From assembly GCF_013342145.1 (NCBI RefSeq), contig NZ_JABUQZ010000001.1, forward strand, positions 2,790,001-2,854,000: DNA of 64,000 nt, read 5' to 3'. The notes under the pieces were generated by a model. The model saw only the letters and a program-made list of their open reading frames with translations, was not told the origin of the DNA and ran no database searches. Below are positions 1 to 64,000 of the stretch, one piece after another. How positions within the stretch are numbered: position 1 is the stretch's first letter; each line of letters begins with the position of its first letter. Both the position numbers and the translations under genes were made by a program. Source of the DNA: Haloterrigena gelatinilytica (lineage in GTDB: Archaea; Halobacteriota; Halobacteria; Halobacteriales; Natrialbaceae).

Positions 1-895
1 CGGTTCGAACGGCCAGATCGCCGCCGTCGACGGCTCGCTCGAGGCGTTCGAGCAGTCGCGGCGGAACGGTGCCGTCGTTGCGCGCCTCGCGGACGGTCTC
101 GGAGCGCGCTCGCGATCCGGGCGGGTGGCGATGGAGGTGTTTTTCGATGTGGTTCCAGTTGATCCAGCGCGGATCGGCCTCGATCGTCGCTTCCGCTATG
201 TCGTCGCGCGGACACAGCGTCACCCGCTCGCGCTCGGCCAGCGCGATCGCGAGCTGGACCGCGGTGATCCCGCCGCCGACGACGACCGTCTCCTCGGCGC
301 GGCGCTCGGGATCGAACCCGTCCCAGGCGTGCGTGATCGCGTCGACGCCGTCGGCCCACGGCGGATACCGGTAGCGACCGCCGTGACCGATCGCCAGCAC
401 GCAGGTCCGCGTTCGGATTTGCCCTCCGCTCGAGTCGCCGTTCCCGTTCTCGATTCCGGTTCCGCCTTCGTCGCCCGCGTCCGTCTCGAGGACCAGCGAG
501 CCGTCGCCCGCGGCCGAACGTCGAATCGACTCGACGGCGACTTGCCGGTGGCGGTCGGCGAGTCCCTTGCGTTCGATCACGTAGTCGGCGAAGTCCAGAA
601 ACAGCGACAGCGTCGGCCGCGGCGGATACCCCGGCGTCGGCCGGAGTTCGCTCTCGCGGCCGCGGCTCTCGGCGAACGACTCCAGACCGAACGGTTCGGT
701 GCCGACGTGCTGGACGAACGTCGACCGAAGCTCGTCCATCCCGCAGGCCGCCGCCTTCCGACGAAACGACGCGAGCAGTCGGTCGTGCGGATCGACGAGC
801 AGGAGGTCCTCGCGCTCGAGGGCGGTATCCTCGAGCAGCCGCTGACAGCAGTAGGTGCCGTGAACGCCGCCGCCGACGATGACACAGTCGTACAT
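1..895 (-). CDS. FAD/NAD(P)-binding oxidoreductase (partial, C-terminus off the left edge)
   Basis: The start is the ATG at 893-895 and the frame stays open to the window edge, so about 298 N-terminal residues are present. The protein opens with MYDCVIVGGGVHGTYC, a GxGxxG dinucleotide-binding fold for FAD. A second glycine-rich segment, ETVVVGGGITAVQLAIALAE, lies near residue 220 and would bind NAD(P)H. Two Rossmann motifs in this order are typical of flavin-dependent monooxygenase or lysine/ornithine-hydroxylase-like proteins. The substrate cannot be read from the sequence. The gene lies just downstream of the broken FeoB-like gene on the same strand, with a 144-bp gap containing an AT-rich tract around 910-950 that may hold its own promoter. 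The fold is clear but the exact enzyme is not. Confidence 0.72.
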   Translation of the reverse strand, partial: MYDCVIVGGGVHGTYCCQRLLEDTALEREDLLLVDPHDRLLASFRRKAAACGMDELRSTFVQHVGTEPFGLESFAESRGRESELRPTPGYPPRPTLSLFLDFADYVIERKGLADRHRQVAVESIRRSAAGDGSLVLETDAGDEGGTGIENGNGDSSGGQIRTRTCVLAIGHGGRYRYPPWADGVDAITHAWDGFDPERRAEETVVVGGGITAVQLAIALAERERVTLCPRDDIAEATIEADPRWINWNHIEKHLHRHPPGSRARSETVREARNDGTVPPRLLERLERAVDGGDLAVRT

Positions 896-1039
896 CGACC
901 CGCGGTACGTCGCGTTATTACTTTAGTCCTATGTCTTATTAAGAAGTGCTATCTCGAAATGTGTCCTTCATACCAGCGCCCGCCGCCGATACTCGAGCGG
1001 CCGGTTCTCGGGCGATCGTCGAAAACCGGACGGCCGCGA

Positions 1040-2651
1040 TCAGAACAGAAGCCGTCCCGTCCACGCGATGACGAACGCGAATCCGATCGCCGCGGCGGCC
1101 TGTCGCGCGAGCATCCCGGCGACGAACCGCGCCGAAACCTCGCGGGCGACCGTGATCGCCGTGACGAGACAGGGCAGCAGGACGCCGGCGAGGTAGACGG
1201 CGACCAGCACCTCGACGGGTGAGAGGGCCTCGACCGCGGCCGACTCGGCCGTCAGGAGCGCGATCCCGTCCTTCCGGATCGCCGCGAGGACGATCGGCAG
1301 CGCCGCCTCCGCCGGGAGGGCGAAGGCGGCCATCGCCGGTTCGAGAACGGCGCCGAGGCGCTCGAGCGCGCCGAGATAGTCGAGCAGCGCGGCGACGACG
1401 CAGATACCGGCGAAGACGGGGTCGCTCGAGGAACGTCCGTCGGTCGACCGCCAGATCGGTCGTTCGCGCTTCGGGAGGGGCGATCAGGCGGACGTAGAGC
1501 AGCGTCGTCGCGACGAGGACGGCGAGGTAGGGGCCGACGAGCCACGGCATTCCGACGGCGGCGAACACCGCCAGCGTGGCGGGGAACTGGTAGGAGCAGG
1601 CCGCGCCGAAGGAGATCGCGGAGATCGTCGTACAGCGGGTGCAGTCCGAGCAGGCGCGCGTGCTCGTGACCGCGGGGACGTTACAGCCAAAGCCCATGAC
1701 GACCCGGACGAGATCCCGGCCGGTGAGTCCGACGCGGCGCACGACGGGATGGAGCGCCGTCGTCACGCGCATCGTCAGCCCGCTCGCCGCGTACGCGCCC
1801 GTGAACAGCGCGAAGATCAACAGCGTCGGCAGCGCCCAGACGAAGAGGAACGGCCCCATCGAGAGCAGGCCGTAGTCGCCGGCCAGAACGGTCGCCAGCG
1901 GCCCGGGCAACGTCTGCCCCCACGAAACCGCGGGCTCGAGGGCGGCCTCGACGAGCGGATCGAGTTCGGCCGCGACGGCGTTGGCGAACCAGACGGCGAC
2001 CGCGGCGGGCAACAGGAGGACGAGCGCGCTCGCGACGGGGCCGAGGTACGGGCGCTCGAAGACGCACGCCGGCGGTTCGATCTCCCAGCCGGCCCGCACC
2101 GCGGTCCCGCCGGGGAACTCGTCCGCGTCGGCCAGTGCGGCGCGGACGTCGCGGCCGTCGGACGCGGCGGGAGCACCGCTCTTCCGTCCGCCGTCCGCCG
2201 CGACTCGATCGCGATCGAGGGTCCGCGCGTCGACCGGCACGACGGGGACGCCGAGGTCGGCCTCGAGGTCGACGATCGCTCCGCGCGCCTCACCGGTCGC
2301 GTCGACGCGGTCCCAGTGGGTGACGACCACCGCGCCGATCCGGCCCTGGACGAGCGGCAGGAGGTCGGCGAGGTTCCGATCGAGGCCGGTCGCCGGAACG
2401 ACGAGGACGACCGTTTCGGCGCCCTCGAGCGCGGCCAGCGCCTCGCGGGTCGTCTCGGTGTCCGCCTCGAGGGTGATGCCGGGCGTGTCGACGACCTCGA
2501 GGTCGCCGCTCCGGTAGACCTCCCTCGAGACCGTCGCGCCGTCGACGTTCTCGGCGGTCGGCGCCGCGCCGGTGAGTCCCGCGGCTAACGCCGACTTGCC
2601 GACGCTCTCCTTGCCGATCAGGACGACGCGATCGACGGACGAACCGGTCAT
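1040..2651 (-). pseudogene. FeoB-like GTPase/ferrous iron transporter, frameshifted
   Basis: Reading from the ATG at 2651, the protein has an N-terminal G domain (P-loop GKESVGKS, G3 motif DTPG, G4-like THWD) and then membrane segments of the FeoB gate type. These include GFGCNVPAVTSTRACSD, the conserved Gate region. The frame collapses into arginine-rich sequence after DRRTFLERP. The expected continuation (DPVFAGICVVAALLDYLG, then a hydrophobic C-terminus ending at the TGA at 1040-1042) lies in another frame. Dropping one base near 1428-1440 would rejoin the two halves into a protein of about 536 residues. This is either a sequencing error or a real inactivating one-base insertion. FeoB moves Fe2+ across the membrane, coupled to GTP binding. 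The family is fairly clear, and the functional state is unknown. Confidence 0.7.
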
Positions 2652-2820
2652 TCGGCGCCGATCACTCCGTCGCGACTCGGGGTTCGATCGGCGGTCGGTA
2701 CCCCTCGATTCGACCACGGCGATGACGCTCGCATGCTCGAGTCGGTTATCGCCGCTGTTTAATAACTCTGTCTATAGAAATAATAACTTCTATTAGATTG
2801 GAGTTCGTATTGTTAATCGA
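2652..2820. promoter_or_regulatory. Divergent AT-rich promoter region between FeoB-like and CobW-like genes
   Basis: This 169-bp gap between divergent metal-related genes becomes very AT-rich from 2758 to 2815, against a GC-rich background. A TATA-like TCTATTAGA at 2789-2797 sits about 27 nt before the CobW ATG, as expected for a leaderless haloarchaeal transcript. TTATTAAAC near 2757-2765, read on the minus strand, could serve the FeoB-like gene. No clear metal-regulator palindrome was identified. Confidence 0.5.
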
Positions 2821-4110
2821 ATGCCCGATAACCCGATCCCCGTCACGGTACTCTCCGGCATCCTCGGCGCCGGCAAGACAACGACGCTGAATCACGTGCT
2901 GCGCGAGAGCGACGATCGCGATCTCGCCGTGCTCGTCAACGATATGGGGGAGGTGAACGTCGACGCCGAACTCGTCGCCGAATCCTCCGATATCGCCGAC
3001 GAGGACGAGGAGTTGATCGAACTCTCGAACGGCTGTATCTGCTGTGAACTGCGCGGCGACCTGCTCGACGCCGTCGGCGAACTCACCGCGTCGGACCGGG
3101 AGTTCGACGCGATCGTCGTCGAGTCGACCGGCGTCGCCGAGCCGCTGCCCGTCGCCCAGACGCTGACGCTCGGCTTCGATCAGGCCGATCTCGACCCCAC
3201 CGAGTTCTACGCGGAGACCGGCATCGAACCGCTCGAGGGCTGTCGGCTCGACACGACCGTCACGGTCGTCGACGCCCACCAGTTCCGCACGGCGATGGAG
3301 TCCGACGAACTGCTCGACGACGACGGCACCGAGAAACACCTCGGCGACCTCGTCGTCGAACAGGTCGAGTTCTGCGACGTCCTCCTGTTGAACAAGTGCG
3401 ACCTCGTCGAGGAGGACGTCCTCGCGGAGATCGAGGCGACGCTCGAGGTGCTCCAGCCCCGCGCCGAGATCGTCCGCACCGAACACGGCCGGGTCGATCC
3501 CGACGACATCGTCGACACCGATCGGTTCGACTTCGAGGCGGCCAGCCGATCTGCGGGCTGGATTCGGGAACTGCAGGAGCCCCACGAGTCGGCCGAGGAG
3601 GAACACGGCGTCTCCTCGTTCGTCTTCGAGGCGCGCCGCCCGTTTCACCCGGAGCGGCTCGCCGACCTGCTCGACGAGTTCCCCGACGCCGTCGTCCGCG
3701 CGAAGGGCCACTTCTGGATCGCCACCCGCCGCGACGAGGCGTTCACGCTCAACGTCGCCGGCCGGTCGATTCGCGTCGGCCCCGGCGGGACGTGGGTCGC
3801 CGCGCTTCCCGAAGACGAACGCCGCGAGCACCTCGCCGAAGATCCCGAACTCGAGGCCGTCTGGCACGACCGATGGGGCGACCGGAACGTCCGGCTGGTT
3901 CTGATCGGCACCGAGATGGACCGCGAGTCGCTGCGGAGCGACCTGAAGTCGTGTCTGGCGACCGACGCCGACCTCGAAGCCGACCCCGCGACGCTCGAGG
4001 ACCGGTTCCCGCAGTTCGAGCCGCCCGAAGAAGAACTCGAGAACGACGAGGAGACGAACGACGCCGACGAGGACCGCGATCACGCGACGGAACTCGGGAT
4101 CGCAGATTGA
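2821..4110 (+). CDS. CobW/COG0523-family GTP-dependent metal chaperone
   Basis: This 429-residue protein starts at an ATG placed for leaderless translation. Residues 13-20 form the P-loop GILGAGKT, and residues 72-75 are the CICC cysteine motif that defines the COG0523/CobW metal-binding site. ESTGVAEPLPVAQ and the G4 motif NKCD follow. The C-terminal half contains the CobW_C domain with a GHFWIATR-type strand, and the tail is very acidic. Family members hydrolyse GTP to deliver zinc, cobalt or related metals to client proteins. The divergent FeoB-like neighbour fits a metal-homeostasis locus. The small downstream gene begins at or just before the stop codon, so the two are probably cotranscribed. 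The metal specificity cannot be told from sequence. Confidence 0.9.
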   Translation: MPDNPIPVTVLSGILGAGKTTTLNHVLRESDDRDLAVLVNDMGEVNVDAELVAESSDIADEDEELIELSNGCICCELRGDLLDAVGELTASDREFDAIVVESTGVAEPLPVAQTLTLGFDQADLDPTEFYAETGIEPLEGCRLDTTVTVVDAHQFRTAMESDELLDDDGTEKHLGDLVVEQVEFCDVLLLNKCDLVEEDVLAEIEATLEVLQPRAEIVRTEHGRVDPDDIVDTDRFDFEAASRSAGWIRELQEPHESAEEEHGVSSFVFEARRPFHPERLADLLDEFPDAVVRAKGHFWIATRRDEAFTLNVAGRSIRVGPGGTWVAALPEDERREHLAEDPELEAVWHDRWGDRNVRLVLIGTEMDRESLRSDLKSCLATDADLEADPATLEDRFPQFEPPEEELENDEETNDADEDRDHATELGIAD

Positions 4111-4115
4111 CTACC

Positions 4116-4349
4116 GTGACCGAACGAGAGTCAGACACCGACGCCGAGACGGTCTCCGAGGAAGCGACGTCGCCGGATCCGCAGCCGGCGGACGGCGAAA
4201 TCTCGCCGTGTTACAAGGCCTACGTCGAGCACAACGACGACCGACCGGACGTCTGTACGATCTACTCGGACGTGACGTCGGGCGACGTCGAAGAGACGTG
4301 GGTTCGCGCGATCGGTTCGGCGTTCGTCTCTCGAGACGACGTGCGGTGA
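4116..4349 (+). CDS. Small conserved haloarchaeal protein (DUF7511-like)
   Basis: This protein of about 77 residues begins at GTG 4116, and a TTG at 4107 overlapping the CobW stop is also possible. The first 30 residues are acidic and low in complexity. The rest reads SPCYKAYVEHNDDRPDVCTI, followed by YSDV and a TWVRA..G.FVS motif. This pattern of a short beta-rich domain with CTIYP/S and TxWI resembles the haloarchaeal DUF7511 family. The function is unknown. Its position immediately after the CobW-like gene suggests cotranscription and possibly a client or accessory role, which is inference. Confidence 0.6.
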   Translation: MTERESDTDAETVSEEATSPDPQPADGEISPCYKAYVEHNDDRPDVCTIYSDVTSGDVEETWVRAIGSAFVSRDDVR

Positions 4350-4428
4350 CCGATCGTCCCGATCGATCCGGCCGATAGAACAGCGCACCGAACGCCCGGC
4401 GACCCGTACCGCGTTCACCGCCCCACCG

Positions 4429-4716
4429 ATGTCGAAAGCGTTCCAGACCGTCGTCAAGACGAATGTTCACTACGAGTATCGACGCGAAGCGATCGACCGA
4501 CTAATCGAACGCAGCGAGCGAACCGCCCTCTCGGTCATCGTCCGAACGAGTGGCCTCCGCGGGGAGTTCCGCCGACGGGCCCTCGAGGGGTTGATCGACT
4601 GCGACGCGACCGACGAACTCGAGGAACTGGCCGAGGACACGGCGATCGATCCCTCGCTCCGCCGACGCGCGGCCGACCACGTCAAAACGGGGCGTCGCTC
4701 GAGCCACGCCCGATAA
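4429..4716 (+). CDS. Small HEAT-like alpha-helical protein
   Basis: This 95-residue protein starts at ATG 4429. It is built from short alternating helices such as RREAIDRLIERSERTALSVI, RRRALEGLIDCDATDELEEL and LRRRAADHVKTG. The repeated pattern of R-R-x-A-L/A followed by an acidic turn is what short HEAT-type repeats look like. A protein of similar size and pattern (RRQALEALATSQCDSTLRTL) lies at 12803-13093, so the window carries two paralogous members. Such proteins are usually protein-binding scaffolds, but no partner is evident here. Confidence 0.6.
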   Translation: MSKAFQTVVKTNVHYEYRREAIDRLIERSERTALSVIVRTSGLRGEFRRRALEGLIDCDATDELEELAEDTAIDPSLRRRAADHVKTGRRSSHAR

Positions 4717-4811
4717 ACGCGGTCGAGGTGCCCTGTCGGCCCCGTCGTCTCGTTGCCAGCGATCGCCCGCCCTCGATTGTTATGACTGTCCGGGGGACGT
4801 CGGCCCGAACC

Positions 4812-4964
4812 ATGTCCTACAGCCGTTCGAACTGCGACGAGTCGTTCCAGTCCGCGGCCGGCGTCACCCAGCACGTCGCGCTCCACCACAACACCTGTGC
4901 CGTCTGCGACGAGTCGTTCGACGAGGCCGACGAGCTCCGCGAACACGTCCACTCGAGCCACTGA
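4812..4964 (+). CDS. C2H2 zinc-finger miniprotein
   Basis: This 50-residue protein starts at ATG 4812. The second half, CAVCDESFDEADELREHVHS followed by SH, is a complete C2H2 finger: C-x2-C-x12-H with a closing histidine. The first half repeats the same architecture (NCDESFQSAAGVTQHVALHH) but lacks the first cysteine of the CxxC pair. Only one finger can be expected to bind zinc canonically. Small C2H2 proteins are common in haloarchaea and are thought to bind nucleic acid or protein. An in-frame extension to 4728 is possible but lacks conserved features. Confidence 0.65.
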   Translation: MSYSRSNCDESFQSAAGVTQHVALHHNTCAVCDESFDEADELREHVHSSH

Positions 4965-5010
4965 CGCGAACTCGGAACCGCCCGAGTCCGTTTTTCCGCC
5001 CGTCTCCCTC

Positions 5011-6303
5011 TCAGCAGTCGCAGTACTCCGGCTCGCAGCACTCGAGATCGTCGAGGAACATCCCCCGTTCCCGGTAGGCCTCGAGCGGGTCGGTATCGAC
5101 GCCGAGTCGGTCGGCGATCGTCTCGGCGACGACGGCGAAGCGCTGGCGGAACTTGTAGATGAAACAGAACTGCTGCCCGTCGTGGGCGACCTGCGGGCCG
5201 ACCAGGAAGAGCCCCGGCGTCTCGGTCGACTCGTCGCGGTCGGTCAGCGCCGGCGCGTCGCCGTCGAACGCGAACGGGTCGTCGACGACGGCGAGACTCC
5301 CCTCGAACCCGGTGGCGAGCAGCGGCGGCGCCCGCGAGCGGAACCGATCGCCGTCGGTCGTCCGGAGTACGTAGCCGTCGTCGGCGCGTACCGGGCCCGC
5401 CTGCACGCACTCGATACTCGCGACGCGCGCGTCGGTGACGAGATCGATCGGCCGTCCCTCGGTCAGCGCTCGCTCGAGTCGCTCGCTCGTCCGCGGCGAG
5501 AGCACCTCGCTGGGGTCGGGACTGCGGTACTGCCACGGGCCGTCGGCGTCGAGCACGGCGACCGAGCAGCCGGCGTCGGCGAGACCGAGCGCCGCGTCGA
5601 TGCCGCTCTCGGCGCCGCCGACGATCACGACGTCGTCCGTGGCGGGGCCGATCGCGCCGGCGCCGTCGGCCGCGACGCGTGCGGACGGCGCTGCGTCGGA
5701 GTCCGAAGATTCGCGGTCGAAGGCCGTCTCGGCACCGTCCGGCGACCACCGGTCGGCGTAGGTCGCCCACGAGTCGACCGTCGAGACGTGGACCGCGTGC
5801 TCCGCGCCCGGAAACGAGCCGTCCGCCGGGTACTGGTACTCGCCCGCGGCCCAGACGACGTAGTCGGCCTCGAGCGGGCCCGCGCTGGTTTCGAGAGTGA
5901 AACCGTCGGCCTCGACGTCCGTCTCGCCCGACTCAGTGTCCGTACCGTCGCCGGGGACGACGCGGTCAACGTCGACGTCGCCGTAGACGGGCACCTCGTG
6001 AAACGCGGCGACGGCCTCGAGGTAGTCGGCGTACTGCTCGCCGGTCGGATGCTCGCGGTCCAGCGCCAGTGCCGGCGAGGTGTCGGGCGTGACCGCGTTC
6101 AGATCGCGGGTACCGAAGGCGGTAGCGGGAAACGACGGCGTCAGCAGTCGCATCTCGTCGGGCCACTGTCGGAACGACGAACCGATGCAGTCGCGCTCGA
6201 GGACGGCGTACTCGATCTCGAGGGACTCGAGCGCGACTGCGGTACCGATCCCCGCGGGGCCGGCACCGACGATCGCGACGTCGAGCGTTCGTGGAAGCGT
6301 CAT
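5011..6303 (-). CDS. FAD-dependent NAD(P)-binding oxidoreductase with cysteine-rich C-terminus
   Basis: This 430-residue protein has an N-terminal FAD-binding motif (VAIVGAGPAGIGTAVALESL) and a central NAD(P) motif (VVIVGGAESGIDAALGLADA). Between and after them are VVWAAGEYQYP and LLATGFEGSL, the ATG-type motifs of thioredoxin-reductase-like and flavin monooxygenase-like enzymes. The N-terminal half resembles CzcO/YpdA-type proteins (FRQWPDEMRLLTPSF). The last residues are ECCEPEYCDC, an unusual cysteine cluster that might bind metal or act as a redox-active tail. It is divergent from purU, and on its strand a TATA-like ATATTATTAAC lies about 35 nt upstream of the ATG. The electron donor is probably NAD(P)H and the substrate is unknown. 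Confidence 0.8.
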   Translation of the reverse strand: MTLPRTLDVAIVGAGPAGIGTAVALESLEIEYAVLERDCIGSSFRQWPDEMRLLTPSFPATAFGTRDLNAVTPDTSPALALDREHPTGEQYADYLEAVAAFHEVPVYGDVDVDRVVPGDGTDTESGETDVEADGFTLETSAGPLEADYVVWAAGEYQYPADGSFPGAEHAVHVSTVDSWATYADRWSPDGAETAFDRESSDSDAAPSARVAADGAGAIGPATDDVVIVGGAESGIDAALGLADAGCSVAVLDADGPWQYRSPDPSEVLSPRTSERLERALTEGRPIDLVTDARVASIECVQAGPVRADDGYVLRTTDGDRFRSRAPPLLATGFEGSLAVVDDPFAFDGDAPALTDRDESTETPGLFLVGPQVAHDGQQFCFIYKFRQRFAVVAETIADRLGVDTDPLEAYRERGMFLDDLECCEPEYCDC

Positions 6304-6492
6304 GCGATCCTAGTACTCGCCGCCGCGGTGTTAATAATATTGGTTCCAGATTTGCTAATTGGTCATAATTATACTACACGTCATATTATGCAGTCGTTCT
6401 CAGACACATCCACGGAAAGCAGGACTTTTGGCGACAGGTAGACTGAAGCACGTAGTGATGAATCCAATTTCGCTCGAGCGGAGGTGGTCCCG

Positions 6493-7443
6493 ATGACGAC
6501 CGACATTACCGAAATCACCGTGATCGGAGACGACGATACGGGACTGGTCGCCAACGTGACCAGCCTCCTGTTCGAGCGCGGAGTCAACATCGAGGATCTC
6601 GACCAGGCGGTTCGCGACGGCGTCTTCCGGATGTATCTCGCCGTCGACACCGCCGAGATGGTCTGTACCCAGGAGACGCTCCGCGAGGACCTCCACGAAC
6701 TCGGGAACGACCTCGGGCTCGACGTTCAGGTCCGGTTCCCCGCCGACCGCGAGACCCAGCAGATCGCCGTTCTCGGCACGAAGGAGAGCCACTGTCTCGA
6801 AGCCATCTTCGAGGCGTGGGCAAACGACGAACTCGGCGCCGACATCGGCGTCGTCATCGGCAACCACGACGACCTCCAGCCGCTTGCCGAACACTACGAC
6901 GTCCCCTTCCACGACATCGGCGACGAGAAGGGCCAGCAAAACGAGGACGAACTGCTCGACCTGCTCGCCGAGTACGACGTCGACCTGATCGTGCTCGCGC
7001 GGTACATGCGCATCCTCTCTCCCAACGTGGTCTTCCGCTACGAGGACCGCATCATCAACGTCCACCCCTCCCTGCTGCCCGCCTTCCCCGGCGCCGAAGC
7101 GTACCGTCAGGCGCTCGAGGAGGGCGTCCGCGTCGCCGGCGTCACGGCCCACTACGTGACGACCGACTTAGACCAGGGGCCGATCATCACCCAGCGCGCG
7201 TTCGACGTCCCCGACGACGCCGACATCGAGGAGATGAAACGCCGCGGCCAGCCCCTCGAAGCCGACGCCCTGCTCGAGGCGGTGAAACTCCACCTCAACG
7301 GCGACGTCTCGGTCCACCGCGGCCGGACCTCGGTCCGAGAAAACGGGAGCGAGTACCAGCTCGGCCTCCCCGAGGAGATCGACGAGGTCACGCCGGACCG
7401 ACCGGTCGACGGTATCGGCGACGTCGTCGCGAAAGAACAGTAG
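6493..7443 (+). CDS. purU: Formyltetrahydrofolate deformylase
   Basis: PurU hydrolyses 10-formyltetrahydrofolate to formate and tetrahydrofolate, balancing one-carbon pools and supplying formate for purine synthesis. The 316-residue protein has an N-terminal ACT domain (residues 5-80, ITVIGDDDTGLVANVTSLL) and a formyltransferase catalytic domain. The catalytic triad is visible as N189 and H191 in IINVHPSLLPAFPG, and D227 in DLDQGPII. I chose ATG 6493 over GTG 6484 because a strong Shine-Dalgarno, GGAGGT, lies at 6480-6485 with suitable spacing. That is unusual here, because most neighbours look leaderless. The ACT domain usually senses amino acids. The gene stands alone and is divergent from a flavoprotein. 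The assignment is secure. Confidence 0.93.
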   Translation: MTTDITEITVIGDDDTGLVANVTSLLFERGVNIEDLDQAVRDGVFRMYLAVDTAEMVCTQETLREDLHELGNDLGLDVQVRFPADRETQQIAVLGTKESHCLEAIFEAWANDELGADIGVVIGNHDDLQPLAEHYDVPFHDIGDEKGQQNEDELLDLLAEYDVDLIVLARYMRILSPNVVFRYEDRIINVHPSLLPAFPGAEAYRQALEEGVRVAGVTAHYVTTDLDQGPIITQRAFDVPDDADIEEMKRRGQPLEADALLEAVKLHLNGDVSVHRGRTSVRENGSEYQLGLPEEIDEVTPDRPVDGIGDVVAKEQ

Positions 7444-7531
7444 CGAGTCGGATCGGCCGGGAGTCGACGGGACGTTCCCCACCCCCCGTCCGTCCGCAGT
7501 CCGATTCAGTTTTCGTTCTCGAGTCCGCGAG

Positions 7532-7690
7532 CTACGACTCCCAGATCTCGAGGCAGTCGTCGCTACAGAAGTGTTCGTAGACGGTCTCGCCGTCTTCGAC
7601 GGCGGTCACGACGCGGTGGTTAGCAGACGATGCAACGGTGTCGCCGCACACTCGGCACTCCTGTGCGTCCTCGTCCGTCGAATCAGCCAT
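7532..7690 (-). CDS. Small zinc-ribbon protein (DUF7576-like)
   Basis: This 52-residue protein is read from ATG 7688-7690 to the TAG at 7532-7534. It contains ECRVCGDTVASSANHRVVT and, near the end, HFCSDDCLEIWES. The two CxxC-type knuckles (CRVC and CSDDC), about 30 residues apart, form a treble-clef or zinc-ribbon site. The same spacing and the terminal C-L-x-x-W occur in a small haloarchaeal family I associate with DUF7576. Function is unknown. It faces purU tail to tail and ends 88 bp after it. Confidence 0.68.
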   Translation of the reverse strand: MADSTDEDAQECRVCGDTVASSANHRVVTAVEDGETVYEHFCSDDCLEIWES

Positions 7691-7886
7691 TAGGTGACTG
7701 AAGGGACAAGACCCACTTCAACGAACCTATTGCGGCTGATACGGCCACCGGCCGACAAATCCGCCCGCTGAGGCCAGCTGGCGGCGAAAATACCGCTCGC
7801 GATTACGGACGCGGACGGTCGCGGATACCGCCGTCGCAGCGACCGACCGACGCCGGCGCCGCTCGCCGGCGAGTCGGCGCGGCCGC

Positions 7887-8294
7887 TCAGAGCTGGTCGG
7901 GATCGACCGTCACGTCCTCGAACAGCGGGTGGAGGCCGTCGTCGAGCTGGGACTTGAGGTTCTGAATCTCGCCGTCCGTGAGCGCGGCGGCGACGGCGTC
8001 GGTGACCGCCTCGGCGAACTGCTCGGCGTCGTCGGGTTCGACGTCGGTGTCGCGGAGGTGCTCGCCGACGCGGTCGACGAACGCCCCGCGGTCGTAGCCG
8101 GCGCCGTCGTGGTCGGCGTCCTCGAGGATCCGCGCCAGTTCGTCGGGCAACTGGGCGGCGACGTCCTCGGCCTCGCCGCCGGTCAGCGTCTCGCCGAGCG
8201 TCGCGAGGACCGCCTCGCTGGCCGCCTGCGCGCGATCCATCGACTCGAGGTGTCCGGCTTCCTGAACGAGCGAGTAGAACTCGTTTTCCTGCAT
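7887..8294 (-). CDS. DUF2267 family protein
   Basis: This 135-residue all-helical protein starts at ATG 8292-8294. It shows the DUF2267 pattern: EAVLATLGETLTGGEAEDVA, AAQLPDELARIL, then DRGAFVDRVGEHL, and a C-terminal repeat of the same fold (EAVTDAVAAALTDGEIQNLK, SQLDDGLHPLF). DUF2267 proteins are small, soluble and acidic in haloarchaea, with no established biochemical role. A degenerate paralogue lies immediately upstream on the same strand (8347-8698). The family call is confident; no function is proposed. Confidence 0.85.
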   Translation of the reverse strand: MQENEFYSLVQEAGHLESMDRAQAASEAVLATLGETLTGGEAEDVAAQLPDELARILEDADHDGAGYDRGAFVDRVGEHLRDTDVEPDDAEQFAEAVTDAVAAALTDGEIQNLKSQLDDGLHPLFEDVTVDPDQL

Positions 8295-8346
8295 GGTCGC
8301 GTCTTCGACGGGATTCGGTTTCGGGATTGGGCACGCAGGTACAAGG

Positions 8347-8698
8347 CTATCGGCCGGACGCGCCGGTGAATAGCGGCTCGACGTCGTCGGAGAGCTGCGA
8401 GCGGAGGCCGCGCCGTTCCTCGCGGGGAATCGACTCATGGAGCGCCTCCGTGACGGCCTCGACGCGCGGCTCGAGGTCGTCGGTCTCGTCGGGCACGCCG
8501 CCGCCCGCGTAGCCGGCCGCGCGGTCGCGGACGCGCTCGACGAACGCCGCTCGAGAGCGTGGCGCCACGCGCCACGGAGACAGCGACCGGTGAGCGAAGC
8601 GAACCGGGGGCGGGCGTCTCGGCGATCGGTTCGGGGTCGTCGAGCTCACCGGACTGCGCGACGCGCTCGCGGAACTCGGAGTCGTCCATCTCGGTCAC
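8347..8698 (-). pseudogene. Degenerate DUF2267 paralogue
   Basis: The upstream piece (GTG 8698 or ATG 8689) gives MDDSEFRERVAQSGELDDPE and then turns into arginine-rich nonsense. The downstream piece, in another frame, gives RAAFVERVRDRAAGYAGGGV, EAVTEALHESIPREERRGLR and SQLSDDVEPLFTGASGR, which aligns with the C-terminal half of the intact DUF2267 neighbour. The middle of the domain (the first LGERL...LAAQLP repeat) seems to be missing, so the gene has both a frameshift and an internal deletion. It probably arose by duplication of its neighbour and then decayed. Confidence 0.6.
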
Positions 8699-8852
8699 CT
8701 CTGGCCGCTAGTGACGCGGTCCCCGCCGCTACCGCCGGTGCCATCGATTGCAAGCGCGGACCGAGACTATCAAAATCAAGGAGTAACGGGTCCGAAATGC
8801 GGCTTCCGGCGACAGTAGGCTTATCGACGGCGACGGCGTATCTTGGTGTGCC

Positions 8853-10169
8853 ATGTCACAGCAAGACGAGCGAGAAGTCCGAGAGGAACTGTCCGTCGAT
8901 CAGTACACGCTCGGTCTCGTCGGGCCCGATCAGGAGTGGGCGGGCACCGTCGCGGACGGGGGGACGATCGAGACGTACACGCCGCCGGGCTGTTGGGGAC
9001 CCATGGTGACACCCGAGTTCCGCGGCGGCCACGAGGTCACGCGACCGATCCGCGTCGAGGGCGCCGAGGTCGGCGACGCCGTCGCCTTACACATCCGGGA
9101 CGTCGAGGTGACGAGCATGGCCACGAGCACGGGGTCGATGGCCGAACGCGAGGACGCCTTCTACGACGACCCGTTCGTCGACCACCGCTGTCCGGAGTGT
9201 GGCACCGAGTGGCCCGAAACGGTCGTCGAGGGCACCGGCGAGGAGGCGATCAAGTGCGCCGAGTGCGGCGCGAACGCCTCCTCCTTCGGCTTCGAGTACG
9301 GCTACACCGTCGCCTTCGACGACGACCACAGCGTCGGGATCACGCTCGACGAGGACGCCGCCCACGAACTCGCCGAGGACGCCGACGAGGTGATGGACAT
9401 CCCCGAGAACTCCCGACAACACCCCATCCTGCTGTACGAACCCGGCGAGATGCCCGGCACGCTGGGTCGCCTGCGTCCGTTCATCGGGAACGTCGGAACG
9501 ACGCCGGCGATCACGATGCCCGACTCGCACAACGCGGGCGACTTCGGCCAGTACCTCATCGGCGCCGAACACGACTACGGCGTCGAGAGCGAGGCGGAAC
9601 TCGAGGCCCGCACGGACGGTCACATGGACATCCCCCAAGTGCGGCCGGGCGCGACCCTGATCTGTCCAGTCAAGGTCGACGGCGCCGGCGTCTACGTCGG
9701 CGACCTCCACGCCAACCAGGGCGACGGCGAACTCTCCCTGCACACGACCGACGTGAGCGGCACCGTCACGATGGACGTCGAGGTCATCGAGGACCTCGAG
9801 TTAGACGGGCCCGTCCTGCTGCCGCCCGAGGAGGACCTGCCCTTTATCAGCAAACCCTACAGCGAGGACGAACGCGAGGCGGGTCGCGAACTCGGCGCCG
9901 AACACGGCGTCGATATCGAGGCCGACATGGGCCCGATCCAGGTGATCGGCTCCGGCGCGACGGTCAACGACGCCACGCAGAACGCCTTCGACCGCGCCAC
10001 GAAACTGCTGGACATGAGTGAGGGCGAGGTCCGCTCGCGGTGTACGTTCACCGGCGGCGTCCAGATCGGTCGGCTGCCCGGCGTCGTCCAACTCGACATG
10101 CTCGCGCCGCTGGACGTGCTCGAGGAGCGGGGGATCGACCACCTGGTGCGCGACCAGTACGGGCTGTAG
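8853..10169 (+). CDS. Acetamidase/formamidase family protein
   Basis: This 438-residue protein belongs to the FmdA/AmdA family, which hydrolyses short amides such as formamide or acetamide to the acid and ammonia. Supporting blocks are GHEVTRPIRVEGAEVGDAVA, HIRDVEVTSMATSTGSMAER, PSHNAGDFGQ-like DSHNAGDFGQYLIGA, and VYVGDLHANQGDGELSLHTT. The last is the conserved GD.HA.QG.GE metal/active-site block. An insertion near residues 110-135 has two CxxC pairs (CPECG and CAECG) and should form a zinc ribbon. Amide specificity is not certain, because many haloarchaeal members are untested. A single promoter upstream and a separate HalOD1 gene downstream suggest it is monocistronic. Confidence 0.87.
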   Translation: MSQQDEREVREELSVDQYTLGLVGPDQEWAGTVADGGTIETYTPPGCWGPMVTPEFRGGHEVTRPIRVEGAEVGDAVALHIRDVEVTSMATSTGSMAEREDAFYDDPFVDHRCPECGTEWPETVVEGTGEEAIKCAECGANASSFGFEYGYTVAFDDDHSVGITLDEDAAHELAEDADEVMDIPENSRQHPILLYEPGEMPGTLGRLRPFIGNVGTTPAITMPDSHNAGDFGQYLIGAEHDYGVESEAELEARTDGHMDIPQVRPGATLICPVKVDGAGVYVGDLHANQGDGELSLHTTDVSGTVTMDVEVIEDLELDGPVLLPPEEDLPFISKPYSEDEREAGRELGAEHGVDIEADMGPIQVIGSGATVNDATQNAFDRATKLLDMSEGEVRSRCTFTGGVQIGRLPGVVQLDMLAPLDVLEERGIDHLVRDQYGL

Positions 10170-10363
10170 GTCCGAATCTCCGCAGTACCGACCGCCCTGC
10201 AGTGGTGTGTGGTGGGGTGGACGACAATCGAGCGCGAGTCATCAATCGATGGGAAATACACGTTCACGGGTCGTGCTCCCCGATTTGCATCGATACGCCT
10301 GCAGACGCACCCGACAGAACCACCCCGCTACGAGTGTGAGGATGATTCGAGTGACGCGAACGT

Positions 10364-10678
10364 ATGTCCCCTTCAAATTCGAATTTCACTGGCGATCCGG
10401 ATCCCCCGATCCACATTGAACAGCAGTTCGACAGCGATACGCCGCCGAGTCTCGCTATCGTGCGAGCGATCGCCGCCGTTGAAAACGTTGATCCGGTGAA
10501 ATCCCCCTCGGCTCTCGGAATCACGCTTTCCGACCACATCGACCCGTCAGCACTCGATCAGCTCATAGGGAAGGACAGCGAAGACAGCGTTACTATCGAT
10601 TTCACGATTCAGAACAGCCATCAGTACTCCGTGCGGGTGCAAGATACCAACCTCGTCATAGAACGGGCATCTGAGTAA
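10364..10678 (+). CDS. HalOD1 output domain protein
   Basis: This 104-residue protein starts at ATG 10364. It carries SLAIVRAIAAVENVDPVKSP followed by a short LGITLSDHIDPSALDQLIG segment and C-terminal strands (VTIDFTIQNSHQYSVRVQ). This is the pattern of the haloarchaeal output domain HalOD1: helix with a VDP.. motif, L.d.iDpdALd.l, then a two-strand end. HalOD1 proteins are presumed signalling outputs with no known molecular activity. Codon use looks slightly less GC-rich than the neighbours, so recent acquisition is possible. Confidence 0.75.
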   Translation: MSPSNSNFTGDPDPPIHIEQQFDSDTPPSLAIVRAIAAVENVDPVKSPSALGITLSDHIDPSALDQLIGKDSEDSVTIDFTIQNSHQYSVRVQDTNLVIERASE

Positions 10679-10824
10679 GGTGGAACGAGCGGCGTAGCAG
10701 GTCGCGACGTGATCGTGCGCCAGGTGCGGTGATCGGCCGCTGTCACTGCATTCTTCCGTACTTGGTGTGGCAAATCGAGTTCCCTGACCGGTCCGAGACG
10801 AATTCGACGCGGATTCGCTAGCGA

Positions 10825-11097
10825 CTACCGAGTTCCGCCCTGTACCGCGGGCATCAGCGTCATCGACGCGTTCGCCGGAACCCGATCGTCCATCGTAGCG
10901 CGCTCGCCGTCGACCGTCACCCGGACGCTCGAGCGTAGTTCGTTGCGGTCATCGCCGTCGTAGAGGTGCGGCTCCGCCCGCGGGTAGGCGTCGACGAACG
11001 TCGCGACGGCGTCGGCGACGGTCCCGCCGTCGAACTCGATCGAGACCGTCTTCGCGCCGGTCGCGCTCCGCAGCGGTCCGTACACCGTGATCTCCAT
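10825..11097 (-). CDS. MoaD/ThiS-type ubiquitin-like small modifier protein
   Basis: This 90-residue beta-grasp protein starts at ATG 11095-11097 (MEITVYGPLRSATGAKTVSI) and ends with MTLMPAVQGGTR. Haloarchaeal SAMPs and MoaD/ThiS sulfur carriers end in a free diglycine that the E1-like enzyme UbaA adenylates. Here GG is followed by two extra residues, TR. Either the tail must be trimmed before activation or the protein works in a different way. Length and fold match the SAMP/MoaD family. No E1 or molybdopterin gene lies next to it in this window. The family is well supported, but the exact role (protein tagging or sulfur transfer) is not. Confidence 0.78.
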   Translation of the reverse strand: MEITVYGPLRSATGAKTVSIEFDGGTVADAVATFVDAYPRAEPHLYDGDDRNELRSSVRVTVDGERATMDDRVPANASMTLMPAVQGGTR

Positions 11098-11219
11098 GGT
11101 TCGACCATGGACGCGAACCGACAAAGCCGCTTCCGCCGCGTCCGCTCGATAGTTGCGAACGGCTGGCGGACGATGGACCGACTCGAGCCGAAGAAACAGA
11201 ACGGGCGACGGCCGGAAAA

Positions 11220-11432
11220 TCAGTCGTCGCCGGGTTCGGCGCCGCTGGCGGCGGGCGTCGACGACGTCGCGGTCGACTGGCCGGTCCACGACGAGGAGAC
11301 GATCGATGCGACGGCGAAGGCGACGATCGCGAGCACGAAGACGGCCAGCATCCCGGTCGCGACGGTCGCGATACTACCGGTCAGTCCGGATGGGACGATA
11401 CTTGCGACGATACCGCTGGTAGCGAGGCTCAT
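11220..11432 (-). CDS. Small single-span membrane protein
   Basis: This 70-residue protein starts at ATG 11430-11432; an extension to 11465 is possible. The first 45 residues are hydrophobic (VATGMLAVFVLAIVAFAVAS is a clear transmembrane helix) and the tail is a polar Ser/Thr/Ala-rich stretch ending GAEPGDD. It resembles many short haloarchaeal membrane proteins of unknown function. It sits between the ubiquitin-like gene and purC, all on the minus strand. Confidence 0.5.
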   Translation of the reverse strand: MSLATSGIVASIVPSGLTGSIATVATGMLAVFVLAIVAFAVASIVSSSWTGQSTATSSTPAASGAEPGDD

Positions 11433-11570
11433 TGACGGACAATCGGAGGTTACTCGCCCCGCCATATGAGGGTTGCTCTGTCACCCGACGAGTGTGAAAC
11501 GATATCGAGGGACGCAGTCGAGAGCGTACCGAGTTGCGGTCGGATCGGCGGCGCGCCGAACGGCGGCGAC

Positions 11571-12599
11571 TCAGAGCCGCCTGACCGCGCCGATCGCGCT
11601 CGAGAGCGGCGGCGCGTCGAACAGTTCCCGCCCGGTGTAGGCGTTCGCGCCGGCGCAGTAGAGGTCGCGAGCGGTCTCGATGACGCCGTCGTCGAGCGGT
11701 TCGGGCTCCTCGTCGCACAGCGACTTCCAGTCGGCGACGTCGTTTCGTTTGGCCTCGGCCTTGGCGGCGTCGACGGCCTCGACCCAGTCGGGCTGGGTGC
11801 GCTTGTGGTACTGGCGGAGGACCTCCTTCGAGAGCTGGGTGCCCTCGTAGCTGAAGCGGTTCTCGTCGAACGTACCGACGACGTCGCCCACGCGGATCTC
11901 GCCGTCGTAGTAGAGACACTCGATCTTCCCGTCTTCGTGGGTCAGTCCGGCCGATTCGGCCTGCTCGGTGACGATCCGGTTGACCTCGCGGGCGAGGGAC
12001 TCGAGCTCCTCGATATCGGCCCGGCCGGCGATGTCGTCGGCCTCGGCGCGGTCGAGTTGGCGGTCGCTCTCCTCGTACTTCGTCGTGAACTCGACGATCG
12101 GCTCCTCGAGATCGACGGCCTCGTCGGGCCACTCGTCGAACGCGAGGCCGTGATCCGCGGGCTCGGTCCGGCGGCGCAGGCTCGAGCCGACGGGGACGCG
12201 GTTCCGGAAGACGATCTCCAGCGGGACGAGGTAGTTCGATCCCGCGGCGTCGTGGTAGCTGTCGTAGTCGTAGCTCCGGCCCTCGTGGGGGAGGTCGGGG
12301 ACCTGCGTGAGGTCGATGGCCATCTCCCAGGGCGGGCTCGAGGTCTCCGCGAGCGGGACGACCTCGCCCGACTCGACGACCCCGCGGTAGTGAGTCGGGA
12401 CGCCCTCGGACTCGAGCAGTTCGAAGTTGAAGGCGCCCATCGCACAGAGGCTGGCGCCCTTGTCGGGGATGCGATCGGGCATCTGGCCCCAGTCGAAGAC
12501 GGAGTAGGCGTCGGTGAAGACGAACGACCCCGCGCCGAGTTCCTCGGCGGTCGCTTCCTCCTCGATCCGGAACTCCTTGACGCTCGTCACGTGCGACAC
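11571..12599 (-). CDS. purC: Phosphoribosylaminoimidazole-succinocarboxamide synthase
   Basis: PurC (SAICAR synthetase) joins CAIR and aspartate using ATP in purine synthesis. The 342-residue protein starts with [20 protein letters not shown]. It contains [20 protein letters not shown] (the S.FD..m.d.IP.KG nucleotide and substrate region), [20 protein letters not shown], and the [20 protein letters not shown] metal-binding segment. It ends with a QPDWVEAV-type helix. It is longer than bacterial PurC (about 240 residues), as expected for the archaeal form. The start may be GTG 12599 or GTG 12590. No other pur gene is adjacent except the unlinked purU 5 kb away. Confidence 0.92.
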
Positions 12600-12802
12600 C
12601 TCCGGCGGTGTCGGCCGTGACGTTCGAACGGTTTCGCTGCGAGAGCAGTCATACGCGACACCTCAGGACGTGTCCGCCGCCGCAGTTCATATCCCAGTTG
12701 CCGTGGTCGGCCCCTAAGAAGGTTTCAGTATCGGGCAGGAGATCCGCGGTCGATGACGCTGCGGTCTCGAACCGGCGTCCGGAGCGGGAGTCGGGGGTCC
12801 GC

Positions 12803-13093
12803 TCAGTCACCGTCGACGGTCGCGAGCAACTCCGTTGCGGTCCGCTGGAGCGGTTCCTCGAGGCCCTCCTCCTCGACGAGGGTGCGAAGGGTCGAATCGC
12901 ACTGGGACGTCGCCAGTGCCTCGAGCGCCTGCCGTCGGTACCGATCGGCGATGCGCTCCGTGCGGGCGAGCGCCGCGAGTTCGTCGCACTCGTTCGCCGT
13001 TTTCAGTTCGCGAATCGCGCCAGCGCGGCGCTCCTCGTCGGCGTCGTCGTCGAGGGCGAGTTCGACGCATTCCGTCGGTGTCCGTGAGCTCAT
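12803..13093 (-). CDS. Small HEAT-like alpha-helical protein
   Basis: This 96-residue protein starts at ATG 13091-13093 (MSSRTPTECVELALDDDADE). It contains repeated helices such as ERRAGAIRELKTANECDELA and YRRQALEALATSQCDSTLRT, each with an acidic turn. It has the size and rhythm of the protein at 4429-4716, supporting a small paralogous HEAT-type family. It is transcribed away from cofH. No catalytic residues are apparent. Confidence 0.62.
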   Translation of the reverse strand: MSSRTPTECVELALDDDADEERRAGAIRELKTANECDELAALARTERIADRYRRQALEALATSQCDSTLRTLVEEEGLEEPLQRTATELLATVDGD

Positions 13094-13362
13094 GGACTCC
13101 CTTCGCGGTCGCCGCCGATAAGAACGCGACCTGCGTTCGACGGACTGGGGCCGACGAAGCGGCGATATCGAAGGACACAGAGTCGGGACGGAGTGGCATC
13201 CGGCTCGATGCCGAACGAAACGGCGTGAGTGCCCGGCTCGCGGCAGCCGACGACGACCGGCTCGACTCCCGGCGGTGGCGGGACGACGCGAGCGCCGGTT
13301 CGAGTTCCCACCGACTCGCGAATCCACCATGTTTTTCTCACTGTACCGGCATTCATACGCCG

Positions 13363-14742
13363 ATGGAGCGACCGGTGACCGAGGCCGACCTCACGTTCGA
13401 CCACGTCCCCCAGACCGACCAGTCCTTCGAGAACGCACTCGAGAAGGCCCGCGACGGCGACCGGCTCACCGTCGACGACGCCATCGAGCTGTTCACGACG
13501 GGCACCGACGGCGAGGGTATCGACCAACGACGCAAGGAGCGGGTCCTCGAGGCCGCCGACCGCCGGCGCGCCGAGGTCGTCGGCGAGGAGGTTACCTTCG
13601 TCGCCAACCTGAACAACAACGTCACGACCGCCTGTAACGTGGGCTGTCTGTTCTGTAACTTCAAGGACGCCGCCCACACCTTCGAGAGCGACGCCGAGGT
13701 CGAGACCGCCGGCTTCACGAAGACGCCCGACGAGTCCCGCGAGATCGTCGCCGACGCCGTCGATCGGGGCATCTACGAGGTCACCTCGGTCTCCGGTCTG
13801 CACCCCGCTTTCGCGCTCGACGCGGAGCACCGCGAGATCCTCGAGGCCCACCCCGAGCCCAAGGAGATCAACTACAAGCCGCCCGAACGCTACGACACGA
13901 GCCCCGGCACCTACACCGACCAGATCGCAGCGATGAGCGTCGACGGCGTCCACGTCCACTCGATGACCCCCGAGGAGGCCTACCACGCCCGCCGCGGGAC
14001 CGACTGGTCCTACGAGGAGGTCTTCCGGCGGCTCAAGGACGCGGGGCTGGACACCGTTCCCGGCACCGCGGCCGAGATCCTCGTCGAGGAGGTCCGCGAC
14101 GTCATCTGTCCCGGCAAGATCGGTACCGAGGAGTGGCTCGAGGCGATGGAGGCCGCCGCCGACGTCGGCCTCGGAATGACGGCGACGATCATGTACGGCC
14201 ACGTCGAGAACGAGGCCCACCGCGCGCTGCACTTGAAACGGATCCGCGACCTGCAGGACCGGACCGGGAACATCACGGAGTTCGTCCCCCTCTCCTTTAT
14301 CCACCAGAACACGCCGCTGTTCGAACACGACGTGGTCTCGAGCGGCCCGAGCATCGACGAGGACGAACTCATGATCGCCGTCTCGCGGCTCTTCCTCGAC
14401 AACGTCGATCACGTCCAGTCCTCGTGGGTCAAGTACGGCGACGAGCAGGGCCTGAAGATGCTCTCCTGTGGCGCCGACGACTACATGGGGACGATTCTCT
14501 CCGAGGAGATCACCAAGCGCGCCGGCGGCGGCTACGGCGAGTTCCGATCCTTCGAGGACTACGTCGAGATGATCTCCTCGATCGGTCGCGTCCCGGTCGA
14601 GCGCTCGACCGACTACGAGAAACGGCGCGTCATCGACCCCGAGAATCCGCCGTTCGGCCCGCAACTGGGTCCGAACGCCGACGGCACGCCGCTGCTCACC
14701 GCGGACGAACGCGCCGAGCGGGCGCTGCCGGCCGACGACTGA
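13363..14742 (+). CDS. cofH: FO synthase subunit 2 (radical SAM)
   Basis: CofH joins a tyrosine-derived fragment to 5-amino-6-ribitylamino-uracil and works with CofG to make FO, the deazaflavin core of coenzyme F420. The 459-residue protein has the radical SAM motif CNVGCLFC (C91, C95, C98) for the 4Fe-4S cluster. Other blocks are EVTSVSGLHPAF, VHVHSMTPEEAYHARR and GLDTVPGTAAEILVEEVRDV, typical of CofH rather than CofG. An FVPLSFIHQNTPLF-type block follows. The start is ATG 13363. cofG and cofC lie 3-5 kb downstream on the other strand, so the three F420 genes are linked but not one operon. Confidence 0.94.
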   Translation: MERPVTEADLTFDHVPQTDQSFENALEKARDGDRLTVDDAIELFTTGTDGEGIDQRRKERVLEAADRRRAEVVGEEVTFVANLNNNVTTACNVGCLFCNFKDAAHTFESDAEVETAGFTKTPDESREIVADAVDRGIYEVTSVSGLHPAFALDAEHREILEAHPEPKEINYKPPERYDTSPGTYTDQIAAMSVDGVHVHSMTPEEAYHARRGTDWSYEEVFRRLKDAGLDTVPGTAAEILVEEVRDVICPGKIGTEEWLEAMEAAADVGLGMTATIMYGHVENEAHRALHLKRIRDLQDRTGNITEFVPLSFIHQNTPLFEHDVVSSGPSIDEDELMIAVSRLFLDNVDHVQSSWVKYGDEQGLKMLSCGADDYMGTILSEEITKRAGGGYGEFRSFEDYVEMISSIGRVPVERSTDYEKRRVIDPENPPFGPQLGPNADGTPLLTADERAERALPADD

Positions 14743-14848
14743 CGACGGAGCTATCTGAAACCGACCCTCGACTGAGGACCGAGTCGTCCGAAGCCGACCG
14801 TCGACCGCGCGGCACAGCACTTATTTTCCGCCTCGGTGTGGCGCTCGT

Positions 14849-15607
14849 ATGCGACTAGATAACAAGACAGCGGTTATCACGGGAGCGGGCTCCGGCCTGG
14901 GCCGCGAAGCGGCGACGCTGTTCGCCGAGGAGGGAGCGACGATCGTCGCCGCCGATATCGACCTCGAGAGCGCCGAGGAGACGGTCGACCGAGTGGAAGA
15001 AGCAGGCCGGGACGGAGCCGCCGTCGAACTGGACGTCCGCGACGCCGACGCGGTCCACGCGGCCGTCGACGAGGCGGTCGAGGAGTTCGGCCTCGATATC
15101 GTGGTCAACAACGCGGGCGTGAGCCACCAGCGCACGAAGATCGAGGAGATCGACGAGGGCGAGCGCGATCGGGTCATCGACGTCAACGTCAAGGGCGTCT
15201 GGAACGGTTGCCACGCCGCGATTCCGCACTTCAAGGAGCAGGGATCGGGCGCGATCGTCAACACCGCGTCGCTGGCGGGCGTCATCGGCGCGCCGGAGCT
15301 CGGCGCCTACTCGCTGTCGAAGGGCGCGGTCGTCAACTTCACGCGAACCGTCGCTGCGGGAGTCGGTCCGGCCGGCGTCCGAGCGAACGCGGTCTGTCCG
15401 GGCGTGACGGATACGGCGATGCCCCGGAAGAACCGCACCGAAGAAGAGTGGGAGACCGCGAAAGAGGAGATGGCTCGTTATTATCCGCTCAAACGGCTCG
15501 GGAAACCTGAGGACATCGCCAACGCGATGCTGTTCCTGGCGAGCGACGAGGCCGATTGGATCACCGGCCAGGCGCTGGTCGTCGACGGGGGCTTCTCCTG
15601 TTCGTAG
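14849..15607 (+). CDS. SDR-family NAD(P)-dependent oxidoreductase
   Basis: This 252-residue classical short-chain dehydrogenase has the cofactor motif TGAGSGLGREAATLF (TGxxxGxG) and AADIDLESAE following beta2, which suggests NAD(H) preference. It also has NNAGVSHQRT and the catalytic Ser/Tyr/Lys set in INTASLAGVIGAPELGAYSL followed by SKGAV. It ends with the DWITGQALVVDGGFSCS motif. The physiological substrate cannot be inferred. It starts 106 bp after cofH on the same strand, and a separate promoter is likely because TTATTTTCCGCC lies about 30 nt upstream of the ATG. Confidence 0.88.
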   Translation: MRLDNKTAVITGAGSGLGREAATLFAEEGATIVAADIDLESAEETVDRVEEAGRDGAAVELDVRDADAVHAAVDEAVEEFGLDIVVNNAGVSHQRTKIEEIDEGERDRVIDVNVKGVWNGCHAAIPHFKEQGSGAIVNTASLAGVIGAPELGAYSLSKGAVVNFTRTVAAGVGPAGVRANAVCPGVTDTAMPRKNRTEEEWETAKEEMARYYPLKRLGKPEDIANAMLFLASDEADWITGQALVVDGGFSCS

Positions 15608-15708
15608 GACCGACCACCGAGACTCGTTCGGGATCCGCTCGATCGGTTCCGGTCGCACCGTCAGTGAGGAGGGTTCCGGCGAGCGGCGCAACCGAACGGA
15701 CGCCGCGA

Positions 15709-16230
15709 TCAGGACTCGTCCGGTCGCAGCCGAACCTCGAGGATGCCGTTGTTGAACCAGACGGTCGTCGCCTCGACCGACCGCCAGGGCGGATCGACGC
15801 GCTCGACGACGGTTCCGTTCACGCCGATCACGAGGTCGTTCGTCCGGGGATCGATTCCGACGGAGAGATCGTCCCTGCTCGCGCCGAGAACGTCGGCGGT
15901 GACGACGAACTCCCGTGCTTCGCGCCGGGTATCGACCAGACACTCGTCGGCCGGTGACCGACGGTGGCGCTTCGTTCGCGTGCGATCTGCTTCGATCGTC
16001 CGCCGGGGCTCGTCCGACGGTCGTCGCGTTTCGTCGTCGACGGTCGACCGGTCGGTCGTTTCCGTCGTCGGTGGCGGGGCGTCGGTGACGGTCACTTCGA
16101 TCAGGGCCCCGAGCAACTCCTTTAGCGGCCGCAGGCCCGCCTCGAGACGGAAGCCGGTCGCGTCCGCTCGCTCGTCGTCATCGTCCTCGGCGGCCGTGTC
16201 GTCTCCATCCGACGACCGCTCGTCGCTCAT
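15709..16230 (-). CDS. Hsp20/GvpH-like protein
   Basis: This 173-residue protein starts at ATG 16228-16230. The N-terminal half is acidic and disordered, with LEAGLRPLKELLGALIEVTV in it. That is the helix found at the start of haloarchaeal GvpH-type proteins. The C-terminal 75 residues (REFVVTADVLGASRDDLSVG ... VWFNNGILEVRLRPDES) form an alpha-crystallin-like beta sandwich with the typical N-N-G-I-L-E-V-R end. GvpH proteins are chaperone-like components of gas-vesicle clusters, but no other gvp genes lie nearby, so a general small heat-shock role is equally possible. Confidence 0.65.
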   Translation of the reverse strand: MSDERSSDGDDTAAEDDDDERADATGFRLEAGLRPLKELLGALIEVTVTDAPPPTTETTDRSTVDDETRRPSDEPRRTIEADRTRTKRHRRSPADECLVDTRREAREFVVTADVLGASRDDLSVGIDPRTNDLVIGVNGTVVERVDPPWRSVEATTVWFNNGILEVRLRPDES

Positions 16231-16281
16231 CCGGGATCACCTCCGAGGGACTGCGGTCCGGACTGGCAATCAGTGTCGTGG

Positions 16282-16315
16282 TACACCATGTCATGATTTT
16301 GGCCCAGTACACCAT
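16282..16315. promoter_or_regulatory. Paired 8-bp direct repeats upstream of the Hsp20-like gene
   Basis: TACACCAT occurs at 16282-16289 and again at 16308-16315, 26 bp apart, in the gap upstream of the Hsp20/GvpH-like gene (start 16230). Read on that gene's strand the unit is ATGGTGTA(C). The same interval carries CATGTCATGATTTTGG and, beyond it, a TATA-like CTTATGG. The arrangement resembles an operator pair. No regulator is identified. Confidence 0.35.
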
Positions 16316-16472
16316 AAGCCGTCCGGCGCTAACGATAGTACTCGGCCGGAACTGTACCGATGTGCGGGTAACTCTCGACGGAATTCGCGTCGATACCGCT
16401 GTCGGTCCCGTCGGCTCGAGGGCCGTCGCGGATCCGCTCGGGGGTGTTCGCGACTTCCCGGACGACGGTCGG

Positions 16473-17651
16473 TCAGTAGCCGGTCGACTCGAGCACCGCT
16501 CGATATCGCTGTCCGGCCTCGCCGTCTCCTTCGAGCGCGTCGCGGATCGTCGGCGAGATCCACTCGCGGTCCGCGTTCGGCTCTCGACGACCGGTCGCAC
16601 CGACCGTGCCGTCGGCGGCGACGCCGTCGAACCCGTCGGTTCGAAGGTCCTCGGGAAGGAACCGCTCGTAGACCGGGAGTCGCTCCCCCAGCGGCAGCTC
16701 CGCCGAGTCGGCGATCTCCTCGAGTTCGCGCAGCGCGGGCCACTCGTACTCGGGGTTGATGTGGTCGTCGGTCACCGGCGAGACGCCGCCGAGATCGTCG
16801 ACGCCGCAGTCGATCAGTTCCTTTGCGGGCGCGAGGTTCGGCGGCACCTGAACCGAGATCTCCTCGGGGAGGGCGACGCGGGCCATCGCCGTCACGTGGC
16901 GCATCGTCGCGAGGTCGGGCGATCCGTCCGACCAGCGCTCGTTGTCGACGACGGGCTGGACGATCACTTCCTGGATGTGGTCGTAGCGCTCGTGCATCTC
17001 GCGGATCGCGAGTAGGCTCTCGGCTCGGTCGCGCCACGATTCGCCGATCCCGACGAGAATTCCAGTAGTAAAAGCGACGTCGAGTTTCCCGGCGTTCTCG
17101 ATCGTCCGCAGGCGCTGGCCCGGTTCCTTGCTGCGCGGGCCGCCGTGGGCCTGAACCTCGGCGGTCGTCTCGAGCATCACGCCCATGCTGGCGTTGACGT
17201 CGGCCACCTCGGCCATCTGCTCGCGGGTCTGGTCGCCCGGATTGGCGTGGGGAAGTAGCCCCTCCTCCAGGGCGACCTCGCAGGCCTCGCGCAGGTAGCC
17301 GTGAATCGAGTCGTGGCCCCACTCCTCGAGTTGCGCGTGGATTTCGGTGTAGCGGTCGTCGGGGTCGTCGCCGAAGGTGAACAGCGCCTCGGTACAGCCC
17401 GCGTCGGCACCCCGTTGGCAAATCTCGCGAACCTCCTCGAGAGAGAGCAGCGAGGCCTGTCCGGGCGGATCGAAGTACGTGCAGTAGGTACAGGTGTAGC
17501 GGCAGGCCGTCGTCAGCGGTACGAAGACGTTTCGCGAGAAGGTCAGCGCGGGCGGCGCGTCGACGTCGGCGGGCGTGACCTCGAGGAGGTCCTCGACCGC
17601 CGCGTCGTCGACCGCGATGTCGACGCCGTACTCGCTCGCCCCGGGGAACAT
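16473..17651 (-). CDS. cofG: FO synthase subunit 1 (radical SAM)
   Basis: CofG completes 7,8-didemethyl-8-hydroxy-5-deazariboflavin (FO) formation with CofH. The 392-residue protein starts at ATG 17649-17651 (MFPGASEYGVDIAVDDAAVE) and has the radical SAM motif CRYTCTYC (C50, C54, C57). Further CofG-type blocks are LFTFGDDPDDRY (matching the usual LF..GE.P), HANPGDQTREQMAEV and NASMGVMLET, which precede KEPGQRLRTI and the FTTGILVGIGESWRDRAESL block. The C-terminal GVDDLGGVSPVTDDHINPE block is also characteristic. cofC lies upstream on the same strand with a small membrane protein gene on the opposite strand between them. Confidence 0.94.
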   Translation of the reverse strand: MFPGASEYGVDIAVDDAAVEDLLEVTPADVDAPPALTFSRNVFVPLTTACRYTCTYCTYFDPPGQASLLSLEEVREICQRGADAGCTEALFTFGDDPDDRYTEIHAQLEEWGHDSIHGYLREACEVALEEGLLPHANPGDQTREQMAEVADVNASMGVMLETTAEVQAHGGPRSKEPGQRLRTIENAGKLDVAFTTGILVGIGESWRDRAESLLAIREMHERYDHIQEVIVQPVVDNERWSDGSPDLATMRHVTAMARVALPEEISVQVPPNLAPAKELIDCGVDDLGGVSPVTDDHINPEYEWPALRELEEIADSAELPLGERLPVYERFLPEDLRTDGFDGVAADGTVGATGRREPNADREWISPTIRDALEGDGEAGQRYRAVLESTGY

Positions 17652-17808
17652 TATCTCCGAATCCCGGCGCTCGATACATAAGCCCTTCACTTCCGGACGG
17701 CTCGCCGAGCGCGGCGAGGGTGACGACGTCGGCCGATCGCAGTCGCAGGCGGCGAAAAGGGCGGCAACCGATTGTATTACGTCAGTGGTCCGGCAACGGG
17801 AGATCCGT

Positions 17809-17967
17809 ATGCTCGATATCGCACTTCACACCGGTACAGAACATCCCGACCTCCTGTGGATCCTCGTTCCCAGCCTCCTGACCTTTATCTCGGGGCTCGG
17901 CCTCGGCGCGTACTCGGATCGGATCCGAGCGCGGTCCCGTCCCGAGAACGAACCGGCGACCGAGTGA
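17809..17967 (+). CDS. Small membrane protein between cofG and cofC
   Basis: This 52-residue protein starts at ATG 17809, preceded by GGGAG about 7 nt upstream. It reads MLDIALHTGTEHPDLLWILV, then PSLLTFISGLGLGAYSDRIR and a charged tail RARSRPENEPATE. One transmembrane helix is clear, followed by positive charges. The gene lies on the opposite strand to its F420-biosynthesis neighbours. I have seen similar short proteins in haloarchaea, but the function is unknown. Confidence 0.6.
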   Translation: MLDIALHTGTEHPDLLWILVPSLLTFISGLGLGAYSDRIRARSRPENEPATE

Positions 17968-18034
17968 GGCCGCCCGGCCGTCGCGCTTCGGGTTCTTACA
18001 CATCGTCGAGTGACAATGCTGTCTCTCGTCGGCG

Positions 18035-18739
18035 TTACTCCGGGGAGGACTCCTCGAGTCGCGCGACGGTCACGCGGCCGTCGGTTCGCTCGAGTTCGAA
18101 CCCGAACTCGCGGAGCCGAGCGGGCGCGCGGTCGGTCTCGCGGCCGTGAATCAGTACTTCGACGAGGTCCGCGGGCTCGTCGACGTCGGTCCCCAGCCGG
18201 AAGGAGTCGACCGTCTCGAGGCTCGCCCCGACGTCGCGGGCGATCTCGCAGTGATCGAGGTAGGACGCGCCGTGGTAGTCCACCCGGAACGCGGGGTGGC
18301 GAACGACCAGCGCGTTCGTGCCGCCGCCCCGACCCGGGACGACCGCGACGTCGGCCGCGACGGCGAACAGCGCCTCGAGCGCGCCGGCGGTCGTCAGCGC
18401 GAGGTCGGCCATGACGACGGCTACGGGGTCGATATCGGTGCCGTCGTCGCCGTCGTCGCCGCCGTCGCCGCGCCCGGGCAGCCGCGCGTTGACCGCCTCG
18501 GTGAGCGGCCGTTCGTCGACCGCGACCGCAACCGCGTCCCGAACGTCGGCCTCGAGGTCGAGCGTCGCGGGGTCGAGCGGCGCCGTCGCGAGGACCGTCG
18601 GCTCGTGGCCCGCCTCGACGACCGCGGTCAGAACGTCCGCGAGCATGGCGCGCGCGAACGCCGACCGCTCCGGGGGCGTGAGGACGTCGGCGAGCCGAGT
18701 CTTCGGCTCCGTCGCGGCGAACGGGACGACGACCTGCAT
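18035..18739 (-). CDS. cofC: 2-phospho-L-lactate guanylyltransferase
   Basis: CofC activates 2-phospho-L-lactate with GTP to LPPG, the side-chain donor for F420. The 234-residue protein begins MQVVVPFAATEPKTRLADVL, the CofC version of the nucleotidyltransferase K-R signature. It contains PVAVVMADLALTTAGALEAL and VVPGRGGGTNALVVRHPAFR, with the FRVDYHGASYLDHCEIAR block that follows in this family. A glycine/aspartate-rich insertion near residues 90-105 (GRGDGGDDGDDG) looks like a haloarchaeal low-complexity loop. It lies downstream of cetZ1 on the same strand with a 152-bp gap. Confidence 0.92.
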   Translation of the reverse strand: MQVVVPFAATEPKTRLADVLTPPERSAFARAMLADVLTAVVEAGHEPTVLATAPLDPATLDLEADVRDAVAVAVDERPLTEAVNARLPGRGDGGDDGDDGTDIDPVAVVMADLALTTAGALEALFAVAADVAVVPGRGGGTNALVVRHPAFRVDYHGASYLDHCEIARDVGASLETVDSFRLGTDVDEPADLVEVLIHGRETDRAPARLREFGFELERTDGRVTVARLEESSPE

Positions 18740-18891
18740 CGACGGTCGCTAGACCGGACGGAGGCAAAAGCACGTCGAACTCGGGCTCGAGTCCGACTCG
18801 GGTCGAGCGCGTCGACGGGGCCAGTCCCCCGTCGTGCCCCCCGACACGAGTGCGATCGCTGGCGCCGCCGGGTGCCGAAAGAAAAGCGAGC

Positions 18892-20070
18892 CTAGAACAG
18901 CGGCTCGAGTTCGTCCTCGTCGTCCTCGACGAGTTCCTCTAAGTTCTCCTCGCTTTCCTGCTGGATGTCGTCGATGTTGTCCTGGGCCTCGATGGCGACC
19001 TGCTGGAGGCGCTTGATCCGCGGAACGTTCGTCACGCCCGAGAGCAAGATGGCCGCGGCGACCTCCGGCTCCTCGCGGGGGTAGTCGCCGCCGCGGACTT
19101 CCATGCTGCCGGTTTCCTCTTCGAGCCACTTCCGCCCGCGTTCGATGCCTTTCCGGTTGAGATACTCCGAGGGGCCGGCGAGCACGAGCAGCGCTCGCTC
19201 GGTGCCTTCGATCTCGCAGGGCAGCGTCAGGCGACCGAGCGCGGCCTTGCGGACGAGGCTCGTGATGCGGTTGGTCGTGTTCGCGGCGTCGAGATTGTCG
19301 TCGCCGCCGCCGTCGCCGGTAAACCGGGAGAGCAGTCCCCCGCCGGTGTTCATGTCGACCTCCTCGCTGGCGAAGCCGACCGTGGAGACGCCCCCGCCCG
19401 AGAGCGTGTTAATGATCTCGGAGGAGTCGACCACGGATTCGGCCACCTCCTGGCCGTCGCCGACCTCGCCGGCGCCGAAGAGGATGCCGAACCGACGGAC
19501 GATTTCCTCGTTGATCTGCTCGTAGCCGCCTTCGACGGACTCGCCGGTCTGTCGCCACGAGTCGTTGTCGAAGACCATGAGGTTGTCCACCTCGCGGACG
19601 AACGTCTGGAACGAACGGGCCGCGTTGAGCGTGTAGATGCCGCCTTCGTCCGTGCCCGGCAGGACGCCGAGTCCGTAGACGGGGATCGTGTAGATCCGCT
19701 TGAGGTGCTTCGCGAGCACCGGGGCGCCGCCGGATCCGGTCCCGCCGCCCATCCCGGCGACGACCAGAAACGCGTCGACCTCGTGGGTCGGAATCGCGTC
19801 GATGGCGTTTTGCACCTCGTCGATGTCTTCCTCGGCGACTTCCGCGCCGAGCTCGTTGTCTGCACCCACGCCGTGGCCCTTTACCCGGGCCTGGCCGATG
19901 AGTACTCGATTCTCCTGTGGTATATTCTCCAGGCCCATGAGGTCCGCTTTCGCGGAGTTAACGGCAATCGCCGCACGGACGATTCCGCTACCCGTCCGAT
20001 CGTCGTAATCGAGGAATCGATCGACGATCTTGCCACCAGCCTGTCCGAATCCGATCATCGCCAGCTTCAT
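18892..20070 (-). CDS. cetZ1: Tubulin-like cell-shape protein CetZ1
   Basis: CetZ proteins are archaeal tubulin/FtsZ-superfamily GTPases; CetZ1 controls rod-cell formation and motility in Haloferax. The 392-residue protein starts MKLAMIGFGQAGGKIVDRFL and has the tubulin signature GGGTGSG (residues 108-114). IPVYGLGVLPGTDEGGIYTL and NAARSFQTFVREVDNLMVFD follow, matching the nucleotide-binding domain. The C-terminal domain leads into an acidic tail ending EDDEDELEPLF. A TATA-like TTATGTCCTTAATC lies about 45 nt upstream of the ATG. Linkage of cetZ1 with cofC and cofG is also what I recall for other haloarchaea. Confidence 0.93.
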   Translation of the reverse strand: MKLAMIGFGQAGGKIVDRFLDYDDRTGSGIVRAAIAVNSAKADLMGLENIPQENRVLIGQARVKGHGVGADNELGAEVAEEDIDEVQNAIDAIPTHEVDAFLVVAGMGGGTGSGGAPVLAKHLKRIYTIPVYGLGVLPGTDEGGIYTLNAARSFQTFVREVDNLMVFDNDSWRQTGESVEGGYEQINEEIVRRFGILFGAGEVGDGQEVAESVVDSSEIINTLSGGGVSTVGFASEEVDMNTGGGLLSRFTGDGGGDDNLDAANTTNRITSLVRKAALGRLTLPCEIEGTERALLVLAGPSEYLNRKGIERGRKWLEEETGSMEVRGGDYPREEPEVAAAILLSGVTNVPRIKRLQQVAIEAQDNIDDIQQESEENLEELVEDDEDELEPLF

Positions 20071-20323
20071 AGTTTGTCAGGGGGCTCCGTTGAATTGGTA
20101 CAGAGTGATTAAGGACATAAGTCTTTTGTTGAGCTGAATTTCTCTTCTCCTTCGGAGTTCGCGAAAATCGCAAGCAGGCGTCGGTCTCGGCTGTGTATTT
20201 TCACGAGAGAAACTCATCGTGAACGATGAAGCGACTGTGTTTTATATTAAATGTTTGGGCCGACTGGTCCAGCCGTAAATCAGGGGGGCAATCGCCGGGC
20301 GGCGATTCCGACTCGGGCGCGGG

Positions 20324-21295
20324 TCACGGCGACGGTCGGGACGCCTCCCGTCGACCGTCCGCGCCGACGCCGAGATACGACCCGAGCGTCGTCAGTTCGT
20401 CCTCGGAGACGCCGAACGCGGAGACGTCGTTAGTGACGACGGTGTTGTTGATCTCGAGCGACCGGGCCTGATCCGCGCCGAACGGGAGGAACGGGACGGG
20501 ATCGATCGCGGAGAGTCCGAACTTCGCCAGCGACATCGGGATCGAGACGATGGAGACGGACTTCCCCTCGGCCGCGTAGGCCAGTTCGGTCGCGTCCGCG
20601 AGGGTGACGATCTGGGGGCCGGCGATCTCGTAGGTCTCGCCGACGTGGGAATCCGCTGCTCGCGGGCCCTGTCCGCTCGCATCCGAGGCGCGTCGCGCCT
20701 CGCTATCCGCAAGGACATCGGCGAGCATCGGAACCAGATCGCCGACCCAGATCGGCTGGAACCGCGTTTTTCCGCCGCCGGGAAGCCCCGTCACGTACGG
20801 CGTCGTCAACTGTTTCGTGAACTCGAGGAACTCGGCGCCGTCACCGAACACGACGGAGGGACGGACGATGGTCCACGCGAGCCGCGACTCGGTGACGACG
20901 TCCTCGGCCTCGCCTTTGGTACGGAGGAACTCGGTGTCGGCGTCCGGATCGGCGCCGAGCGCGCTCATCTGGAGGAATCGATCGACGCCGCCGTCTTCGG
21001 CTGCGCGAACGAGATTCGCCGTACCCCCGAGGTGGATCCGCTCGTGGGCGTCCTCGTCAGGGGGCTGGTACAGCGGCGAGAGCGAGACGAGGTTGACGAC
21101 GGCGTCGTGACCCGCGACCGTCTCGGCGATCGAGTCGTAAGCACTGACGTCGCCCGCGACCCGATCGACGCCGGCGGGGAGATCGGCGTCGCTGGGATCG
21201 CGGGACAGCGCCGTCACCTCGTGACCCCGCTCGTGGAGCTCCGTACAGAGGGGCGTGCCGATGAAGCCGGTACCGCCGGCGACGAGGATCTTCAT
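20324..21295 (-). CDS. NAD(P)-binding protein of the complex I NDUFA9-like family
   Basis: This 323-residue atypical SDR starts MKILVAGGTGFIGTPLCTEL, with the TGxxGxxG fingerprint of NmrA/NDUFA9-like proteins. It has VDRFLQMSALGADPDADTEF followed by an RTKGEAE block (the Y/S-K active-site region, with T in place of Y), and WTIVRPSVVFGDGAEFLEF. The C-terminal portion has helices typical of the sugar-epimerase-derived group. Proteins of this kind are annotated as complex I assembly or quinone-related oxidoreductases, but direct evidence in archaea is lacking. It is separated from cetZ1 by 253 bp, which holds the cetZ1 promoter near 20080-20130 and nothing else I can recognise. Confidence 0.82.
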   Translation of the reverse strand: MKILVAGGTGFIGTPLCTELHERGHEVTALSRDPSDADLPAGVDRVAGDVSAYDSIAETVAGHDAVVNLVSLSPLYQPPDEDAHERIHLGGTANLVRAAEDGGVDRFLQMSALGADPDADTEFLRTKGEAEDVVTESRLAWTIVRPSVVFGDGAEFLEFTKQLTTPYVTGLPGGGKTRFQPIWVGDLVPMLADVLADSEARRASDASGQGPRAADSHVGETYEIAGPQIVTLADATELAYAAEGKSVSIVSIPMSLAKFGLSAIDPVPFLPFGADQARSLEINNTVVTNDVSAFGVSEDELTTLGSYLGVGADGRREASRPSP

Positions 21296-21394
21296 GCCCG
21301 AAAGATGACGCTGCAGCGATAAATAACTGATCGCCTCCGTGGTTTGGCGGTCGGTCTCGATGGATTGTAATAGCCCACCCGACGACGTGGACGT

Positions 21395-22012
21395 ATGCTG
21401 GTCACGCTCGAGGGACTGGACGGGAGCGGCAAGACGACGGTCTGGGAGGCGCTACGGGAGCGCTATCCGGGCGCGGTCTTCACGCGGGAGCCCACGAACG
21501 ACTCCTGGTACGGCGACGCGGTCTACCGCTCGATCCGCGACGACGACGCCGACTCGCTGGCGGAACTGTTCCTCTACACGGCCGACCACGCCGACCACCT
21601 CTCGCGGGTGATCGAACCCGCCCTCGAGCGGGGCGACCTCGTGCTCTCCGATCGCTACTCCGACTCCCGGTTCGCCTATCAGGGGGCGACCCTCGAGGCG
21701 TCCGACCGCCTCGCCGTCGACGACCCCCTCGAGTACGTCGTCGACGTCCACGAACCGTTCTCGATCCCGCCGGACCTGACGATCTACCTCGACGTCGATC
21801 CCGAGACGGCCGCCGAACGCGCGGGCGCGACGAACAAGTTCGAACGCGCCGACTACCTCGAGTCGGTCCGCGACAACTACGAGCGACTCCTCGAGCGCGA
21901 GCCCGATCGGTTCGTCCGCGTCGACGCGACAACGGAGCCGGACGCGGTGCTCGAGGCGGTAGTAGCCGCGCTCGAGTCGGCGCTCGAGGAGTCCGACCTC
22001 GAGTCTCCCTAA
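21395..22012 (+). CDS. tmk: Thymidylate kinase
   Basis: dTMP kinase makes dTDP from dTMP and ATP. The 205-residue protein has the P-loop [16 protein letters not shown], the [15 protein letters not shown] region that replaces the usual TREPGGT, and the signature [33 protein letters not shown] and a lid-type arginine segment follow. Length and motif order are normal for the family. It is divergent from the NDUFA9-like gene and converges with the SLC13 transporter. Confidence 0.93.
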
Positions 22013-22059
22013 GTCGGCGGTTTCGGCCGCGTCCGTCGGTCCGGAACCGGACGACCGCC

Positions 22060-24009
22060 TCAGGCGACGCCCCAGAAGAACTCGATGCCGAGCACCGTCA
22101 CCACTGAGAGCAGCAACTGCAGCGGCGCGCCGACGCGGACGAAGTCGGTGAACTTGTAGCCGCCCGGACCGTAGACGAAGAGATTCGTCTGGTAGCCGAC
22201 GGGCGTGAGAAACGCCGTCGAGGCCGCGAAGGTCACCGCGAGCACGAACGCGAAGGGGTTCGCACCGATCTGAGTCGCGGTCTCGACGGCGACGGGAAGC
22301 ATCAACACGACGCTCGCGTTGTTGGAGATGACCCCTGTGATGAGTCCGGTCGCGAGGTAGAACACCCAGAGGACGCCGAGAATCGGCAGATAAGCACCCG
22401 TCGCGGCGACGAGACTCCCGAGCAGGTCCGCGCCCCCGGTCTGCTCTAAGGCCATCCCGAGGGGGATGATGCCGGCGAGCAGGAAGATCACGTCCCACTC
22501 GACGGCGTCGTAGATCTCGGTCGGCTTGAGGACGCCCGTCGCGACCATCGCTACGACGCCGGCCAGCGCGGTGACCATAATCGGCAGGGAAAGCGCCGAC
22601 ATCGCCTCGAACGCGCCGATCCCGGTCGCGCCGGCGAGCGCCGCGCCGACCGCGCCCCACGGGACGGCGACGAAGCCGACGACGCCCGCCATGATCGCCG
22701 CGGCGTGCGGGATCTTCTCGCTCCGGTAGTCCGGTTCCTCGGGTTCGTGTGCGACGATGAAGTCGCCGTTCTGCGAGAGGCGATCGACGCTGTCCGGCGC
22801 CGCCTGGACCAGCAGCGTGTCGCCGACGCGGATCCGCCGCTCGTCCATGTCCTCGCGGACCGTTTCGCCCCGACTGCGGAAGGCCAGGACGGTCGCGTCG
22901 TAGCGCTGTCGGAACGTCGAACTCTCGAGGGACTCGCCGACGAGAAACGAGCCGCGCGGGACGACCACTTCGACGAGGGTCCGATCCGGTGCTTCGTCGG
23001 GCTCTAACTCGGCGGCGGTCTCGGGGCTGCCCGAGAGCGTGAGCGTCTCCCGGTCGACGAACTGCTGGACGGTGTCGCGGTCGGCGCGCAGCCGGAGCAG
23101 ATCGCCGGCTCGGATCGTCTTCTGGCCGATGGGTTCGATGAACTCCTCGTCGTCGCGGACGACCTGCAGGATGTCGGCGTCGAACTCGACGTGATCGATG
23201 GCCTCCTCGACGGTCGTCCCGACGATCGGCGAGTCGTCGTTGACGACGACCTCGGTCAGGTACTCCTCGATCGCGTACTCCTGGACGTAGTCCTCCTCGA
23301 CGGGAACGCGCTCGGGCAGCAGTCGGTGACCGACGGTCACGAGGTAGAGGCTGCCGACCAGCAGGACGACGACGCCGAGCTGGGTGAACTCGAACATCGA
23401 GAACGGGTGGTCGAGCAGCCGCGCGGAGACGTCGCTCGCGAGGATGTTCGTCGAGGTGCCGATGAGGGTGAGCATCCCGCCGAACATCGAGGCGTAGGAG
23501 AGCGGAATCAGGAGTTTCGAGGGCGACGTCTTCCCCTTGTGAGCGATGTCCGAGACGACGGGGACGAGGATGGCGACGACCGGTGTGTTGTTGATGAACC
23601 CGGAGATGGGACCGCTGACGCCGATCGTCGCGAGCAGTTGTTTGTCGAGGTCCTCGCCCGCGAACGCCGACATCTTCCGGCCGATGATCTGGACGACGCC
23701 GGTGCGGCTGATCCCCGAACTGAGGATCAACATCGCCAGCACGGTGATCGTCGCCGAGTTCGAGAACCCGGAGGTCCCCTCCGCGGTCGAGATCTGCGTG
23801 AAGTTCACCACGCCGTCGGCGCCGAGCACCATCAACAGCACCATGACGAGGATCGCGGTCACGTCGATCGGCAGCAGTTCGGTAACGAAGAGCACGAGCG
23901 CGAGCAGGATGATCCCGAACACGACCACCATCTCGGGCGTCACCCCGAGCCCGCCGGTCTGAGCGGGCAGTCCAACGACGCCGTCGCTGCGGAGAACCTG
24001 ACCGAACAC
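22060..24009 (-). CDS. SLC13-family anion permease with two TrkA-C (RCK) domains
   Basis: This protein of about 649 residues begins at GTG 24009. The open frame continues to 24204 but that part is low-complexity and overlaps the divergent promoter. The N-terminal membrane block contains LFVTELLPIDVTAILVMVLL and SGISRTGVVQIIGRKMSAFA. It is followed by VSGPISGFINNTPVVAILVP and MFGGMLTLIGTSTNILASDV, a CitMHS/SLC13-type motif set (INNTPV and GT.TN). Two cytoplasmic TrkA-C domains occupy roughly residues 200-400 (QKTIRAGDLLRLRADRDTVQ and DMDERRIRVGDTLLVQAAPD). A second membrane half with a mirrored NNASVVLMLP motif follows. Members carry sulfate, citrate or related anions with Na+. The substrate here is unknown. 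It is divergent from a small Lrp-type gene next to trkA. Confidence 0.87.
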   Translation of the reverse strand: MFGQVLRSDGVVGLPAQTGGLGVTPEMVVVFGIILLALVLFVTELLPIDVTAILVMVLLMVLGADGVVNFTQISTAEGTSGFSNSATITVLAMLILSSGISRTGVVQIIGRKMSAFAGEDLDKQLLATIGVSGPISGFINNTPVVAILVPVVSDIAHKGKTSPSKLLIPLSYASMFGGMLTLIGTSTNILASDVSARLLDHPFSMFEFTQLGVVVLLVGSLYLVTVGHRLLPERVPVEEDYVQEYAIEEYLTEVVVNDDSPIVGTTVEEAIDHVEFDADILQVVRDDEEFIEPIGQKTIRAGDLLRLRADRDTVQQFVDRETLTLSGSPETAAELEPDEAPDRTLVEVVVPRGSFLVGESLESSTFRQRYDATVLAFRSRGETVREDMDERRIRVGDTLLVQAAPDSVDRLSQNGDFIVAHEPEEPDYRSEKIPHAAAIMAGVVGFVAVPWGAVGAALAGATGIGAFEAMSALSLPIMVTALAGVVAMVATGVLKPTEIYDAVEWDVIFLLAGIIPLGMALEQTGGADLLGSLVAATGAYLPILGVLWVFYLATGLITGVISNNASVVLMLPVAVETATQIGANPFAFVLAVTFAASTAFLTPVGYQTNLFVYGPGGYKFTDFVRVGAPLQLLLSVVTVLGIEFFWGVA

Positions 24010-24209
24010 GGTTGACGTCCCCCACTCTCGACCGACCCCGCTTGAAGCTCCCGATTCGGAGGAGCGAATCGAGCGACGACGGCAACCTCCCGTCATTCCG
24101 TCTTCATCTCCGGTGCCGACCGCGCCTCTGCCGTCCATCGGATGCGAACGAAGCTCGAGTCCGGCGTCGGGCAAAGGCTTTAGTCGTGCCATAGAGTACC
24201 ACACTATCG

Positions 24210-24440
24210 ATGGTCCACGCGTTCATCATGGTGAAGACGGCCGCCGGAGAGTCCGAGGGGCTACTCGCGGAGATCAGGGGCCTCGAGTCGGTGGTCGACG
24301 CCCACATCGTCGCCGGCAACTACGACATCATCGCGGAGGTCGACGGGCAGGAGGTCTACGACGTTCTCGAGACCGTCTCCTCGAGCGTTCAGGGACTCGG
24401 CGGCGTCAGCGACACGAAAACGTACATCGCGATGGGGTGA
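24210..24440 (+). CDS. Stand-alone Lrp/AsnC effector (RAM) domain protein
   Basis: This 76-residue protein (MVHAFIMVKTAAGESEGLLA ... SDTKTYIAMG) consists of only the C-terminal ligand-binding RAM domain of Lrp/AsnC regulators, with no HTH. The typical I.G.YD.i. pattern appears as VAGNYDIIAEVDGQEVYDVL. Such domains form dimers and octamers and bind amino acids or other small effectors. It is the first of three genes: RAM, trkA, RAM. A TATA-like GGCTTTAG is about 30 nt upstream, matching leaderless transcription. A role in potassium-channel regulation is suggested by context, not shown. Confidence 0.85.
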   Translation: MVHAFIMVKTAAGESEGLLAEIRGLESVVDAHIVAGNYDIIAEVDGQEVYDVLETVSSSVQGLGGVSDTKTYIAMG

Positions 24441-24650
24441 GACGAGCGGCCGAGCCGCGCGACGGCGACTCGAACCCGGCAGGACGACAGCCCGTTTCCG
24501 CACGGGGACGTGCCGTTCCTGACCATCGCTCGCCGCGGTCGAGTGTCCGTGTGAGAGCGACGAACGCGTAGTCCCTCGGCTGCGACGATGGAACATCTAC
24601 CATGGTACTCGGGGGCAAACTTATTCACGGGGGCGAGCGTACCCCTGTTC

Positions 24651-25397
24651 ATGCGGTTCGTGATTATCGGGGCTGGACGGGTCGGCCTGCGCACGGCGCG
24701 CGTCTTGCGCGACGAGGGCCACGAGGTAACGATGATCGAACGCGACGAGGCGAGGGTTCGCCGCGCTCGCGACCAGGAGTTCCCCGTCGTCGAGGGCGAC
24801 GGCTCTCGCGAGGACATCCTCGAGGACGCCGGTATCCGCGACGCCGACGCGTTGGGCGCGCTGACGGGCGATCTGAACGTCAACTTCACCGCCTGCATGA
24901 TCGCCAACCACTACGACTGTCGGACGATCATGCGCATCGACGAGGCCTACCGCGAGGGGATCTACCGCAAGTACGCCGATCAGGTCGACGAGGTGATCTA
25001 CCCGGAGCGCCTCGGCGCGATCGGCGCGAAGAACGCCCTGCTGGGCGGGACGATCCGCGCGATCGCGGACATCGCTCCCCACCTGCAGGTCGTCGAACTC
25101 ACGATCACCGACGCGGCCCCCGTCAACGGCTACACGATCAGCGAACTGCAACTCCCCGCCGACGCGACCGTCCTCGCGTTCGGCAAGCGCGGCCGGGACC
25201 TCGGGCTCCCCGACGCGGACCTCTCGCTCGAGGGCGGCGACCGGCTCATCGTCCTCGCGGACTTCGACGTCCTGAGCGAGGTCCGCCAGCTCCTGGTCGG
25301 CGAATCGGCGGCCCAAGCGGCCGCGAACGCGGGGACGGGCTCGAGTTCCGCGGCGACGGACCTGTCGTCGGAGACTGATACCGGAGGTGTCAACTGA
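24651..25397 (+). CDS. trkA: TrkA-family potassium-uptake regulatory protein
   Basis: This 248-residue protein starts MRFVIIGAGRVGLRTARVLR, with the Rossmann RCK-N fold that binds NAD(H) or nucleotide. Further RCK-N blocks are VTMIERDEARVRRARDQEFP and VVEGDGSREDILEDAGIRDA. The TrkA-C domain begins near residue 140 (VVELTITDAAPVNGYTISEL) and ends LEGGDRLIVLADFDVLSEVR. The tail of about 30 residues is Ala/Ser/Gly-rich. It gates Trk/Ktr potassium transporters. The channel gene (trkH) is not in this window. I chose ATG 24651 because CTTATTC lies about 27 nt upstream. Its stop overlaps the start of the next RAM-domain gene. Confidence 0.88.
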   Translation: MRFVIIGAGRVGLRTARVLRDEGHEVTMIERDEARVRRARDQEFPVVEGDGSREDILEDAGIRDADALGALTGDLNVNFTACMIANHYDCRTIMRIDEAYREGIYRKYADQVDEVIYPERLGAIGAKNALLGGTIRAIADIAPHLQVVELTITDAAPVNGYTISELQLPADATVLAFGKRGRDLGLPDADLSLEGGDRLIVLADFDVLSEVRQLLVGESAAQAAANAGTGSSSAATDLSSETDTGGVN

Positions 25398-25627
25398 TGG
25401 TCACGGCATTCATCATGATCAAGGCGAACACGGGCGAGGCGGATCGACTCCGAGACAGCATCGAGACGATCGACGGCGTTCAGTCGGCCTACATCGTCGC
25501 CGGCGACGTCGACATCATCGCCAAAGCGCAGGTCGAAACTCCCGCCGCCGTAAAGGAGATCGCGGCCACCAAGATCCAGGGTATCGACGGCGTCGAGAAC
25601 ACCCAGACGTACATCGCGATGGACTAG
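25397..25627 (+). CDS. Stand-alone Lrp/AsnC effector (RAM) domain protein
   Basis: This 76-residue protein starts at ATG 25397, overlapping the TGA of trkA (25395-25397), so translational coupling is likely. It reads MVTAFIMIKANTGEADRLRD and ends NTQTYIAMD. The fold pattern GVQSAYIVAGDVDIIAKAQV is again that of the HTH-less Lrp/AsnC RAM domain and is paralogous to the protein at 24210. A homo- or hetero-oligomer of the two RAM proteins with TrkA is plausible. The stop is followed within 3 nt by the long inverted-repeat element. Confidence 0.85.
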   Translation: MVTAFIMIKANTGEADRLRDSIETIDGVQSAYIVAGDVDIIAKAQVETPAAVKEIAATKIQGIDGVENTQTYIAMD

Positions 25628-25629
25628 AG

Positions 25630-26156
25630 AACCGAAGTTTTGCTCTGCGGGCGCGCCTGCGGCGCGCCCTCGGCAAAAATTCGATTAAAAGCACTCCTCC
25701 TTCCCCTGGCTCGCGGCGCTGCCGCTCGCCTCAACGCGGCACGAAGCGCCGCGTTTACCGGGTCAGTCGTCGGCCCGCTCGCTCCTTTCAGTCGCTCGCG
25801 GTCGGTAACGGGTAAGGCCTGCCTTTCCCCGGGTCGCGCGACTCTCGCGTCTGCTCGAGTCGCGCTCCCGGCCATCCCGCAGTTTCGAACGTTCGTTTGA
25901 GTAGGCGATCTGATGCCGGCGAATCATTCAGCGATATGGCGTCGGCGAACGAGCGGTTCGGAGCGAGCATAGCGAGTGAGAACCGCGAAAGGCGAACAGG
26001 GAACGTAGTGACCCGTGAGCGATGCCGTTCACCGAGCGCTACGCGCTCGGGCCGACGAGCGACCATCGGGAGCGAGGAGTGCTTTTAATCGAAATTTTGC
26101 CGAGGGCCAGTTTCGCTGGCCCGCAGAGCAAAATTTCGCAGCGCAAAACTTCGGTT
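25630..26156. repeat. Inverted-repeat-bounded, hairpin-dense noncoding element
   Basis: This 527-bp stretch lies between two convergent genes with no credible coding sequence. Its ends form a long imperfect inverted repeat: 25630-25699 against 26074-26156. The arms share AACCGAAGTTTTG, CTCTGCGGG, CCCTCGGCAAAA and TTCGATTAAAAGCACTCCTC. Each arm holds its own internal hairpin with a different stem (left GGGCGCGCC-TGC-GGCGCGCCC, right GGGCCAG-TTTCG-CTGGCCC). The right arm has an extra 16-bp segment. The interior carries further perfect short palindromes, for example AACGCGGC/GCCGCGTT near 25733, GCGGTTC/GAACCGC near 25948 and CCGAGCG/CGCTCGG near 26033. It could be a MITE-like element or a structured RNA/terminator. 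Confidence 0.7.
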
Positions 26157-26692
26157 TACATCGGCATTCCGCCGCTGTTGCCGTCGCCGTCGGCGGCCTG
26201 TTGGCCGCGGTTCTGAGCGTTCTCGAGCAGCGTCGCGGCCGCGCCCTGGTACTCGTAGCCGGGGATGATCCCCTGGGCGAACGTCCCCTCGACGAACTCG
26301 ATGAGGGCCTTGGCGTCGTCGACGCCCTCCGCGGCGTCCCAGGCGACGTACTCGAGCGTGACGGTGACGGTGTCGGCGCCGCGGTCGACGGCGGGGTCCT
26401 CGTGGGTGCTCGTGTGGGCCACCGTGAAGGTGTCCTCGAGACGGCGCTCCAACGTCTCGAACCAGCCGTCCTCGACGACCGAGGCGACGGTCTCGTCGGC
26501 GACGGCGGCGTCGAGCGTCGGGAGGGTGACGGTGACGTGAAACTCGCCGTCCCGTTTCCCCTCGGCGTCGTCGGCGGTGACGGTCGCGTCGAAGACGGTC
26601 GTCTCGAGGTCGTATCCGGCGCCGTCATCGAGCGGGACGAACGCGTCGCGGGACTCGAGTTCGCGGGCGACGGGGTCGGGAAGATCGGTCAT
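26156..26692 (-). CDS. DUF5813 family protein
   Basis: This 178-residue acidic protein starts at ATG 26690-26692 (MTDLPDPVARELESRDAFVP) and ends GQQAADGDGNSGGMPM. It contains VTADDAEGKRDGEFHVTVTL, LERRLEDTFTVAHTSTHEDP and TFAQGIIPGYEYQGAAATLL. The order and length match a haloarchaeal conserved family I associate with DUF5813. No catalytic signature or membrane segment is visible. It is unlinked to known pathways and ends at the border of the inverted-repeat element. Confidence 0.72.
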   Translation of the reverse strand: MTDLPDPVARELESRDAFVPLDDGAGYDLETTVFDATVTADDAEGKRDGEFHVTVTLPTLDAAVADETVASVVEDGWFETLERRLEDTFTVAHTSTHEDPAVDRGADTVTVTLEYVAWDAAEGVDDAKALIEFVEGTFAQGIIPGYEYQGAAATLLENAQNRGQQAADGDGNSGGMPM

Positions 26693-27055
26693 CGTCCCTT
26701 CGAACGGCGGTGAGCGAAAAGGGTGTTACGCTGTCGCGCAGTCTGTCACGGTCGTTGACCATTGAATGGCGCCGTTACAGGCGGGTAATCGCCCGACGGC
26801 AGCGGGATTGTTTCACGAACGTAATCGACCATTTCCGCGACAAATGGCATGCATTACTACAACGGATATTGCCGTTTTTCGACGGCATGAGTCTCGATAG
26901 ACACGCCGCCGAACGCCGCCGGTTCGCACGCCTTCTCGGTATCGACGGGGAACTCGGCTCCGGACTGCCGATCGGAACGCCCTCGAGTCGGACCGAGGAG
27001 GAGAACGACCGCGATCATCGCGACCGGGACGCCGAATCGACCGACGAGGTATCCG
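26693..27055. other. Intergenic stretch without a supported gene
   Basis: These 363 bp separate two minus-strand genes. From 26755 to 26880 the sequence is less GC-rich and probably holds the DUF5813 promoter. From about 27050 down to 26877 a minus-strand frame reads GYLVGRFGVPVAMIAVVLLL and then loses character before a stop. It directly follows the gene at 27056, so it may be the remnant of a small membrane protein. The evidence is too weak to call a gene. Confidence 0.4.
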
Positions 27056-27445
27056 CTACTCGATCTCGCGATCGTTGAGGAACGCGTTGATCGCCGTCGC
27101 GACCTCTTCGAAATCCTTGACTGTGAGTCCGTCGGTCGTGACGAAGATTCCGTCGCTGTCGCTGGTTACTCTGACGAGAAAGCCGTTGTCGAAGACGCGA
27201 ATGGTGTAGTTGTAGTCGCCGAGTTCGGAGTTGTCGTAGGCCGTCTGGGCCGTCTTGAAGCCGCGCCACTCGTGGCCGATAAAGGTCGACAGATCGGCGT
27301 CGCGCTCTAAGTCCTCGCGCAGGTAGACCTGCTCGAAGTCGTCGCGCGTAAAGTAGGTGACAGAACGGAGACTGTCGCCGATCGCCGTCCGACAGGTGGT
27401 GACGATCCGTTCCGCAGCCTCGTCCGTGAGCAACCCGGTAGGCAT
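27056..27445 (-). CDS. Conserved haloarchaeal protein (DUF7522-like)
   Basis: This 129-residue protein starts at ATG 27443-27445. It contains TDEAAERIVTTCRTAIGDSL, RSVTYFTRDDFEQVYLREDL and NYTIRVFDNGFLVRVTSDSD. The mix of an N-terminal helix, a Y-F-T-x-x-D-F-E-Q-V-Y-L-R segment and a beta-rich C-terminus matches a small family widespread in haloarchaea that I believe is DUF7522. The function is unknown. It is soluble, with no signal peptide. Confidence 0.62.
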   Translation of the reverse strand: MPTGLLTDEAAERIVTTCRTAIGDSLRSVTYFTRDDFEQVYLREDLERDADLSTFIGHEWRGFKTAQTAYDNSELGDYNYTIRVFDNGFLVRVTSDSDGIFVTTDGLTVKDFEEVATAINAFLNDREIE

Positions 27446-27518
27446 ACCGAATGAATCGAACCGTGTAACCTTAACGACAAGGGGCTGGTTCGACTCATTG
27501 AAAACGGCGTTCGTCGCC

Positions 27519-27640
27519 GTCGAGCGCCGTCGCTGCCGAGTGCCGTTCTGGCGTCAGGTCACCGTCGAACGCCGTCGCCGGCGAGCACCGACCCGGCGTC
27601 GGGCCACCGTCGAGCATCGTCGCCGGCGACTCGAGGGCGA
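27519..27640. repeat. 45-bp imperfect tandem repeat
   Basis: Three successive units begin at 27519, 27564 and 27609, each opening GTCGA(G/A)C(G/A)(C/T)CGTCGC. The first two are full 45-bp copies with about 75% similarity and the third is partial. The region lies between the DUF7522-like gene and the MetY stop codon. Although 45 is a multiple of three, the translations are arginine-rich and unconvincing, so it is probably noncoding. Confidence 0.55.
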
Positions 27641-27644
27641 GCGA

Positions 27645-28931
27645 TCAGACCGCGTCGATCGCCCGATCGAGATCCGCGATCACGTCGTCGGCGTCCTCGA
27701 TGCCGATCGAGAGCCGCACGAGGTCGTCGGTGACGCCGCTGGCCAGCTTCTCCTCCTCGGTGAGCTGTTGGTGAGTCGTGCTCGCGGGGTGGATGATCAG
27801 CGTCTTCGCGTCGCCGACGTTCGCCAGCAGACTCGTCAGGTCGACCTCGTTGCAGACCGTTTCTGCGGCGTCGTACCCGTCCTCGAGGCCGAAGGTGATC
27901 ATGCCGCCGTAACCGCCCTCGAGATACTTCCGGGCGTTCTCGTGGGTCTCGTGGCTCTCGAGGCCGGGGTAGTTGACCCACGAAACCTTCGAGTGGTCCT
28001 CGAGGTACTCCGCGACGGCCATCGCGTTCTCGCAGTGTTTCTCCATGCGCAGCGGCAAGGACTCGAGTTTCTGCAGGGTGACCCAGGCGTCGAACGGCGA
28101 CTGCTGGTTGCCCAGATCGCGCAGCCCGCGAGTCCGCGCGACGACCGAGAAGGCCGCCTCGCCGAAGGTCTCGTGGAAGTTGACGCCGTGGTACGCGGGA
28201 TTGGGCTCAGTTATTTCGGGGTACTCGCCTTGCTCCCACGGGAAGGAGCCGCCGTCGACCAGCACGCCGCCGACCGTCGATCCCGCGCCGTGGAGCCACT
28301 TGGTCGTGGAGTTCCAGACGAGGTCGGCGCCGTGCTCGAGCGGGCGGCACAGGTACGGCGTCGCGAACGTGTTGTCGACGAACAGCGGCACGTCGTGGTC
28401 GTGGGCGATATCGGCGATGCGCTCGATGTCGGGCGTCACCAGCGCCGGATTGCCGATCGTCTCGAGGTGGACGAACGCGGTGTCGTCGTCGATGGCCTCC
28501 GCGTAGGCCTCGTAATCGAGCGTGTCGACGAAGTTCGTCTCGATGCCCCGCTTCGCGACGGTGTGGGTGAGGTAGGTGTACGTGCCGCCGTACAGCGACG
28601 ACGAGGAGACGATGTTGTCGCCGACGTCCGCGAGGATGAACGTCGCGAGGTCGAACGCGGCCATCCCCGAGGACGTGGCGAGCGCGCCCACGCCGCCCTC
28701 GAGCGTCGCGATGCGCTCCTCGAGCATCGCGTTCGTCGGGTTCATGATCCGCGAGTAGATGTTTCCGGTCTCCTCTAAGCCGAACAGGGCGGCGGCGTGT
28801 TCGGTGTCCTCGAACTCGTAGGAGGTCGTCTGGTACAGCGGCGGCGCTCGGGCACCCGTCGTCGGATCGGCTACCTGGCCGGCGTGGACGCTGTTCGTGG
28901 CGAACTTCTTCTCGTCGGGAGTGTCTCCCAT
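27645..28931 (-). CDS. O-acetylhomoserine sulfhydrylase (MetY-type, PLP-dependent)
   Basis: This 428-residue cystathionine-gamma-synthase-family enzyme starts [20 protein letters not shown]. It has [40 protein letters not shown], and [20 protein letters not shown] with the Asp that contacts PLP. The PLP lysine is K211 in [17 protein letters not shown]. Length and the GYLxR-free C-terminus fit O-acetylhomoserine (thiol)-lyases that make homocysteine from O-acetylhomoserine and sulfide. The acetyltransferase MetX often neighbours metY in haloarchaea but is not seen here within 1 kb on either side. Cystathionine synthase activity cannot be excluded. Confidence 0.88.
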
Positions 28932-29033
28932 ACCCGACCCGTTGGCAGCCGCGAAGGTAAAACTGGGAGACGATCATGTTCGGAATTCCGACGCACGAGC
29001 CGCGCAGCGAAAAAACGAACCGGGTCGATGCGG

Positions 29034-29912
29034 TTAGCGGCGGTGCGCGAACACGGCGGCCACGAGGACGGCGAGCGCGGCGAGCGCGGAGCCGGCGGCG
29101 AAGCCGGGCATCCCGTCGTCCGAGCCGTCGCCGTCCGCCCCGTCGTCTGACGGGGAGCCGTCGTCGTCGGATTCGGAGTCGTTATCGTCGGATTCGGAAC
29201 CGGTATCGTCGGATTCCGATCCGTCGGAACCCGAGTCCTCGTTACCGGCGTCGTCGCCGACGGTCAGCGTTCCCGCCTCGAGCGACGGGTCGACGGCGCC
29301 GCCGTCGTCGTCGTCGACCTGCATCGACGTAACGCGCAGGTCCGTTTGACCGGCGTCGGCGCCGGTCACGTCGATCGTCGCCAGCGTGACGTCCGCGTCG
29401 CCGGCCGTGACCGCGTCGTCGAGGTCGGCGGCCTCGACGGTGATGGTCTCTCCGTCGGCGCCCACGGCGGGGTCGGTCGTCAGCCCGAAGTGATCCGGGT
29501 AGCTGGCGTTCGTGACGGTTGCGACGTCGCCGTCGTCGACGGCGAGCGCGATCTTGAACCCGGCGAGTCCGTCGGGAACGTCGGTCAGCGAGACGCGGAG
29601 ACTCCCGGTCGAATCGGGCCCGACCGTCGCGTCGGAGATCACCAACGCGGGCTCGGCGCCGCTCGAGGCGCCGCCGGCCGATGCGGCCCCGTCGGTCATC
29701 GCCGGACTCGGTTCGGTCGTCGGCGGCTCCTCACCGGCCAGCGCCGCGGCGCCGACCGAACCGAGCGCGACCGTTCCGACGACCGTCGCGATCGCGAGTG
29801 CGACGGCGAGCGTTCGGAACGCGCGCCCGCGGAGAGGCGAGCGGTCCCGACCTCGGCGGTGCGATGCAGACTCGGACCCGGTCGTCGGCGTATCGGTGTC
29901 GTCGTGCCTCAT
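29034..29912 (-). CDS. Surface-anchored cohesin-like protein with PGF-CTERM
   Basis: This 292-residue protein has a basic N-region, then a hydrophobic signal segment (residues 32-60, AFRTLAVALAIATVVGTVAL). A cohesin-like beta domain follows at residues 89-219 (GSLRVSLTDVPDGLAGFKIA ... VTLATIDVTGADAGQTDLRV). It is homologous in pattern to the cohesin-like domains of the two PhoX-like proteins upstream. Residues 220-267 are an Asp/Ser/Glu linker. The end, MPGFAAGSALAALAVLVAAV followed by FAHRR, is a PGF-CTERM signal, processed by an archaeosortase and linked to lipid. The ATG is 3 nt after the stop of the upstream PhoX-like gene, so the two are almost certainly one operon. It would present a cohesin-like domain at the cell surface. 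Confidence 0.8.
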   Translation of the reverse strand: MRHDDTDTPTTGSESASHRRGRDRSPLRGRAFRTLAVALAIATVVGTVALGSVGAAALAGEEPPTTEPSPAMTDGAASAGGASSGAEPALVISDATVGPDSTGSLRVSLTDVPDGLAGFKIALAVDDGDVATVTNASYPDHFGLTTDPAVGADGETITVEAADLDDAVTAGDADVTLATIDVTGADAGQTDLRVTSMQVDDDDGGAVDPSLEAGTLTVGDDAGNEDSGSDGSESDDTGSESDDNDSESDDDGSPSDDGADGDGSDDGMPGFAAGSALAALAVLVAAVFAHRR

Positions 29913-29915
29913 CGG

Positions 29916-32570
29916 TTACAGCTCGTCGTAGAGGGCGACGACGTCATCATAGTCGATACGGCCGTTGTCGTTGAAGTCGAACGCCGCCTCGTTGAGTTGG
30001 ACGGCATCGCCCTCGAGGTTCTCGAACAGCAGGGTGACGTCCTGGTAGTCGAGTCGGCCGTTGCCGTTGACGTCCTCGAAGCGTCCGTCACCGTCGAGGT
30101 CCGTCGGGGCCTGACCCGACCCCGAACCCTCGCCGATCGGCGGCGGACCGACGACCACGATACCCGGACGCGGCTGGGTGTCGATCGCCATCCCGTCGTC
30201 GTCGTCCAGCGAGTGGACCTCGATCGTAACGTCGGTCGTCCCCGTGCCGACGCCCTCGAGTTCGAGCGTCGCGAGCGTGACGTCGTCGAGCGTCGCGCCG
30301 ATCGCGTCTTCGAGGTCGGCGAAGCGGAACTCGACGCTCGAGCCGTCGCCGATCGACGGCTCCGAGGTCAACTCGAGCGCGTCGTGGTAGCTGACGTCGG
30401 TGATCTCGGCGACGTCGGCGTGCTCGACCGAGATAGTGACCCGGCCGCCCGCGAGGCCGTCGGGGATCGACGAGAGCGTCAGGTCGACCTCGCCGGTCGC
30501 GCCGTGGCTGACCGCGATCGAGTCGGTCCGGAGAACCGCCGGCGGCTCGTAGACCCACATCGCGTCGTTCTCGTACGTGCGGCCGAAGGAGCCCTTGTCC
30601 TCACAGAGGATCACCCGACCGTCGTCCATGACCATCACGTTGTCGACGTTGATCAGCGACTCGTCGAGCAGGGAGACGGAATCGCTCCCGTTCGGGCCGA
30701 CGACGACCGGCTCGAGTCGGGAGACGTCGTAACCCTCCTCGAGTTCGGCTCGGTAGAGGACGCCGGTCTCGACCTCGTCGAAGCGGAGTTCGCCCTGATC
30801 GTCGGTCATCGAGCCGCCGAGCGCGGAGATACCGAAGTAGATGAAGTCGCCGGGTTCGGCCTCGTCGTGGGAGTCGATCCCCTCGGCCTTGTTGAACTCG
30901 ACGCTGGCGCCGATCTCCTTGGCGGCCGCGCGGGTCTCGAGGAAGGGAACGCGACGGAGTTCTTCGTCGACACCGTCTGGGCCGCGTTCCGCGTACTGTT
31001 CGGCCCACTCGACGATCTCCTCGTCGGCGATGTAGTCCTGGTTGCCGTTGATCGCGACCTCCTCGTCTGCTTCGCGCAGGGCCTGCTCGAGGTCGTCGGC
31101 CCAGTCCGTCTCGGCGTGAGTCTCGAGGTAGTCGACCTGCGTGACGTCGTCGTAGTCGCTGATCCAGGCTTCGACTTCGGCGTTACTCGCGGTGCCCAGC
31201 GGAAGCCACTCGATATCGAGGTCGGTCTCGGCGACCGGTCCCTCGCCGATCTCGGTGGCTTTCATGGCGTACAGCGTACCGCAGACGTCCATCCGGTCGT
31301 CGTACTCCGGAATCGGCTCTTCGGCGACGAACTTGTAGATGCCCTTCGCGCCGCCGTCGGAGGCCAGGTAGACGGTCCGCTCGTCGGGCAGCACTTCGGG
31401 ACACTCCCACGCGGCGCGGCCGAAGACGTGGTGTTTGACCGGGGTGGGATCGTCGCTCGCGGGATCGGTGATTTCAACGATCTTCCCGTAGCGGTAGCGG
31501 TTCGGGAACGCCTCGTCGCCGATGGGACGGTGGCGGTCCTCGATCTCAATCTCGCCGTCCTCGTTCTCGAACTCGCGCAGGTCGACGGGTTCGGCGCCGA
31601 GGTGGTAGGCGTGTTTCTCGAGGCCGGTCAGCGCCCACAGTCCCATCGGATACCAGGCGTCCTCGCCGAAGATGTCCGCGAGAGCGTCCTCGATTCCGGC
31701 GACGTTCGGTCGGTTCCAGAACGTGCTGGCGCCGCGAATACCGACACCGCTGCCCGCCTCGAGGACGTCGCTGACCGTCGCGAGCCCGTTGACGCGCGGA
31801 TGGCCGTAGTCCTCTTCGGCCGACAGTGGCGTCTCCCACGGACTCAGGTCGCCGTAACAGTTGATCCGCGTGCCGCCGATCTCGCGGAACGCCTCGGTGT
31901 TCTCGAGCTCCATCGCGTTCTCGAGGTCGGCCTCCCAGCGACCCGACTCGCGGCTGAGCGGCGTCCGGGTGATCGCACCCGGACGAGTCTCGTTGTTGGT
32001 GAAGAGGTAGCCCTCGGTGCCTTCCTCGTTCGTCGAGACGAAGAAGTTCATGTCGGTGACGCCGCCGGCGCTCGCGAGGTCCTCGCCGGCGAGCTCCGCG
32101 ACGTTCTCGCCGTCGGGCGTCTGCGGGTGACCGAACCGCTCGGTCCCGCCGTTGATCGGGTCGCCCGCCTGAACGAGCAGCCGGTAGTCGCCGGCCGCTC
32201 CGAGGACCTGCTGCTCCTCGGCCTTCGTTCGCGGCGGCTCGAGTTCGTCGAACTCGTCGTTCTTGCCGTTGAACGTGAACCGGAAGTCGTCGAAGACGCC
32301 GACCCCGCCCCGGTTGAACGGCTCCATATTGTCGTCGCTGGGCGCCTGCAGGCTGTAGAGTAGTTCCCCCGTCTCGAAGACGAACGGCCCCGTTACCTCG
32401 GCGCCGAGTGCCGTCGTCGAGAACCGGTCGATGTTCCCCTTGACGTACGGCGCCTCGAGCGTGTCGTGTTCCTCGGGATCCTCGTCCGCCCCCACGAGAC
32501 CGACCGTCCCCGCACCGACTGCCGCAGCCGCCGACGATGCCATCAGCTTCCGCCTGGTAAATTCGACCAT
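29916..32570 (-). CDS. Tat-exported PhoX-like (DUF839) protein with cohesin-like and dockerin modules, copy 1
   Basis: This 884-residue protein begins with a Tat signal (MVEFTRRKLMASSAAAAVGA). The PhoX-like catalytic region spans roughly residues 40-670. It includes the diagnostic NCYGDLSPWETPLSAEE, equivalent to the NC.G...PW.T.L..EE block that supplies the iron-binding Cys and Glu of PhoX. HHVFGRAAWECPEVLPDERT, YKFVAEEPIPE and GTLYAMKAT also match. Residues 676-808 are a cohesin-like domain (EVDLTLSSIPDGLAGGRVTI). Residues 824-884 are a dockerin with two Ca2+ loops, DVNGNGRLDYQD and DFNDNGRIDYDD. PhoX enzymes release phosphate from organic esters outside the membrane. A near-duplicate lies upstream and the anchored cohesin-like gene follows 3 nt downstream. 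Phosphatase activity is inferred. Confidence 0.83.
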   Translation of the reverse strand: MVEFTRRKLMASSAAAAVGAGTVGLVGADEDPEEHDTLEAPYVKGNIDRFSTTALGAEVTGPFVFETGELLYSLQAPSDDNMEPFNRGGVGVFDDFRFTFNGKNDEFDELEPPRTKAEEQQVLGAAGDYRLLVQAGDPINGGTERFGHPQTPDGENVAELAGEDLASAGGVTDMNFFVSTNEEGTEGYLFTNNETRPGAITRTPLSRESGRWEADLENAMELENTEAFREIGGTRINCYGDLSPWETPLSAEEDYGHPRVNGLATVSDVLEAGSGVGIRGASTFWNRPNVAGIEDALADIFGEDAWYPMGLWALTGLEKHAYHLGAEPVDLREFENEDGEIEIEDRHRPIGDEAFPNRYRYGKIVEITDPASDDPTPVKHHVFGRAAWECPEVLPDERTVYLASDGGAKGIYKFVAEEPIPEYDDRMDVCGTLYAMKATEIGEGPVAETDLDIEWLPLGTASNAEVEAWISDYDDVTQVDYLETHAETDWADDLEQALREADEEVAINGNQDYIADEEIVEWAEQYAERGPDGVDEELRRVPFLETRAAAKEIGASVEFNKAEGIDSHDEAEPGDFIYFGISALGGSMTDDQGELRFDEVETGVLYRAELEEGYDVSRLEPVVVGPNGSDSVSLLDESLINVDNVMVMDDGRVILCEDKGSFGRTYENDAMWVYEPPAVLRTDSIAVSHGATGEVDLTLSSIPDGLAGGRVTISVEHADVAEITDVSYHDALELTSEPSIGDGSSVEFRFADLEDAIGATLDDVTLATLELEGVGTGTTDVTIEVHSLDDDDGMAIDTQPRPGIVVVGPPPIGEGSGSGQAPTDLDGDGRFEDVNGNGRLDYQDVTLLFENLEGDAVQLNEAAFDFNDNGRIDYDDVVALYDEL

Positions 32571-32640
32571 GCAAGCGGGTTGATCCCTTGGGATAGGGTC
32601 AGGTTTTATAATACTATTATAATCTATACTGTTACCAAAC
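32571..32640 (-). promoter_or_regulatory. Promoter of PhoX-like copy 1 / anchor operon
   Basis: A strikingly AT-rich tract at 32604-32630 (minus strand TATAGATTATAATAGTATTA then TAAAACC) lies 35-60 nt upstream of the ATG at 32570. Nearer the start, ATCCC-TT-GGGAT at 32583-32594 is a short palindrome that could be an operator. The rest of the 298-bp gap (to 32868) shows no coding sequence. Confidence 0.5.
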
Positions 32641-32868
32641 GGTGAAGTTCATACGTCTCGATAGTCGAATTGAACGAGCGAGAGTCTATATAGTCGAGCG
32701 GAGAGCCGAAAGATAGTCCGGGCGAAAAACCGCTGGTGAGACCGGCTCGGCGGTCGTTCCGGCGATAAACGTCGAATCGGGCGCCAGCGACGAGGCGGGC
32801 GAATCGACCGCACGGCTCGGCGCCGAATCACGAGTCGGACGCGAATCCGAACGCGGACGGCGCCTCGA

Positions 32869-35517
32869 TTACAGTTCGTCGTAGAGGGCGACGACGTCGT
32901 CGTAGTCGATGCGGCCGTTGTCGTTGAAGTCGAACGCCGCCTCGTTGAGCTGGACGGCGTCACCCTCGAGGTTCTCGAACAGCAGGGTGACGTCCTGGTA
33001 GTCGAGTCGGCCGTTGCCGTTGACGTCCTCGAAGCGCCCGTCACCGTCGAGGTCAGTCGGGGCGCGGCCCTCGCCGACCGGCGACGGACCGACGACCACG
33101 ACGCCCGGGCGAGGCTGGGTGTCGATCGCCATCCCGTCGTCGTCGTCCAGCGAGTGGACCTCGATCGTGATATCGGATGTCCCGGTCCCGACGCCCTCGA
33201 GTTCGAGCGTCGCGAGCGTGACGTCGTCGAGGGTCGCGCCGATCGCGTCTTCGAGGTCGGCGAAGCGGAACTCGACGCTCGAGCCGTCGCCGATCGACGG
33301 CTCCGAGGTCAGCTCGAGCGCGTCGTGGTAGCTGGCGTCGGTGATCTCGGCGACCTCGGCGTGCTCGACGGAGACCGTGACGCGACCGCCCGCGAGGCCG
33401 TCGGGGATCGACGAGAGCGTCAGGTCGACCTCGCCGGTCGCGCCGTGGCTGACGGCGACCGAGTCGGTCCGGAGAACCGCCGGCGGCTCGTAGACCCACA
33501 GCGCGTCGTTCTCGTACGTGCGGCCGAAGGTGCCCTTGTCCTCACAGAGGAGGACTCGGCCGTCGTCCATGACCATCACGTTGTCGACGTTGATCAGCGA
33601 CTCGTCGAGGATCGACTGGGGATCGCTCTCGTTCGGCCCGACGACGACCGGTTCGAGTCGGGAGACGTCGTAACCCTCCTCGAGTTCGGCTCGGTAGAGG
33701 ACGCCGGTCTGAACCTCGTCGAACCGAAGGTCGCCGTGCTCGTCGGTCATGGCGCCGCCGAGCGAGGAGATGCCGAAGTAGATGAAGTCGCCGGGTTCGG
33801 CCTCGTCGTGGGCGTCGATCCCTTCGGCCTTGTTGAACTCGACGCTGGCGCCGATTTCCTTGGCGGCCGCGCGGGTCTCGAGGAATGGGACGCGACGCAG
33901 GTCCTCGTCGACGCCGTCGGGGCCGCGTTCCTCGTACTGCTCGGCCCACTCGACGACCTCCTCGTCGGTGATGTAGTCCTGGTTGCCGTTGATGGCGACC
34001 TCCTCGTCCGCTTCCAGCAGCGCCTGGTCGAGGTCGTCGGCCCAGTCCGTCTCGGCGTGAGTCTCGAGGTAGTCGACCTGCGTGACGTCGTCGTAGTCGC
34101 TGATCCAGGCCTCGACTTCGGCGTTGCTCGCCGTTCCGAGCGGGAGCCACTCGACGTCGAGATCGGTCTCGGCGACCGTGCCCTCGCCGATCTCGGTTGC
34201 CTTCATGGCGTACAGCGTGCCGCGGACGTCCATCCGGTCGTCGCACTCCGGAATCGGCTTCTCGGCGACGAACTTGTAGATGCCCTTCGCGCCGCCGTCG
34301 GAGGCGAGATAGACCGTCCGTTCGTCGGGCAGCACCTCGGGGCACTCCCACGCGGCGCGACCGAAGACGTGGTGCTTGACCGGGGTCGGCACGTCGGCGG
34401 TCGGCTCGGTGACCTCGACGATCTTGCCGTAGCGGTAGCGGTTCGGGAACGCCTCGTCGCCGATGGGACGGGGCGTGTTCGCGGTCTCGAGACCGTCCTC
34501 GCCCTCGACCTCGACCTCGTTCTGATCGATCGGCTCGGCGCCGAGGTGATAGGCGTGTTTCTCGGTGTTCCGGTTGTTGTGCAGCCCCATCGGGTACTCG
34601 TGCTCGTCGCCGAATAGCTCCTGGAGCGAGGGGTCGACCTCGAGAATGTTGGGTCGATTCCAGAACTCGCTGCCGCCGCGGAGACCGACGCCGCTCCCCT
34701 GTTCGACGATGTCGCTGACCGTCGCGAGCCCGTTGACGCGCGGATGGCCGTACTCCTCTTCGGCCGACAGCGGGGTCTCCCACGGACTCAGGTCGCCGTA
34801 ACAGTTGACCTTCGTCCCGCCGATCTCGCGGAACGGTTCGGTGTTCTCGAGTTCCATCGCGTTCTCGAGATCGGCCTGCAGGTAGCCGTCCTCGTCCCGG
34901 TAGAGGGGGGTTCGCGTGATCCCGCCCGGTCGGATCTCGTTGTTGGTAAAGAGGTAGCCCTCAAGCCCCTCCTCGTCCGTCGAGACGAAGAAGTTCATGT
35001 CGGCCTGGTCGCCGATGCCGTCGTACCCCTCTTCGGAAACCTCGACGAGTTCCTGCCCGTCCGGCGTCTGCGGGTGGCCGAACCGCTCGGTCCCGCCGTT
35101 GATCTCGTCGCCCGTCTGGACGAGCAGCCGGTAGTCGCCGGCCGCCCCGAGGACCTGCTGTTCCTCGCGGTCCGTTCGCGGCGGCTCGAGCTCGTCGAAC
35201 TCGTCGTTCTTGCCGTTGAACGTGAACCGGAAGTCGTCGAAGACGCCGACCCCGCCCGTGTTGAAGGGCTCGAGGTTGTCGTCGTGTGGACCCTGGAGAC
35301 TGTAGAGGAGTTCCCCCGTGTCGAAGACGAACGGCCCCGTTACTTCGGCGCCGAAGGCCGTCGTCGAGAATCGATCGATGTTCCCCTTGACGTACGGCGC
35401 CTCGAGCGTGTCGTGTTCCTCGGGATCCTCGTCCGCCCCCACGAGACCGACTGTCCCCGCGCCGACTGCCGCTGCCGCCGACGATGCCATCAGCTTCCGC
35501 CTGGTAAATTCGACCAT
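32869..35517 (-). CDS. Tat-exported PhoX-like (DUF839) protein with cohesin-like and dockerin modules, copy 2
   Basis: This 882-residue tandem paralogue of the gene at 29916 has an identical Tat signal region and an almost identical C-terminus. The PhoX block is VNCYGDLSPWETPLSAEEEY. The cohesin-like domain is residues 678-810 and the dockerin is residues 822-882, with the loops DVNGNGRLDYQD and DFNDNGRIDYDD. Differences concentrate between about residues 150 and 350. For example, HNNRNTEKHAYHLGAEPIDQ replaces ALTGLEKHAYHLGAEPVDLR, and the linker before the dockerin is 4 residues shorter. It has its own AT-rich promoter. Since dockerin and cohesin-like modules are both present, the proteins could bind each other or the anchor. 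The enzyme class is inferred from DUF839/PhoX motifs. Confidence 0.83.
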   Translation of the reverse strand: MVEFTRRKLMASSAAAAVGAGTVGLVGADEDPEEHDTLEAPYVKGNIDRFSTTAFGAEVTGPFVFDTGELLYSLQGPHDDNLEPFNTGGVGVFDDFRFTFNGKNDEFDELEPPRTDREEQQVLGAAGDYRLLVQTGDEINGGTERFGHPQTPDGQELVEVSEEGYDGIGDQADMNFFVSTDEEGLEGYLFTNNEIRPGGITRTPLYRDEDGYLQADLENAMELENTEPFREIGGTKVNCYGDLSPWETPLSAEEEYGHPRVNGLATVSDIVEQGSGVGLRGGSEFWNRPNILEVDPSLQELFGDEHEYPMGLHNNRNTEKHAYHLGAEPIDQNEVEVEGEDGLETANTPRPIGDEAFPNRYRYGKIVEVTEPTADVPTPVKHHVFGRAAWECPEVLPDERTVYLASDGGAKGIYKFVAEKPIPECDDRMDVRGTLYAMKATEIGEGTVAETDLDVEWLPLGTASNAEVEAWISDYDDVTQVDYLETHAETDWADDLDQALLEADEEVAINGNQDYITDEEVVEWAEQYEERGPDGVDEDLRRVPFLETRAAAKEIGASVEFNKAEGIDAHDEAEPGDFIYFGISSLGGAMTDEHGDLRFDEVQTGVLYRAELEEGYDVSRLEPVVVGPNESDPQSILDESLINVDNVMVMDDGRVLLCEDKGTFGRTYENDALWVYEPPAVLRTDSVAVSHGATGEVDLTLSSIPDGLAGGRVTVSVEHAEVAEITDASYHDALELTSEPSIGDGSSVEFRFADLEDAIGATLDDVTLATLELEGVGTGTSDITIEVHSLDDDDGMAIDTQPRPGVVVVGPSPVGEGRAPTDLDGDGRFEDVNGNGRLDYQDVTLLFENLEGDAVQLNEAAFDFNDNGRIDYDDVVALYDEL

Positions 35518-35836
35518 GCAGCCGAATCAATATTCGAGGAAGTAATGAGAATTTATAATAAATAGAAGTGAGATATTGTAGATAACGGAGCGAAATTAGC
35601 GGGAATATACCGAACATAGCGCTCTGACGTCTATTGATCGATACGAAGACGAGAGGGAGGTTACATAGCCGACCCGGCGTCGCGGGGCGAGTCGAAGACC
35701 CGACGGGGCGCGGGTCGAGTAATTCGAGACTGGAGGGCGCCGGTCGCGGCGTCAGCGCGGCTCCGGCGACGGACGGCGGAACTGTCGAAGAAAGGGGAAC
35801 GAGGGCGTCGAACGGCGGCGGGGATCCGAGCGGTCG
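35518..35836. promoter_or_regulatory. Intergenic region holding the PhoX-like copy 2 promoter
   Basis: On the minus strand a strong TATA tract (TATTTATTATAAAT, 35551-35564) sits 34-47 nt upstream of the ATG at 35517, giving a short leader. From 35600 to 35836 I find no supported gene. A 7-bp inverted pair, CGACCCG/CGGGTCG, occurs near 35669-35716 and may form a hairpin. The remaining sequence is featureless GC-rich spacer. Confidence 0.45.
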
Positions 35837-36247
35837 TCAGTCGAGACCTTGTGTCCTCACTTCGGTCCGGACCTCGTCGGCGCGGTCGCGGACCCACGTG
35901 AGGTAGCGCTCGATCTCCGTCGGCGTCGATCCGAAGAAGGAGGCGACCCAGTCGCGGTCGGCCCACGGCAGCGTCATGAGGTAGGCGGCGAGGGTGTCCT
36001 TGCCCGCCTGGACGACCTCCGGCGGGACGCCACGCTCGCCGGTGCCCTCCTCGACGAAGCCGTTCACGTCGAAGTAGACGTCGGCGTACAGGCGGGCGTC
36101 CGTGAGGCTGTCGAAGGCGATATCGGTGTGTTCGGGCGCTTCGAACCGGTAGCGCTCGTCGGTGTCGTCGTCGACGATACGGACGTCGAGAACGTACTCC
36201 TCGACGACCCGATCGGCCGTTTCGGGGGCGGGGTCGGACGTGGACAT
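35837..36247 (-). CDS. Hypothetical protein with C-terminal HTH-like helix
   Basis: I do not recognise this 136-residue protein (ATG 36245-36247). The first half is a small alpha/beta region (VVEEYVLDVRIVDDDTDERY, then FDSLTDARLYADVYFDVNGF). The second half, TLPWADRDWVASFFGSTPTE followed by IERYLTWVRDRADEVR, looks like a sigma-type helix-turn-helix: helix with D-W-V-A, turn, then an I-E-R-Y-L recognition-like helix. It is soluble and acidic. It is oriented with the PhoX-like genes but separated from them by 319 bp. Confidence 0.55.
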   Translation of the reverse strand: MSTSDPAPETADRVVEEYVLDVRIVDDDTDERYRFEAPEHTDIAFDSLTDARLYADVYFDVNGFVEEGTGERGVPPEVVQAGKDTLAAYLMTLPWADRDWVASFFGSTPTEIERYLTWVRDRADEVRTEVRTQGLD

Positions 36248-36434
36248 TTCCGTGGATCCATTCGAGGCTGAAACAGTATTGAACGTTGATATGAGGGCTA
36301 TTGTCCGCTCGTGAGCGGTCGGTAGGGCTACTGGGATACCGGCGGCCGGACTCGGCTGTCCCCGCGATCGATCCGCCGGCCTCAGGCCGGGCTTTTTAGG
36401 CCGCCGTCGTCGTTACGACCGTCCACGACTCCGG

Positions 36435-37958
36435 ATGAACGTCCTGATCGTCCTCGGCCACCCCCGGACCGACAGCCTCTGTGGCGCGCTCGCCGACGCC
36501 TACCGCGACGGGGCGCTCGAGGCCGGTCTCGAGGTGCGACAACTCGCCGTCGCCGACCTCGCGTTCGATCCCGACGTCCGCGAGGTCTCGCCGACCGACC
36601 AACCGCTGGAGCCCGACCTGCGAGAGGCTCGTGACTCGATCGAGTGGGCCGACCACCTCGTCTTCGTCTACCCGAACTGGTGGGGGACGATGCCGGCGCG
36701 GCTCAAGGGTTTCTTCGACCGCGTCTTCACGCCCGGCTTCGCGTTCGTCGAGTACGACGAGGGCGAGGGCGCGGGTCACGAGGGACTCCTGGACGACAAG
36801 ACCGCCGAGCTGATCGTCACGATGGACATGCCGCCGTGGGTCTACCGCTGGATCTACCGCCAGCCGGGCAACAACGCCGTCAAGCGCGCGACGCTCGGCT
36901 ACGCGGGGATCCGGACGACGCGGATCACCAACCTCGGCCCCGTCGAGGGGTCGACCCCCGAGGAGCGAGGGGAGTGGCTCGAGACGGCGACTCGACTCGG
37001 CGAGCGTCTCGCCAGCGGGCCCGATTCGCGATCCACGCGCGTCCGCCGGCGGGCGACGGCGTGGCTGAAGGCGCTGCGGCTGCAGTTCTACCCGATGGCG
37101 TGGGTGGCCTACACCATCGGCGCGCTGGCGGCCGTCGGCTCCAGCGACGTCCTCTCGTCGACCGCCTACTGGCTGGGCTTCGCCTTCATTTTCGCCCTCG
37201 AGGCGGCGACGGTGCTGTCGAACGAGTACGTCGACTACCCCACCGACCGCGAGAACGCGTTCGCCGGCCCCTTCACCGGTGGCTCGCAGGTGCTGGTCGA
37301 CGGCGTCCTCGAGTTCGACGATCTCAGACGGGGGATCGGCGTCGCGCTCCTCGCGGCCGTCGCGTTCGGCGCGGGCGCGCTCGCGGTCGGTCCCGGCTCG
37401 GCCGTTGCCGCGGCGGCCATCATGGGCGTTCTGAGCGCGCTGGCGCTGGGCTACACGGTCCCGCCGCTGGAACTCTCCTACCGGACGCTCGGCGAACTGG
37501 ACGTCGCCGTCACACACAGCGTCGGGGTACTGGTCTGTGGCTTCGTCCTCCTCGGCGGTGCCCTGACCGATCCGCTCCCGTGGCTGCTCTCGGTGCCGTA
37601 CCTGCTGTCGGTGCTGCCGGCGATCACGCTCGCGGGCGTTCCAGACCGCGCGGCCGACCGGGACACCGGCAAGGAGACGATCGCCGTCCGGTTCGGCGTC
37701 GACGGCGCCGCGAGGATCGCTGCGGCGACGGCGGTTCTGGCCTGCCTCGCCGCGATCGGCTGGGCGGCCTTCGACGTCGCCGGCGGCGCCTACGGCCCGC
37801 TCGTCGCCCTCACCGTGCCCCACGCGCTCGCGCTCGTCTGGCTCCTGCGGTCGCGACTGTGGGAGCGGACTGAATCCGCCCGTATCGACGGGCTGCTGGC
37901 CGTCTCGCTCGGCTATCTGGTCTGGTTCGGCGTCGTACCGTTGCTCAGTCTCGCGTGA
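36435..37958 (+). CDS. Flavodoxin-type NAD(P)H quinone reductase fused to UbiA prenyltransferase
   Basis: This 507-residue protein is a fusion. Residues 1-190 are a flavodoxin_2 / NQO-like domain (MNVLIVLGHPRTDSLCGALA, FVYPNWWGTMPARLKGFFDR with the FMN-binding P-N-W-W, and TPGFAF). Residues 210-507 are a UbiA-type membrane prenyltransferase with about eight transmembrane helices. Its first Asp-rich motif is NEYVDYPTDREN (D267, D271) and its second is DRAADRDTGKETIAVRFG. UbiA enzymes attach an isoprenoid chain to aromatic or quinone precursors with Mg2+. Fusing a quinone reductase suggests that substrate redox state is controlled on the same polypeptide. The acceptor is unknown. The 3' end overlaps the convergent histidine-kinase gene by 14 bp. 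Confidence 0.85.
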   Translation: MNVLIVLGHPRTDSLCGALADAYRDGALEAGLEVRQLAVADLAFDPDVREVSPTDQPLEPDLREARDSIEWADHLVFVYPNWWGTMPARLKGFFDRVFTPGFAFVEYDEGEGAGHEGLLDDKTAELIVTMDMPPWVYRWIYRQPGNNAVKRATLGYAGIRTTRITNLGPVEGSTPEERGEWLETATRLGERLASGPDSRSTRVRRRATAWLKALRLQFYPMAWVAYTIGALAAVGSSDVLSSTAYWLGFAFIFALEAATVLSNEYVDYPTDRENAFAGPFTGGSQVLVDGVLEFDDLRRGIGVALLAAVAFGAGALAVGPGSAVAAAAIMGVLSALALGYTVPPLELSYRTLGELDVAVTHSVGVLVCGFVLLGGALTDPLPWLLSVPYLLSVLPAITLAGVPDRAADRDTGKETIAVRFGVDGAARIAAATAVLACLAAIGWAAFDVAGGAYGPLVALTVPHALALVWLLRSRLWERTESARIDGLLAVSLGYLVWFGVVPLLSLA

Positions 37959-39684
37959 CGGCGCGGCGAGAGCCCGACGCGGCGTCGGTCGCCGCCGGAA
38001 CGCACACCGTCACCGTCGTTCCGTCGTCGCCGGAATCGAACTCGATCTCGCCGCCCAGCGCGGTCGCACACCACGTCGCGATCCACAGGCCGAGACCGCT
38101 CCCGTGCGAGAGCGGCGTCTCCTCGCCCCGCTCAAGCACGGCGAGTTCGTGCTCGGGAATCCCGGGACCGTCGTCGGCGACCTCGAACACCGCCATCCCG
38201 TCCGCGAGACCGACGTAGCTGATCGCGACTCGAGGAGAGTCGCCGTCGTTGTGTTCGAACCCGTTCTCGACCAGGTTCGCGAACAGCGTCCGGAACACGC
38301 GCTCGTGGGTCCGTAGCTCGAGGTCCACGGGCACGTCGATCTCGAGTCGGCTCGCTCCGTCGGTTCGGACGCGCGACCGTCCCCGCTCGCCGGGTTCGAG
38401 GCTCGCCAACAGCGGACGGATCGAGACGGTTGTCGGGGACGTATCGAGGGCCTCGATCGTCCGCTCGAGCGCTCGGGACTTCTCTCCTAACTCCAACACG
38501 TCGTCGACGTCGGATTGCACCCGCTTGAGGTACGCTTCGATCGTCTCGTCGTCGGTGTGCTCGATCGACAGGTCGACGTAGCCCGAGACGACGTTGAGAT
38601 CGTTCCGGAGATTGTGCCGAAGGACGCGATTCATGACCGTCTGTTGCTGTCTCCGCTGGCGTCGCTCGGTCACGTCTCGAAAGACGACGATGTATCCGAC
38701 TCGCGCACCGGACGGATCCGTCAGCTCCGACACCGACGCCGTGAACTCCGCGCTTTCGGGGCCCTCGTGGTCGGTCACGAGCCGGTTCGTCGGCGTCGTC
38801 TCGAGGTCGACGGTCGCGACGGTCTCGAACGGCTCGCCGAGGTGCGCTTCGGAGAGATCGAAGGTCGACCCGGCCGCCGGATTGTACTCGACGAGACGGT
38901 CGTCCGTATTGACGACGACGACGGGATCCGAGAGGTCCTCGACCGCCCGCCGCTGGGCGGTTCGCCTGGTCGACGGGTTGAGTTCGATCATCCCGCTGGC
39001 GACGATGGCGTACGCGTCGAGTGCCAAGTGCGGGAGGAACACGATCGTCGTCAGGTGTAACTGCGGGTACGGGCCGAGTTCGAAGAGCCACGTCGCGAGG
39101 GCGAGACACGGGAGGACGGCGCTCAGCCCGACCCAGAGCGTCTCGGTCCGGTACACCGGACCGTAACTGACCGCCGTCTCGAGCACCAAGACGGTGCCGG
39201 CCGTCGCGTAGAGGATCCCGGAGAGCAGGCCGATGTACGCGATCGGACCGAACTCGTAGGAGACGGTCGCAACACCGAAGACGGGATCGAGCCGGAATCC
39301 GGACCAGACGAGCCCGTGAAGCGGGTTCGTCAGGACGAGTCCGATCGTCGCGGCCGGCACGACCGACAGGAGCGCGAACCCGGTGCTACGGACGAGCGGC
39401 CCCCGGCCGGTGTAATCGAGGGCGAACGCCAGATAGGCGATTCCGGCGCCGATCATCCCCGTCCAGGAAACCGTCTCGAGGACCAGCCGGAGCGTCGGCT
39501 CGAACACCAGCAGCGAGACGCCGTCGCTGACCGACCAGACGGCGAGCGCGAGGACCGTGACGATCGCCCAGTTCACGCCCGGCTGTCCGCAGTGGCGCCG
39601 GAGGTACCACGCCAGAAACGCGCTACAGGCGCCGGTGAGCAGCGAGCCGATCACGAGCCACGGCGAGAGTGACACTGTCGACAC
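37945..39684 (-). CDS. Histidine kinase with 7TM N-terminus and PAS domain
   Basis: This 579-residue protein starts at GTG 39684. Residues 1-220 hold about seven membrane helices of the histidine-kinase 7TM type (LVIGSLLTGACSAFLAWYLR, AIVTVLALAVWSVSDGVSLL). A PAS domain (residues 240-340, DPVVVVNTDDRLVEYNPAAG) follows. The H-box is MNRVLRHNLRNDLNVV, the RHNLRN form common in haloarchaea. The ATPase domain has N-box NLVENGFEHND, G1 ADDGPGIPEHE and G2 HGSGLGLW. No response regulator is adjacent, as is frequent for haloarchaeal orphan kinases. The input signal is unknown and could be membrane-linked. Confidence 0.9.
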   Translation of the reverse strand: MSTVSLSPWLVIGSLLTGACSAFLAWYLRRHCGQPGVNWAIVTVLALAVWSVSDGVSLLVFEPTLRLVLETVSWTGMIGAGIAYLAFALDYTGRGPLVRSTGFALLSVVPAATIGLVLTNPLHGLVWSGFRLDPVFGVATVSYEFGPIAYIGLLSGILYATAGTVLVLETAVSYGPVYRTETLWVGLSAVLPCLALATWLFELGPYPQLHLTTIVFLPHLALDAYAIVASGMIELNPSTRRTAQRRAVEDLSDPVVVVNTDDRLVEYNPAAGSTFDLSEAHLGEPFETVATVDLETTPTNRLVTDHEGPESAEFTASVSELTDPSGARVGYIVVFRDVTERRQRRQQQTVMNRVLRHNLRNDLNVVSGYVDLSIEHTDDETIEAYLKRVQSDVDDVLELGEKSRALERTIEALDTSPTTVSIRPLLASLEPGERGRSRVRTDGASRLEIDVPVDLELRTHERVFRTLFANLVENGFEHNDGDSPRVAISYVGLADGMAVFEVADDGPGIPEHELAVLERGEETPLSHGSGLGLWIATWCATALGGEIEFDSGDDGTTVTVCVPAATDAASGSRRAVTRD

Positions 39685-39806
39685 ATTCGCGTATCGATAC
39701 TTTTCGGTTATGGCTCGTAGCGGCGTGTTCCGGCGGCTCCGGTCCGAACCGATTCGAGATCGCGTCGCCGATCGAGGCGATGCGAGCGGGGTCCGCCCCG
39801 ATCAGT

Positions 39807-41330
<1,524 letters not shown>

Positions 41331-41549
41331 GTGCGACGGGTCGCCGGCCTCTCGTAACTAGCTGTCGTTGTCTCGCAGGCTCGCAGGCGGGCGATACCGA
41401 AACGCGAGCCGTCCCCGCCCCGCTCCCGCCTCCTGCCGCTCGAGGGCCGGCGGCCCGACGCCGGTGGCAGACGGAAAGTATATACAACGCAACTAGAGAA
41501 TGTGGCGCAGCTATCGGGTCGCCGCGACGGCGGCGTCCCGCCCTCGATC

Positions 41550-43109
41550 ATGACCGGCCGCCCCTCCCTCACGACGCTGCCCGATCGCGCTCGGCTCCGC
41601 GACGCGCTCGATCGCCGGTTCGGCATCGACGCCCGCGCGCTGGCGGCGTTCCGGATCCTCCTCGGCTGTACGCTGCTGTTCGACGTCCTCCACCGGTCGC
41701 GGGACCTGGTAGCGTTCTACGCCGACGCCGGCGCGTACCCGCGGGCGTTGCGCCTCGCGGTCGGGGACTCGAGCGGCCGGTACTCGCTGCACATGCTGTC
41801 GGGCGAGCCGCTGGTGCAGGCCGCGCTCTTCGGCCTCGCGGCGCTGCTCGCGATCGCGCTGATCGTCGGCTACCGAACGCGGCCCGTCACTTTCCTCTCG
41901 CTGGTCCTGCTGGTCTCCGTCCACTTCCGCAACCCGCTGGTCCTCAACGGCGCCGACAGGCTGTTGCGCGAGGTGCTGTTGCTGGGGCTGTTCCTGCCGC
42001 TCGGGCGGCGGTGGGCCGTCGACGCGCTCGGCGACGACCGGGACGGTGGCGGCGATCAGAACCGTGAACCCGGAAACGGGACGAGAACGAGAGCCGAGAA
42101 CTGGGTGGTGACGCCCGCGACGGCGGCCGTCCTCGTCTACGTCGTCGGCTTCTTCGCGAACAACGGCCAGCACAAGCGACTCGGCGACACCTGGACCACC
42201 GGCGAGGCGCTGGGGTACGCCCTCCGGCAGGACCACATGACGATCCTGGCCGCCGACTACGTCGTCGACTATCCGCTGCTCCTCGAGGCCGGGACCTACG
42301 GCTGGCTGGCCGTGGTCGTCGGCGCCCCGCTGTTGCTGGTGCTGACCGGCTGGCTCCGGACCGCCTACGTCGGGGCGTTCCTCGGCGCCGTCGCCGGACT
42401 GGGACTGAGCGTGGCCGTGGGCCTGTTCCCCGCGGTGCTGACGGCGGTGCTGGTGCTCTTCCTTCCCTCGTTCGTCTGGGATCGCCTCGAGGCACTCGGC
42501 GCGGCGTGCTGTGAACGAATCGGGCCGCTCGAGCGCCTGCGGACGCGAATCGGCGCGCTCGCGTCGCGGGTCGGTCCGCCCCGCAGCCTCCGTTCGGCGC
42601 TCCCGTCGCAGGTCGGGAACCGCCGGCACCGGCTCCGGTCGGTCCTCCTCGGCGGCGTATTGATCGTCGTCGTCCTCTGGACCGTCGGATTGTTGGGCTA
42701 CGCGGACGCGTTCGAACCGGTCGACGCCGTCGATCCCGACGACAACCAGTGGACGATGTACGCCCCGAACCCGTCGACGAGCTACGGCTGGTACGTGGTC
42801 GAGGCCGACCTCGAGTCCGGCGAGGAGATGGACGTCCTGCGAAACGAGGCGGTCCGGGACGGACCGCCGGCGGAGGCGTCGGACACGCTTCCGAGCTTCC
42901 GCTGGCGCAAGTACATGAACTCCTTAGACGACGAGGAGGCCCGGGCCGACCGGTTCGGAGCGTACATGTGCGACCGCGCCGCCGACCAGTTCGACGCGCC
43001 CGTCGAGCGGATCGAAGTCACCTACCACTACCGATCGATCGAACCCGAGGGAGACGACCCGACGACGGGGAACGTCACTCGAGTCGAAACGGCGTGTTCG
43101 GCGATCTGA
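41550..43109 (+). CDS. HTTM-domain membrane protein (vitamin K gamma-carboxylase-like)
   Basis: This 519-residue protein has an N-terminal HTTM region (residues 15-330) with several membrane helices. Examples are LAAFRILLGCTLLFDVLHRS, LVAFYADAGAYPRALRLAVG and FGLAALLAIALIVGYRTRPV. A soluble C-terminal part contains DDNQWTMYAPNPSTSYGWYV, matching the W-x-M-Y-A-P-N-P motif of this family. HTTM proteins share an ancestor with vitamin K-dependent gamma-carboxylase, but their archaeal function is not known. ATG 41550 is used; GTG 41502 is also possible because a TATATA tract is at 41479. The next gene encodes a DCC1-like thiol oxidoreductase, a common partner. Confidence 0.85.
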   Translation: MTGRPSLTTLPDRARLRDALDRRFGIDARALAAFRILLGCTLLFDVLHRSRDLVAFYADAGAYPRALRLAVGDSSGRYSLHMLSGEPLVQAALFGLAALLAIALIVGYRTRPVTFLSLVLLVSVHFRNPLVLNGADRLLREVLLLGLFLPLGRRWAVDALGDDRDGGGDQNREPGNGTRTRAENWVVTPATAAVLVYVVGFFANNGQHKRLGDTWTTGEALGYALRQDHMTILAADYVVDYPLLLEAGTYGWLAVVVGAPLLLVLTGWLRTAYVGAFLGAVAGLGLSVAVGLFPAVLTAVLVLFLPSFVWDRLEALGAACCERIGPLERLRTRIGALASRVGPPRSLRSALPSQVGNRRHRLRSVLLGGVLIVVVLWTVGLLGYADAFEPVDAVDPDDNQWTMYAPNPSTSYGWYVVEADLESGEEMDVLRNEAVRDGPPAEASDTLPSFRWRKYMNSLDDEEARADRFGAYMCDRAADQFDAPVERIEVTYHYRSIEPEGDDPTTGNVTRVETACSAI

Positions 43110-43185
43110 GGCGTCGTGCCGTGAACCCGCGGCCGCGTGCGACCGGAATGCTGAACACGTCGGGCACCCAACGGAAGCTATCACG

Positions 43186-43602
43186 ATGGCCACGGACGTA
43201 CCGCGGGAGGATCCGATCGTGCTCTTCGACGGCGTCTGCAACCTCTGTCACGGGTTCGTGCAGTTTCTCGTCCCGCGGGACACCGAGGGTCAGTTTCACT
43301 TCGCGTCGTTGCAGTCCGACGTCGGCCAGCGGCTGCTGGCGGAGCACGGCCTCGCGGACCACGACCTCGACTCGGTCGTGTTGCTCGAGGGCGACGACGC
43401 GTACGTCAAATCGGACGCGGTGATCCGGATCGCCCAGCTCCTGGGCGGCGTCTACCGACTGCTCGGGCCGTGTCGGTTCCTCCCCCGCCGGTTTCGGGAC
43501 TGGGCGTACGACCTCGTCGCGCGCCACCGCTACCGGCTGTTCGGGCAGAAAGAACAGTGCATGCTGCCGACCGGGAACGTTCGGGACCGGTTTCTCGAGT
43601 AG
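43186..43602 (+). CDS. DCC1-like thiol-disulfide oxidoreductase (DUF393)
   Basis: This 138-residue protein opens EDPIVLFDGVCNLCHGFVQF. The D-G-V-C-N-L-C motif is the CxxC redox site of the DCC family, which has a thioredoxin-like fold. FHFASLQSDVGQRLLAEHGL and DDAYVKSDAVIRIAQLLGGV followed by YRLLGPCRFLPR complete the usual pattern. It starts 76 bp after the HTTM gene, on the same strand. DCC proteins are frequently next to or fused with HTTM domains, so a joint membrane-linked redox function is likely but undefined. Confidence 0.9.
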   Translation: MATDVPREDPIVLFDGVCNLCHGFVQFLVPRDTEGQFHFASLQSDVGQRLLAEHGLADHDLDSVVLLEGDDAYVKSDAVIRIAQLLGGVYRLLGPCRFLPRRFRDWAYDLVARHRYRLFGQKEQCMLPTGNVRDRFLE

Positions 43603-43643
43603 GGACGGGGCTCCCGGTCGAGGTGTCGATCTGACCGGCGACC

Positions 43644-43997
43644 TTACTTCCCGGTTTCGACGAGGTCCAAGTACGGCGCGATCACGTCGCGATCGACCGC
43701 CAACTCGAGGCGTTCGGCCGCCTCGTCGTACCGGACGAGGCCCGCATCCTGGAGATGGGGAAGATGCTGGTGGTGCAGGTCGACGAGAATCCGCTGGTAC
43801 CGGTCGTACGTCGGGGCGGCCTCTTTGAGCGCGATGTACTCGGCGAGATCGCCGAGATGGATCGCTGCGGGTTTCTGGGCGAGATAGGTGAGCGCGTACT
43901 GTCGTCGCGTCTCCGCGAAGGCCCTGAACAGTCGCGTCGAGGAAACGTCCGCGTCGTCGATCTCGGCTCCCTGGGAATTTCGTGTTTTCGGCGTCAT
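43644..43997 (-). CDS. DUF7344-type winged-helix regulator
   Basis: This 117-residue protein (ATG 43995-43997) has a single winged-helix domain: LFRAFAETRRQYALTYLAQK, IHLGDLAEYIALKEAAPTYD, then QRILVDLHHQHLPHLQDAGL and VRYDEAAERLEL. The HxHLPxL..AGLVxYD motif is the hallmark of the haloarchaeal DUF7344 family of presumed transcription regulators. It is convergent with the DCC gene. The target is unknown. Confidence 0.8.
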   Translation of the reverse strand: MTPKTRNSQGAEIDDADVSSTRLFRAFAETRRQYALTYLAQKPAAIHLGDLAEYIALKEAAPTYDRYQRILVDLHHQHLPHLQDAGLVRYDEAAERLELAVDRDVIAPYLDLVETGK

Positions 43998-44146
43998 AAT
44001 GGGGCGTACTGTACCTACGCTCTCTCCCCGACCGGGTCTCGCGGGACGACTTCAGCAGAGTACACGTGTCAGTGTGAAGGGGATCCACATAACCTTTGTT
44101 GTAATCTGCTTATGCTAGAAATGAAACCGAACGGATCTTTTACCGG

Positions 44147-44371
44147 TCAGTCTTCGAGAAACTCCGGTTCGAAGGCCGACTCGGAGTCCGGATCGGGATC
44201 CCGTCGCTCGATCGTGATCGTCCATTCGGGGGCGGCGGAGACCGGCGACGAAACGTCCCAGACGCCGTCGATGACGGCTCCGCGACCGAATGCAGTCGTC
44301 ACGAGCGCCTCGAGATCGCGTTCGAAGGCCGCAGTTACGTCGGAGTCGGGGGGTCCGCTATCGGATGCCAT
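44147..44371 (-). CDS. Small conserved haloarchaeal protein
   Basis: This 74-residue protein starts at ATG 44369-44371 (MASDSGPPDSDVTAAFERDL). It continues EALVTTAFGRGAVIDGVWDV and ends with a beta segment WTITIERRDPDPDSESAFEP. The A-F-x-x-G-A-x-V-x-G-x-W-D-V and W-x-I-T-I-E-R pattern looks like a small alpha/beta family conserved in haloarchaea. Function is unknown. An AT-rich tract with TAAATATAA near 44457 is likely its promoter. Confidence 0.6.
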   Translation of the reverse strand: MASDSGPPDSDVTAAFERDLEALVTTAFGRGAVIDGVWDVSSPVSAAPEWTITIERRDPDPDSESAFEPEFLED

Positions 44372-44595
44372 GGTATCTTGGCGGGAGGGCTGACACGTGC
44401 GGCGAGTGGTGGGCGCCGGCGCAACGCTGTTCCTCCACAGGGTCCCGAAGACAGCGGTAAATATAACCACGTCGCCGTTATGAATGGTTTTTGACAATCG
44501 AGTGGCGGCCGATGTTCGAGGCCGACCCGGCGGCCCGCGTCGCCGAACCGAACTCGAGTCGGCAGCCCCCAACGACGGCGTCGCGACGAGGCGCG

Positions 44596-44847
44596 TCAGT
44601 GGTCGAAGGTCGCGCCGCAGTCGCCACAGACCGTGCCGTGGCCGGGTTTGGTTCGCTGTGCGAAAACGGCGCCGCAGTCGTCGCAGATCATAAAGAGGCG
44701 GCGTTCCGGCGGGACGCCGGCCTCGAACGTGACCTGAATCCAGGCGTCGCGGTTCGTCTCGTCGTACAGCGTCACGTCGGCGCCGTCCTGGCGCCAGTTG
44801 ATCGGGTCCTCGTCGGTGTCGACCGCTTCCAGACCTCGCTTGGACAT
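44596..44847 (-). CDS. Small zinc-ribbon protein
   Basis: This 83-residue protein starts at ATG 44845-44847 (MSKRGLEAVDTDEDPINWRQ); a GTG 18 nt upstream is also possible. Two CxxC pairs near the C-terminus, MICDDCGAVFAQRTKPGHGT and VCGDCGATFDH, form a rubredoxin-like zinc ribbon. The N-terminal part has a short beta region with WIQVTFEAGVPPERRLFMIC. Such proteins are common small haloarchaeal proteins without known function. An AT-rich promoter lies at 44880-44900. Confidence 0.68.
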   Translation of the reverse strand: MSKRGLEAVDTDEDPINWRQDGADVTLYDETNRDAWIQVTFEAGVPPERRLFMICDDCGAVFAQRTKPGHGTVCGDCGATFDH

Positions 44848-44983
44848 CGGGATATTCGGATTCACCCTCCACCCACATATAATTTTTCTGATAATATTTT
44901 ACCCGGCCTCGAGTTAATGCATTGCTACCGGCGCGATCGAGCCGACCGTCGTCTTTTTGCGAATGGGACGGGAGCCACCGAGT

Positions 44984-46261
44984 GTGACTCTCGATCCGGT
45001 CCACTTCGACGGCATCGCGCGACTCGCGAGGCGGATCGATCACGGGGCCGACGAGCGCGATCGCCGCGCCTTCGCCGAGACGGTCTGGGCGGAGTTCCTC
45101 GATCCGCTCGTCGACGACGACGGCCGAACCGTCCTCGAGCCGGTCGGCGAGCAGCATCGTCGTCACGTCGACTGCGAGGACGTCGCGCTCCACGATCGAC
45201 CGTTCGCGAGCGAGCACGGGCTCGACGCGGGAACCATCAACCCGACGACGTTCAAAAACGGCCTCGTGATCGACATCGCGCAGGCGGCGATGGCCGCCAC
45301 GCCGAGCGACCTCGACCTCCACCGGTCGCGAACCACGGTGATGACGGTCCACTCCAACGACGAGACGATGACCGTCGACGAGTCGTGGGGGAAGTTCGAC
45401 GAGGGCTACAGCCGGAGCCGCGCCGTCAAGATCCCGCCGCTGCCCCGCTTCGCCGAGGGGGTCGTCCACGCGCTGGCGCTCTACCTCGCCGAGAGCAAGC
45501 ACGCCCTCGAGAACGCCGACGCGGTCGACGACCTGCTCGTCCTCGACGGGCCGATCTACCCTCGCGGACTGCTCCGCTGGGCCGACCAACACCCCGATCT
45601 CGCGGACTTCCTGCTCGAGGATCCCCGGCCGACGACGGTGCTCGAGAACTACGTGCGACTGGTCGAGCGCTTCGTCGAGCGGAACGTGCCGCTCGTGGGC
45701 TTCGTCAAGAACCCGGCGACGCGGGTCATCACGCGGACGCTGAAGAACAAGCGGGCCGTCGACGTGGCCACCCCCTGGAACGACGATTCGGCCCTGTTCA
45801 CGCGGCTCCTGGAGCGCGGCGAGTACGTCGACGATATCGACGGCCAGCGCTGGGAGCGCGACACCGCTGCGCTGACCTACACGAACTGGTTTCGCTCCCG
45901 CGGTGGCGTCGATCGCCCGCTCTCGGTCGAGGGCGACGCCCTCGGCGTCGAGCGCGACCTGTCGCTCGAGGCCTACGAGGTGACGTTCTTCGTCGTCTAC
46001 GACCCGCGCGACGACCTCATCTACCGGATCGAGGCCCCCTACGCGTTCACGCGGGAGCCGGAGACTCGGCGGGCGCTGACGATGCAGGTCCTGCAGGACG
46101 TCGCCGTCGCCCACGGCCCGCCGACGATCGTCGAGAAGGCCGACGAACTCGCCAAGATCAGCCGCTCGGAGAAGTCGTCGCTTCGCGAAACGCTCGAGAC
46201 GCAGTTCGACACGTCGCAGGATCGGACCTACGACGATCACCGGTGGGACGAGGAGTACTAG
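44984..46261 (+). CDS. nurA: DNA double-strand-break repair nuclease NurA
   Basis: NurA is the 5'-3' nuclease that works with HerA and Mre11-Rad50 to resect DNA ends. The protein of about 425 residues begins at GTG 44984 (reads as MTLDPVHFDGIARLARRIDH). TTTTT at 44954-44958 is placed for a leaderless start there; ATG 44963 is an alternative. Conserved segments include LPRFAEGVVHALALYLAESK, AVDDLLVLDGPIYPRGLLRW with the D-G-P metal-ligand motif, and VPLVGFVKNPATRVITRTLK. The C-terminal TIVEKADELAKISRSEKSSL is also typical. HerA is 4.7 kb downstream on the same strand, not adjacent as in many archaea. Confidence 0.88.
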   Translation: MTLDPVHFDGIARLARRIDHGADERDRRAFAETVWAEFLDPLVDDDGRTVLEPVGEQHRRHVDCEDVALHDRPFASEHGLDAGTINPTTFKNGLVIDIAQAAMAATPSDLDLHRSRTTVMTVHSNDETMTVDESWGKFDEGYSRSRAVKIPPLPRFAEGVVHALALYLAESKHALENADAVDDLLVLDGPIYPRGLLRWADQHPDLADFLLEDPRPTTVLENYVRLVERFVERNVPLVGFVKNPATRVITRTLKNKRAVDVATPWNDDSALFTRLLERGEYVDDIDGQRWERDTAALTYTNWFRSRGGVDRPLSVEGDALGVERDLSLEAYEVTFFVVYDPRDDLIYRIEAPYAFTREPETRRALTMQVLQDVAVAHGPPTIVEKADELAKISRSEKSSLRETLETQFDTSQDRTYDDHRWDEEY

Positions 46262-46352
46262 CGCCGGCGATCCGCTCGGCTCCTGTGACAAACGTACTGG
46301 ATGGGGCAGCACATAGCAACGATAGTGGTGGTTCCTTTCGCTGACTGTCACT

Positions 46353-48539
46353 GTGACACGAACGTTCGAACGTGACGACAGTGACGGGACCGACTCGGGC
46401 GTCGACTCGCGCCGCCGTCGGGTGCTCGGTATGGCCGCGGGAGCGTCGGCCGCCGCCGTGCTTCCGACGACCGGGAGCGTCGGCGCGGAATCCGACGACG
46501 AGACGGTGACGATCGTCCACGACACGCACTTCCACGGGCGGTTCGAGGACGCCGAGGCGCCCGAACTGAACCTCGCCCGCTACTACGCGGTCGTCAAGGA
46601 GCACCTCGAGTCGGCCGCGAACTCGCTGTTCGTCGGCAACGGCGACGACCTCGCCCCGTCGATGCTCGGCCTCGAGTACGAGGGCGAACACGCGATCGAG
46701 GCGCTGAACGAGACGGCCATCGACGTCGACGGCGTCGGTAACCACGAGTACGATTTCGGCGCCGACGTGGCGACGAAGCGCTTCGAAGAGAGCGAGTTCC
46801 CCTGGGTCGTCGCGAACCTGCTCGACGACGCTGGCGAGCCGGTTCCCGGAACCGAGCGGTGGACGACGTTCGAGGAAGGCGGACTGACGATCGGCGTCTT
46901 CGGCCTCGTCTCGACGAACTTCCACTCGCTGACCGACTATCCCGCGGAGTGGCAGGTGCTGGGCTACGTCGCGAGCGCACGGGAAGCCGTCGACGCGCTC
47001 CGCGAAGCGGGCGCCGACGTCGTCGTCTGTGCCTCCCACGTCTCGACGGGCGTCCACTACACGCTCGCCGAGGACGTCGACGGCCTCGACGCGATCGTCG
47101 GCTCCCACTCCAACGTCGTCTTCGACGAACCCGAGGTCGTCGACGGGACGGTCATCAGCGAGTTCGGCGACGAGTTCGACCACGTCGGCTCGCTCACGCT
47201 CGACGCCGAGGGCGCCCTCGTCGACTGGCGGCGGACCGACCTCCTGGCCCCCGACGCGGATCCCGCGCCGGCCGTCGACGAGTACGCGGAGATCGAGGCT
47301 CGCTACGCCGACGAGATCCCGGAAGACGAGACCCTCGCCGCCATCGCCGAGGAGTGGACCGACGAACTCGAGTCGGAGCTCGAGCAGACGGCCTTCGAGA
47401 CCGAGGTCGAACTGAACGCGACGTTCGACAACTACGCGATCGAGACCAACTGGGGGAACCTCATGACCGACGCGATGCGGACCGTCGGCGAGATCGGCGA
47501 CATCGAGGTCGACATCGCGGCCCAGAACGCCGGCGGCATCCGCAGCGGGTCGACCTACGGCCCCGGCCCGGTCACGGGCGCCGACGTGATGAACATCCTG
47601 CCGTTCCCCAACGAGATCGAGGTCGTCGAACTGACCGGCGAGGACGTCGTCGCGTACCTCGAGGAGGCGATCCGCCCCCATCCGGCGGAGAACTACGGCG
47701 CGCAGCCGGCGATCCAGGTCTCGGGGCTCTCCTACGAGTGGTGGGGCCACGACGGCGAGAGTCGCGTGGAGAACCTCTTCGTCGGCGGCGAGCCGGTCGA
47801 CCCCGACGAGACCTACTTCCTCGCGCACAACGACTACTCGATCGAGAACTCCGACGTCCTCTCTACGGCCGAGGTCGTCCTCGCCTCCGGCCAGTTCCAG
47901 GGCCCCTACGTCCTCGAGCGCCTCGAGGAGCGAGACACCGTCGCGCCCGAGCGCGAGAACCGGATGCTCCGGGTCGACGAGACGGTCGGCGAGGCGTCGG
48001 TCGCCGTCGGCGACGGCGAGACCACGCTCACCGTCGACGTCCCGGACGGCACCGCGGCGATTCGGCCGGACACCTTCCGAGCCGTGATCCGAACCGGCGC
48101 CGACCTCGAGGCGAACGCGGCGACCGCCGACGGCGACAGCGTCGACGTGACGTTCGATACCGACGACCTGCGCGCTCTCGTCGCGGACGTCGACGAGCCG
48201 GCGCTGCGGCTGTTCGGCGGCTACGATCCCGATCAGGAGCACTGGGACTACGGCTTCGACGTGCCGACCTCGAGCGGCTACGATCACTTCCAACTCCGCG
48301 CCGACGTGAGCGCAGCCGCTCTCACTGGCAACGGTGATTCGAACGGTTCCGACGGCAACGAGTCGGACGGCGGCAACGAGTCAGATGATGACGGCTCGGA
48401 CGACGGGATGCCCGGCTTCGGTCCGCTCGGCGCGCTCGCCGGCGGGAGCGCCGGCGGCTACCTCTACTCGCGCCGTCGCTCGGCCGGCGACGAACCGGCC
48501 GAGACTACCGAGAACGCGACCGACGGCAACGACGACTGA
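46353..48539 (+). CDS. Surface 5'-nucleotidase/metallophosphatase with PGF-CTERM
   Basis: This 728-residue protein begins with a Tat signal (DSRRRRVLGMAAGASAAAVL) at GTG 46353. The calcineurin-type metallophosphatase domain shows VHDTHFHGRF, VGNGDDLAPSML, GVGNHEYDFG, CASHVSTGVHY and VGSHSNVVF, covering the two-metal site. The 5'-nucleotidase C-terminal domain has WGNLMTDAM, IAAQNAGGIRSGSTY and MNILPFPNEIEVVELTGEDV. Near the end, GMPGFGPLGALAGGSAGGYL is a PGF-CTERM sorting signal, followed by an unusually long cytoplasmic-looking tail. It would release phosphate from nucleotides at the cell surface. The cohesin-like protein gene follows 78 bp later. Confidence 0.87.
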   Translation: MTRTFERDDSDGTDSGVDSRRRRVLGMAAGASAAAVLPTTGSVGAESDDETVTIVHDTHFHGRFEDAEAPELNLARYYAVVKEHLESAANSLFVGNGDDLAPSMLGLEYEGEHAIEALNETAIDVDGVGNHEYDFGADVATKRFEESEFPWVVANLLDDAGEPVPGTERWTTFEEGGLTIGVFGLVSTNFHSLTDYPAEWQVLGYVASAREAVDALREAGADVVVCASHVSTGVHYTLAEDVDGLDAIVGSHSNVVFDEPEVVDGTVISEFGDEFDHVGSLTLDAEGALVDWRRTDLLAPDADPAPAVDEYAEIEARYADEIPEDETLAAIAEEWTDELESELEQTAFETEVELNATFDNYAIETNWGNLMTDAMRTVGEIGDIEVDIAAQNAGGIRSGSTYGPGPVTGADVMNILPFPNEIEVVELTGEDVVAYLEEAIRPHPAENYGAQPAIQVSGLSYEWWGHDGESRVENLFVGGEPVDPDETYFLAHNDYSIENSDVLSTAEVVLASGQFQGPYVLERLEERDTVAPERENRMLRVDETVGEASVAVGDGETTLTVDVPDGTAAIRPDTFRAVIRTGADLEANAATADGDSVDVTFDTDDLRALVADVDEPALRLFGGYDPDQEHWDYGFDVPTSSGYDHFQLRADVSAAALTGNGDSNGSDGNESDGGNESDDDGSDDGMPGFGPLGALAGGSAGGYLYSRRRSAGDEPAETTENATDGNDD

Positions 48540-48617
48540 TCGGACGACACGCCCCATGTCCTTCGTTTCCCACGCACGCGACGATCGAGTATCGATGAGC
48601 GCTACGAGTACCACGAA

Positions 48618-49487
48618 ATGAGCTCCGCGACGGAACGACGGACGGCCGCCGCCGGACGCAACCTGTTGCTGGGAGCGGCCGTCCTCGCGCTGCTATCGGT
48701 CTCGCTGCTCGGCCTCGCCGCCGAGACGGCCGCCGCCGGCGATCGGACCGCGGCCGTCTTCCCGTCGACGCAGACGATCGACGCGGAGCCCGGCGAGGAG
48801 GTCACCGTCGACGTCGTCATGCAGAGCGACGGCGGGTACGGCGGCGAAGGCATCGAGTCGGTTACCCTCGTCGCTCGGTACAATCCCGAGTATCTCGAGA
48901 TTACCGACGTTGAACGAGGCCCCTGGCTCGAGCAGGGCGCGGAAACGGACGTCCGCGCCGAACGGGCGATCGCACACGACACCGGCACCGCCGTCCTCGA
49001 GCAGCGGCGCGACCCGCCCGCCGACGGCGCGACCGGGAACGCGAGACTCGCGACGCTCACCGTCGCGGTCGCCGAAGACGCCCCGCCGTCGGAGGCGACG
49101 ATCTCCTTCGGGGAGAGCCGCGCCGAACTCCTCCGCGAGACGCCGATTCCGATCTTCGATATGAACGCTACCGTCGCGATCGACGGCGGCGGCGACGAGG
49201 CGCCGGCGTTCGACCACCCGGATCCGGACGGTCTCGAGACGACGCCCGTCGACGGCGACGAAACCACCGACGCCGAACCGGGGTCGGAACCCGAATCGAC
49301 GGGAGAAGACGACGCAGCGGCGGAGACCGACGGCGAGAACGGAGGTGGCGGCACGAAGCGAGATGACGGGGACGCCGTCCCGGGACTCCCGACGCCCGTC
49401 GCGGCGGGGATCGTCGTCGGAACGGTGCTCGTCGCCCGCCGATTGCGCGACGGGACCGGCGTTCGAGCCGGCTCGGACCGGGATTAG
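48618..49487 (+). CDS. Membrane-anchored cohesin-like protein
   Basis: This 289-residue protein has a signal segment (NLLLGAAVLALLSVSLLGLA) and a cohesin-like domain at residues 47-190. The core reads FPSTQTIDAEPGEEVTVDVV, IESVTLVARYNPEYLEITDV and NARLATLTVAVAEDAPPSEA. An Asp/Glu-rich linker follows. The C-terminal hydrophobic helix (LPTPVAAGIVVGTVLVARRL) anchors it in the membrane with a positively charged cytosolic end. Cohesin domains bind dockerins. The only dockerins in this window are on the two PhoX-like proteins 13 kb upstream, so pairing is an inference. It lies just downstream of a surface 5'-nucleotidase and may be in its operon. Confidence 0.78.
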   Translation: MSSATERRTAAAGRNLLLGAAVLALLSVSLLGLAAETAAAGDRTAAVFPSTQTIDAEPGEEVTVDVVMQSDGGYGGEGIESVTLVARYNPEYLEITDVERGPWLEQGAETDVRAERAIAHDTGTAVLEQRRDPPADGATGNARLATLTVAVAEDAPPSEATISFGESRAELLRETPIPIFDMNATVAIDGGGDEAPAFDHPDPDGLETTPVDGDETTDAEPGSEPESTGEDDAAAETDGENGGGGTKRDDGDAVPGLPTPVAAGIVVGTVLVARRLRDGTGVRAGSDRD

Positions 49488-49494
49488 TCGTCAG

Positions 49495-49836
49495 TTACTC
49501 GTCAGCTTCGCCGTCTTTCTCGACTTCGAGTTCGACGTCGCTCGGGTCGACCCCGATCCGGGCGAACTGCGTCCGGACGTGTTCTTTGGCGCCCTCGAGG
49601 GCCTGTTCGCGGGTGTCGAAGCCGCGGGGCATGGGCGATTCGAAGGCGAGGTTCACTTCGCGGCCGTCGACCAGCTGGGTCGAGCCGCCGCTGTCGACCT
49701 CGTAGAACTCGTCGCAGACCCAGACGTAGGCGGCGTCTTCGTCCGGCGCGCCGCGAAACGAGGGGGCTCGTTCGCCCCGTTCGTACAGCGTGCCGGTGAG
49801 TTCGGTGCCGCCGGCACGACCGCGTATCAGTATCAT
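49495..49836 (-). CDS. Conserved haloarchaeal protein (DUF7113-like)
   Basis: This 113-residue protein starts at ATG 49834-49836 (MILIRGRAGGTELTGTLYER). It contains RGAPDEDAAYVWVCDEFYEV, VNLAFESPMPRGFDTREQAL and EGAKEHVRTQFARIGVDPSD. A beta-rich N-terminus plus a helical C-terminus with R-x-x-G-F-x-T-R-E-x-A-L matches a small haloarchaeal family I think is DUF7113. Function is unknown. It is soluble and convergent with the cohesin-like gene (7 bp gap). Confidence 0.65.
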   Translation of the reverse strand: MILIRGRAGGTELTGTLYERGERAPSFRGAPDEDAAYVWVCDEFYEVDSGGSTQLVDGREVNLAFESPMPRGFDTREQALEGAKEHVRTQFARIGVDPSDVELEVEKDGEADE

Positions 49837-50153
49837 ACCGTTCCTTCGGCGCGTACGCGCAAAAAGACAGCGGGACGAGCGGTGGGATTTTCCCGGGATT
49901 CGGACTCGAGATCGGATCGAATTCGCCGCGCGGTCACCCGAATCGATCGACCCGGCGGTCGGCGTCGAACGCACCGGTTAGTGCCGGCGAATCTCACGAT
50001 TATCCTACCGTAAAGTAGCAGGTATTCTTGCCGCTCGAGGGGGTTTCGAGGGGGATTAGCCAGTAATCCGGATATTACGAGAGTAAGCTTTCGTTCCCGA
50101 GCCAAATCGTTTTGGAAATGGGCTTAACCCCGTTCCACCAGTGCCTCTTAGTA
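49837..50153. promoter_or_regulatory. Intergenic region with operator-like palindrome
   Basis: The 317-bp gap holds the promoter of the two-domain winged-helix gene. GGCTTAACCC (50121-50130) lies about 27 nt upstream of ATG 50154. An inverted repeat GGATTA-GCCAG-TAATCC is at 50053-50069, and the direct pair TCGAGGGGG precedes it at about 50035-50053. No gene is supported in the rest. Confidence 0.4.
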
Positions 50154-50783
50154 ATGAGTTCGAAAGCGTCCATCGGCGGTGACAGCGAGCGGGACCCATT
50201 GACAGACGTCCCGGAGGAGTGTTACGACGTCCTCCGACACCCGCGCCGGATTCGCATCCTCGCGACGCTCGGCGCCCGCCGCACGCGGCTGTCGCTGATG
50301 GAGCTAACGACGGCGATCGTCGAGAACGAAGAGCTGGACGTTCCGACCGGCAAGGCTCGTCACGACGTCCGCGTCAGTCTCGTCCACAACCACCTGCCCC
50401 GACTGGCCGAGTACGGCCTCGTCGAGTTCGACGCCGAGACCGGCGCCGAACTGGTCGACGAACCGCCGGTCCACCCCGCGGATCTCGCGGGCCTGCTCGA
50501 GCTCTGTGAGGGCCCGGAGGGTGAGCGGATGCTCGAGGCGATCGTCCACCCCGTCCGGATGCGCGTCCTCGGGATGCTGTCGGGCGTCGAACACACCGTC
50601 TCCGTCGAGCAGCTCGCGTCGGCACTCGCCGCCAGCGACGTCGGTGCGGACGACCGCGAGCGAGCGAAGATTTCCCTCTACCACGCTCACCTCCCCGTGC
50701 TGGCCGACGCGGGCGCCCTGGAGTTCGATGCCGACGCCAATCTGGTCACGCGAGGCGAACGGACGACGTCGGTCCTCCACTGA
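50154..50783 (+). CDS. Two-domain DUF7344-type winged-helix regulator
   Basis: This 209-residue protein starts at ATG 50154, placed for leaderless transcription. It has two winged-helix repeats: residues 15-100 (DVLRHPRRIRILATLGARRT ... VHNHLPRLAEYGLVEFD) and residues 120-200 (AIVHPVRMRVLGMLSGVEHT ... LYHAHLPVLADAGALEFDAD). Both repeats end in the HxHLPxL..xGxxEFD motif of the haloarchaeal DUF7344 family. It is probably a transcription regulator with a duplicated DNA-binding domain. Nearby palindromes upstream suggest autoregulation, but this is unproven. Confidence 0.82.
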   Translation: MSSKASIGGDSERDPLTDVPEECYDVLRHPRRIRILATLGARRTRLSLMELTTAIVENEELDVPTGKARHDVRVSLVHNHLPRLAEYGLVEFDAETGAELVDEPPVHPADLAGLLELCEGPEGERMLEAIVHPVRMRVLGMLSGVEHTVSVEQLASALAASDVGADDRERAKISLYHAHLPVLADAGALEFDADANLVTRGERTTSVLH

Positions 50784-50965
50784 TCGCTCGCCGCCACCGC
50801 CGAACTCGCCGCCGTCTTCCGCTGGCGCGCTCGGTCCTCCGCCCGAATCGAATCGATTGTGCGGTTCTCGGCCGTTCCGTTCTGTCCTCAGTTGCGCGTT
50901 CCCGCGTCGACGCTCGAGTGTGTCGCCTCGAAAAGTAGTTGTGGGGCCGGCCTGATGGACCTGAT

Positions 50966-52822
50966 ATGACCGATCTGGGTGACTTCGGTGATTTCAACGC
51001 CGAGTCCGACGCCGATTCCGGCGGGAGAGACGACACTGCGGCCGGTTCCGACGGGACGAGGACCTCCCCGTCGAGTGCCGGCGGGTCGACAGGTACGGAC
51101 GGCGGAACGACCGACGATTTCGAACCGACGCCCGTCGAACCGCAGGGCGAAGACGTCGGCATCGGCGCGATCTGCGTCTCCCAGGGACTGCGCGTCGCCG
51201 AGGACGGCGACGAAACGACGCTGCGCGCGTACATCACCCGCGGCAACCGTTCCTCCATCCGCATCGGGAGCTATCTGCTGGCCCCCTACCCCGACGGCGA
51301 GACCCTCTTCTGCCGTATCGTCGGCCTCGAGTACGCCCAGCAGTACCACGCCGACGACGCGACGGAGATCCACGCCCGGCGCGCGATGCGGACCGACGGG
51401 GTCGACGAGGCCGACTACAAGTTCGTCGCGGAGCTCGAGCCGGTAGCCGTCCTGTACGACGATGACGGCGAACTGAAGCGGCGGATGACCGACCGCGTCC
51501 CCAAACCCCAGACGGTCGTCAGGAAGGCCGACGACACCGAACAGATCAAGACCGGGCTGAAGATGCCCGACGACGGCGTCTTCCTCGGACACCTCTCGGT
51601 CGGCGGCGAGAAGGTCCGGACCGCGGCGTCGCCGCCCACCATCGACTACCGGCTGAAAGACGACTACGACGCGGGCGATCCGCTCGTCTTCCGGCACACG
51701 CTGATCGCCGGCGGGACGGGGTCGGGGAAGACCCACGGCGCGAAGAACATCCTCCGCCAGTACCTCGCCGAGGACCGGGCGTACCCCATGGACGACGGCC
51801 GCGAGGTCCGGCCCGCCGTCGTCCAGTTCGACCCGCAGGACGAGTACGCCCAGATGCACGACGACAACCCCGATCTGGACGACGAGTTCGCGCGACGCCT
51901 CGAGCGCGAGGGGATCGCCTACGGCGGCCACGAGGACACGACGGCGTTCGTCCCCAAGGTCGGGTCGGCGTCGTACGCCGCGGGCCACCACCGCGCGCGC
52001 CAGGTCGAGTTCACGATCCCGTTCTCGATGGTCTACGACAACCCGTGGCTGGTCGCGGGCAGCGGGCTGAACGACAACCAGTACGGCGCGCTGGTCAGCG
52101 TCCTCCTCCCGCGCTTTCGCAAGCAGTACGGCGACGACGGGACCTACGAGGAGTTCACGACGTTCCTCGACGATCCCGCGCTGCGCGAGGAACTCGACGA
52201 GTCCGGCCGGGTCCACGAGGCGACGTTCGACGCCGTCCGCCGGCGCGTGCTCGGCTTCGGCCACGTCTTCGATCAGGACGCGCGGCCGATCACCGACCTC
52301 GTCCACGAGTTCGTCCGCCCCGGCGGACTGACCGTCGTTCCGACCTACCACATCAACGACAGCCGCGCGACGGAGGCGATCGTCCTCGCCGTCTCGTCGC
52401 TGATCATCGACCAGAAGCTCTCGAACGACCCGTTCTACGACCGGATCAAGGAGACGCCGATCGTCCTCGGGATGGACGAGGCCCACAACTTCCTGACCGA
52501 CGCCGACAGCGTCCAAGCCGGGAAGGTCATCAACAAGTTCACCGAGGCCGCCAAACAGGGCCGCAAGGAACGGCTCGGGCTCTTCCTGATCACCCAGGAC
52601 CCGCAGGACATCCACGACGCCGTCTTCAAGCAGATCAACACCACCGTCGTCCTGAATCTCGGCGACGAGGACGCCATCAAGAGCGTGAATATTCCGAGCA
52701 ACCTCGAGTCGAAGGTGCCCTACATGGAGAAAGGGCAGATGGTCGTCTACTCGCCGGACAACTCCGAACCCGTCGAACTGATCGGGCTCCCGAAGTGTCT
52801 CACTCGGCACGGCCGGGACTGA
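50966..52822 (+). CDS. herA: DNA translocase HerA (ATPase)
   Basis: HerA is a hexameric FtsK-like ATPase that drives DNA end resection with NurA. The 618-residue protein begins with an acidic tail (residues 1-60). It has a beta-barrel HAS-like domain (residues 61-165) and a P-loop, AGGTGSGKTHGAKN (residues 248-261). The Walker B motif is IVLGMDEAHNFLTD. The arginine-finger region includes EAAKQGRKERLGLFLITQDP. Further conserved text is IFSMVYDN-like IPFSMVYDNPWLVAGSGLND and NTTVVLNLGDEDAIKSVNIP. ATG 50966 is preferred over upstream codons because it follows AGTAGTTGTGGGG-type leader sequence. nurA is 4.7 kb upstream. Confidence 0.93.
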   Translation: MTDLGDFGDFNAESDADSGGRDDTAAGSDGTRTSPSSAGGSTGTDGGTTDDFEPTPVEPQGEDVGIGAICVSQGLRVAEDGDETTLRAYITRGNRSSIRIGSYLLAPYPDGETLFCRIVGLEYAQQYHADDATEIHARRAMRTDGVDEADYKFVAELEPVAVLYDDDGELKRRMTDRVPKPQTVVRKADDTEQIKTGLKMPDDGVFLGHLSVGGEKVRTAASPPTIDYRLKDDYDAGDPLVFRHTLIAGGTGSGKTHGAKNILRQYLAEDRAYPMDDGREVRPAVVQFDPQDEYAQMHDDNPDLDDEFARRLEREGIAYGGHEDTTAFVPKVGSASYAAGHHRARQVEFTIPFSMVYDNPWLVAGSGLNDNQYGALVSVLLPRFRKQYGDDGTYEEFTTFLDDPALREELDESGRVHEATFDAVRRRVLGFGHVFDQDARPITDLVHEFVRPGGLTVVPTYHINDSRATEAIVLAVSSLIIDQKLSNDPFYDRIKETPIVLGMDEAHNFLTDADSVQAGKVINKFTEAAKQGRKERLGLFLITQDPQDIHDAVFKQINTTVVLNLGDEDAIKSVNIPSNLESKVPYMEKGQMVVYSPDNSEPVELIGLPKCLTRHGRD

Positions 52823-52855
52823 AAAAAGAGCGTCGCGGGTCGCCGTCCGACGGTC

Positions 52856-53830
52856 TCAGCAGAAGTTCTGCGTGACGAACACGCGGTTATCGTCGGTGAC
52901 GTAGACGCCGATGCCCTCGTTCTCCCACTGGGTCGCGAGGAGGTTCTCGCGGTGGCCCGGCGAGTTCATCCACTGCGTGACGATGCCGTCCGCGAGTTCC
53001 TGCTCGGTCTCGTAGCGGACGGTCTCGCCGTCGTCGTCGACGACCGGCGTGTCGTACCACGTCTGGGCGAGGTTCTCGCCGCCGGTGTAACCGTTCGCGT
53101 TACACTCGTATCCCGCCCGCTCGTACCGGTCGGTGACGTCGTTGCCCTCCGGATCGACGTGCGAGAAGTAGCCGCGTTCGGCCATGTCCTCGCTGTGGGC
53201 ACGGGCGATGTCCCGCAACTCGGTGTCGAATTCGAGCGGTTCGAGGCCGCGGGCGGTGCGTTCCTCGTTGACCGCCTCGTGGACGTATCGCTCGAGGGCC
53301 GCGCGATCGATCTCGTCGCCCGAACCGTCGTCCGCGTCGTCGCTCGTAGTGTCGTCGGTTCCGTCGCCGGCAGTTTCGTCGGTCTCGTCAGCTTCGTCGT
53401 CCGTTTGCTCCGTATCGTTGCCGTCCGTCTCGTCGGTCTCTCCACCGTCCGTCCCGTTCGTCCCGTCTCCGGCATCGTCGGACGTGTCCTCGTCGCCGAT
53501 ACCGTCGGCAATGTCGCCGTCGAACAGCGACTCGAGCAGCGAACTAGCGTCGACGTTCTGACCGCCGGCGAGATCCCCGACCGGGGACCCGACGTCGCTG
53601 TCGACGCCGTCGGTGTCCACCTCGACGGTGTCGTCGACCGCCGCGGTCACCGACGAGACCGCGGTCGCGTCGGACTGGGTGACGACGTGCGATTGCGAAA
53701 TATCGGCCGTATCGGCCTCGGTCGACGCGTCCTCGATCGGACTCGCCGGCGGCGCGGCGGCCCCCGCACCGACCATGCTCAGAGCGAGTAGTGCTACGAC
53801 TGCGACGGTCGCTATCGATTGTAATTTCAT
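52856..53830 (-). CDS. Secreted CAP-domain (SCP-like) protein
   Basis: This 324-residue protein starts MKLQSIATVAVVALLALSMV, a Sec-type signal. A very acidic Asp/Thr/Glu linker at residues 95-170 separates it from the C-terminal CAP domain (residues 180-324). That domain is recognised by LERYVHEAVNEERTARGLEP, LRDIARAHSEDMAERGYFSH, ENLAQTWYD and VTQWMNSPGHRENLLATQWE. The histidines and glutamate of the CAP cavity (H and E in YFSH, GENL and GHRENL) are kept. The domain is ancient and widespread; archaeal function is unknown. No membrane anchor is visible, so the protein is probably released. Confidence 0.9.
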   Translation of the reverse strand: MKLQSIATVAVVALLALSMVGAGAAAPPASPIEDASTEADTADISQSHVVTQSDATAVSSVTAAVDDTVEVDTDGVDSDVGSPVGDLAGGQNVDASSLLESLFDGDIADGIGDEDTSDDAGDGTNGTDGGETDETDGNDTEQTDDEADETDETAGDGTDDTTSDDADDGSGDEIDRAALERYVHEAVNEERTARGLEPLEFDTELRDIARAHSEDMAERGYFSHVDPEGNDVTDRYERAGYECNANGYTGGENLAQTWYDTPVVDDDGETVRYETEQELADGIVTQWMNSPGHRENLLATQWENEGIGVYVTDDNRVFVTQNFC

Positions 53831-54064
53831 CCGCGATATCTTTCATACGGTTAGCAGAAATAGTAATTCTCCAGTTACCGGACAGAAGATGCTTCAGGAT
53901 TCTGCAAGGGTCCGTCTCGAGAATCGGTATCGATAGAGATCGCATCGAAGTACGCTGTATGCGATGGTTTCGACCAGACCCGATTCGCGTACGGCTCGAA
54001 AGTACCGGGTACGGTGACCGAGGACGTCTCGAGAGCGTGTCGAAATATACACACGACGGCTCAC

Positions 54065-54985
54065 TTACCCCTGCGGCTGATAGTACTGCTTGAGCCACGT
54101 CGTCAGTCCCTCGAGGTCGGGAAACAGCGTCCGGTGGTTGACGTTCATCTGATCGAGCTTGTCGCGGAACTCGAGTTTGCGCTCGCCCGGAATCACGATC
54201 TTTCGGTAGCAGTCCGGGCGATCCTCGAGCCACCGGTCGAGGGCGAGTCGTGGATCGGACTGGAACGAAAAGACGGCCGACTGGTTAGCGATGCGGTCGT
54301 CGATCGCCGGCGGCCGGAAGAAGACGACGTACTGGTCGTCGGCCGCCTCGGCGGCGTCGACGCCCCAGCGCTCGCTCCAGAGGTCGTCCAGCCGGGAGAC
54401 GTCGTTCAGGTCGCGCATCGGCGCCTCGGCGGCGGCGTCGGTCGCCTCCGCGTCGGACTCGAGGGTCGCGTTCGAGAGCAGATGCACGTCGAGCATGTCC
54501 GTCTCGGTCCGCTCGAGGACGCGGTGGTAGTGCTCCGGTAGCGTGTCGTGGAGTTGCCGGTAGTCGACCGCCCAGACGGCGCCGTCGTGGGCGGTATCGC
54601 CGTCTCGGACCGCGAAGTAGGTCGCGACCAGCGGCGAGAACGACCAGTCCAGCAGCCGGGTCGGCAGGCCGTAGTGTTCGGCGATCGAGAGCAGGTGCCA
54701 GACCGACTCGGGCTCCTCGATCTCGTTGACCGCGTACTGGTGGAAGTTCCGCAACAGCAGCGACTCGAGTTTCCACTCGCCCGACTCCCCGACGAACCGC
54801 TTGATCGAGGTCTCGAGGGTGTGGTCCTGGGAGGGGACTCCCCGAAACACGAACGGTGAGCGGTGCCGGCCGATGTCGGGCATCCACATCTCCGCGGTGA
54901 CCAGTTCCTGCAGTTCCGCCCACGATTCGGCCCGGACGGTCGACAGCGAGTTGTCGGTGGTCATCGATGCGTGCGGCCGCGCCAT
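54065..54985 (-). CDS. FRG domain protein
   Basis: This 306-residue protein starts at ATG 54983-54985, or ATG 54962-54964 (MTTDNSLSTVRAESWAELQE). The FRG signature is FVFRGVPSQDHTLETSIKRF. It is followed by LLRNFHQYAVNEIEEPESVW, HYGLPTRLLDWSFSPLVATY and FAVRDGD, which match the conserved HYGLPTRLLDWT block. FRG domains occur in many bacteria and some archaea. Their biochemical role is unclear, and several are found near mobile or defence genes. No such genes are evident here. The C-terminal half (DQYVVFFRPPAIDDRIANQS) completes the domain. Confidence 0.88.
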   Translation of the reverse strand: MARPHASMTTDNSLSTVRAESWAELQELVTAEMWMPDIGRHRSPFVFRGVPSQDHTLETSIKRFVGESGEWKLESLLLRNFHQYAVNEIEEPESVWHLLSIAEHYGLPTRLLDWSFSPLVATYFAVRDGDTAHDGAVWAVDYRQLHDTLPEHYHRVLERTETDMLDVHLLSNATLESDAEATDAAAEAPMRDLNDVSRLDDLWSERWGVDAAEAADDQYVVFFRPPAIDDRIANQSAVFSFQSDPRLALDRWLEDRPDCYRKIVIPGERKLEFRDKLDQMNVNHRTLFPDLEGLTTWLKQYYQPQG

Positions 54986-55112
54986 CCTCGGTCGTGGATC
55001 AGTGCCACGTCGATGGCTTACCCGCGAGCGGGGAAAACGATTATCCGCATCGCCGCGGTCGACGACCGCTCGCTTGAGACCGTCTTCGGCGCCGATCCGA
55101 CCCGTCGTCGCG

Positions 55113-55871
55113 TCACTGGGCGAGGTAGCCGCCCTCGACGGGCAGCGTGGTCCCGGTGACTCGAGACGAGAGGTCCGAACCGAGGAAGAGGACGGCGTTC
55201 GCGATCTCTTGGGGGTCCGCGAGGCCGGGCATCGGCTCGGTCTCGAGGAACTGTGCCTCCATCTCGGGGTGTTCCTCGATCGTCCGCTCGATCATGTCCG
55301 TGCGGACGATCCCCGGCGCCACGGCGTTAGCGCGGATGCCGTCCTCGGCGTACTCGATGGCCGCGTACTTCGTGAGGTGGCTGACGGCTGCTTTCGCCGC
55401 CCCGTAGCCGCTGTACTGCGGAACCGCGACCTCGCCGCCGATCGAGGAGGCGCTGATGATCGATCCGCCGCCGTCGGCCAGCATCGCCTCGATACCGTAC
55501 TTCATTCCGTACCAGACGCCTTTCAGGTTCACCTCGATGACCTGTTCGAAGGCGTCGTTCTCGTACTCGTCGAGTCGCGCGACGGGGCCTTCGATGGCGG
55601 CGTTGTTGTAGAGGACGTCGATGCCGCCGAATTCGTCGACCGCGGTCTCGATCATCGCTTTGGCGTCCTCGGGGTCGGACACGTCCGTCCGAACGAACGT
55701 CGCCTCGCCGCCGTCGTCGGTGATCTCCGCGACCGTTTCCTCACCGGCGTCGGCGTCCACGTCGGCGACGACGACCGACGCGCCGTGCTCGGCGAACGTC
55801 TTCGCCGTCGTCCGCCCGATTCCGGATGCCGCTCCCGTAACGACCGCAACTCGGTCCTCGACTAATTTCAT
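55113..55871 (-). CDS. SDR-family NAD(P)-dependent oxidoreductase
   Basis: This 252-residue classical SDR starts MKLVEDRVAVVTGAASGIGR (ATG 55869-55871). It has TGxxxGIG, VVVADVDADAGEE after beta2 (suggesting NAD+ preference) and YNNAAIEGPVARLDEY. The catalytic Ser-Tyr-Lys is in SSIGGEVAVPQYSGYGAAKA. It ends VTGTTLPVEGGYLAQ, the VDGGY-like cofactor loop. The substrate cannot be inferred. A very AT-rich tract upstream (55930-55975) is the likely promoter region, shared with the divergent STAS-like gene. Confidence 0.9.
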   Translation of the reverse strand: MKLVEDRVAVVTGAASGIGRTTAKTFAEHGASVVVADVDADAGEETVAEITDDGGEATFVRTDVSDPEDAKAMIETAVDEFGGIDVLYNNAAIEGPVARLDEYENDAFEQVIEVNLKGVWYGMKYGIEAMLADGGGSIISASSIGGEVAVPQYSGYGAAKAAVSHLTKYAAIEYAEDGIRANAVAPGIVRTDMIERTIEEHPEMEAQFLETEPMPGLADPQEIANAVLFLGSDLSSRVTGTTLPVEGGYLAQ

Positions 55872-56034
55872 TATCGAAGCCGTCGTCCCGTCTACAGATA
55901 TGTGCACTGATTCACCACACATATCCTGAAATTCACTTAATAACGAATTCTTCATCTGAGATATAATATAAATATCCAATCATATTTCCGAAGAGCGGAA
56001 AGTATTACATAGCGTGACTTACCACGAAGAGGCA

Positions 56035-56427
56035 ATGAAGTACTACGAATCTCCCGTCCTCACGATCGAGTGGGACGAAGAACTGCAAGCGGTCACGATG
56101 AACTGGCACGACTTCGCCCGGAGCGAGCAGTATCGCGAAGGGCTGGACGAGGGATTGGCGCTCGTGAAAGAGAAAAACGCCAGCTACTGGCTCGCCGATC
56201 TCAGAGACCTCGGGACCGTCTCGCAGGAGGACCAGCAGTGGACGCAGGAGAACTGGCACCCGCGGGCGTTCGAGACCGACCTCTCGTACATGGCCATCGT
56301 TCAGCCGACGAGCGTCATTACGAACCTCTCCGTCGATGACCTCGTCCAGGAGGTCGGCTCGAACGTCACGTCGCACATGTTCGATAACAGGCCCGACGCC
56401 GAGGACTGGCTCCGCGAGCGACAGTAG
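56035..56427 (+). CDS. SpoIIAA/STAS-like protein
   Basis: This 130-residue protein starts at ATG 56035 (MKYYESPVLTIEWDEELQAV); GTG 56014 adds 7 residues. It shows alternating strand-helix structure: AVTMNWHDFARSEQYREGLD, LVKEKNASYWLADLRDLGTV, TDLSYMAIVQPTSVITNLSV. The layout resembles the SpoIIAA-like / STAS fold, with the D-L-R loop where STAS domains carry their conserved Asp. It may act in signalling. AT-rich sequence with ATATAATATAAATAT at 55955-55972 is the promoter. Family membership is moderate. Confidence 0.6.
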   Translation: MKYYESPVLTIEWDEELQAVTMNWHDFARSEQYREGLDEGLALVKEKNASYWLADLRDLGTVSQEDQQWTQENWHPRAFETDLSYMAIVQPTSVITNLSVDDLVQEVGSNVTSHMFDNRPDAEDWLRERQ

Positions 56428-56503
56428 GGGGAGGAGCGTCGATCCGCGTCGAGAACCGGAACGAGTCGCTCGAGCGACGCACACGCGCCGCTCGCAGACG
56501 CGG

Positions 56504-57109
56504 TTACGACCGAAGAGCGTCAGCGAAGAACGTCGCGACCTCGCTCGCGATGGCGTCGTGTTTCCCGAGGAAGAAGTGGTCGCCGGTCAGCGCGGTGACG
56601 GCGTCGCCGCGCTCGCGGGCGCGGTCGACCACCGGCTCCCAGTCGACGGTCTCGTCCCGCTCGCCGTACAGGACGCGAACGGGCGTCCCGTCCTCGAGGG
56701 ACTCGAGCGCGTCGACCGCGTCGAGGTCGTCGGCCAGCCGCGCGGTCGGCGCGAGGACGGCGACGGCGTCGGGACCGACGTCGGCCGCCGCGAGCAGCGC
56801 CAGCGAGGCGCCGAAGCTGTAGCCGAAGACGCCGACGGGGCAATCGTATTCCTCGCGGGCCCAGCGGACGGCGTTGCGCACGTCCTCGCGCTCGCCGTAA
56901 CCCTCGTCCCACGGGCCGTAATCGAACCGGAGACAGGCAATGCCCGCTTCGCGGAGGGCCGTCGCGACCGCGGCGAGTCGCGGATCGCTACGCGAGCCCC
57001 CGTGCCGGGGATGGGGCGGCGCGGCGACGACGATCGCGTCGGGGTCGTCGGTCGGCTCCTCGAGGGTCCCGCGGACGTCGCGGCCGCCGGGAATCAGCAC
57101 GTCGCTCAT
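56504..57109 (-). CDS. Alpha/beta-hydrolase family protein
   Basis: This 201-residue protein starts at ATG 57107-57109 (MSDVLIPGGRDVRGTLEEPT). It has VVAAPPHPRHGGSRSDPRLA (oxyanion-type loop), CLRFDYGPWDEGYGEREDVR, the nucleophile elbow VGVFGYSFGASLALLAAADV (G-Y-S-F-G with Ser) and VRVLYGERDETVDWEPVVDR. The catalytic histidine lies in TGDHFFLGKHDAI. It belongs to the short group of dienelactone-hydrolase/YheT-like esterases. The substrate is unknown. It is on the strand opposite to the STAS-like gene. Confidence 0.85.
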   Translation of the reverse strand: MSDVLIPGGRDVRGTLEEPTDDPDAIVVAAPPHPRHGGSRSDPRLAAVATALREAGIACLRFDYGPWDEGYGEREDVRNAVRWAREEYDCPVGVFGYSFGASLALLAAADVGPDAVAVLAPTARLADDLDAVDALESLEDGTPVRVLYGERDETVDWEPVVDRARERGDAVTALTGDHFFLGKHDAIASEVATFFADALRS

Positions 57110-57194
57110 GGGCGATCGTTCGGCGCGGCGGGTATTAAGGTCCGTCACGGCGCCGGCGCGGGTCGGACCGGCCTCGAGGGGGAGGAGTCGGCCC

Positions 57195-58736
57195 TCAGGC
57201 GCGCACGACGGCGTCGGCGAACGACGCTCGCAGTCGTCGCCCGTCGTACTCGCCGAGGACGAGGAAGACGACGAAGCCGGCGAGGAAGGTCGACGCGCCG
57301 AGCGCGAGGAGACCGACGCCGATAGCGAACCCGTTCGTCCCGTACCAGGCGACGACGGTGGCGACGAGACCGGCCCCGACGACGGTGCCGATCGAACCCG
57401 GGCGCCGCACGTAGCCGTCCCCGCGGCGGAGCGAGAGCCCGAGGCGATAGGCCACGCCGAGCGCCGCGCCCGCGGCGAGCACCTCCGCGACGACGAGCCA
57501 GGACGCGACGATCGAGACGAAGTAGGTGACGACGCCGCCGACGCAGGCGCCGAACGCGACGCGCTGGAGGAACTCGATCCCCGCGCGGCGTCGGTCCGTC
57601 GCTCCCCCCGAGCCCGCGTCGTGGGCCTCGGACGCGGCGTCGGTGATGTCTCGGGTCCGGCTCGACGCGTCGCCGTCCCGGTCGACGTGCGCGACGCGCT
57701 GGCCGGCGGTCACGAACGTCCGAGCCCCGTCGGCATCGTTCCGGGTCGAGGGATCGTCGATCGGGGCCTCGGCGCCCGGCCACTCGGCGTCGACGTCGTC
57801 GAAGGCGACCGGAAGCCCCGCCGCGATCTCGAAGTCGGGGTGGTCCTGAAGCTGGAAGTGGAGGTGGGGGTCCGAGGAGTTGCCCGTGTGGCCGCAGCGG
57901 CCGATCCGCTGGCCGCGGGTCACGCGGTCCCCCGGCTCGACGCCGACGCTGCCGGGCACGAGGTGCGCGAGGCAGCTGTACTCGTCGGGGGCGTGCTGGA
58001 TCACCACGTAGTTCCCGCGGATGTCGCGTTTCAGGAGGTGCGAGAGCCCGCCGCCGCGCGAGGACTCGAACGCGCTGTCGCAGACGTCGATCACGGCTCC
58101 GTCGGCGGGGGCGAGGACCGGTTCGTCGTAGCAGTAGGAGCTCTCGACGCGGGAGCCGGACCCCTCGGGGGACGTCCGGCCGTCGGCGTCGGTGATCACG
58201 AAGTCGTACGCGTAGCGCTGGTTTACCGGGAACCACGAGTGGGAGTAGTCGCGGTCGTAGCTCCCGTTGACGACGGTCCAGCGGCCGTCGAACGGGAGCC
58301 GGTAGGAGCGGCGCTGCTCGTAGCTCCCGGCGGCGGGCATCGAGCCGCGGTGGCGAGCGTACGCGACCGCGGCGCCGAGGAACTGCATCGTGTCCTGCGC
58401 CAGCACCAACGGGTTCAGGATCGTCAGGGGCAGCATGAGGTACCACGCCGCGTACGTCCGCCAGTCGCCCGTCTCGATCCAGTCGGTCGGCCCGACCGCC
58501 TCCTCCGCGTCGGCGGCCCGTCCCAGCGCCAGTTCGACTAGCGGCGCGACGAGCGGCCAGAGGAGCGCGAGGAAGAAGACCCAGAAGACCTGCAGGGCGG
58601 CGAGCGAATCGAAGAGGTGGCCGGGAATCGCCAGCAGCCCCAGCAGCGCGACGTGTATCGGTTCGAGCGAGCGGAGCCGCCTCCGGATCCGGGCCGCGAA
58701 GGACGCCGGCTCGGCGGGCGTCGTCTGATCGGTCAT
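57195..58736 (-). CDS. Membrane protein with M23 peptidase-like domain
   Basis: This 513-residue protein has N-terminal membrane helices (ALLGLLAIPGHLFDSLAALQ, VFFLALLWPLVAPLVELALG). A soluble M23/LytM-like domain (about residues 170-310) carries NQRYAYDFVITDADG, EPVLAPADGAVIDVCD, GNYVVIQHAPDEYSCLAHLV and HTGNSSDPHLHFQLQ. The Y-D of RYAYDF and the H-x-H of PHLHFQ match the zinc ligands of M23 metallopeptidases. A second membrane block (residues 380-500) closes the protein. Haloarchaea lack peptidoglycan, so the substrate is not the usual one. It could act on surface glycoprotein or another cross-linked peptide, or be inactive. Confidence 0.82.
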   Translation of the reverse strand: MTDQTTPAEPASFAARIRRRLRSLEPIHVALLGLLAIPGHLFDSLAALQVFWVFFLALLWPLVAPLVELALGRAADAEEAVGPTDWIETGDWRTYAAWYLMLPLTILNPLVLAQDTMQFLGAAVAYARHRGSMPAAGSYEQRRSYRLPFDGRWTVVNGSYDRDYSHSWFPVNQRYAYDFVITDADGRTSPEGSGSRVESSYCYDEPVLAPADGAVIDVCDSAFESSRGGGLSHLLKRDIRGNYVVIQHAPDEYSCLAHLVPGSVGVEPGDRVTRGQRIGRCGHTGNSSDPHLHFQLQDHPDFEIAAGLPVAFDDVDAEWPGAEAPIDDPSTRNDADGARTFVTAGQRVAHVDRDGDASSRTRDITDAASEAHDAGSGGATDRRRAGIEFLQRVAFGACVGGVVTYFVSIVASWLVVAEVLAAGAALGVAYRLGLSLRRGDGYVRRPGSIGTVVGAGLVATVVAWYGTNGFAIGVGLLALGASTFLAGFVVFLVLGEYDGRRLRASFADAVVRA

Positions 58737-58859
58737 GACACCGTATCGGTCCGAGAGGAACGTAACTGCTTTGCGAACTCGAGTTCACAACGCGCGCTGA
58801 CATGTCCCGCGGGATCGGCGTCCGGAACGGTCAATGCGCTGTCGGGAGAACGGCCGCCC

Positions 58860-59789
58860 ATGACGACAGATGACGCGCCGAATCCCGCCGTTCGCGAGGC
58901 CTTCTCCCTGCTGAACCACGAAATTCGCCTCGAGATCCTGCTGGCGTTGCTCGAGGACTGGGACGCCGTCTACACGGAGCCGAAGTCCTACGCCGAGCTG
59001 ATGGACGCGGTCGGGATGCGCGACAGCGGGCAGTTCAATTACCACCTCGACAAGCTCAGGGGCGTCTACGTCCGCGAGGTCGAGGACGGCTACGTGCCGA
59101 CGGCGAGCGTGACCGCGCTTTACAGGACCGTGCTCGCTCACCGGCCGACCGAACGCCGCGAGTTCGAGTCGAGCGAAATCGAGTCGGCGTGTCCCCGCTG
59201 TGAGGCGACGCTGGTCCTGCGCTACGAGCGCGGATTCGCGACCGTCGACTGCCCGGCGTGCGAGGAGTGGGACGGGTTCACCTATCCGTTCCCGAAGAAC
59301 GGCCTCGAGGAGCGGGACGCGGACGCGATCGCCCGCACGGTCGCCCGTCGCGCCAGACGCGACATCGGACTGGCCCGCGCCGGTCAGTGTCCGTTCTGTG
59401 CGGGGGCGACGACCGTCGCCCTCCGTCTCGCGGCCCTCGAGAGCGACAACGACGGCGGCGACGGCAACGGCAACGGCGACGCTGGCGGCGCCGAAATCGC
59501 AGACCGCGGACGCGACCCCTGGGTCGAAATCACCTGCGATGACTGCACGTTCCTCGCGGGCGTGCGGCCGATCACGGTGTTGCTGACCGACGCCCGGGCC
59601 GCGGGCGCGCTCGCCGATGTCGGCTTCGACCTCGAGCGCTACGACTGGGAGTTGCCGGCTCCGACGGTGCGAGTCGAGTCCCGAGAGCCGACGCGGATCG
59701 CGCTCGAGGTCGACGACGAGGGGAACGGCTCGGTGACGGCCGTCGTCGACGACGCGTTCGCGGTCCGCTCGGTCACCGTCGATTCGTAG
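58860..59789 (+). CDS. Winged-helix regulator with zinc-ribbon C-terminus (DUF7351-like)
   Basis: This 309-residue protein starts at ATG 58860. The N-terminal ArsR-like winged helix reads LNHEIRLEILLALLEDWDAV and SYAELMDAVGMRDSGQFNYH. LDKLRGVYVREVEDGYVPTA follows it. After it come three CxxC pairs (CPRCEATLVLRYERGFATVD, CPAC, CPFC, CDDC), which should bind zinc. The architecture (HTH plus rubredoxin-like zinc region) is common in haloarchaeal regulators. It is divergent from the M23-like gene. The inducer is unknown. Confidence 0.8.
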   Translation: MTTDDAPNPAVREAFSLLNHEIRLEILLALLEDWDAVYTEPKSYAELMDAVGMRDSGQFNYHLDKLRGVYVREVEDGYVPTASVTALYRTVLAHRPTERREFESSEIESACPRCEATLVLRYERGFATVDCPACEEWDGFTYPFPKNGLEERDADAIARTVARRARRDIGLARAGQCPFCAGATTVALRLAALESDNDGGDGNGNGDAGGAEIADRGRDPWVEITCDDCTFLAGVRPITVLLTDARAAGALADVGFDLERYDWELPAPTVRVESREPTRIALEVDDEGNGSVTAVVDDAFAVRSVTVDS

Positions 59790-59945
59790 CGCCTCGAGGC
59801 CCGCGATCCTCACGTCAACGCCGGGTCGCTCGAGCGAGTAGGCGGCCGGTAACCGGCGTCGAACGGTCGCCTCGGTGGCGGCCGCGTTCATCGCAGACTG
59901 TTGACGATGTGATGTTTTTAAGGGCGACGAGCGATACGTACGACT

Positions 59946-60785
59946 ATGGGCATCCTCTCTCGGACCTCCTACATCATCCGGTCGAAACTCAACTCGGTGC
60001 TCAACCGCGCCGAGGATCCGACGGAGACGCTCGACTACTCCTACGAGCAGATGCGCGACCAGCTCCAGGACGTCAAACGGGGCATCGCGGATCTGACCAC
60101 GCAGAAAAAGCGCCTCGAGATGCAGAAACGGCGCCTCGAGGAGAACGTCGACAAACACAACGATCAGGCCCGGACCGCGGTCCAGCAGGGCCGGGAGGAT
60201 CTGGCGCGGCGCGCGCTCGAGAAGAAGAAGACGAAGATGAACCAGATCGAGGATCTCGAGCGCCAGATCTCGAACTTACAGAGCCAACAGGACAAGCTGA
60301 TCGACCAGAAGAACGAGCTTCAGAGCCGCATCGAGGAGTTCCGCACCAAGAAGGAGACGATGAAGGCCCGCCACGAGGCCGCGAAGGCGAGCTCGACGGT
60401 GTCCGAAGCGATAACGGCCACCGGCGAGGAGTTCGAGGACGTCGGTCGAGCGATCGAGCGCGCCGAGGAGCAGACCGAAGACATGGAGGCCCGAGCCGCC
60501 GCGATGGACGAACTCCACGAGTCCGGCGCGTTCGATGACGTCCTCTCGGACAAGGACGACATCGACCGCGAGCTCGAGCAACTGGAGACCGACAGCGGCG
60601 TCGAGGCCGAACTCGAGACGTTGAAATCCGAGATGGGAGAGGGAAGCAGCGAGACCGACGCTGAACCGGCCAGCGACGTGGAGGGCGAGGTCGACGAGGA
60701 GGAACTCGCGGAGATGGAATCGGAGGTCGACGACAGCGAAGTCGAGGCCGAACTCGCGGAGCTGCAGGACGAGGAGAACGCCTGA
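59946..60785 (+). CDS. PspA/IM30-family protein
   Basis: This 279-residue coiled-coil protein starts MGILSRTSYIIRSKLNSVLN with EDPTETLDYSYEQMRDQLQD, the PspA signature. Long heptad repeats such as KRLEMQKRRLEENVDKHNDQ run to about residue 150. They are followed by an acidic tail of about 60 residues rich in Glu. PspA/Vipp1-type proteins form ESCRT-III-like polymers on membranes and help maintain membrane integrity under stress. A TATA-like TTTTTAAGG is about 30 nt upstream of ATG 59946. It is not close to other phage-shock genes. Confidence 0.92.
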   Translation: MGILSRTSYIIRSKLNSVLNRAEDPTETLDYSYEQMRDQLQDVKRGIADLTTQKKRLEMQKRRLEENVDKHNDQARTAVQQGREDLARRALEKKKTKMNQIEDLERQISNLQSQQDKLIDQKNELQSRIEEFRTKKETMKARHEAAKASSTVSEAITATGEEFEDVGRAIERAEEQTEDMEARAAAMDELHESGAFDDVLSDKDDIDRELEQLETDSGVEAELETLKSEMGEGSSETDAEPASDVEGEVDEEELAEMESEVDDSEVEAELAELQDEENA

Positions 60786-60910
60786 GTTCGCCGTCGGAAG
60801 CGCCCGATAACGAAGCGAGCGGTGACCGGTCCCTGTCGGATCCCGCGCGATCGTTTTCTCGCAGTGGACGGTGGGGTAACGACTACCACAGTCGACGTTG
60901 AACGCCGAGT

Positions 60911-61270
60911 ATGGCCACGGATACGGAGGTCGATACGGACGCGTTCGACGAGATTTCGCTGACCAACCAAGTCGTCTTACTCGGCGTCGCCGAACTGCAG
61001 CGACGCGGCGAGACGCCGGTCCAGACCCACGTGCTGCGACGCGTCTGCAGGACGCAACTCGAGGGCGTCGACGTGGGTGTCATCGGGACGCTCACCGAGG
61101 CGGACGTGATGCGATCGCTCTACCGACTCGAGGACGAGGGGTTCGTCGAGGAGATCGAAACCGAAGGGACGTCGCCCACCGGGAAGGGTCGCCCCGCGTA
61201 CGCGCTCGACGTCGACCCCGAAATCGTCGAGGAGGGCGTCGCCGACGAACTCCTCGAGCCCACCGACTGA
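60911..61270 (+). CDS. Winged-helix DNA-binding protein
   Basis: This 119-residue protein starts at ATG 60911. The HTH region is LTNQVVLLGVAELQRRGETP, VQTHVLRRVCRTQLEGVDVG, then TEADVMRSLYRLEDEGFVEE. The wing follows in TEGTSPTGKGRPAYALDVDP, where G-K-G-R-P-A-Y is typical of PadR/MarR-like wings. It is presumably a small transcription regulator, located 125 bp after pspA on the same strand. It might control pspA, but that is speculation. Confidence 0.75.
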   Translation: MATDTEVDTDAFDEISLTNQVVLLGVAELQRRGETPVQTHVLRRVCRTQLEGVDVGVIGTLTEADVMRSLYRLEDEGFVEEIETEGTSPTGKGRPAYALDVDPEIVEEGVADELLEPTD

Positions 61271-61305
61271 GGGGAGCGGATGCCGGATCGACGGCCGGGG
61301 AGGCG

Positions 61306-61815
61306 CTAGGACGGCGTGCCCAACACCGCGATGTCGTAGTCGGCGACGTCCGACGGCGCCTCGAGGACGACCACCTGAAACTCCCAGATGTCGCCGCCCT
61401 CGAGATCGCCCGTCGTGGCCAGATACCGACCGATCACGTTGCCGGCGTCGTTGTAGATCCGAGTTCGGACTTCGACGACCTGGATCCGATCGTCGCCCGT
61501 GTTCTCGACGGTGCCCTGGACGGTCGAGCCGAGATAGCCGTCCTCGACGACGAACTCGTGATCGGTCAGCGAGAGCGGGTCCAGCGGCGTTACCGACTGC
61601 GAGGGCTGCTGATTGGCGAGCGCCGCCGCCGCGGACATCTCCGTCGCCGTCCGATTAGTGGCGTTGCTGGCGTTGATCTCGACGCCGTTGCCGTCCTCGT
61701 AGGAGGGTTCGCCGCCGAGGTCCCCGCCGCCAGTACAGCCGGCGGCCGCGGCCGAGACGCCCGCACCGACCGCCGCGAGGAGGCGGCGTCGGCTCGTCGA
61801 CTCCCGCCGGGTCAT
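61306..61815 (-). CDS. Tat lipoprotein with FxLYD-like domain
   Basis: This 169-residue protein has a Tat-lipobox signal, TSRRRLLAAVGAGVSAAAAG with Cys27 next (AAGC), so it is lipid-anchored outside the membrane. After a polar spacer, residues 75-169 form an Ig-like FxLYD domain: GYLGSTVQGTVENTGDDRIQ, VVEVRTRIYNDAGNVIGRYL, and then EGGDIWEFQVVVLEAPSDVA. The pattern V-x-G-x-V-x-N-x-G ... V-x-x-R-x-x-x-Y-N-x-x-G-x-V-I-G-x-x matches this family. Function is unknown. Confidence 0.8.
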   Translation of the reverse strand: MTRRESTSRRRLLAAVGAGVSAAAAGCTGGGDLGGEPSYEDGNGVEINASNATNRTATEMSAAAALANQQPSQSVTPLDPLSLTDHEFVVEDGYLGSTVQGTVENTGDDRIQVVEVRTRIYNDAGNVIGRYLATTGDLEGGDIWEFQVVVLEAPSDVADYDIAVLGTPS

Positions 61816-61894
61816 CGTCCTCGCGTCCCCCTCCGCGAGTGGGTTCCGTCACCGAGCATGTATCCGATCGACACCGCCGACGCATTTCAGTGTA

Positions 61895-61908
61895 GCCCCT
61901 GAAGGGGC
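61895..61908. promoter_or_regulatory. GCCCCT-GA-AGGGGC palindrome
   Basis: A perfect 6-bp inverted repeat with a 2-bp centre lies in the 253-bp gap between the divergent lipoprotein gene (start 61815) and the membrane-protein gene (start 62069). It is about 80 bp upstream of the former. It has the dimensions of a dimeric regulator site. The rest of the gap has no coding signal; CCTTATTG near 62034 fits a TATA element for the rightward gene. Confidence 0.35.
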
Positions 61909-62068
61909 AATTCTCGAGACCGACGGTTCGCTCGATCGACGTGTCGGTACCGAAGACGGTTCGGGACGTTCGCGTGCGCTCTCGTGGTCACCGCCCCGGT
62001 TCGGGCGCGGTGCCGGCGGTGTGCAACGCAGGGCCTTATTGTCGGGTCCGTGGAACGTAGCGCCATCT

Positions 62069-63115
62069 ATGAGCGCCGAGACCGACGAGACGTTCGAGTC
62101 GTACGGGGCCGACGTCGGCGCGGGATCCGGCCCGCTGTCCCGGTTTCGAGAGTGGTTCGTCGTCGAGGGGAACCGCGTCGTCGTCGCGGCCCTCCTGGCG
62201 GCCGTCGTCCTCGCGTTGCTGCTCGCCCTTCGCTGGACCGGAATCATCGCGTTCGTCGAACCCAACTCGGTGACGCGCGTGGCCAGCGGCATGATCGCGG
62301 GGACGTTCTCGCTGGTGACGCTGGTCGTCTCGGTCAACCAGCTCATCCTCTCCCAGGAGTTCAGCGCGGCCGGCAAGGCGCGCGAACGACTTCAGGGGGT
62401 CGTGGAGTTCCGGCGGGACGTGGCCGACGACGCGGCCGTTCCCGCGACCCCGGCCGCGCCCACGAGAGTGCTCGAGTTGCTCGTCGAGTCGATCCGCAAT
62501 GACGCCGCCGCTCTCGGCGACGCCGTCGCGGACCACGACGAAGCGATCCGCGAGACGGTCGCGGGGTACACGAACGACGTCCACCAGCGGACCGAGGATA
62601 TCGAGCAGGTGCTCGAGCACGCGGAGTTCGGATCGTTCTCCGCCGTCTCCGCGGCGATCAACTACAACGAGGCCTGGCACCTGTACGCCGCGACCCACCT
62701 GCAAAACGAGTACGCCGACTCGCTGTCGCCGGCGGCCGCGGAGTCCCTCGAGGACCTGATCGAGTCCCTGAAACTGTTCAACGTGGCCCGCGAGCAGTTC
62801 AAGACGACGTATCTGCAGCGGGAACTCACCCGATTCTCGCAGCTGACGATCTACGCGGGGGTGCCGTCGATTCTGGCGGCGATCCTCATCGGCCTCCTCT
62901 ACGCCGATTTCACCGGACCGAGTATCAGCACCGCCGTCATGCCGTACGTCGTGATCGGCCTGATTACGGTCGGCCTCTCGCCGCTGTTTCTCCTCGTGGT
63001 CTACATCCTTCGGACCGCGACCGTCACGCGCCGGACCGCCTCGGTCGGGCCGATGATCCCCCAGAAGGATCCCGACGAGGGACCGTTCGACGTCTCCTAC
63101 GGCGAGGACTCCTGA
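62069..63115 (+). CDS. Four-helix membrane protein, paralogue of the 63147 gene
   Basis: This 348-residue protein starts at ATG 62069. It has two N-terminal transmembrane helices (VVVAALLAAVVLALLLALRW and IAGTFSLVTLVVSVNQLILS). A long soluble helical region (residues 95-260) includes RERLQGVVEFRRDVADDAAV and EFGSFSAVSAAINYNEAWHL. Two further helices follow (SILAAILIGLLYADFTGPSI, VVIGLITVGLSPLFLLVVYI). The convergent gene at 63147 encodes a protein with the same plan and matching motifs (E-F-R-R-D, FG.F..V.AA..YN, F...REHFKT.Y). I do not recognise a named family. It could be a channel-like or mechanosensing membrane protein, but nothing supports that directly. Confidence 0.72.
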   Translation: MSAETDETFESYGADVGAGSGPLSRFREWFVVEGNRVVVAALLAAVVLALLLALRWTGIIAFVEPNSVTRVASGMIAGTFSLVTLVVSVNQLILSQEFSAAGKARERLQGVVEFRRDVADDAAVPATPAAPTRVLELLVESIRNDAAALGDAVADHDEAIRETVAGYTNDVHQRTEDIEQVLEHAEFGSFSAVSAAINYNEAWHLYAATHLQNEYADSLSPAAAESLEDLIESLKLFNVAREQFKTTYLQRELTRFSQLTIYAGVPSILAAILIGLLYADFTGPSISTAVMPYVVIGLITVGLSPLFLLVVYILRTATVTRRTASVGPMIPQKDPDEGPFDVSYGEDS

Positions 63116-63146
63116 CTGGCGTCCCGTCTCACGGCGGACGAAGACG

Positions 63147-64000
63147 TCACTCCCAGCCGACGTCCTCGCCTCTGTCGGTCTCCCGGAGGATGAACGGCCC
63201 GATCGCGAGCGTCCACTTCGCGACGGTAACGATCCGGAGAATGTACGACAGGAAGATCGCGAACGGCGTCACGCCGACGGCGAAGGCGAGGGCGACGAAC
63301 AGCAGCCCCTGATCGATCCCCGCGATCACTCCGGCCACGTCGCCGACCTCGAAGACGAGGATCATGTACGCCGACACCGCCAGCGCCGGCAGGGAGAGGT
63401 ACGCCAGCGACCGCGAGAGGGTGATGATCTCCCACCGGAAGTACAGCGTCTTGAAGTGCTCGCGGGCGGGGCCGAAAAAGCTGAGGACCTCGAGCAACTC
63501 GTCGAGTTGCTCGTCGATAGCGTCGGGAAGCGCCTCCTCGTGGTGGTTCCGTACCCGGTTTCCGGTGTAGATCTTCCAGGAGTAGTTGTACTCCAGCGCG
63601 GCCTTGACGACCTCGAACCGACCGAACTGTTTGCCCTCGAGGTTGTCGGCGACCCGCTCGGCGTCGGCGGCGATCCCCTCGGCGTACTCGCGGACGTCCT
63701 CGCGAGCCGCCTCGTCGAGGTCGGGGTCGGACTCGAGCGCGTCGAGGAGTTCGTCGGCCCGATCGCCGGTCGCCTCGACGAGCCCGCGGAGGAACGCGGA
63801 GGGTTCCGGCGGGCTGGTAGTTCGGTCGACGGCGTCTTCGGTGTCTCGGCGGAACTCCATCGCGCCGGCCATGCGCTCGCGCTGATCGGCGACGGGGCCG
63901 AGTTCCTCGGCGAGGACGAACTGGTTGAACGTCAACACGAGCGTGACGCCCATGATGATCCCGATGATAGTCGGGGTGAACGTCGACGCGATCGGCGCGG
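63147..64000 (-). CDS. Membrane protein, paralogue of the 62069 gene (partial, N-terminus off the right edge)
   Basis: The frame is open to the window edge, so the start is outside; an internal ATG is at 63953. The visible 283 residues begin in a transmembrane helix (TPTIIGIIMGVTLVLTFNQF) and continue with QRERMAGAMEFRRDTEDAVD, GKQFGRFEVVKAALEYNYSW and FFGPAREHFKTLYFRWEIIT. Two C-terminal helices (LAYLSLPALAVSAYMILVFE, LLFVALAFAVGVTPFAIFLS) precede a short tail. The pattern aligns with the protein at 62069 along its length. The two genes are convergent and end 31 bp apart, an inverted duplication. Family and function are unknown. Confidence 0.7.
   Translation of the reverse strand, partial: APIASTFTPTIIGIIMGVTLVLTFNQFVLAEELGPVADQRERMAGAMEFRRDTEDAVDRTTSPPEPSAFLRGLVEATGDRADELLDALESDPDLDEAAREDVREYAEGIAADAERVADNLEGKQFGRFEVVKAALEYNYSWKIYTGNRVRNHHEEALPDAIDEQLDELLEVLSFFGPAREHFKTLYFRWEIITLSRSLAYLSLPALAVSAYMILVFEVGDVAGVIAGIDQGLLFVALAFAVGVTPFAIFLSYILRIVTVAKWTLAIGPFILRETDRGEDVGWE

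Follow-up and report, generated by a model that had tools for sequence, protein, structure and literature searches.

UbiA enzymes produce respiratory quinones, vitamin K2, heme o, archaeal lipids, and carotenoids; the reduced, reactive acceptor is usually supplied by separate reductases, and for human UBIAD1 the physiological reductase partner is probably NQO1. UBIAD1 forms no MK-4 from menadione without DTT, from which the authors of that work conclude that reduction is required (PMC4398444); the pairing of a reductase with a UbiA enzyme therefore makes chemical sense, because UBIAD1 cannot prenylate menadione unless the quinone is reduced first. The IspH-UbiA fusions of sulfate-reducing bacteria, called ‘Rosetta stone’ proteins (PMC4746011), are a precedent for placing a UbiA enzyme and a partner in one chain.

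We analyzed a window (the whole stretch of DNA under study, 64,000 nucleotides) from the 4.55-Mb genome of the haloarchaeon Haloterrigena gelatinilytica, in which a flavodoxin-type quinone reductase and a UbiA membrane enzyme are encoded as one protein. This protein shares with the IspH-UbiA fusions the layout of a soluble N-terminal enzyme followed by a C-terminal UbiA domain, as well as the presence of separate UbiA/MenA genes in the genome; however, the partner in those fusions, IspH, is an iron-sulfur enzyme that serves the prenyl-donor side, whereas the partner here is a flavodoxin-type reductase presumed to act on the acceptor side. It differs from the human system in that UBIAD1 and its quinone reductase are two proteins instead of one chain, and also in its second Asp motif. 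We found no published account of this fusion in the open literature, the scope of our search; this is consistent with the initial annotation, for which the pairing is not known to be an established architecture.

Architecture of the fusion protein

The gene occupies positions 36435..37958 of the plus strand, to which all coordinates within the gene refer, and encodes 507 residues in a single open frame from an ATG to a stop codon (0 internal stops). Its GC3 is 0.91, and that of the adjacent phosphoglycerate mutase gene is 0.93. The uninterrupted joining of a flavodoxin and a UbiA domain, first proposed from the reading frame, is borne out, both Pfam domains scoring above their cut-offs; of the proposed domain limits, residues 1–190 for the flavodoxin part and the UbiA end at residue 507 hold, and the UbiA start lies nearer residue 213 than residue 210.

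The N-terminal NQO-type flavodoxin quinone reductase domain (residues 1–190; 36435..37004) is supported by Pfam, phmmer, and structural alignment. Pfam Flavodoxin_2 (PF02525) covers residues 1–175 (E 6.6e-35; 121.1 bits, gathering threshold 27), and phmmer matches the domain to 3lcm (E 1.7e-19). In an AlphaFold2 model of the fusion (mean pLDDT 93.2, pTM 0.81), this domain aligns with NQO-family chains (the NQO1/NQO2/MdaB fold) at Z 20–24 over 167–195 residues; the best structure is 3lcm (Z 23.7), followed by NQO2 (4fgl, 23.0) and NQO1 (1d4a, 22.6). The domain thus has the fold and the signature residues of the NAD(P)H:quinone oxidoreductases of PF02525 (3lcm, 4r81, NQO1, and NQO2), but these are free, soluble proteins, whereas the domain here is joined to UbiA. 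NQO-family enzymes work as dimers.

Three segments of this domain contain residues that are invariant in fused copies. In the GHPR loop (residues 8–11; 36456..36467), G8, H9, and P10 are invariant in fused copies; by analogy with NQO-family proteins, this would be the region of the flavin-phosphate loop. The NQO-family signature region, PNWWGTMPARLKGFFDR (residues 80–96; 36672..36722), contains P80, W82, W83, P87, K91, D95, and R96, which are invariant in fused copies and nearly so in standalone relatives. Where NQO1 has its TTGG flavin loop, the fusion has TMDMPP (residues 129–134; 36819..36836; alignment by eye), in which T129, M130, D131, and P133 are invariant in fused copies. This loop, unlike that of NQO1, and the few residues typical of fused copies (R11, P53, A148, and T153, as compared with standalone relatives) could be taken to mean that the flavodoxin domain serves as a degenerate module, sensory or regulatory, by which the prenyltransferase is gated. 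We consider this very improbable: the same TMDxP loop occurs in most standalone relatives, and the flavodoxin half is the more constrained of the two (dN/dS 0.15–0.26, compared with 0.27–0.38 for the UbiA half, both by a simple counting method).

The two domains are connected by a linker of 22 residues (191–212; 37005..37070), the least constrained segment (dN/dS 0.26–0.48 by the same simple counting method) and one that contains 0 stops in any orthologue.

The UbiA membrane prenyltransferase domain (residues 213–507; 37071..37958) was identified by Pfam, profile, and structure. PF01040 covers residues 227–474 (E 2.2e-16; 60.4 bits, gathering threshold 34.2), and a hydropathy plot contains eight hydrophobic segments. 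By sequence profile the closest solved structure is that of human UBIAD1 (E 3.4e-12), followed by DGGGP synthase (2e-5), these being the sole matches at E<=10; by structure UBIAD1 (chain 8djk_B of 8djk; Z 23.6 over 270 residues, rmsd 3.1) is tied with ApUbiA (23.4) and DGGGP synthase (22.9). Likeness of fold is not in itself proof of function.

The domain begins with ALRLQFYPMA (residues 213–222; 37071..37100), in which R215, Q217, F218, P220, and M221 are invariant; by analogy, R215 would occupy the position of the UbiA TM1 arginine, with a role modeled on that of R22 in AfUbiA. Both Asp motifs are intact, as had been claimed, so that the domain carries the two motifs of the UbiA superfamily (N263, D267, D271, D404, and D408). 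The first, NEYVDYPTD (263–271), lies within NEYVDYPTDREN (residues 263–274; 37221..37256); the second is PDRAADRDTGKET (residues 403–415; 37641..37679). In 23 fused copies, archaeal and bacterial and with identities down to 47%, N263, D267, D271, and N274 are invariant in the first motif, as are P403, D404, A407, D408, K413, and T415 in the second. In AfUbiA, N68, D72, D198, and D202 bind Mg2+ and diphosphate (PMC4106721); matched by motif, the invariant residues of the fusion include these positions. With catalytic residues kept and purifying selection on each, both halves look active.

Occurrence, ancestry, and genome context of the fusion

A search of other genomes for the same domain order identified the fusion in archaea and in several bacterial groups. 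Full-length, stop-free copies are present in 18 of 100 related genomes (host included), with one additional shortened copy; across the order of the host, 33 of the 392 genomes sampled carry it, and these belong to two families. In the collection of named genomes, for which all counts are lower bounds, bacterial fusions at 46–53% identity are present at least in Gammaproteobacteria (Litchfieldella, 52%, and others), Burkholderiaceae (a MAG), Alphaproteobacteria (Rhodobacteraceae/Paracoccaceae and Lutibaculum), and Gemmatimonadota (MAGs). In the order of Litchfieldella, only 2 of 245 genomes have it. One copy labeled Gemmatimonadetes (L081) clusters with the archaeal copies and is probably mis-binned.

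With this fusion in dozens of separately sequenced genomes from several phyla, the chance that a sequencing or assembly artefact, or a fortuitous read-through, created it is negligible, and a missed stop at the junction is ruled out by the same fused orthologues. The initial annotation had named orthologues split at the junction as the observation that would count against it; among the orthologues found, 0 are split. We conclude that the protein is a genuine fusion, ancient and conserved.

Two copies carry lesions, both within the UbiA part and away from the junction. One (in G662) has a frameshift near residue 250; the other, in Natronolimnohabitans sp. A-GB9 (G049), has an in-frame loss of approximately residues 229–337 (~109 residues) that removes the first Asp motif, and its flavodoxin half is intact.

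In a tree of UbiA sequences, all 31 fused sequences form one clade (support 97/99), and in a tree of NQO-type flavodoxin sequences, all 30 fused sequences do likewise (100/95); the recovery of the fused copies as one clade in both trees argues for one fusion event followed by spread between domains of life. In both trees the archaeal copies form one clade nested among bacterial copies, and the simplest reading is that a single fusion in bacteria was later transferred to the haloarchaea. The reference UbiA sequences have long branches and an unsure mutual order, which leaves the fused clade unaffected.

The nearest unfused haloarchaeal relatives of the UbiA part (23–28% identity) are a group of UbiA proteins (L169–L177) that have NEYADYETD and PFSGGS motifs, the latter within PFSGGSGAL, and that lack the flavodoxin domain; no flavodoxin-domain gene is present in the flanking stretches examined. 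By hand count, 41 of 125 family genomes have the fusion (including one deleted and one frameshifted copy), 17 have the unfused PFSGGSGAL protein, and 2 have both. We rejected functional replacement of the unfused protein by the fusion as a conclusion from these counts (Fisher one-sided p 0.038, uncorrected for kinship and so no more than suggestive).

A plasmid of Roseinatronobacter sp. S2 also carries the fusion (WP_277806833.1). The gene, in the region L179:8355-15564, is near genes for a sigma-70 family factor, a P450, a catalase, and a superoxide dismutase, surroundings suggesting a stress setting. Its RefSeq entry, the one entry examined, is annotated just as an NAD(P)H-dependent oxidoreductase, and other database copies of the fusion may be mislabeled as well.

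Comparison of gene neighbors revealed no partner conserved across genera, sharing being confined mainly to the genus and Natrialba; the lack of a neighbor kept across genera suits a self-contained function. Upstream, a divergent ORF of 136 residues (35837-36247, minus strand), without a match in Pfam or NCBIfam, is kept only within the genus and Natrialba. Downstream, a 7TM histidine kinase gene (37945-39684, minus strand; HisKA_7TM, PAS, and HATPase domains) overlaps the 3′ end of the fusion gene by 14 bp; in congeners, whose fusion gene is directly followed by gpmI, no match to the kinase gene lies close to the fusion. Farther downstream are genes for a 535-residue membrane protein (41502-43109, plus strand) and a DCC1-like thiol-disulfide oxidoreductase (43186-43602, plus strand), a pair kept in four congeners; a link between the fusion and the membrane protein, which we suspected to be an HTTM/vitamin K carboxylase relative, was rejected (no Pfam match, and synteny in those four congeners only). 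On the other side of the fusion are tandem genes for PhoX-like proteins (29916-32570 and 32869-35517, minus strand; 86% identical), whose N-termini are both Tat-like and whose C-termini both have a stretch that resembles a type I dockerin at a score just under the Pfam cut-off.

Other UbiA genes and the naphthoquinone pathway

The host genome contains eight UbiA genes. Heme o synthase, DGGGP synthase, MenA, and a DPPR-type enzyme are encoded by separate genes, each above its NCBIfam cut-off; the protein that passes PRK12875 is taken, from its motifs, to be the lycopene elongase LyeJ, and two more UbiA-family genes (L047 and L048) score below every NCBIfam cut-off. With eight UbiA genes and a separate canonical MenA, we rejected the possibilities that the fusion is the only UbiA protein of this genome or its plain MenA.

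The fusion might instead be a redundant MenA, that is, another DHNA prenyltransferase, whose attached reductase holds DHNA or the product in the reduced state. In the UbiA tree, which took in no UBIAD1 sequence, its UbiA part groups with MenA-like proteins and not with UbiA/CtaB or DGGGP synthase sequences; it shares the UbiA fold and the two Asp motifs with canonical MenA (TIGR00751, PRK06080) and has weak matches to the MenA models. However, the best of these matches (PRK06080) scores 42.2 bits, far under the equivalog cut-off of 277, and canonical MenA, without an N-terminal reductase, is already encoded in the same genome (402 bits, cut-off 264) ~5 kb from menB. Among seven genomes with the fusion, MenB is above cut-off in the host and G650 only and MqnA/D in 0; a MenA is expected to co-occur with the Men or Mqn pathway, and among these genomes the fusion does not do so consistently. 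Four fusion-bearing bacteria (G402, G463, G647, and G648, which include Litchfieldella, Pararhodobacter, and Lutibaculum) have neither MenB above cut-off nor MqnA/D. Given that the host has a separate MenA and that these bacteria have neither marker, the fusion is not simply a second MenA, and we regard a redundant MenA as improbable. Since the four bacteria lack MenB and MqnA/D, the acceptor need not derive from a naphthoquinone pathway; also, the second Asp motif has the form GVPDxxAD, unlike the NNIRDxExD of MenA, which means that the acceptor may be something other than a naphthoquinone.

Proposed function

The initial annotation proposed that the protein couples the reduction of a quinone or aromatic acceptor to its prenylation. 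This is the reading that the folds, the purifying selection, the single ancient fusion, and the UBIAD1 precedent support best, and the coupling itself is what we infer from them; we give an even chance to the fusion being a bifunctional, membrane-bound, redox-coupled prenyltransferase that reduces a quinone-type acceptor and prenylates the hydroquinone. The N-terminal domain would use NAD(P)H and a bound flavin for two-electron reduction of a soluble quinone-type acceptor to the hydroquinone, which may be channeled to the cytoplasm-facing pocket of the UBIAD1/MenA-like UbiA domain; there, Mg2+-bound polyprenyl diphosphate would alkylate the electron-rich ring, reduction presumably preceding prenylation. 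The tether would hold the acceptor reduced and close to the pocket, thereby curbing redox cycling of the free quinone.

The two domains could also be tethered yet uncoupled: the UbiA acceptor would need no reduction, and the membrane-held flavodoxin domain would serve redox homeostasis by reducing membrane or soluble quinones, or else the prenylated product. The stress-type genes beside the Roseinatronobacter copy (sigma-70 family factor, catalase, and superoxide dismutase) are in keeping with such a role, as is the widespread occurrence of the N-domain family alone, where it does not adjoin UbiA genes in the loci checked; the authors of the IspH-UbiA work also consider UbiA as a membrane localizer of its partner (PMC4746011). 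However, invariant Asp motifs would be superfluous in a mere anchor, and one fusion has been kept whole across domains of life and is split at the junction in none of the orthologues found, which favors functional coupling; we therefore think an uncoupled protein rather unlikely.

For the redox-coupled prenyltransferase, the product would be a lipoquinone of the membrane, formed as a soluble quinone is salvaged or detoxified, outside the main respiratory-quinone pathway. Because a naphthoquinone pathway is not required as the source of the acceptor, we favor a role in salvaging or disposing of a soluble quinone, or in making a side lipoquinone, over synthesis of the main respiratory quinone; any given acceptor that might be named would be a choice more apt to be wrong than right. 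A further proposal, which we consider less likely than not, is a quinone prenylase in one chain, driven by NAD(P)H, that would convert a soluble, redox-cycling quinone to a membrane-held prenyl-hydroquinone, even in organisms that lack a naphthoquinone pathway; if true, this would be a lipoquinone or detoxification route not yet described. A natural fusion that was fixed once and spread between archaea and bacteria would join both steps in a form that can be tested with one purified protein, and it suggests that halophilic and haloalkaliphilic microbes have a further lipoquinone or prenylated aromatic compound.
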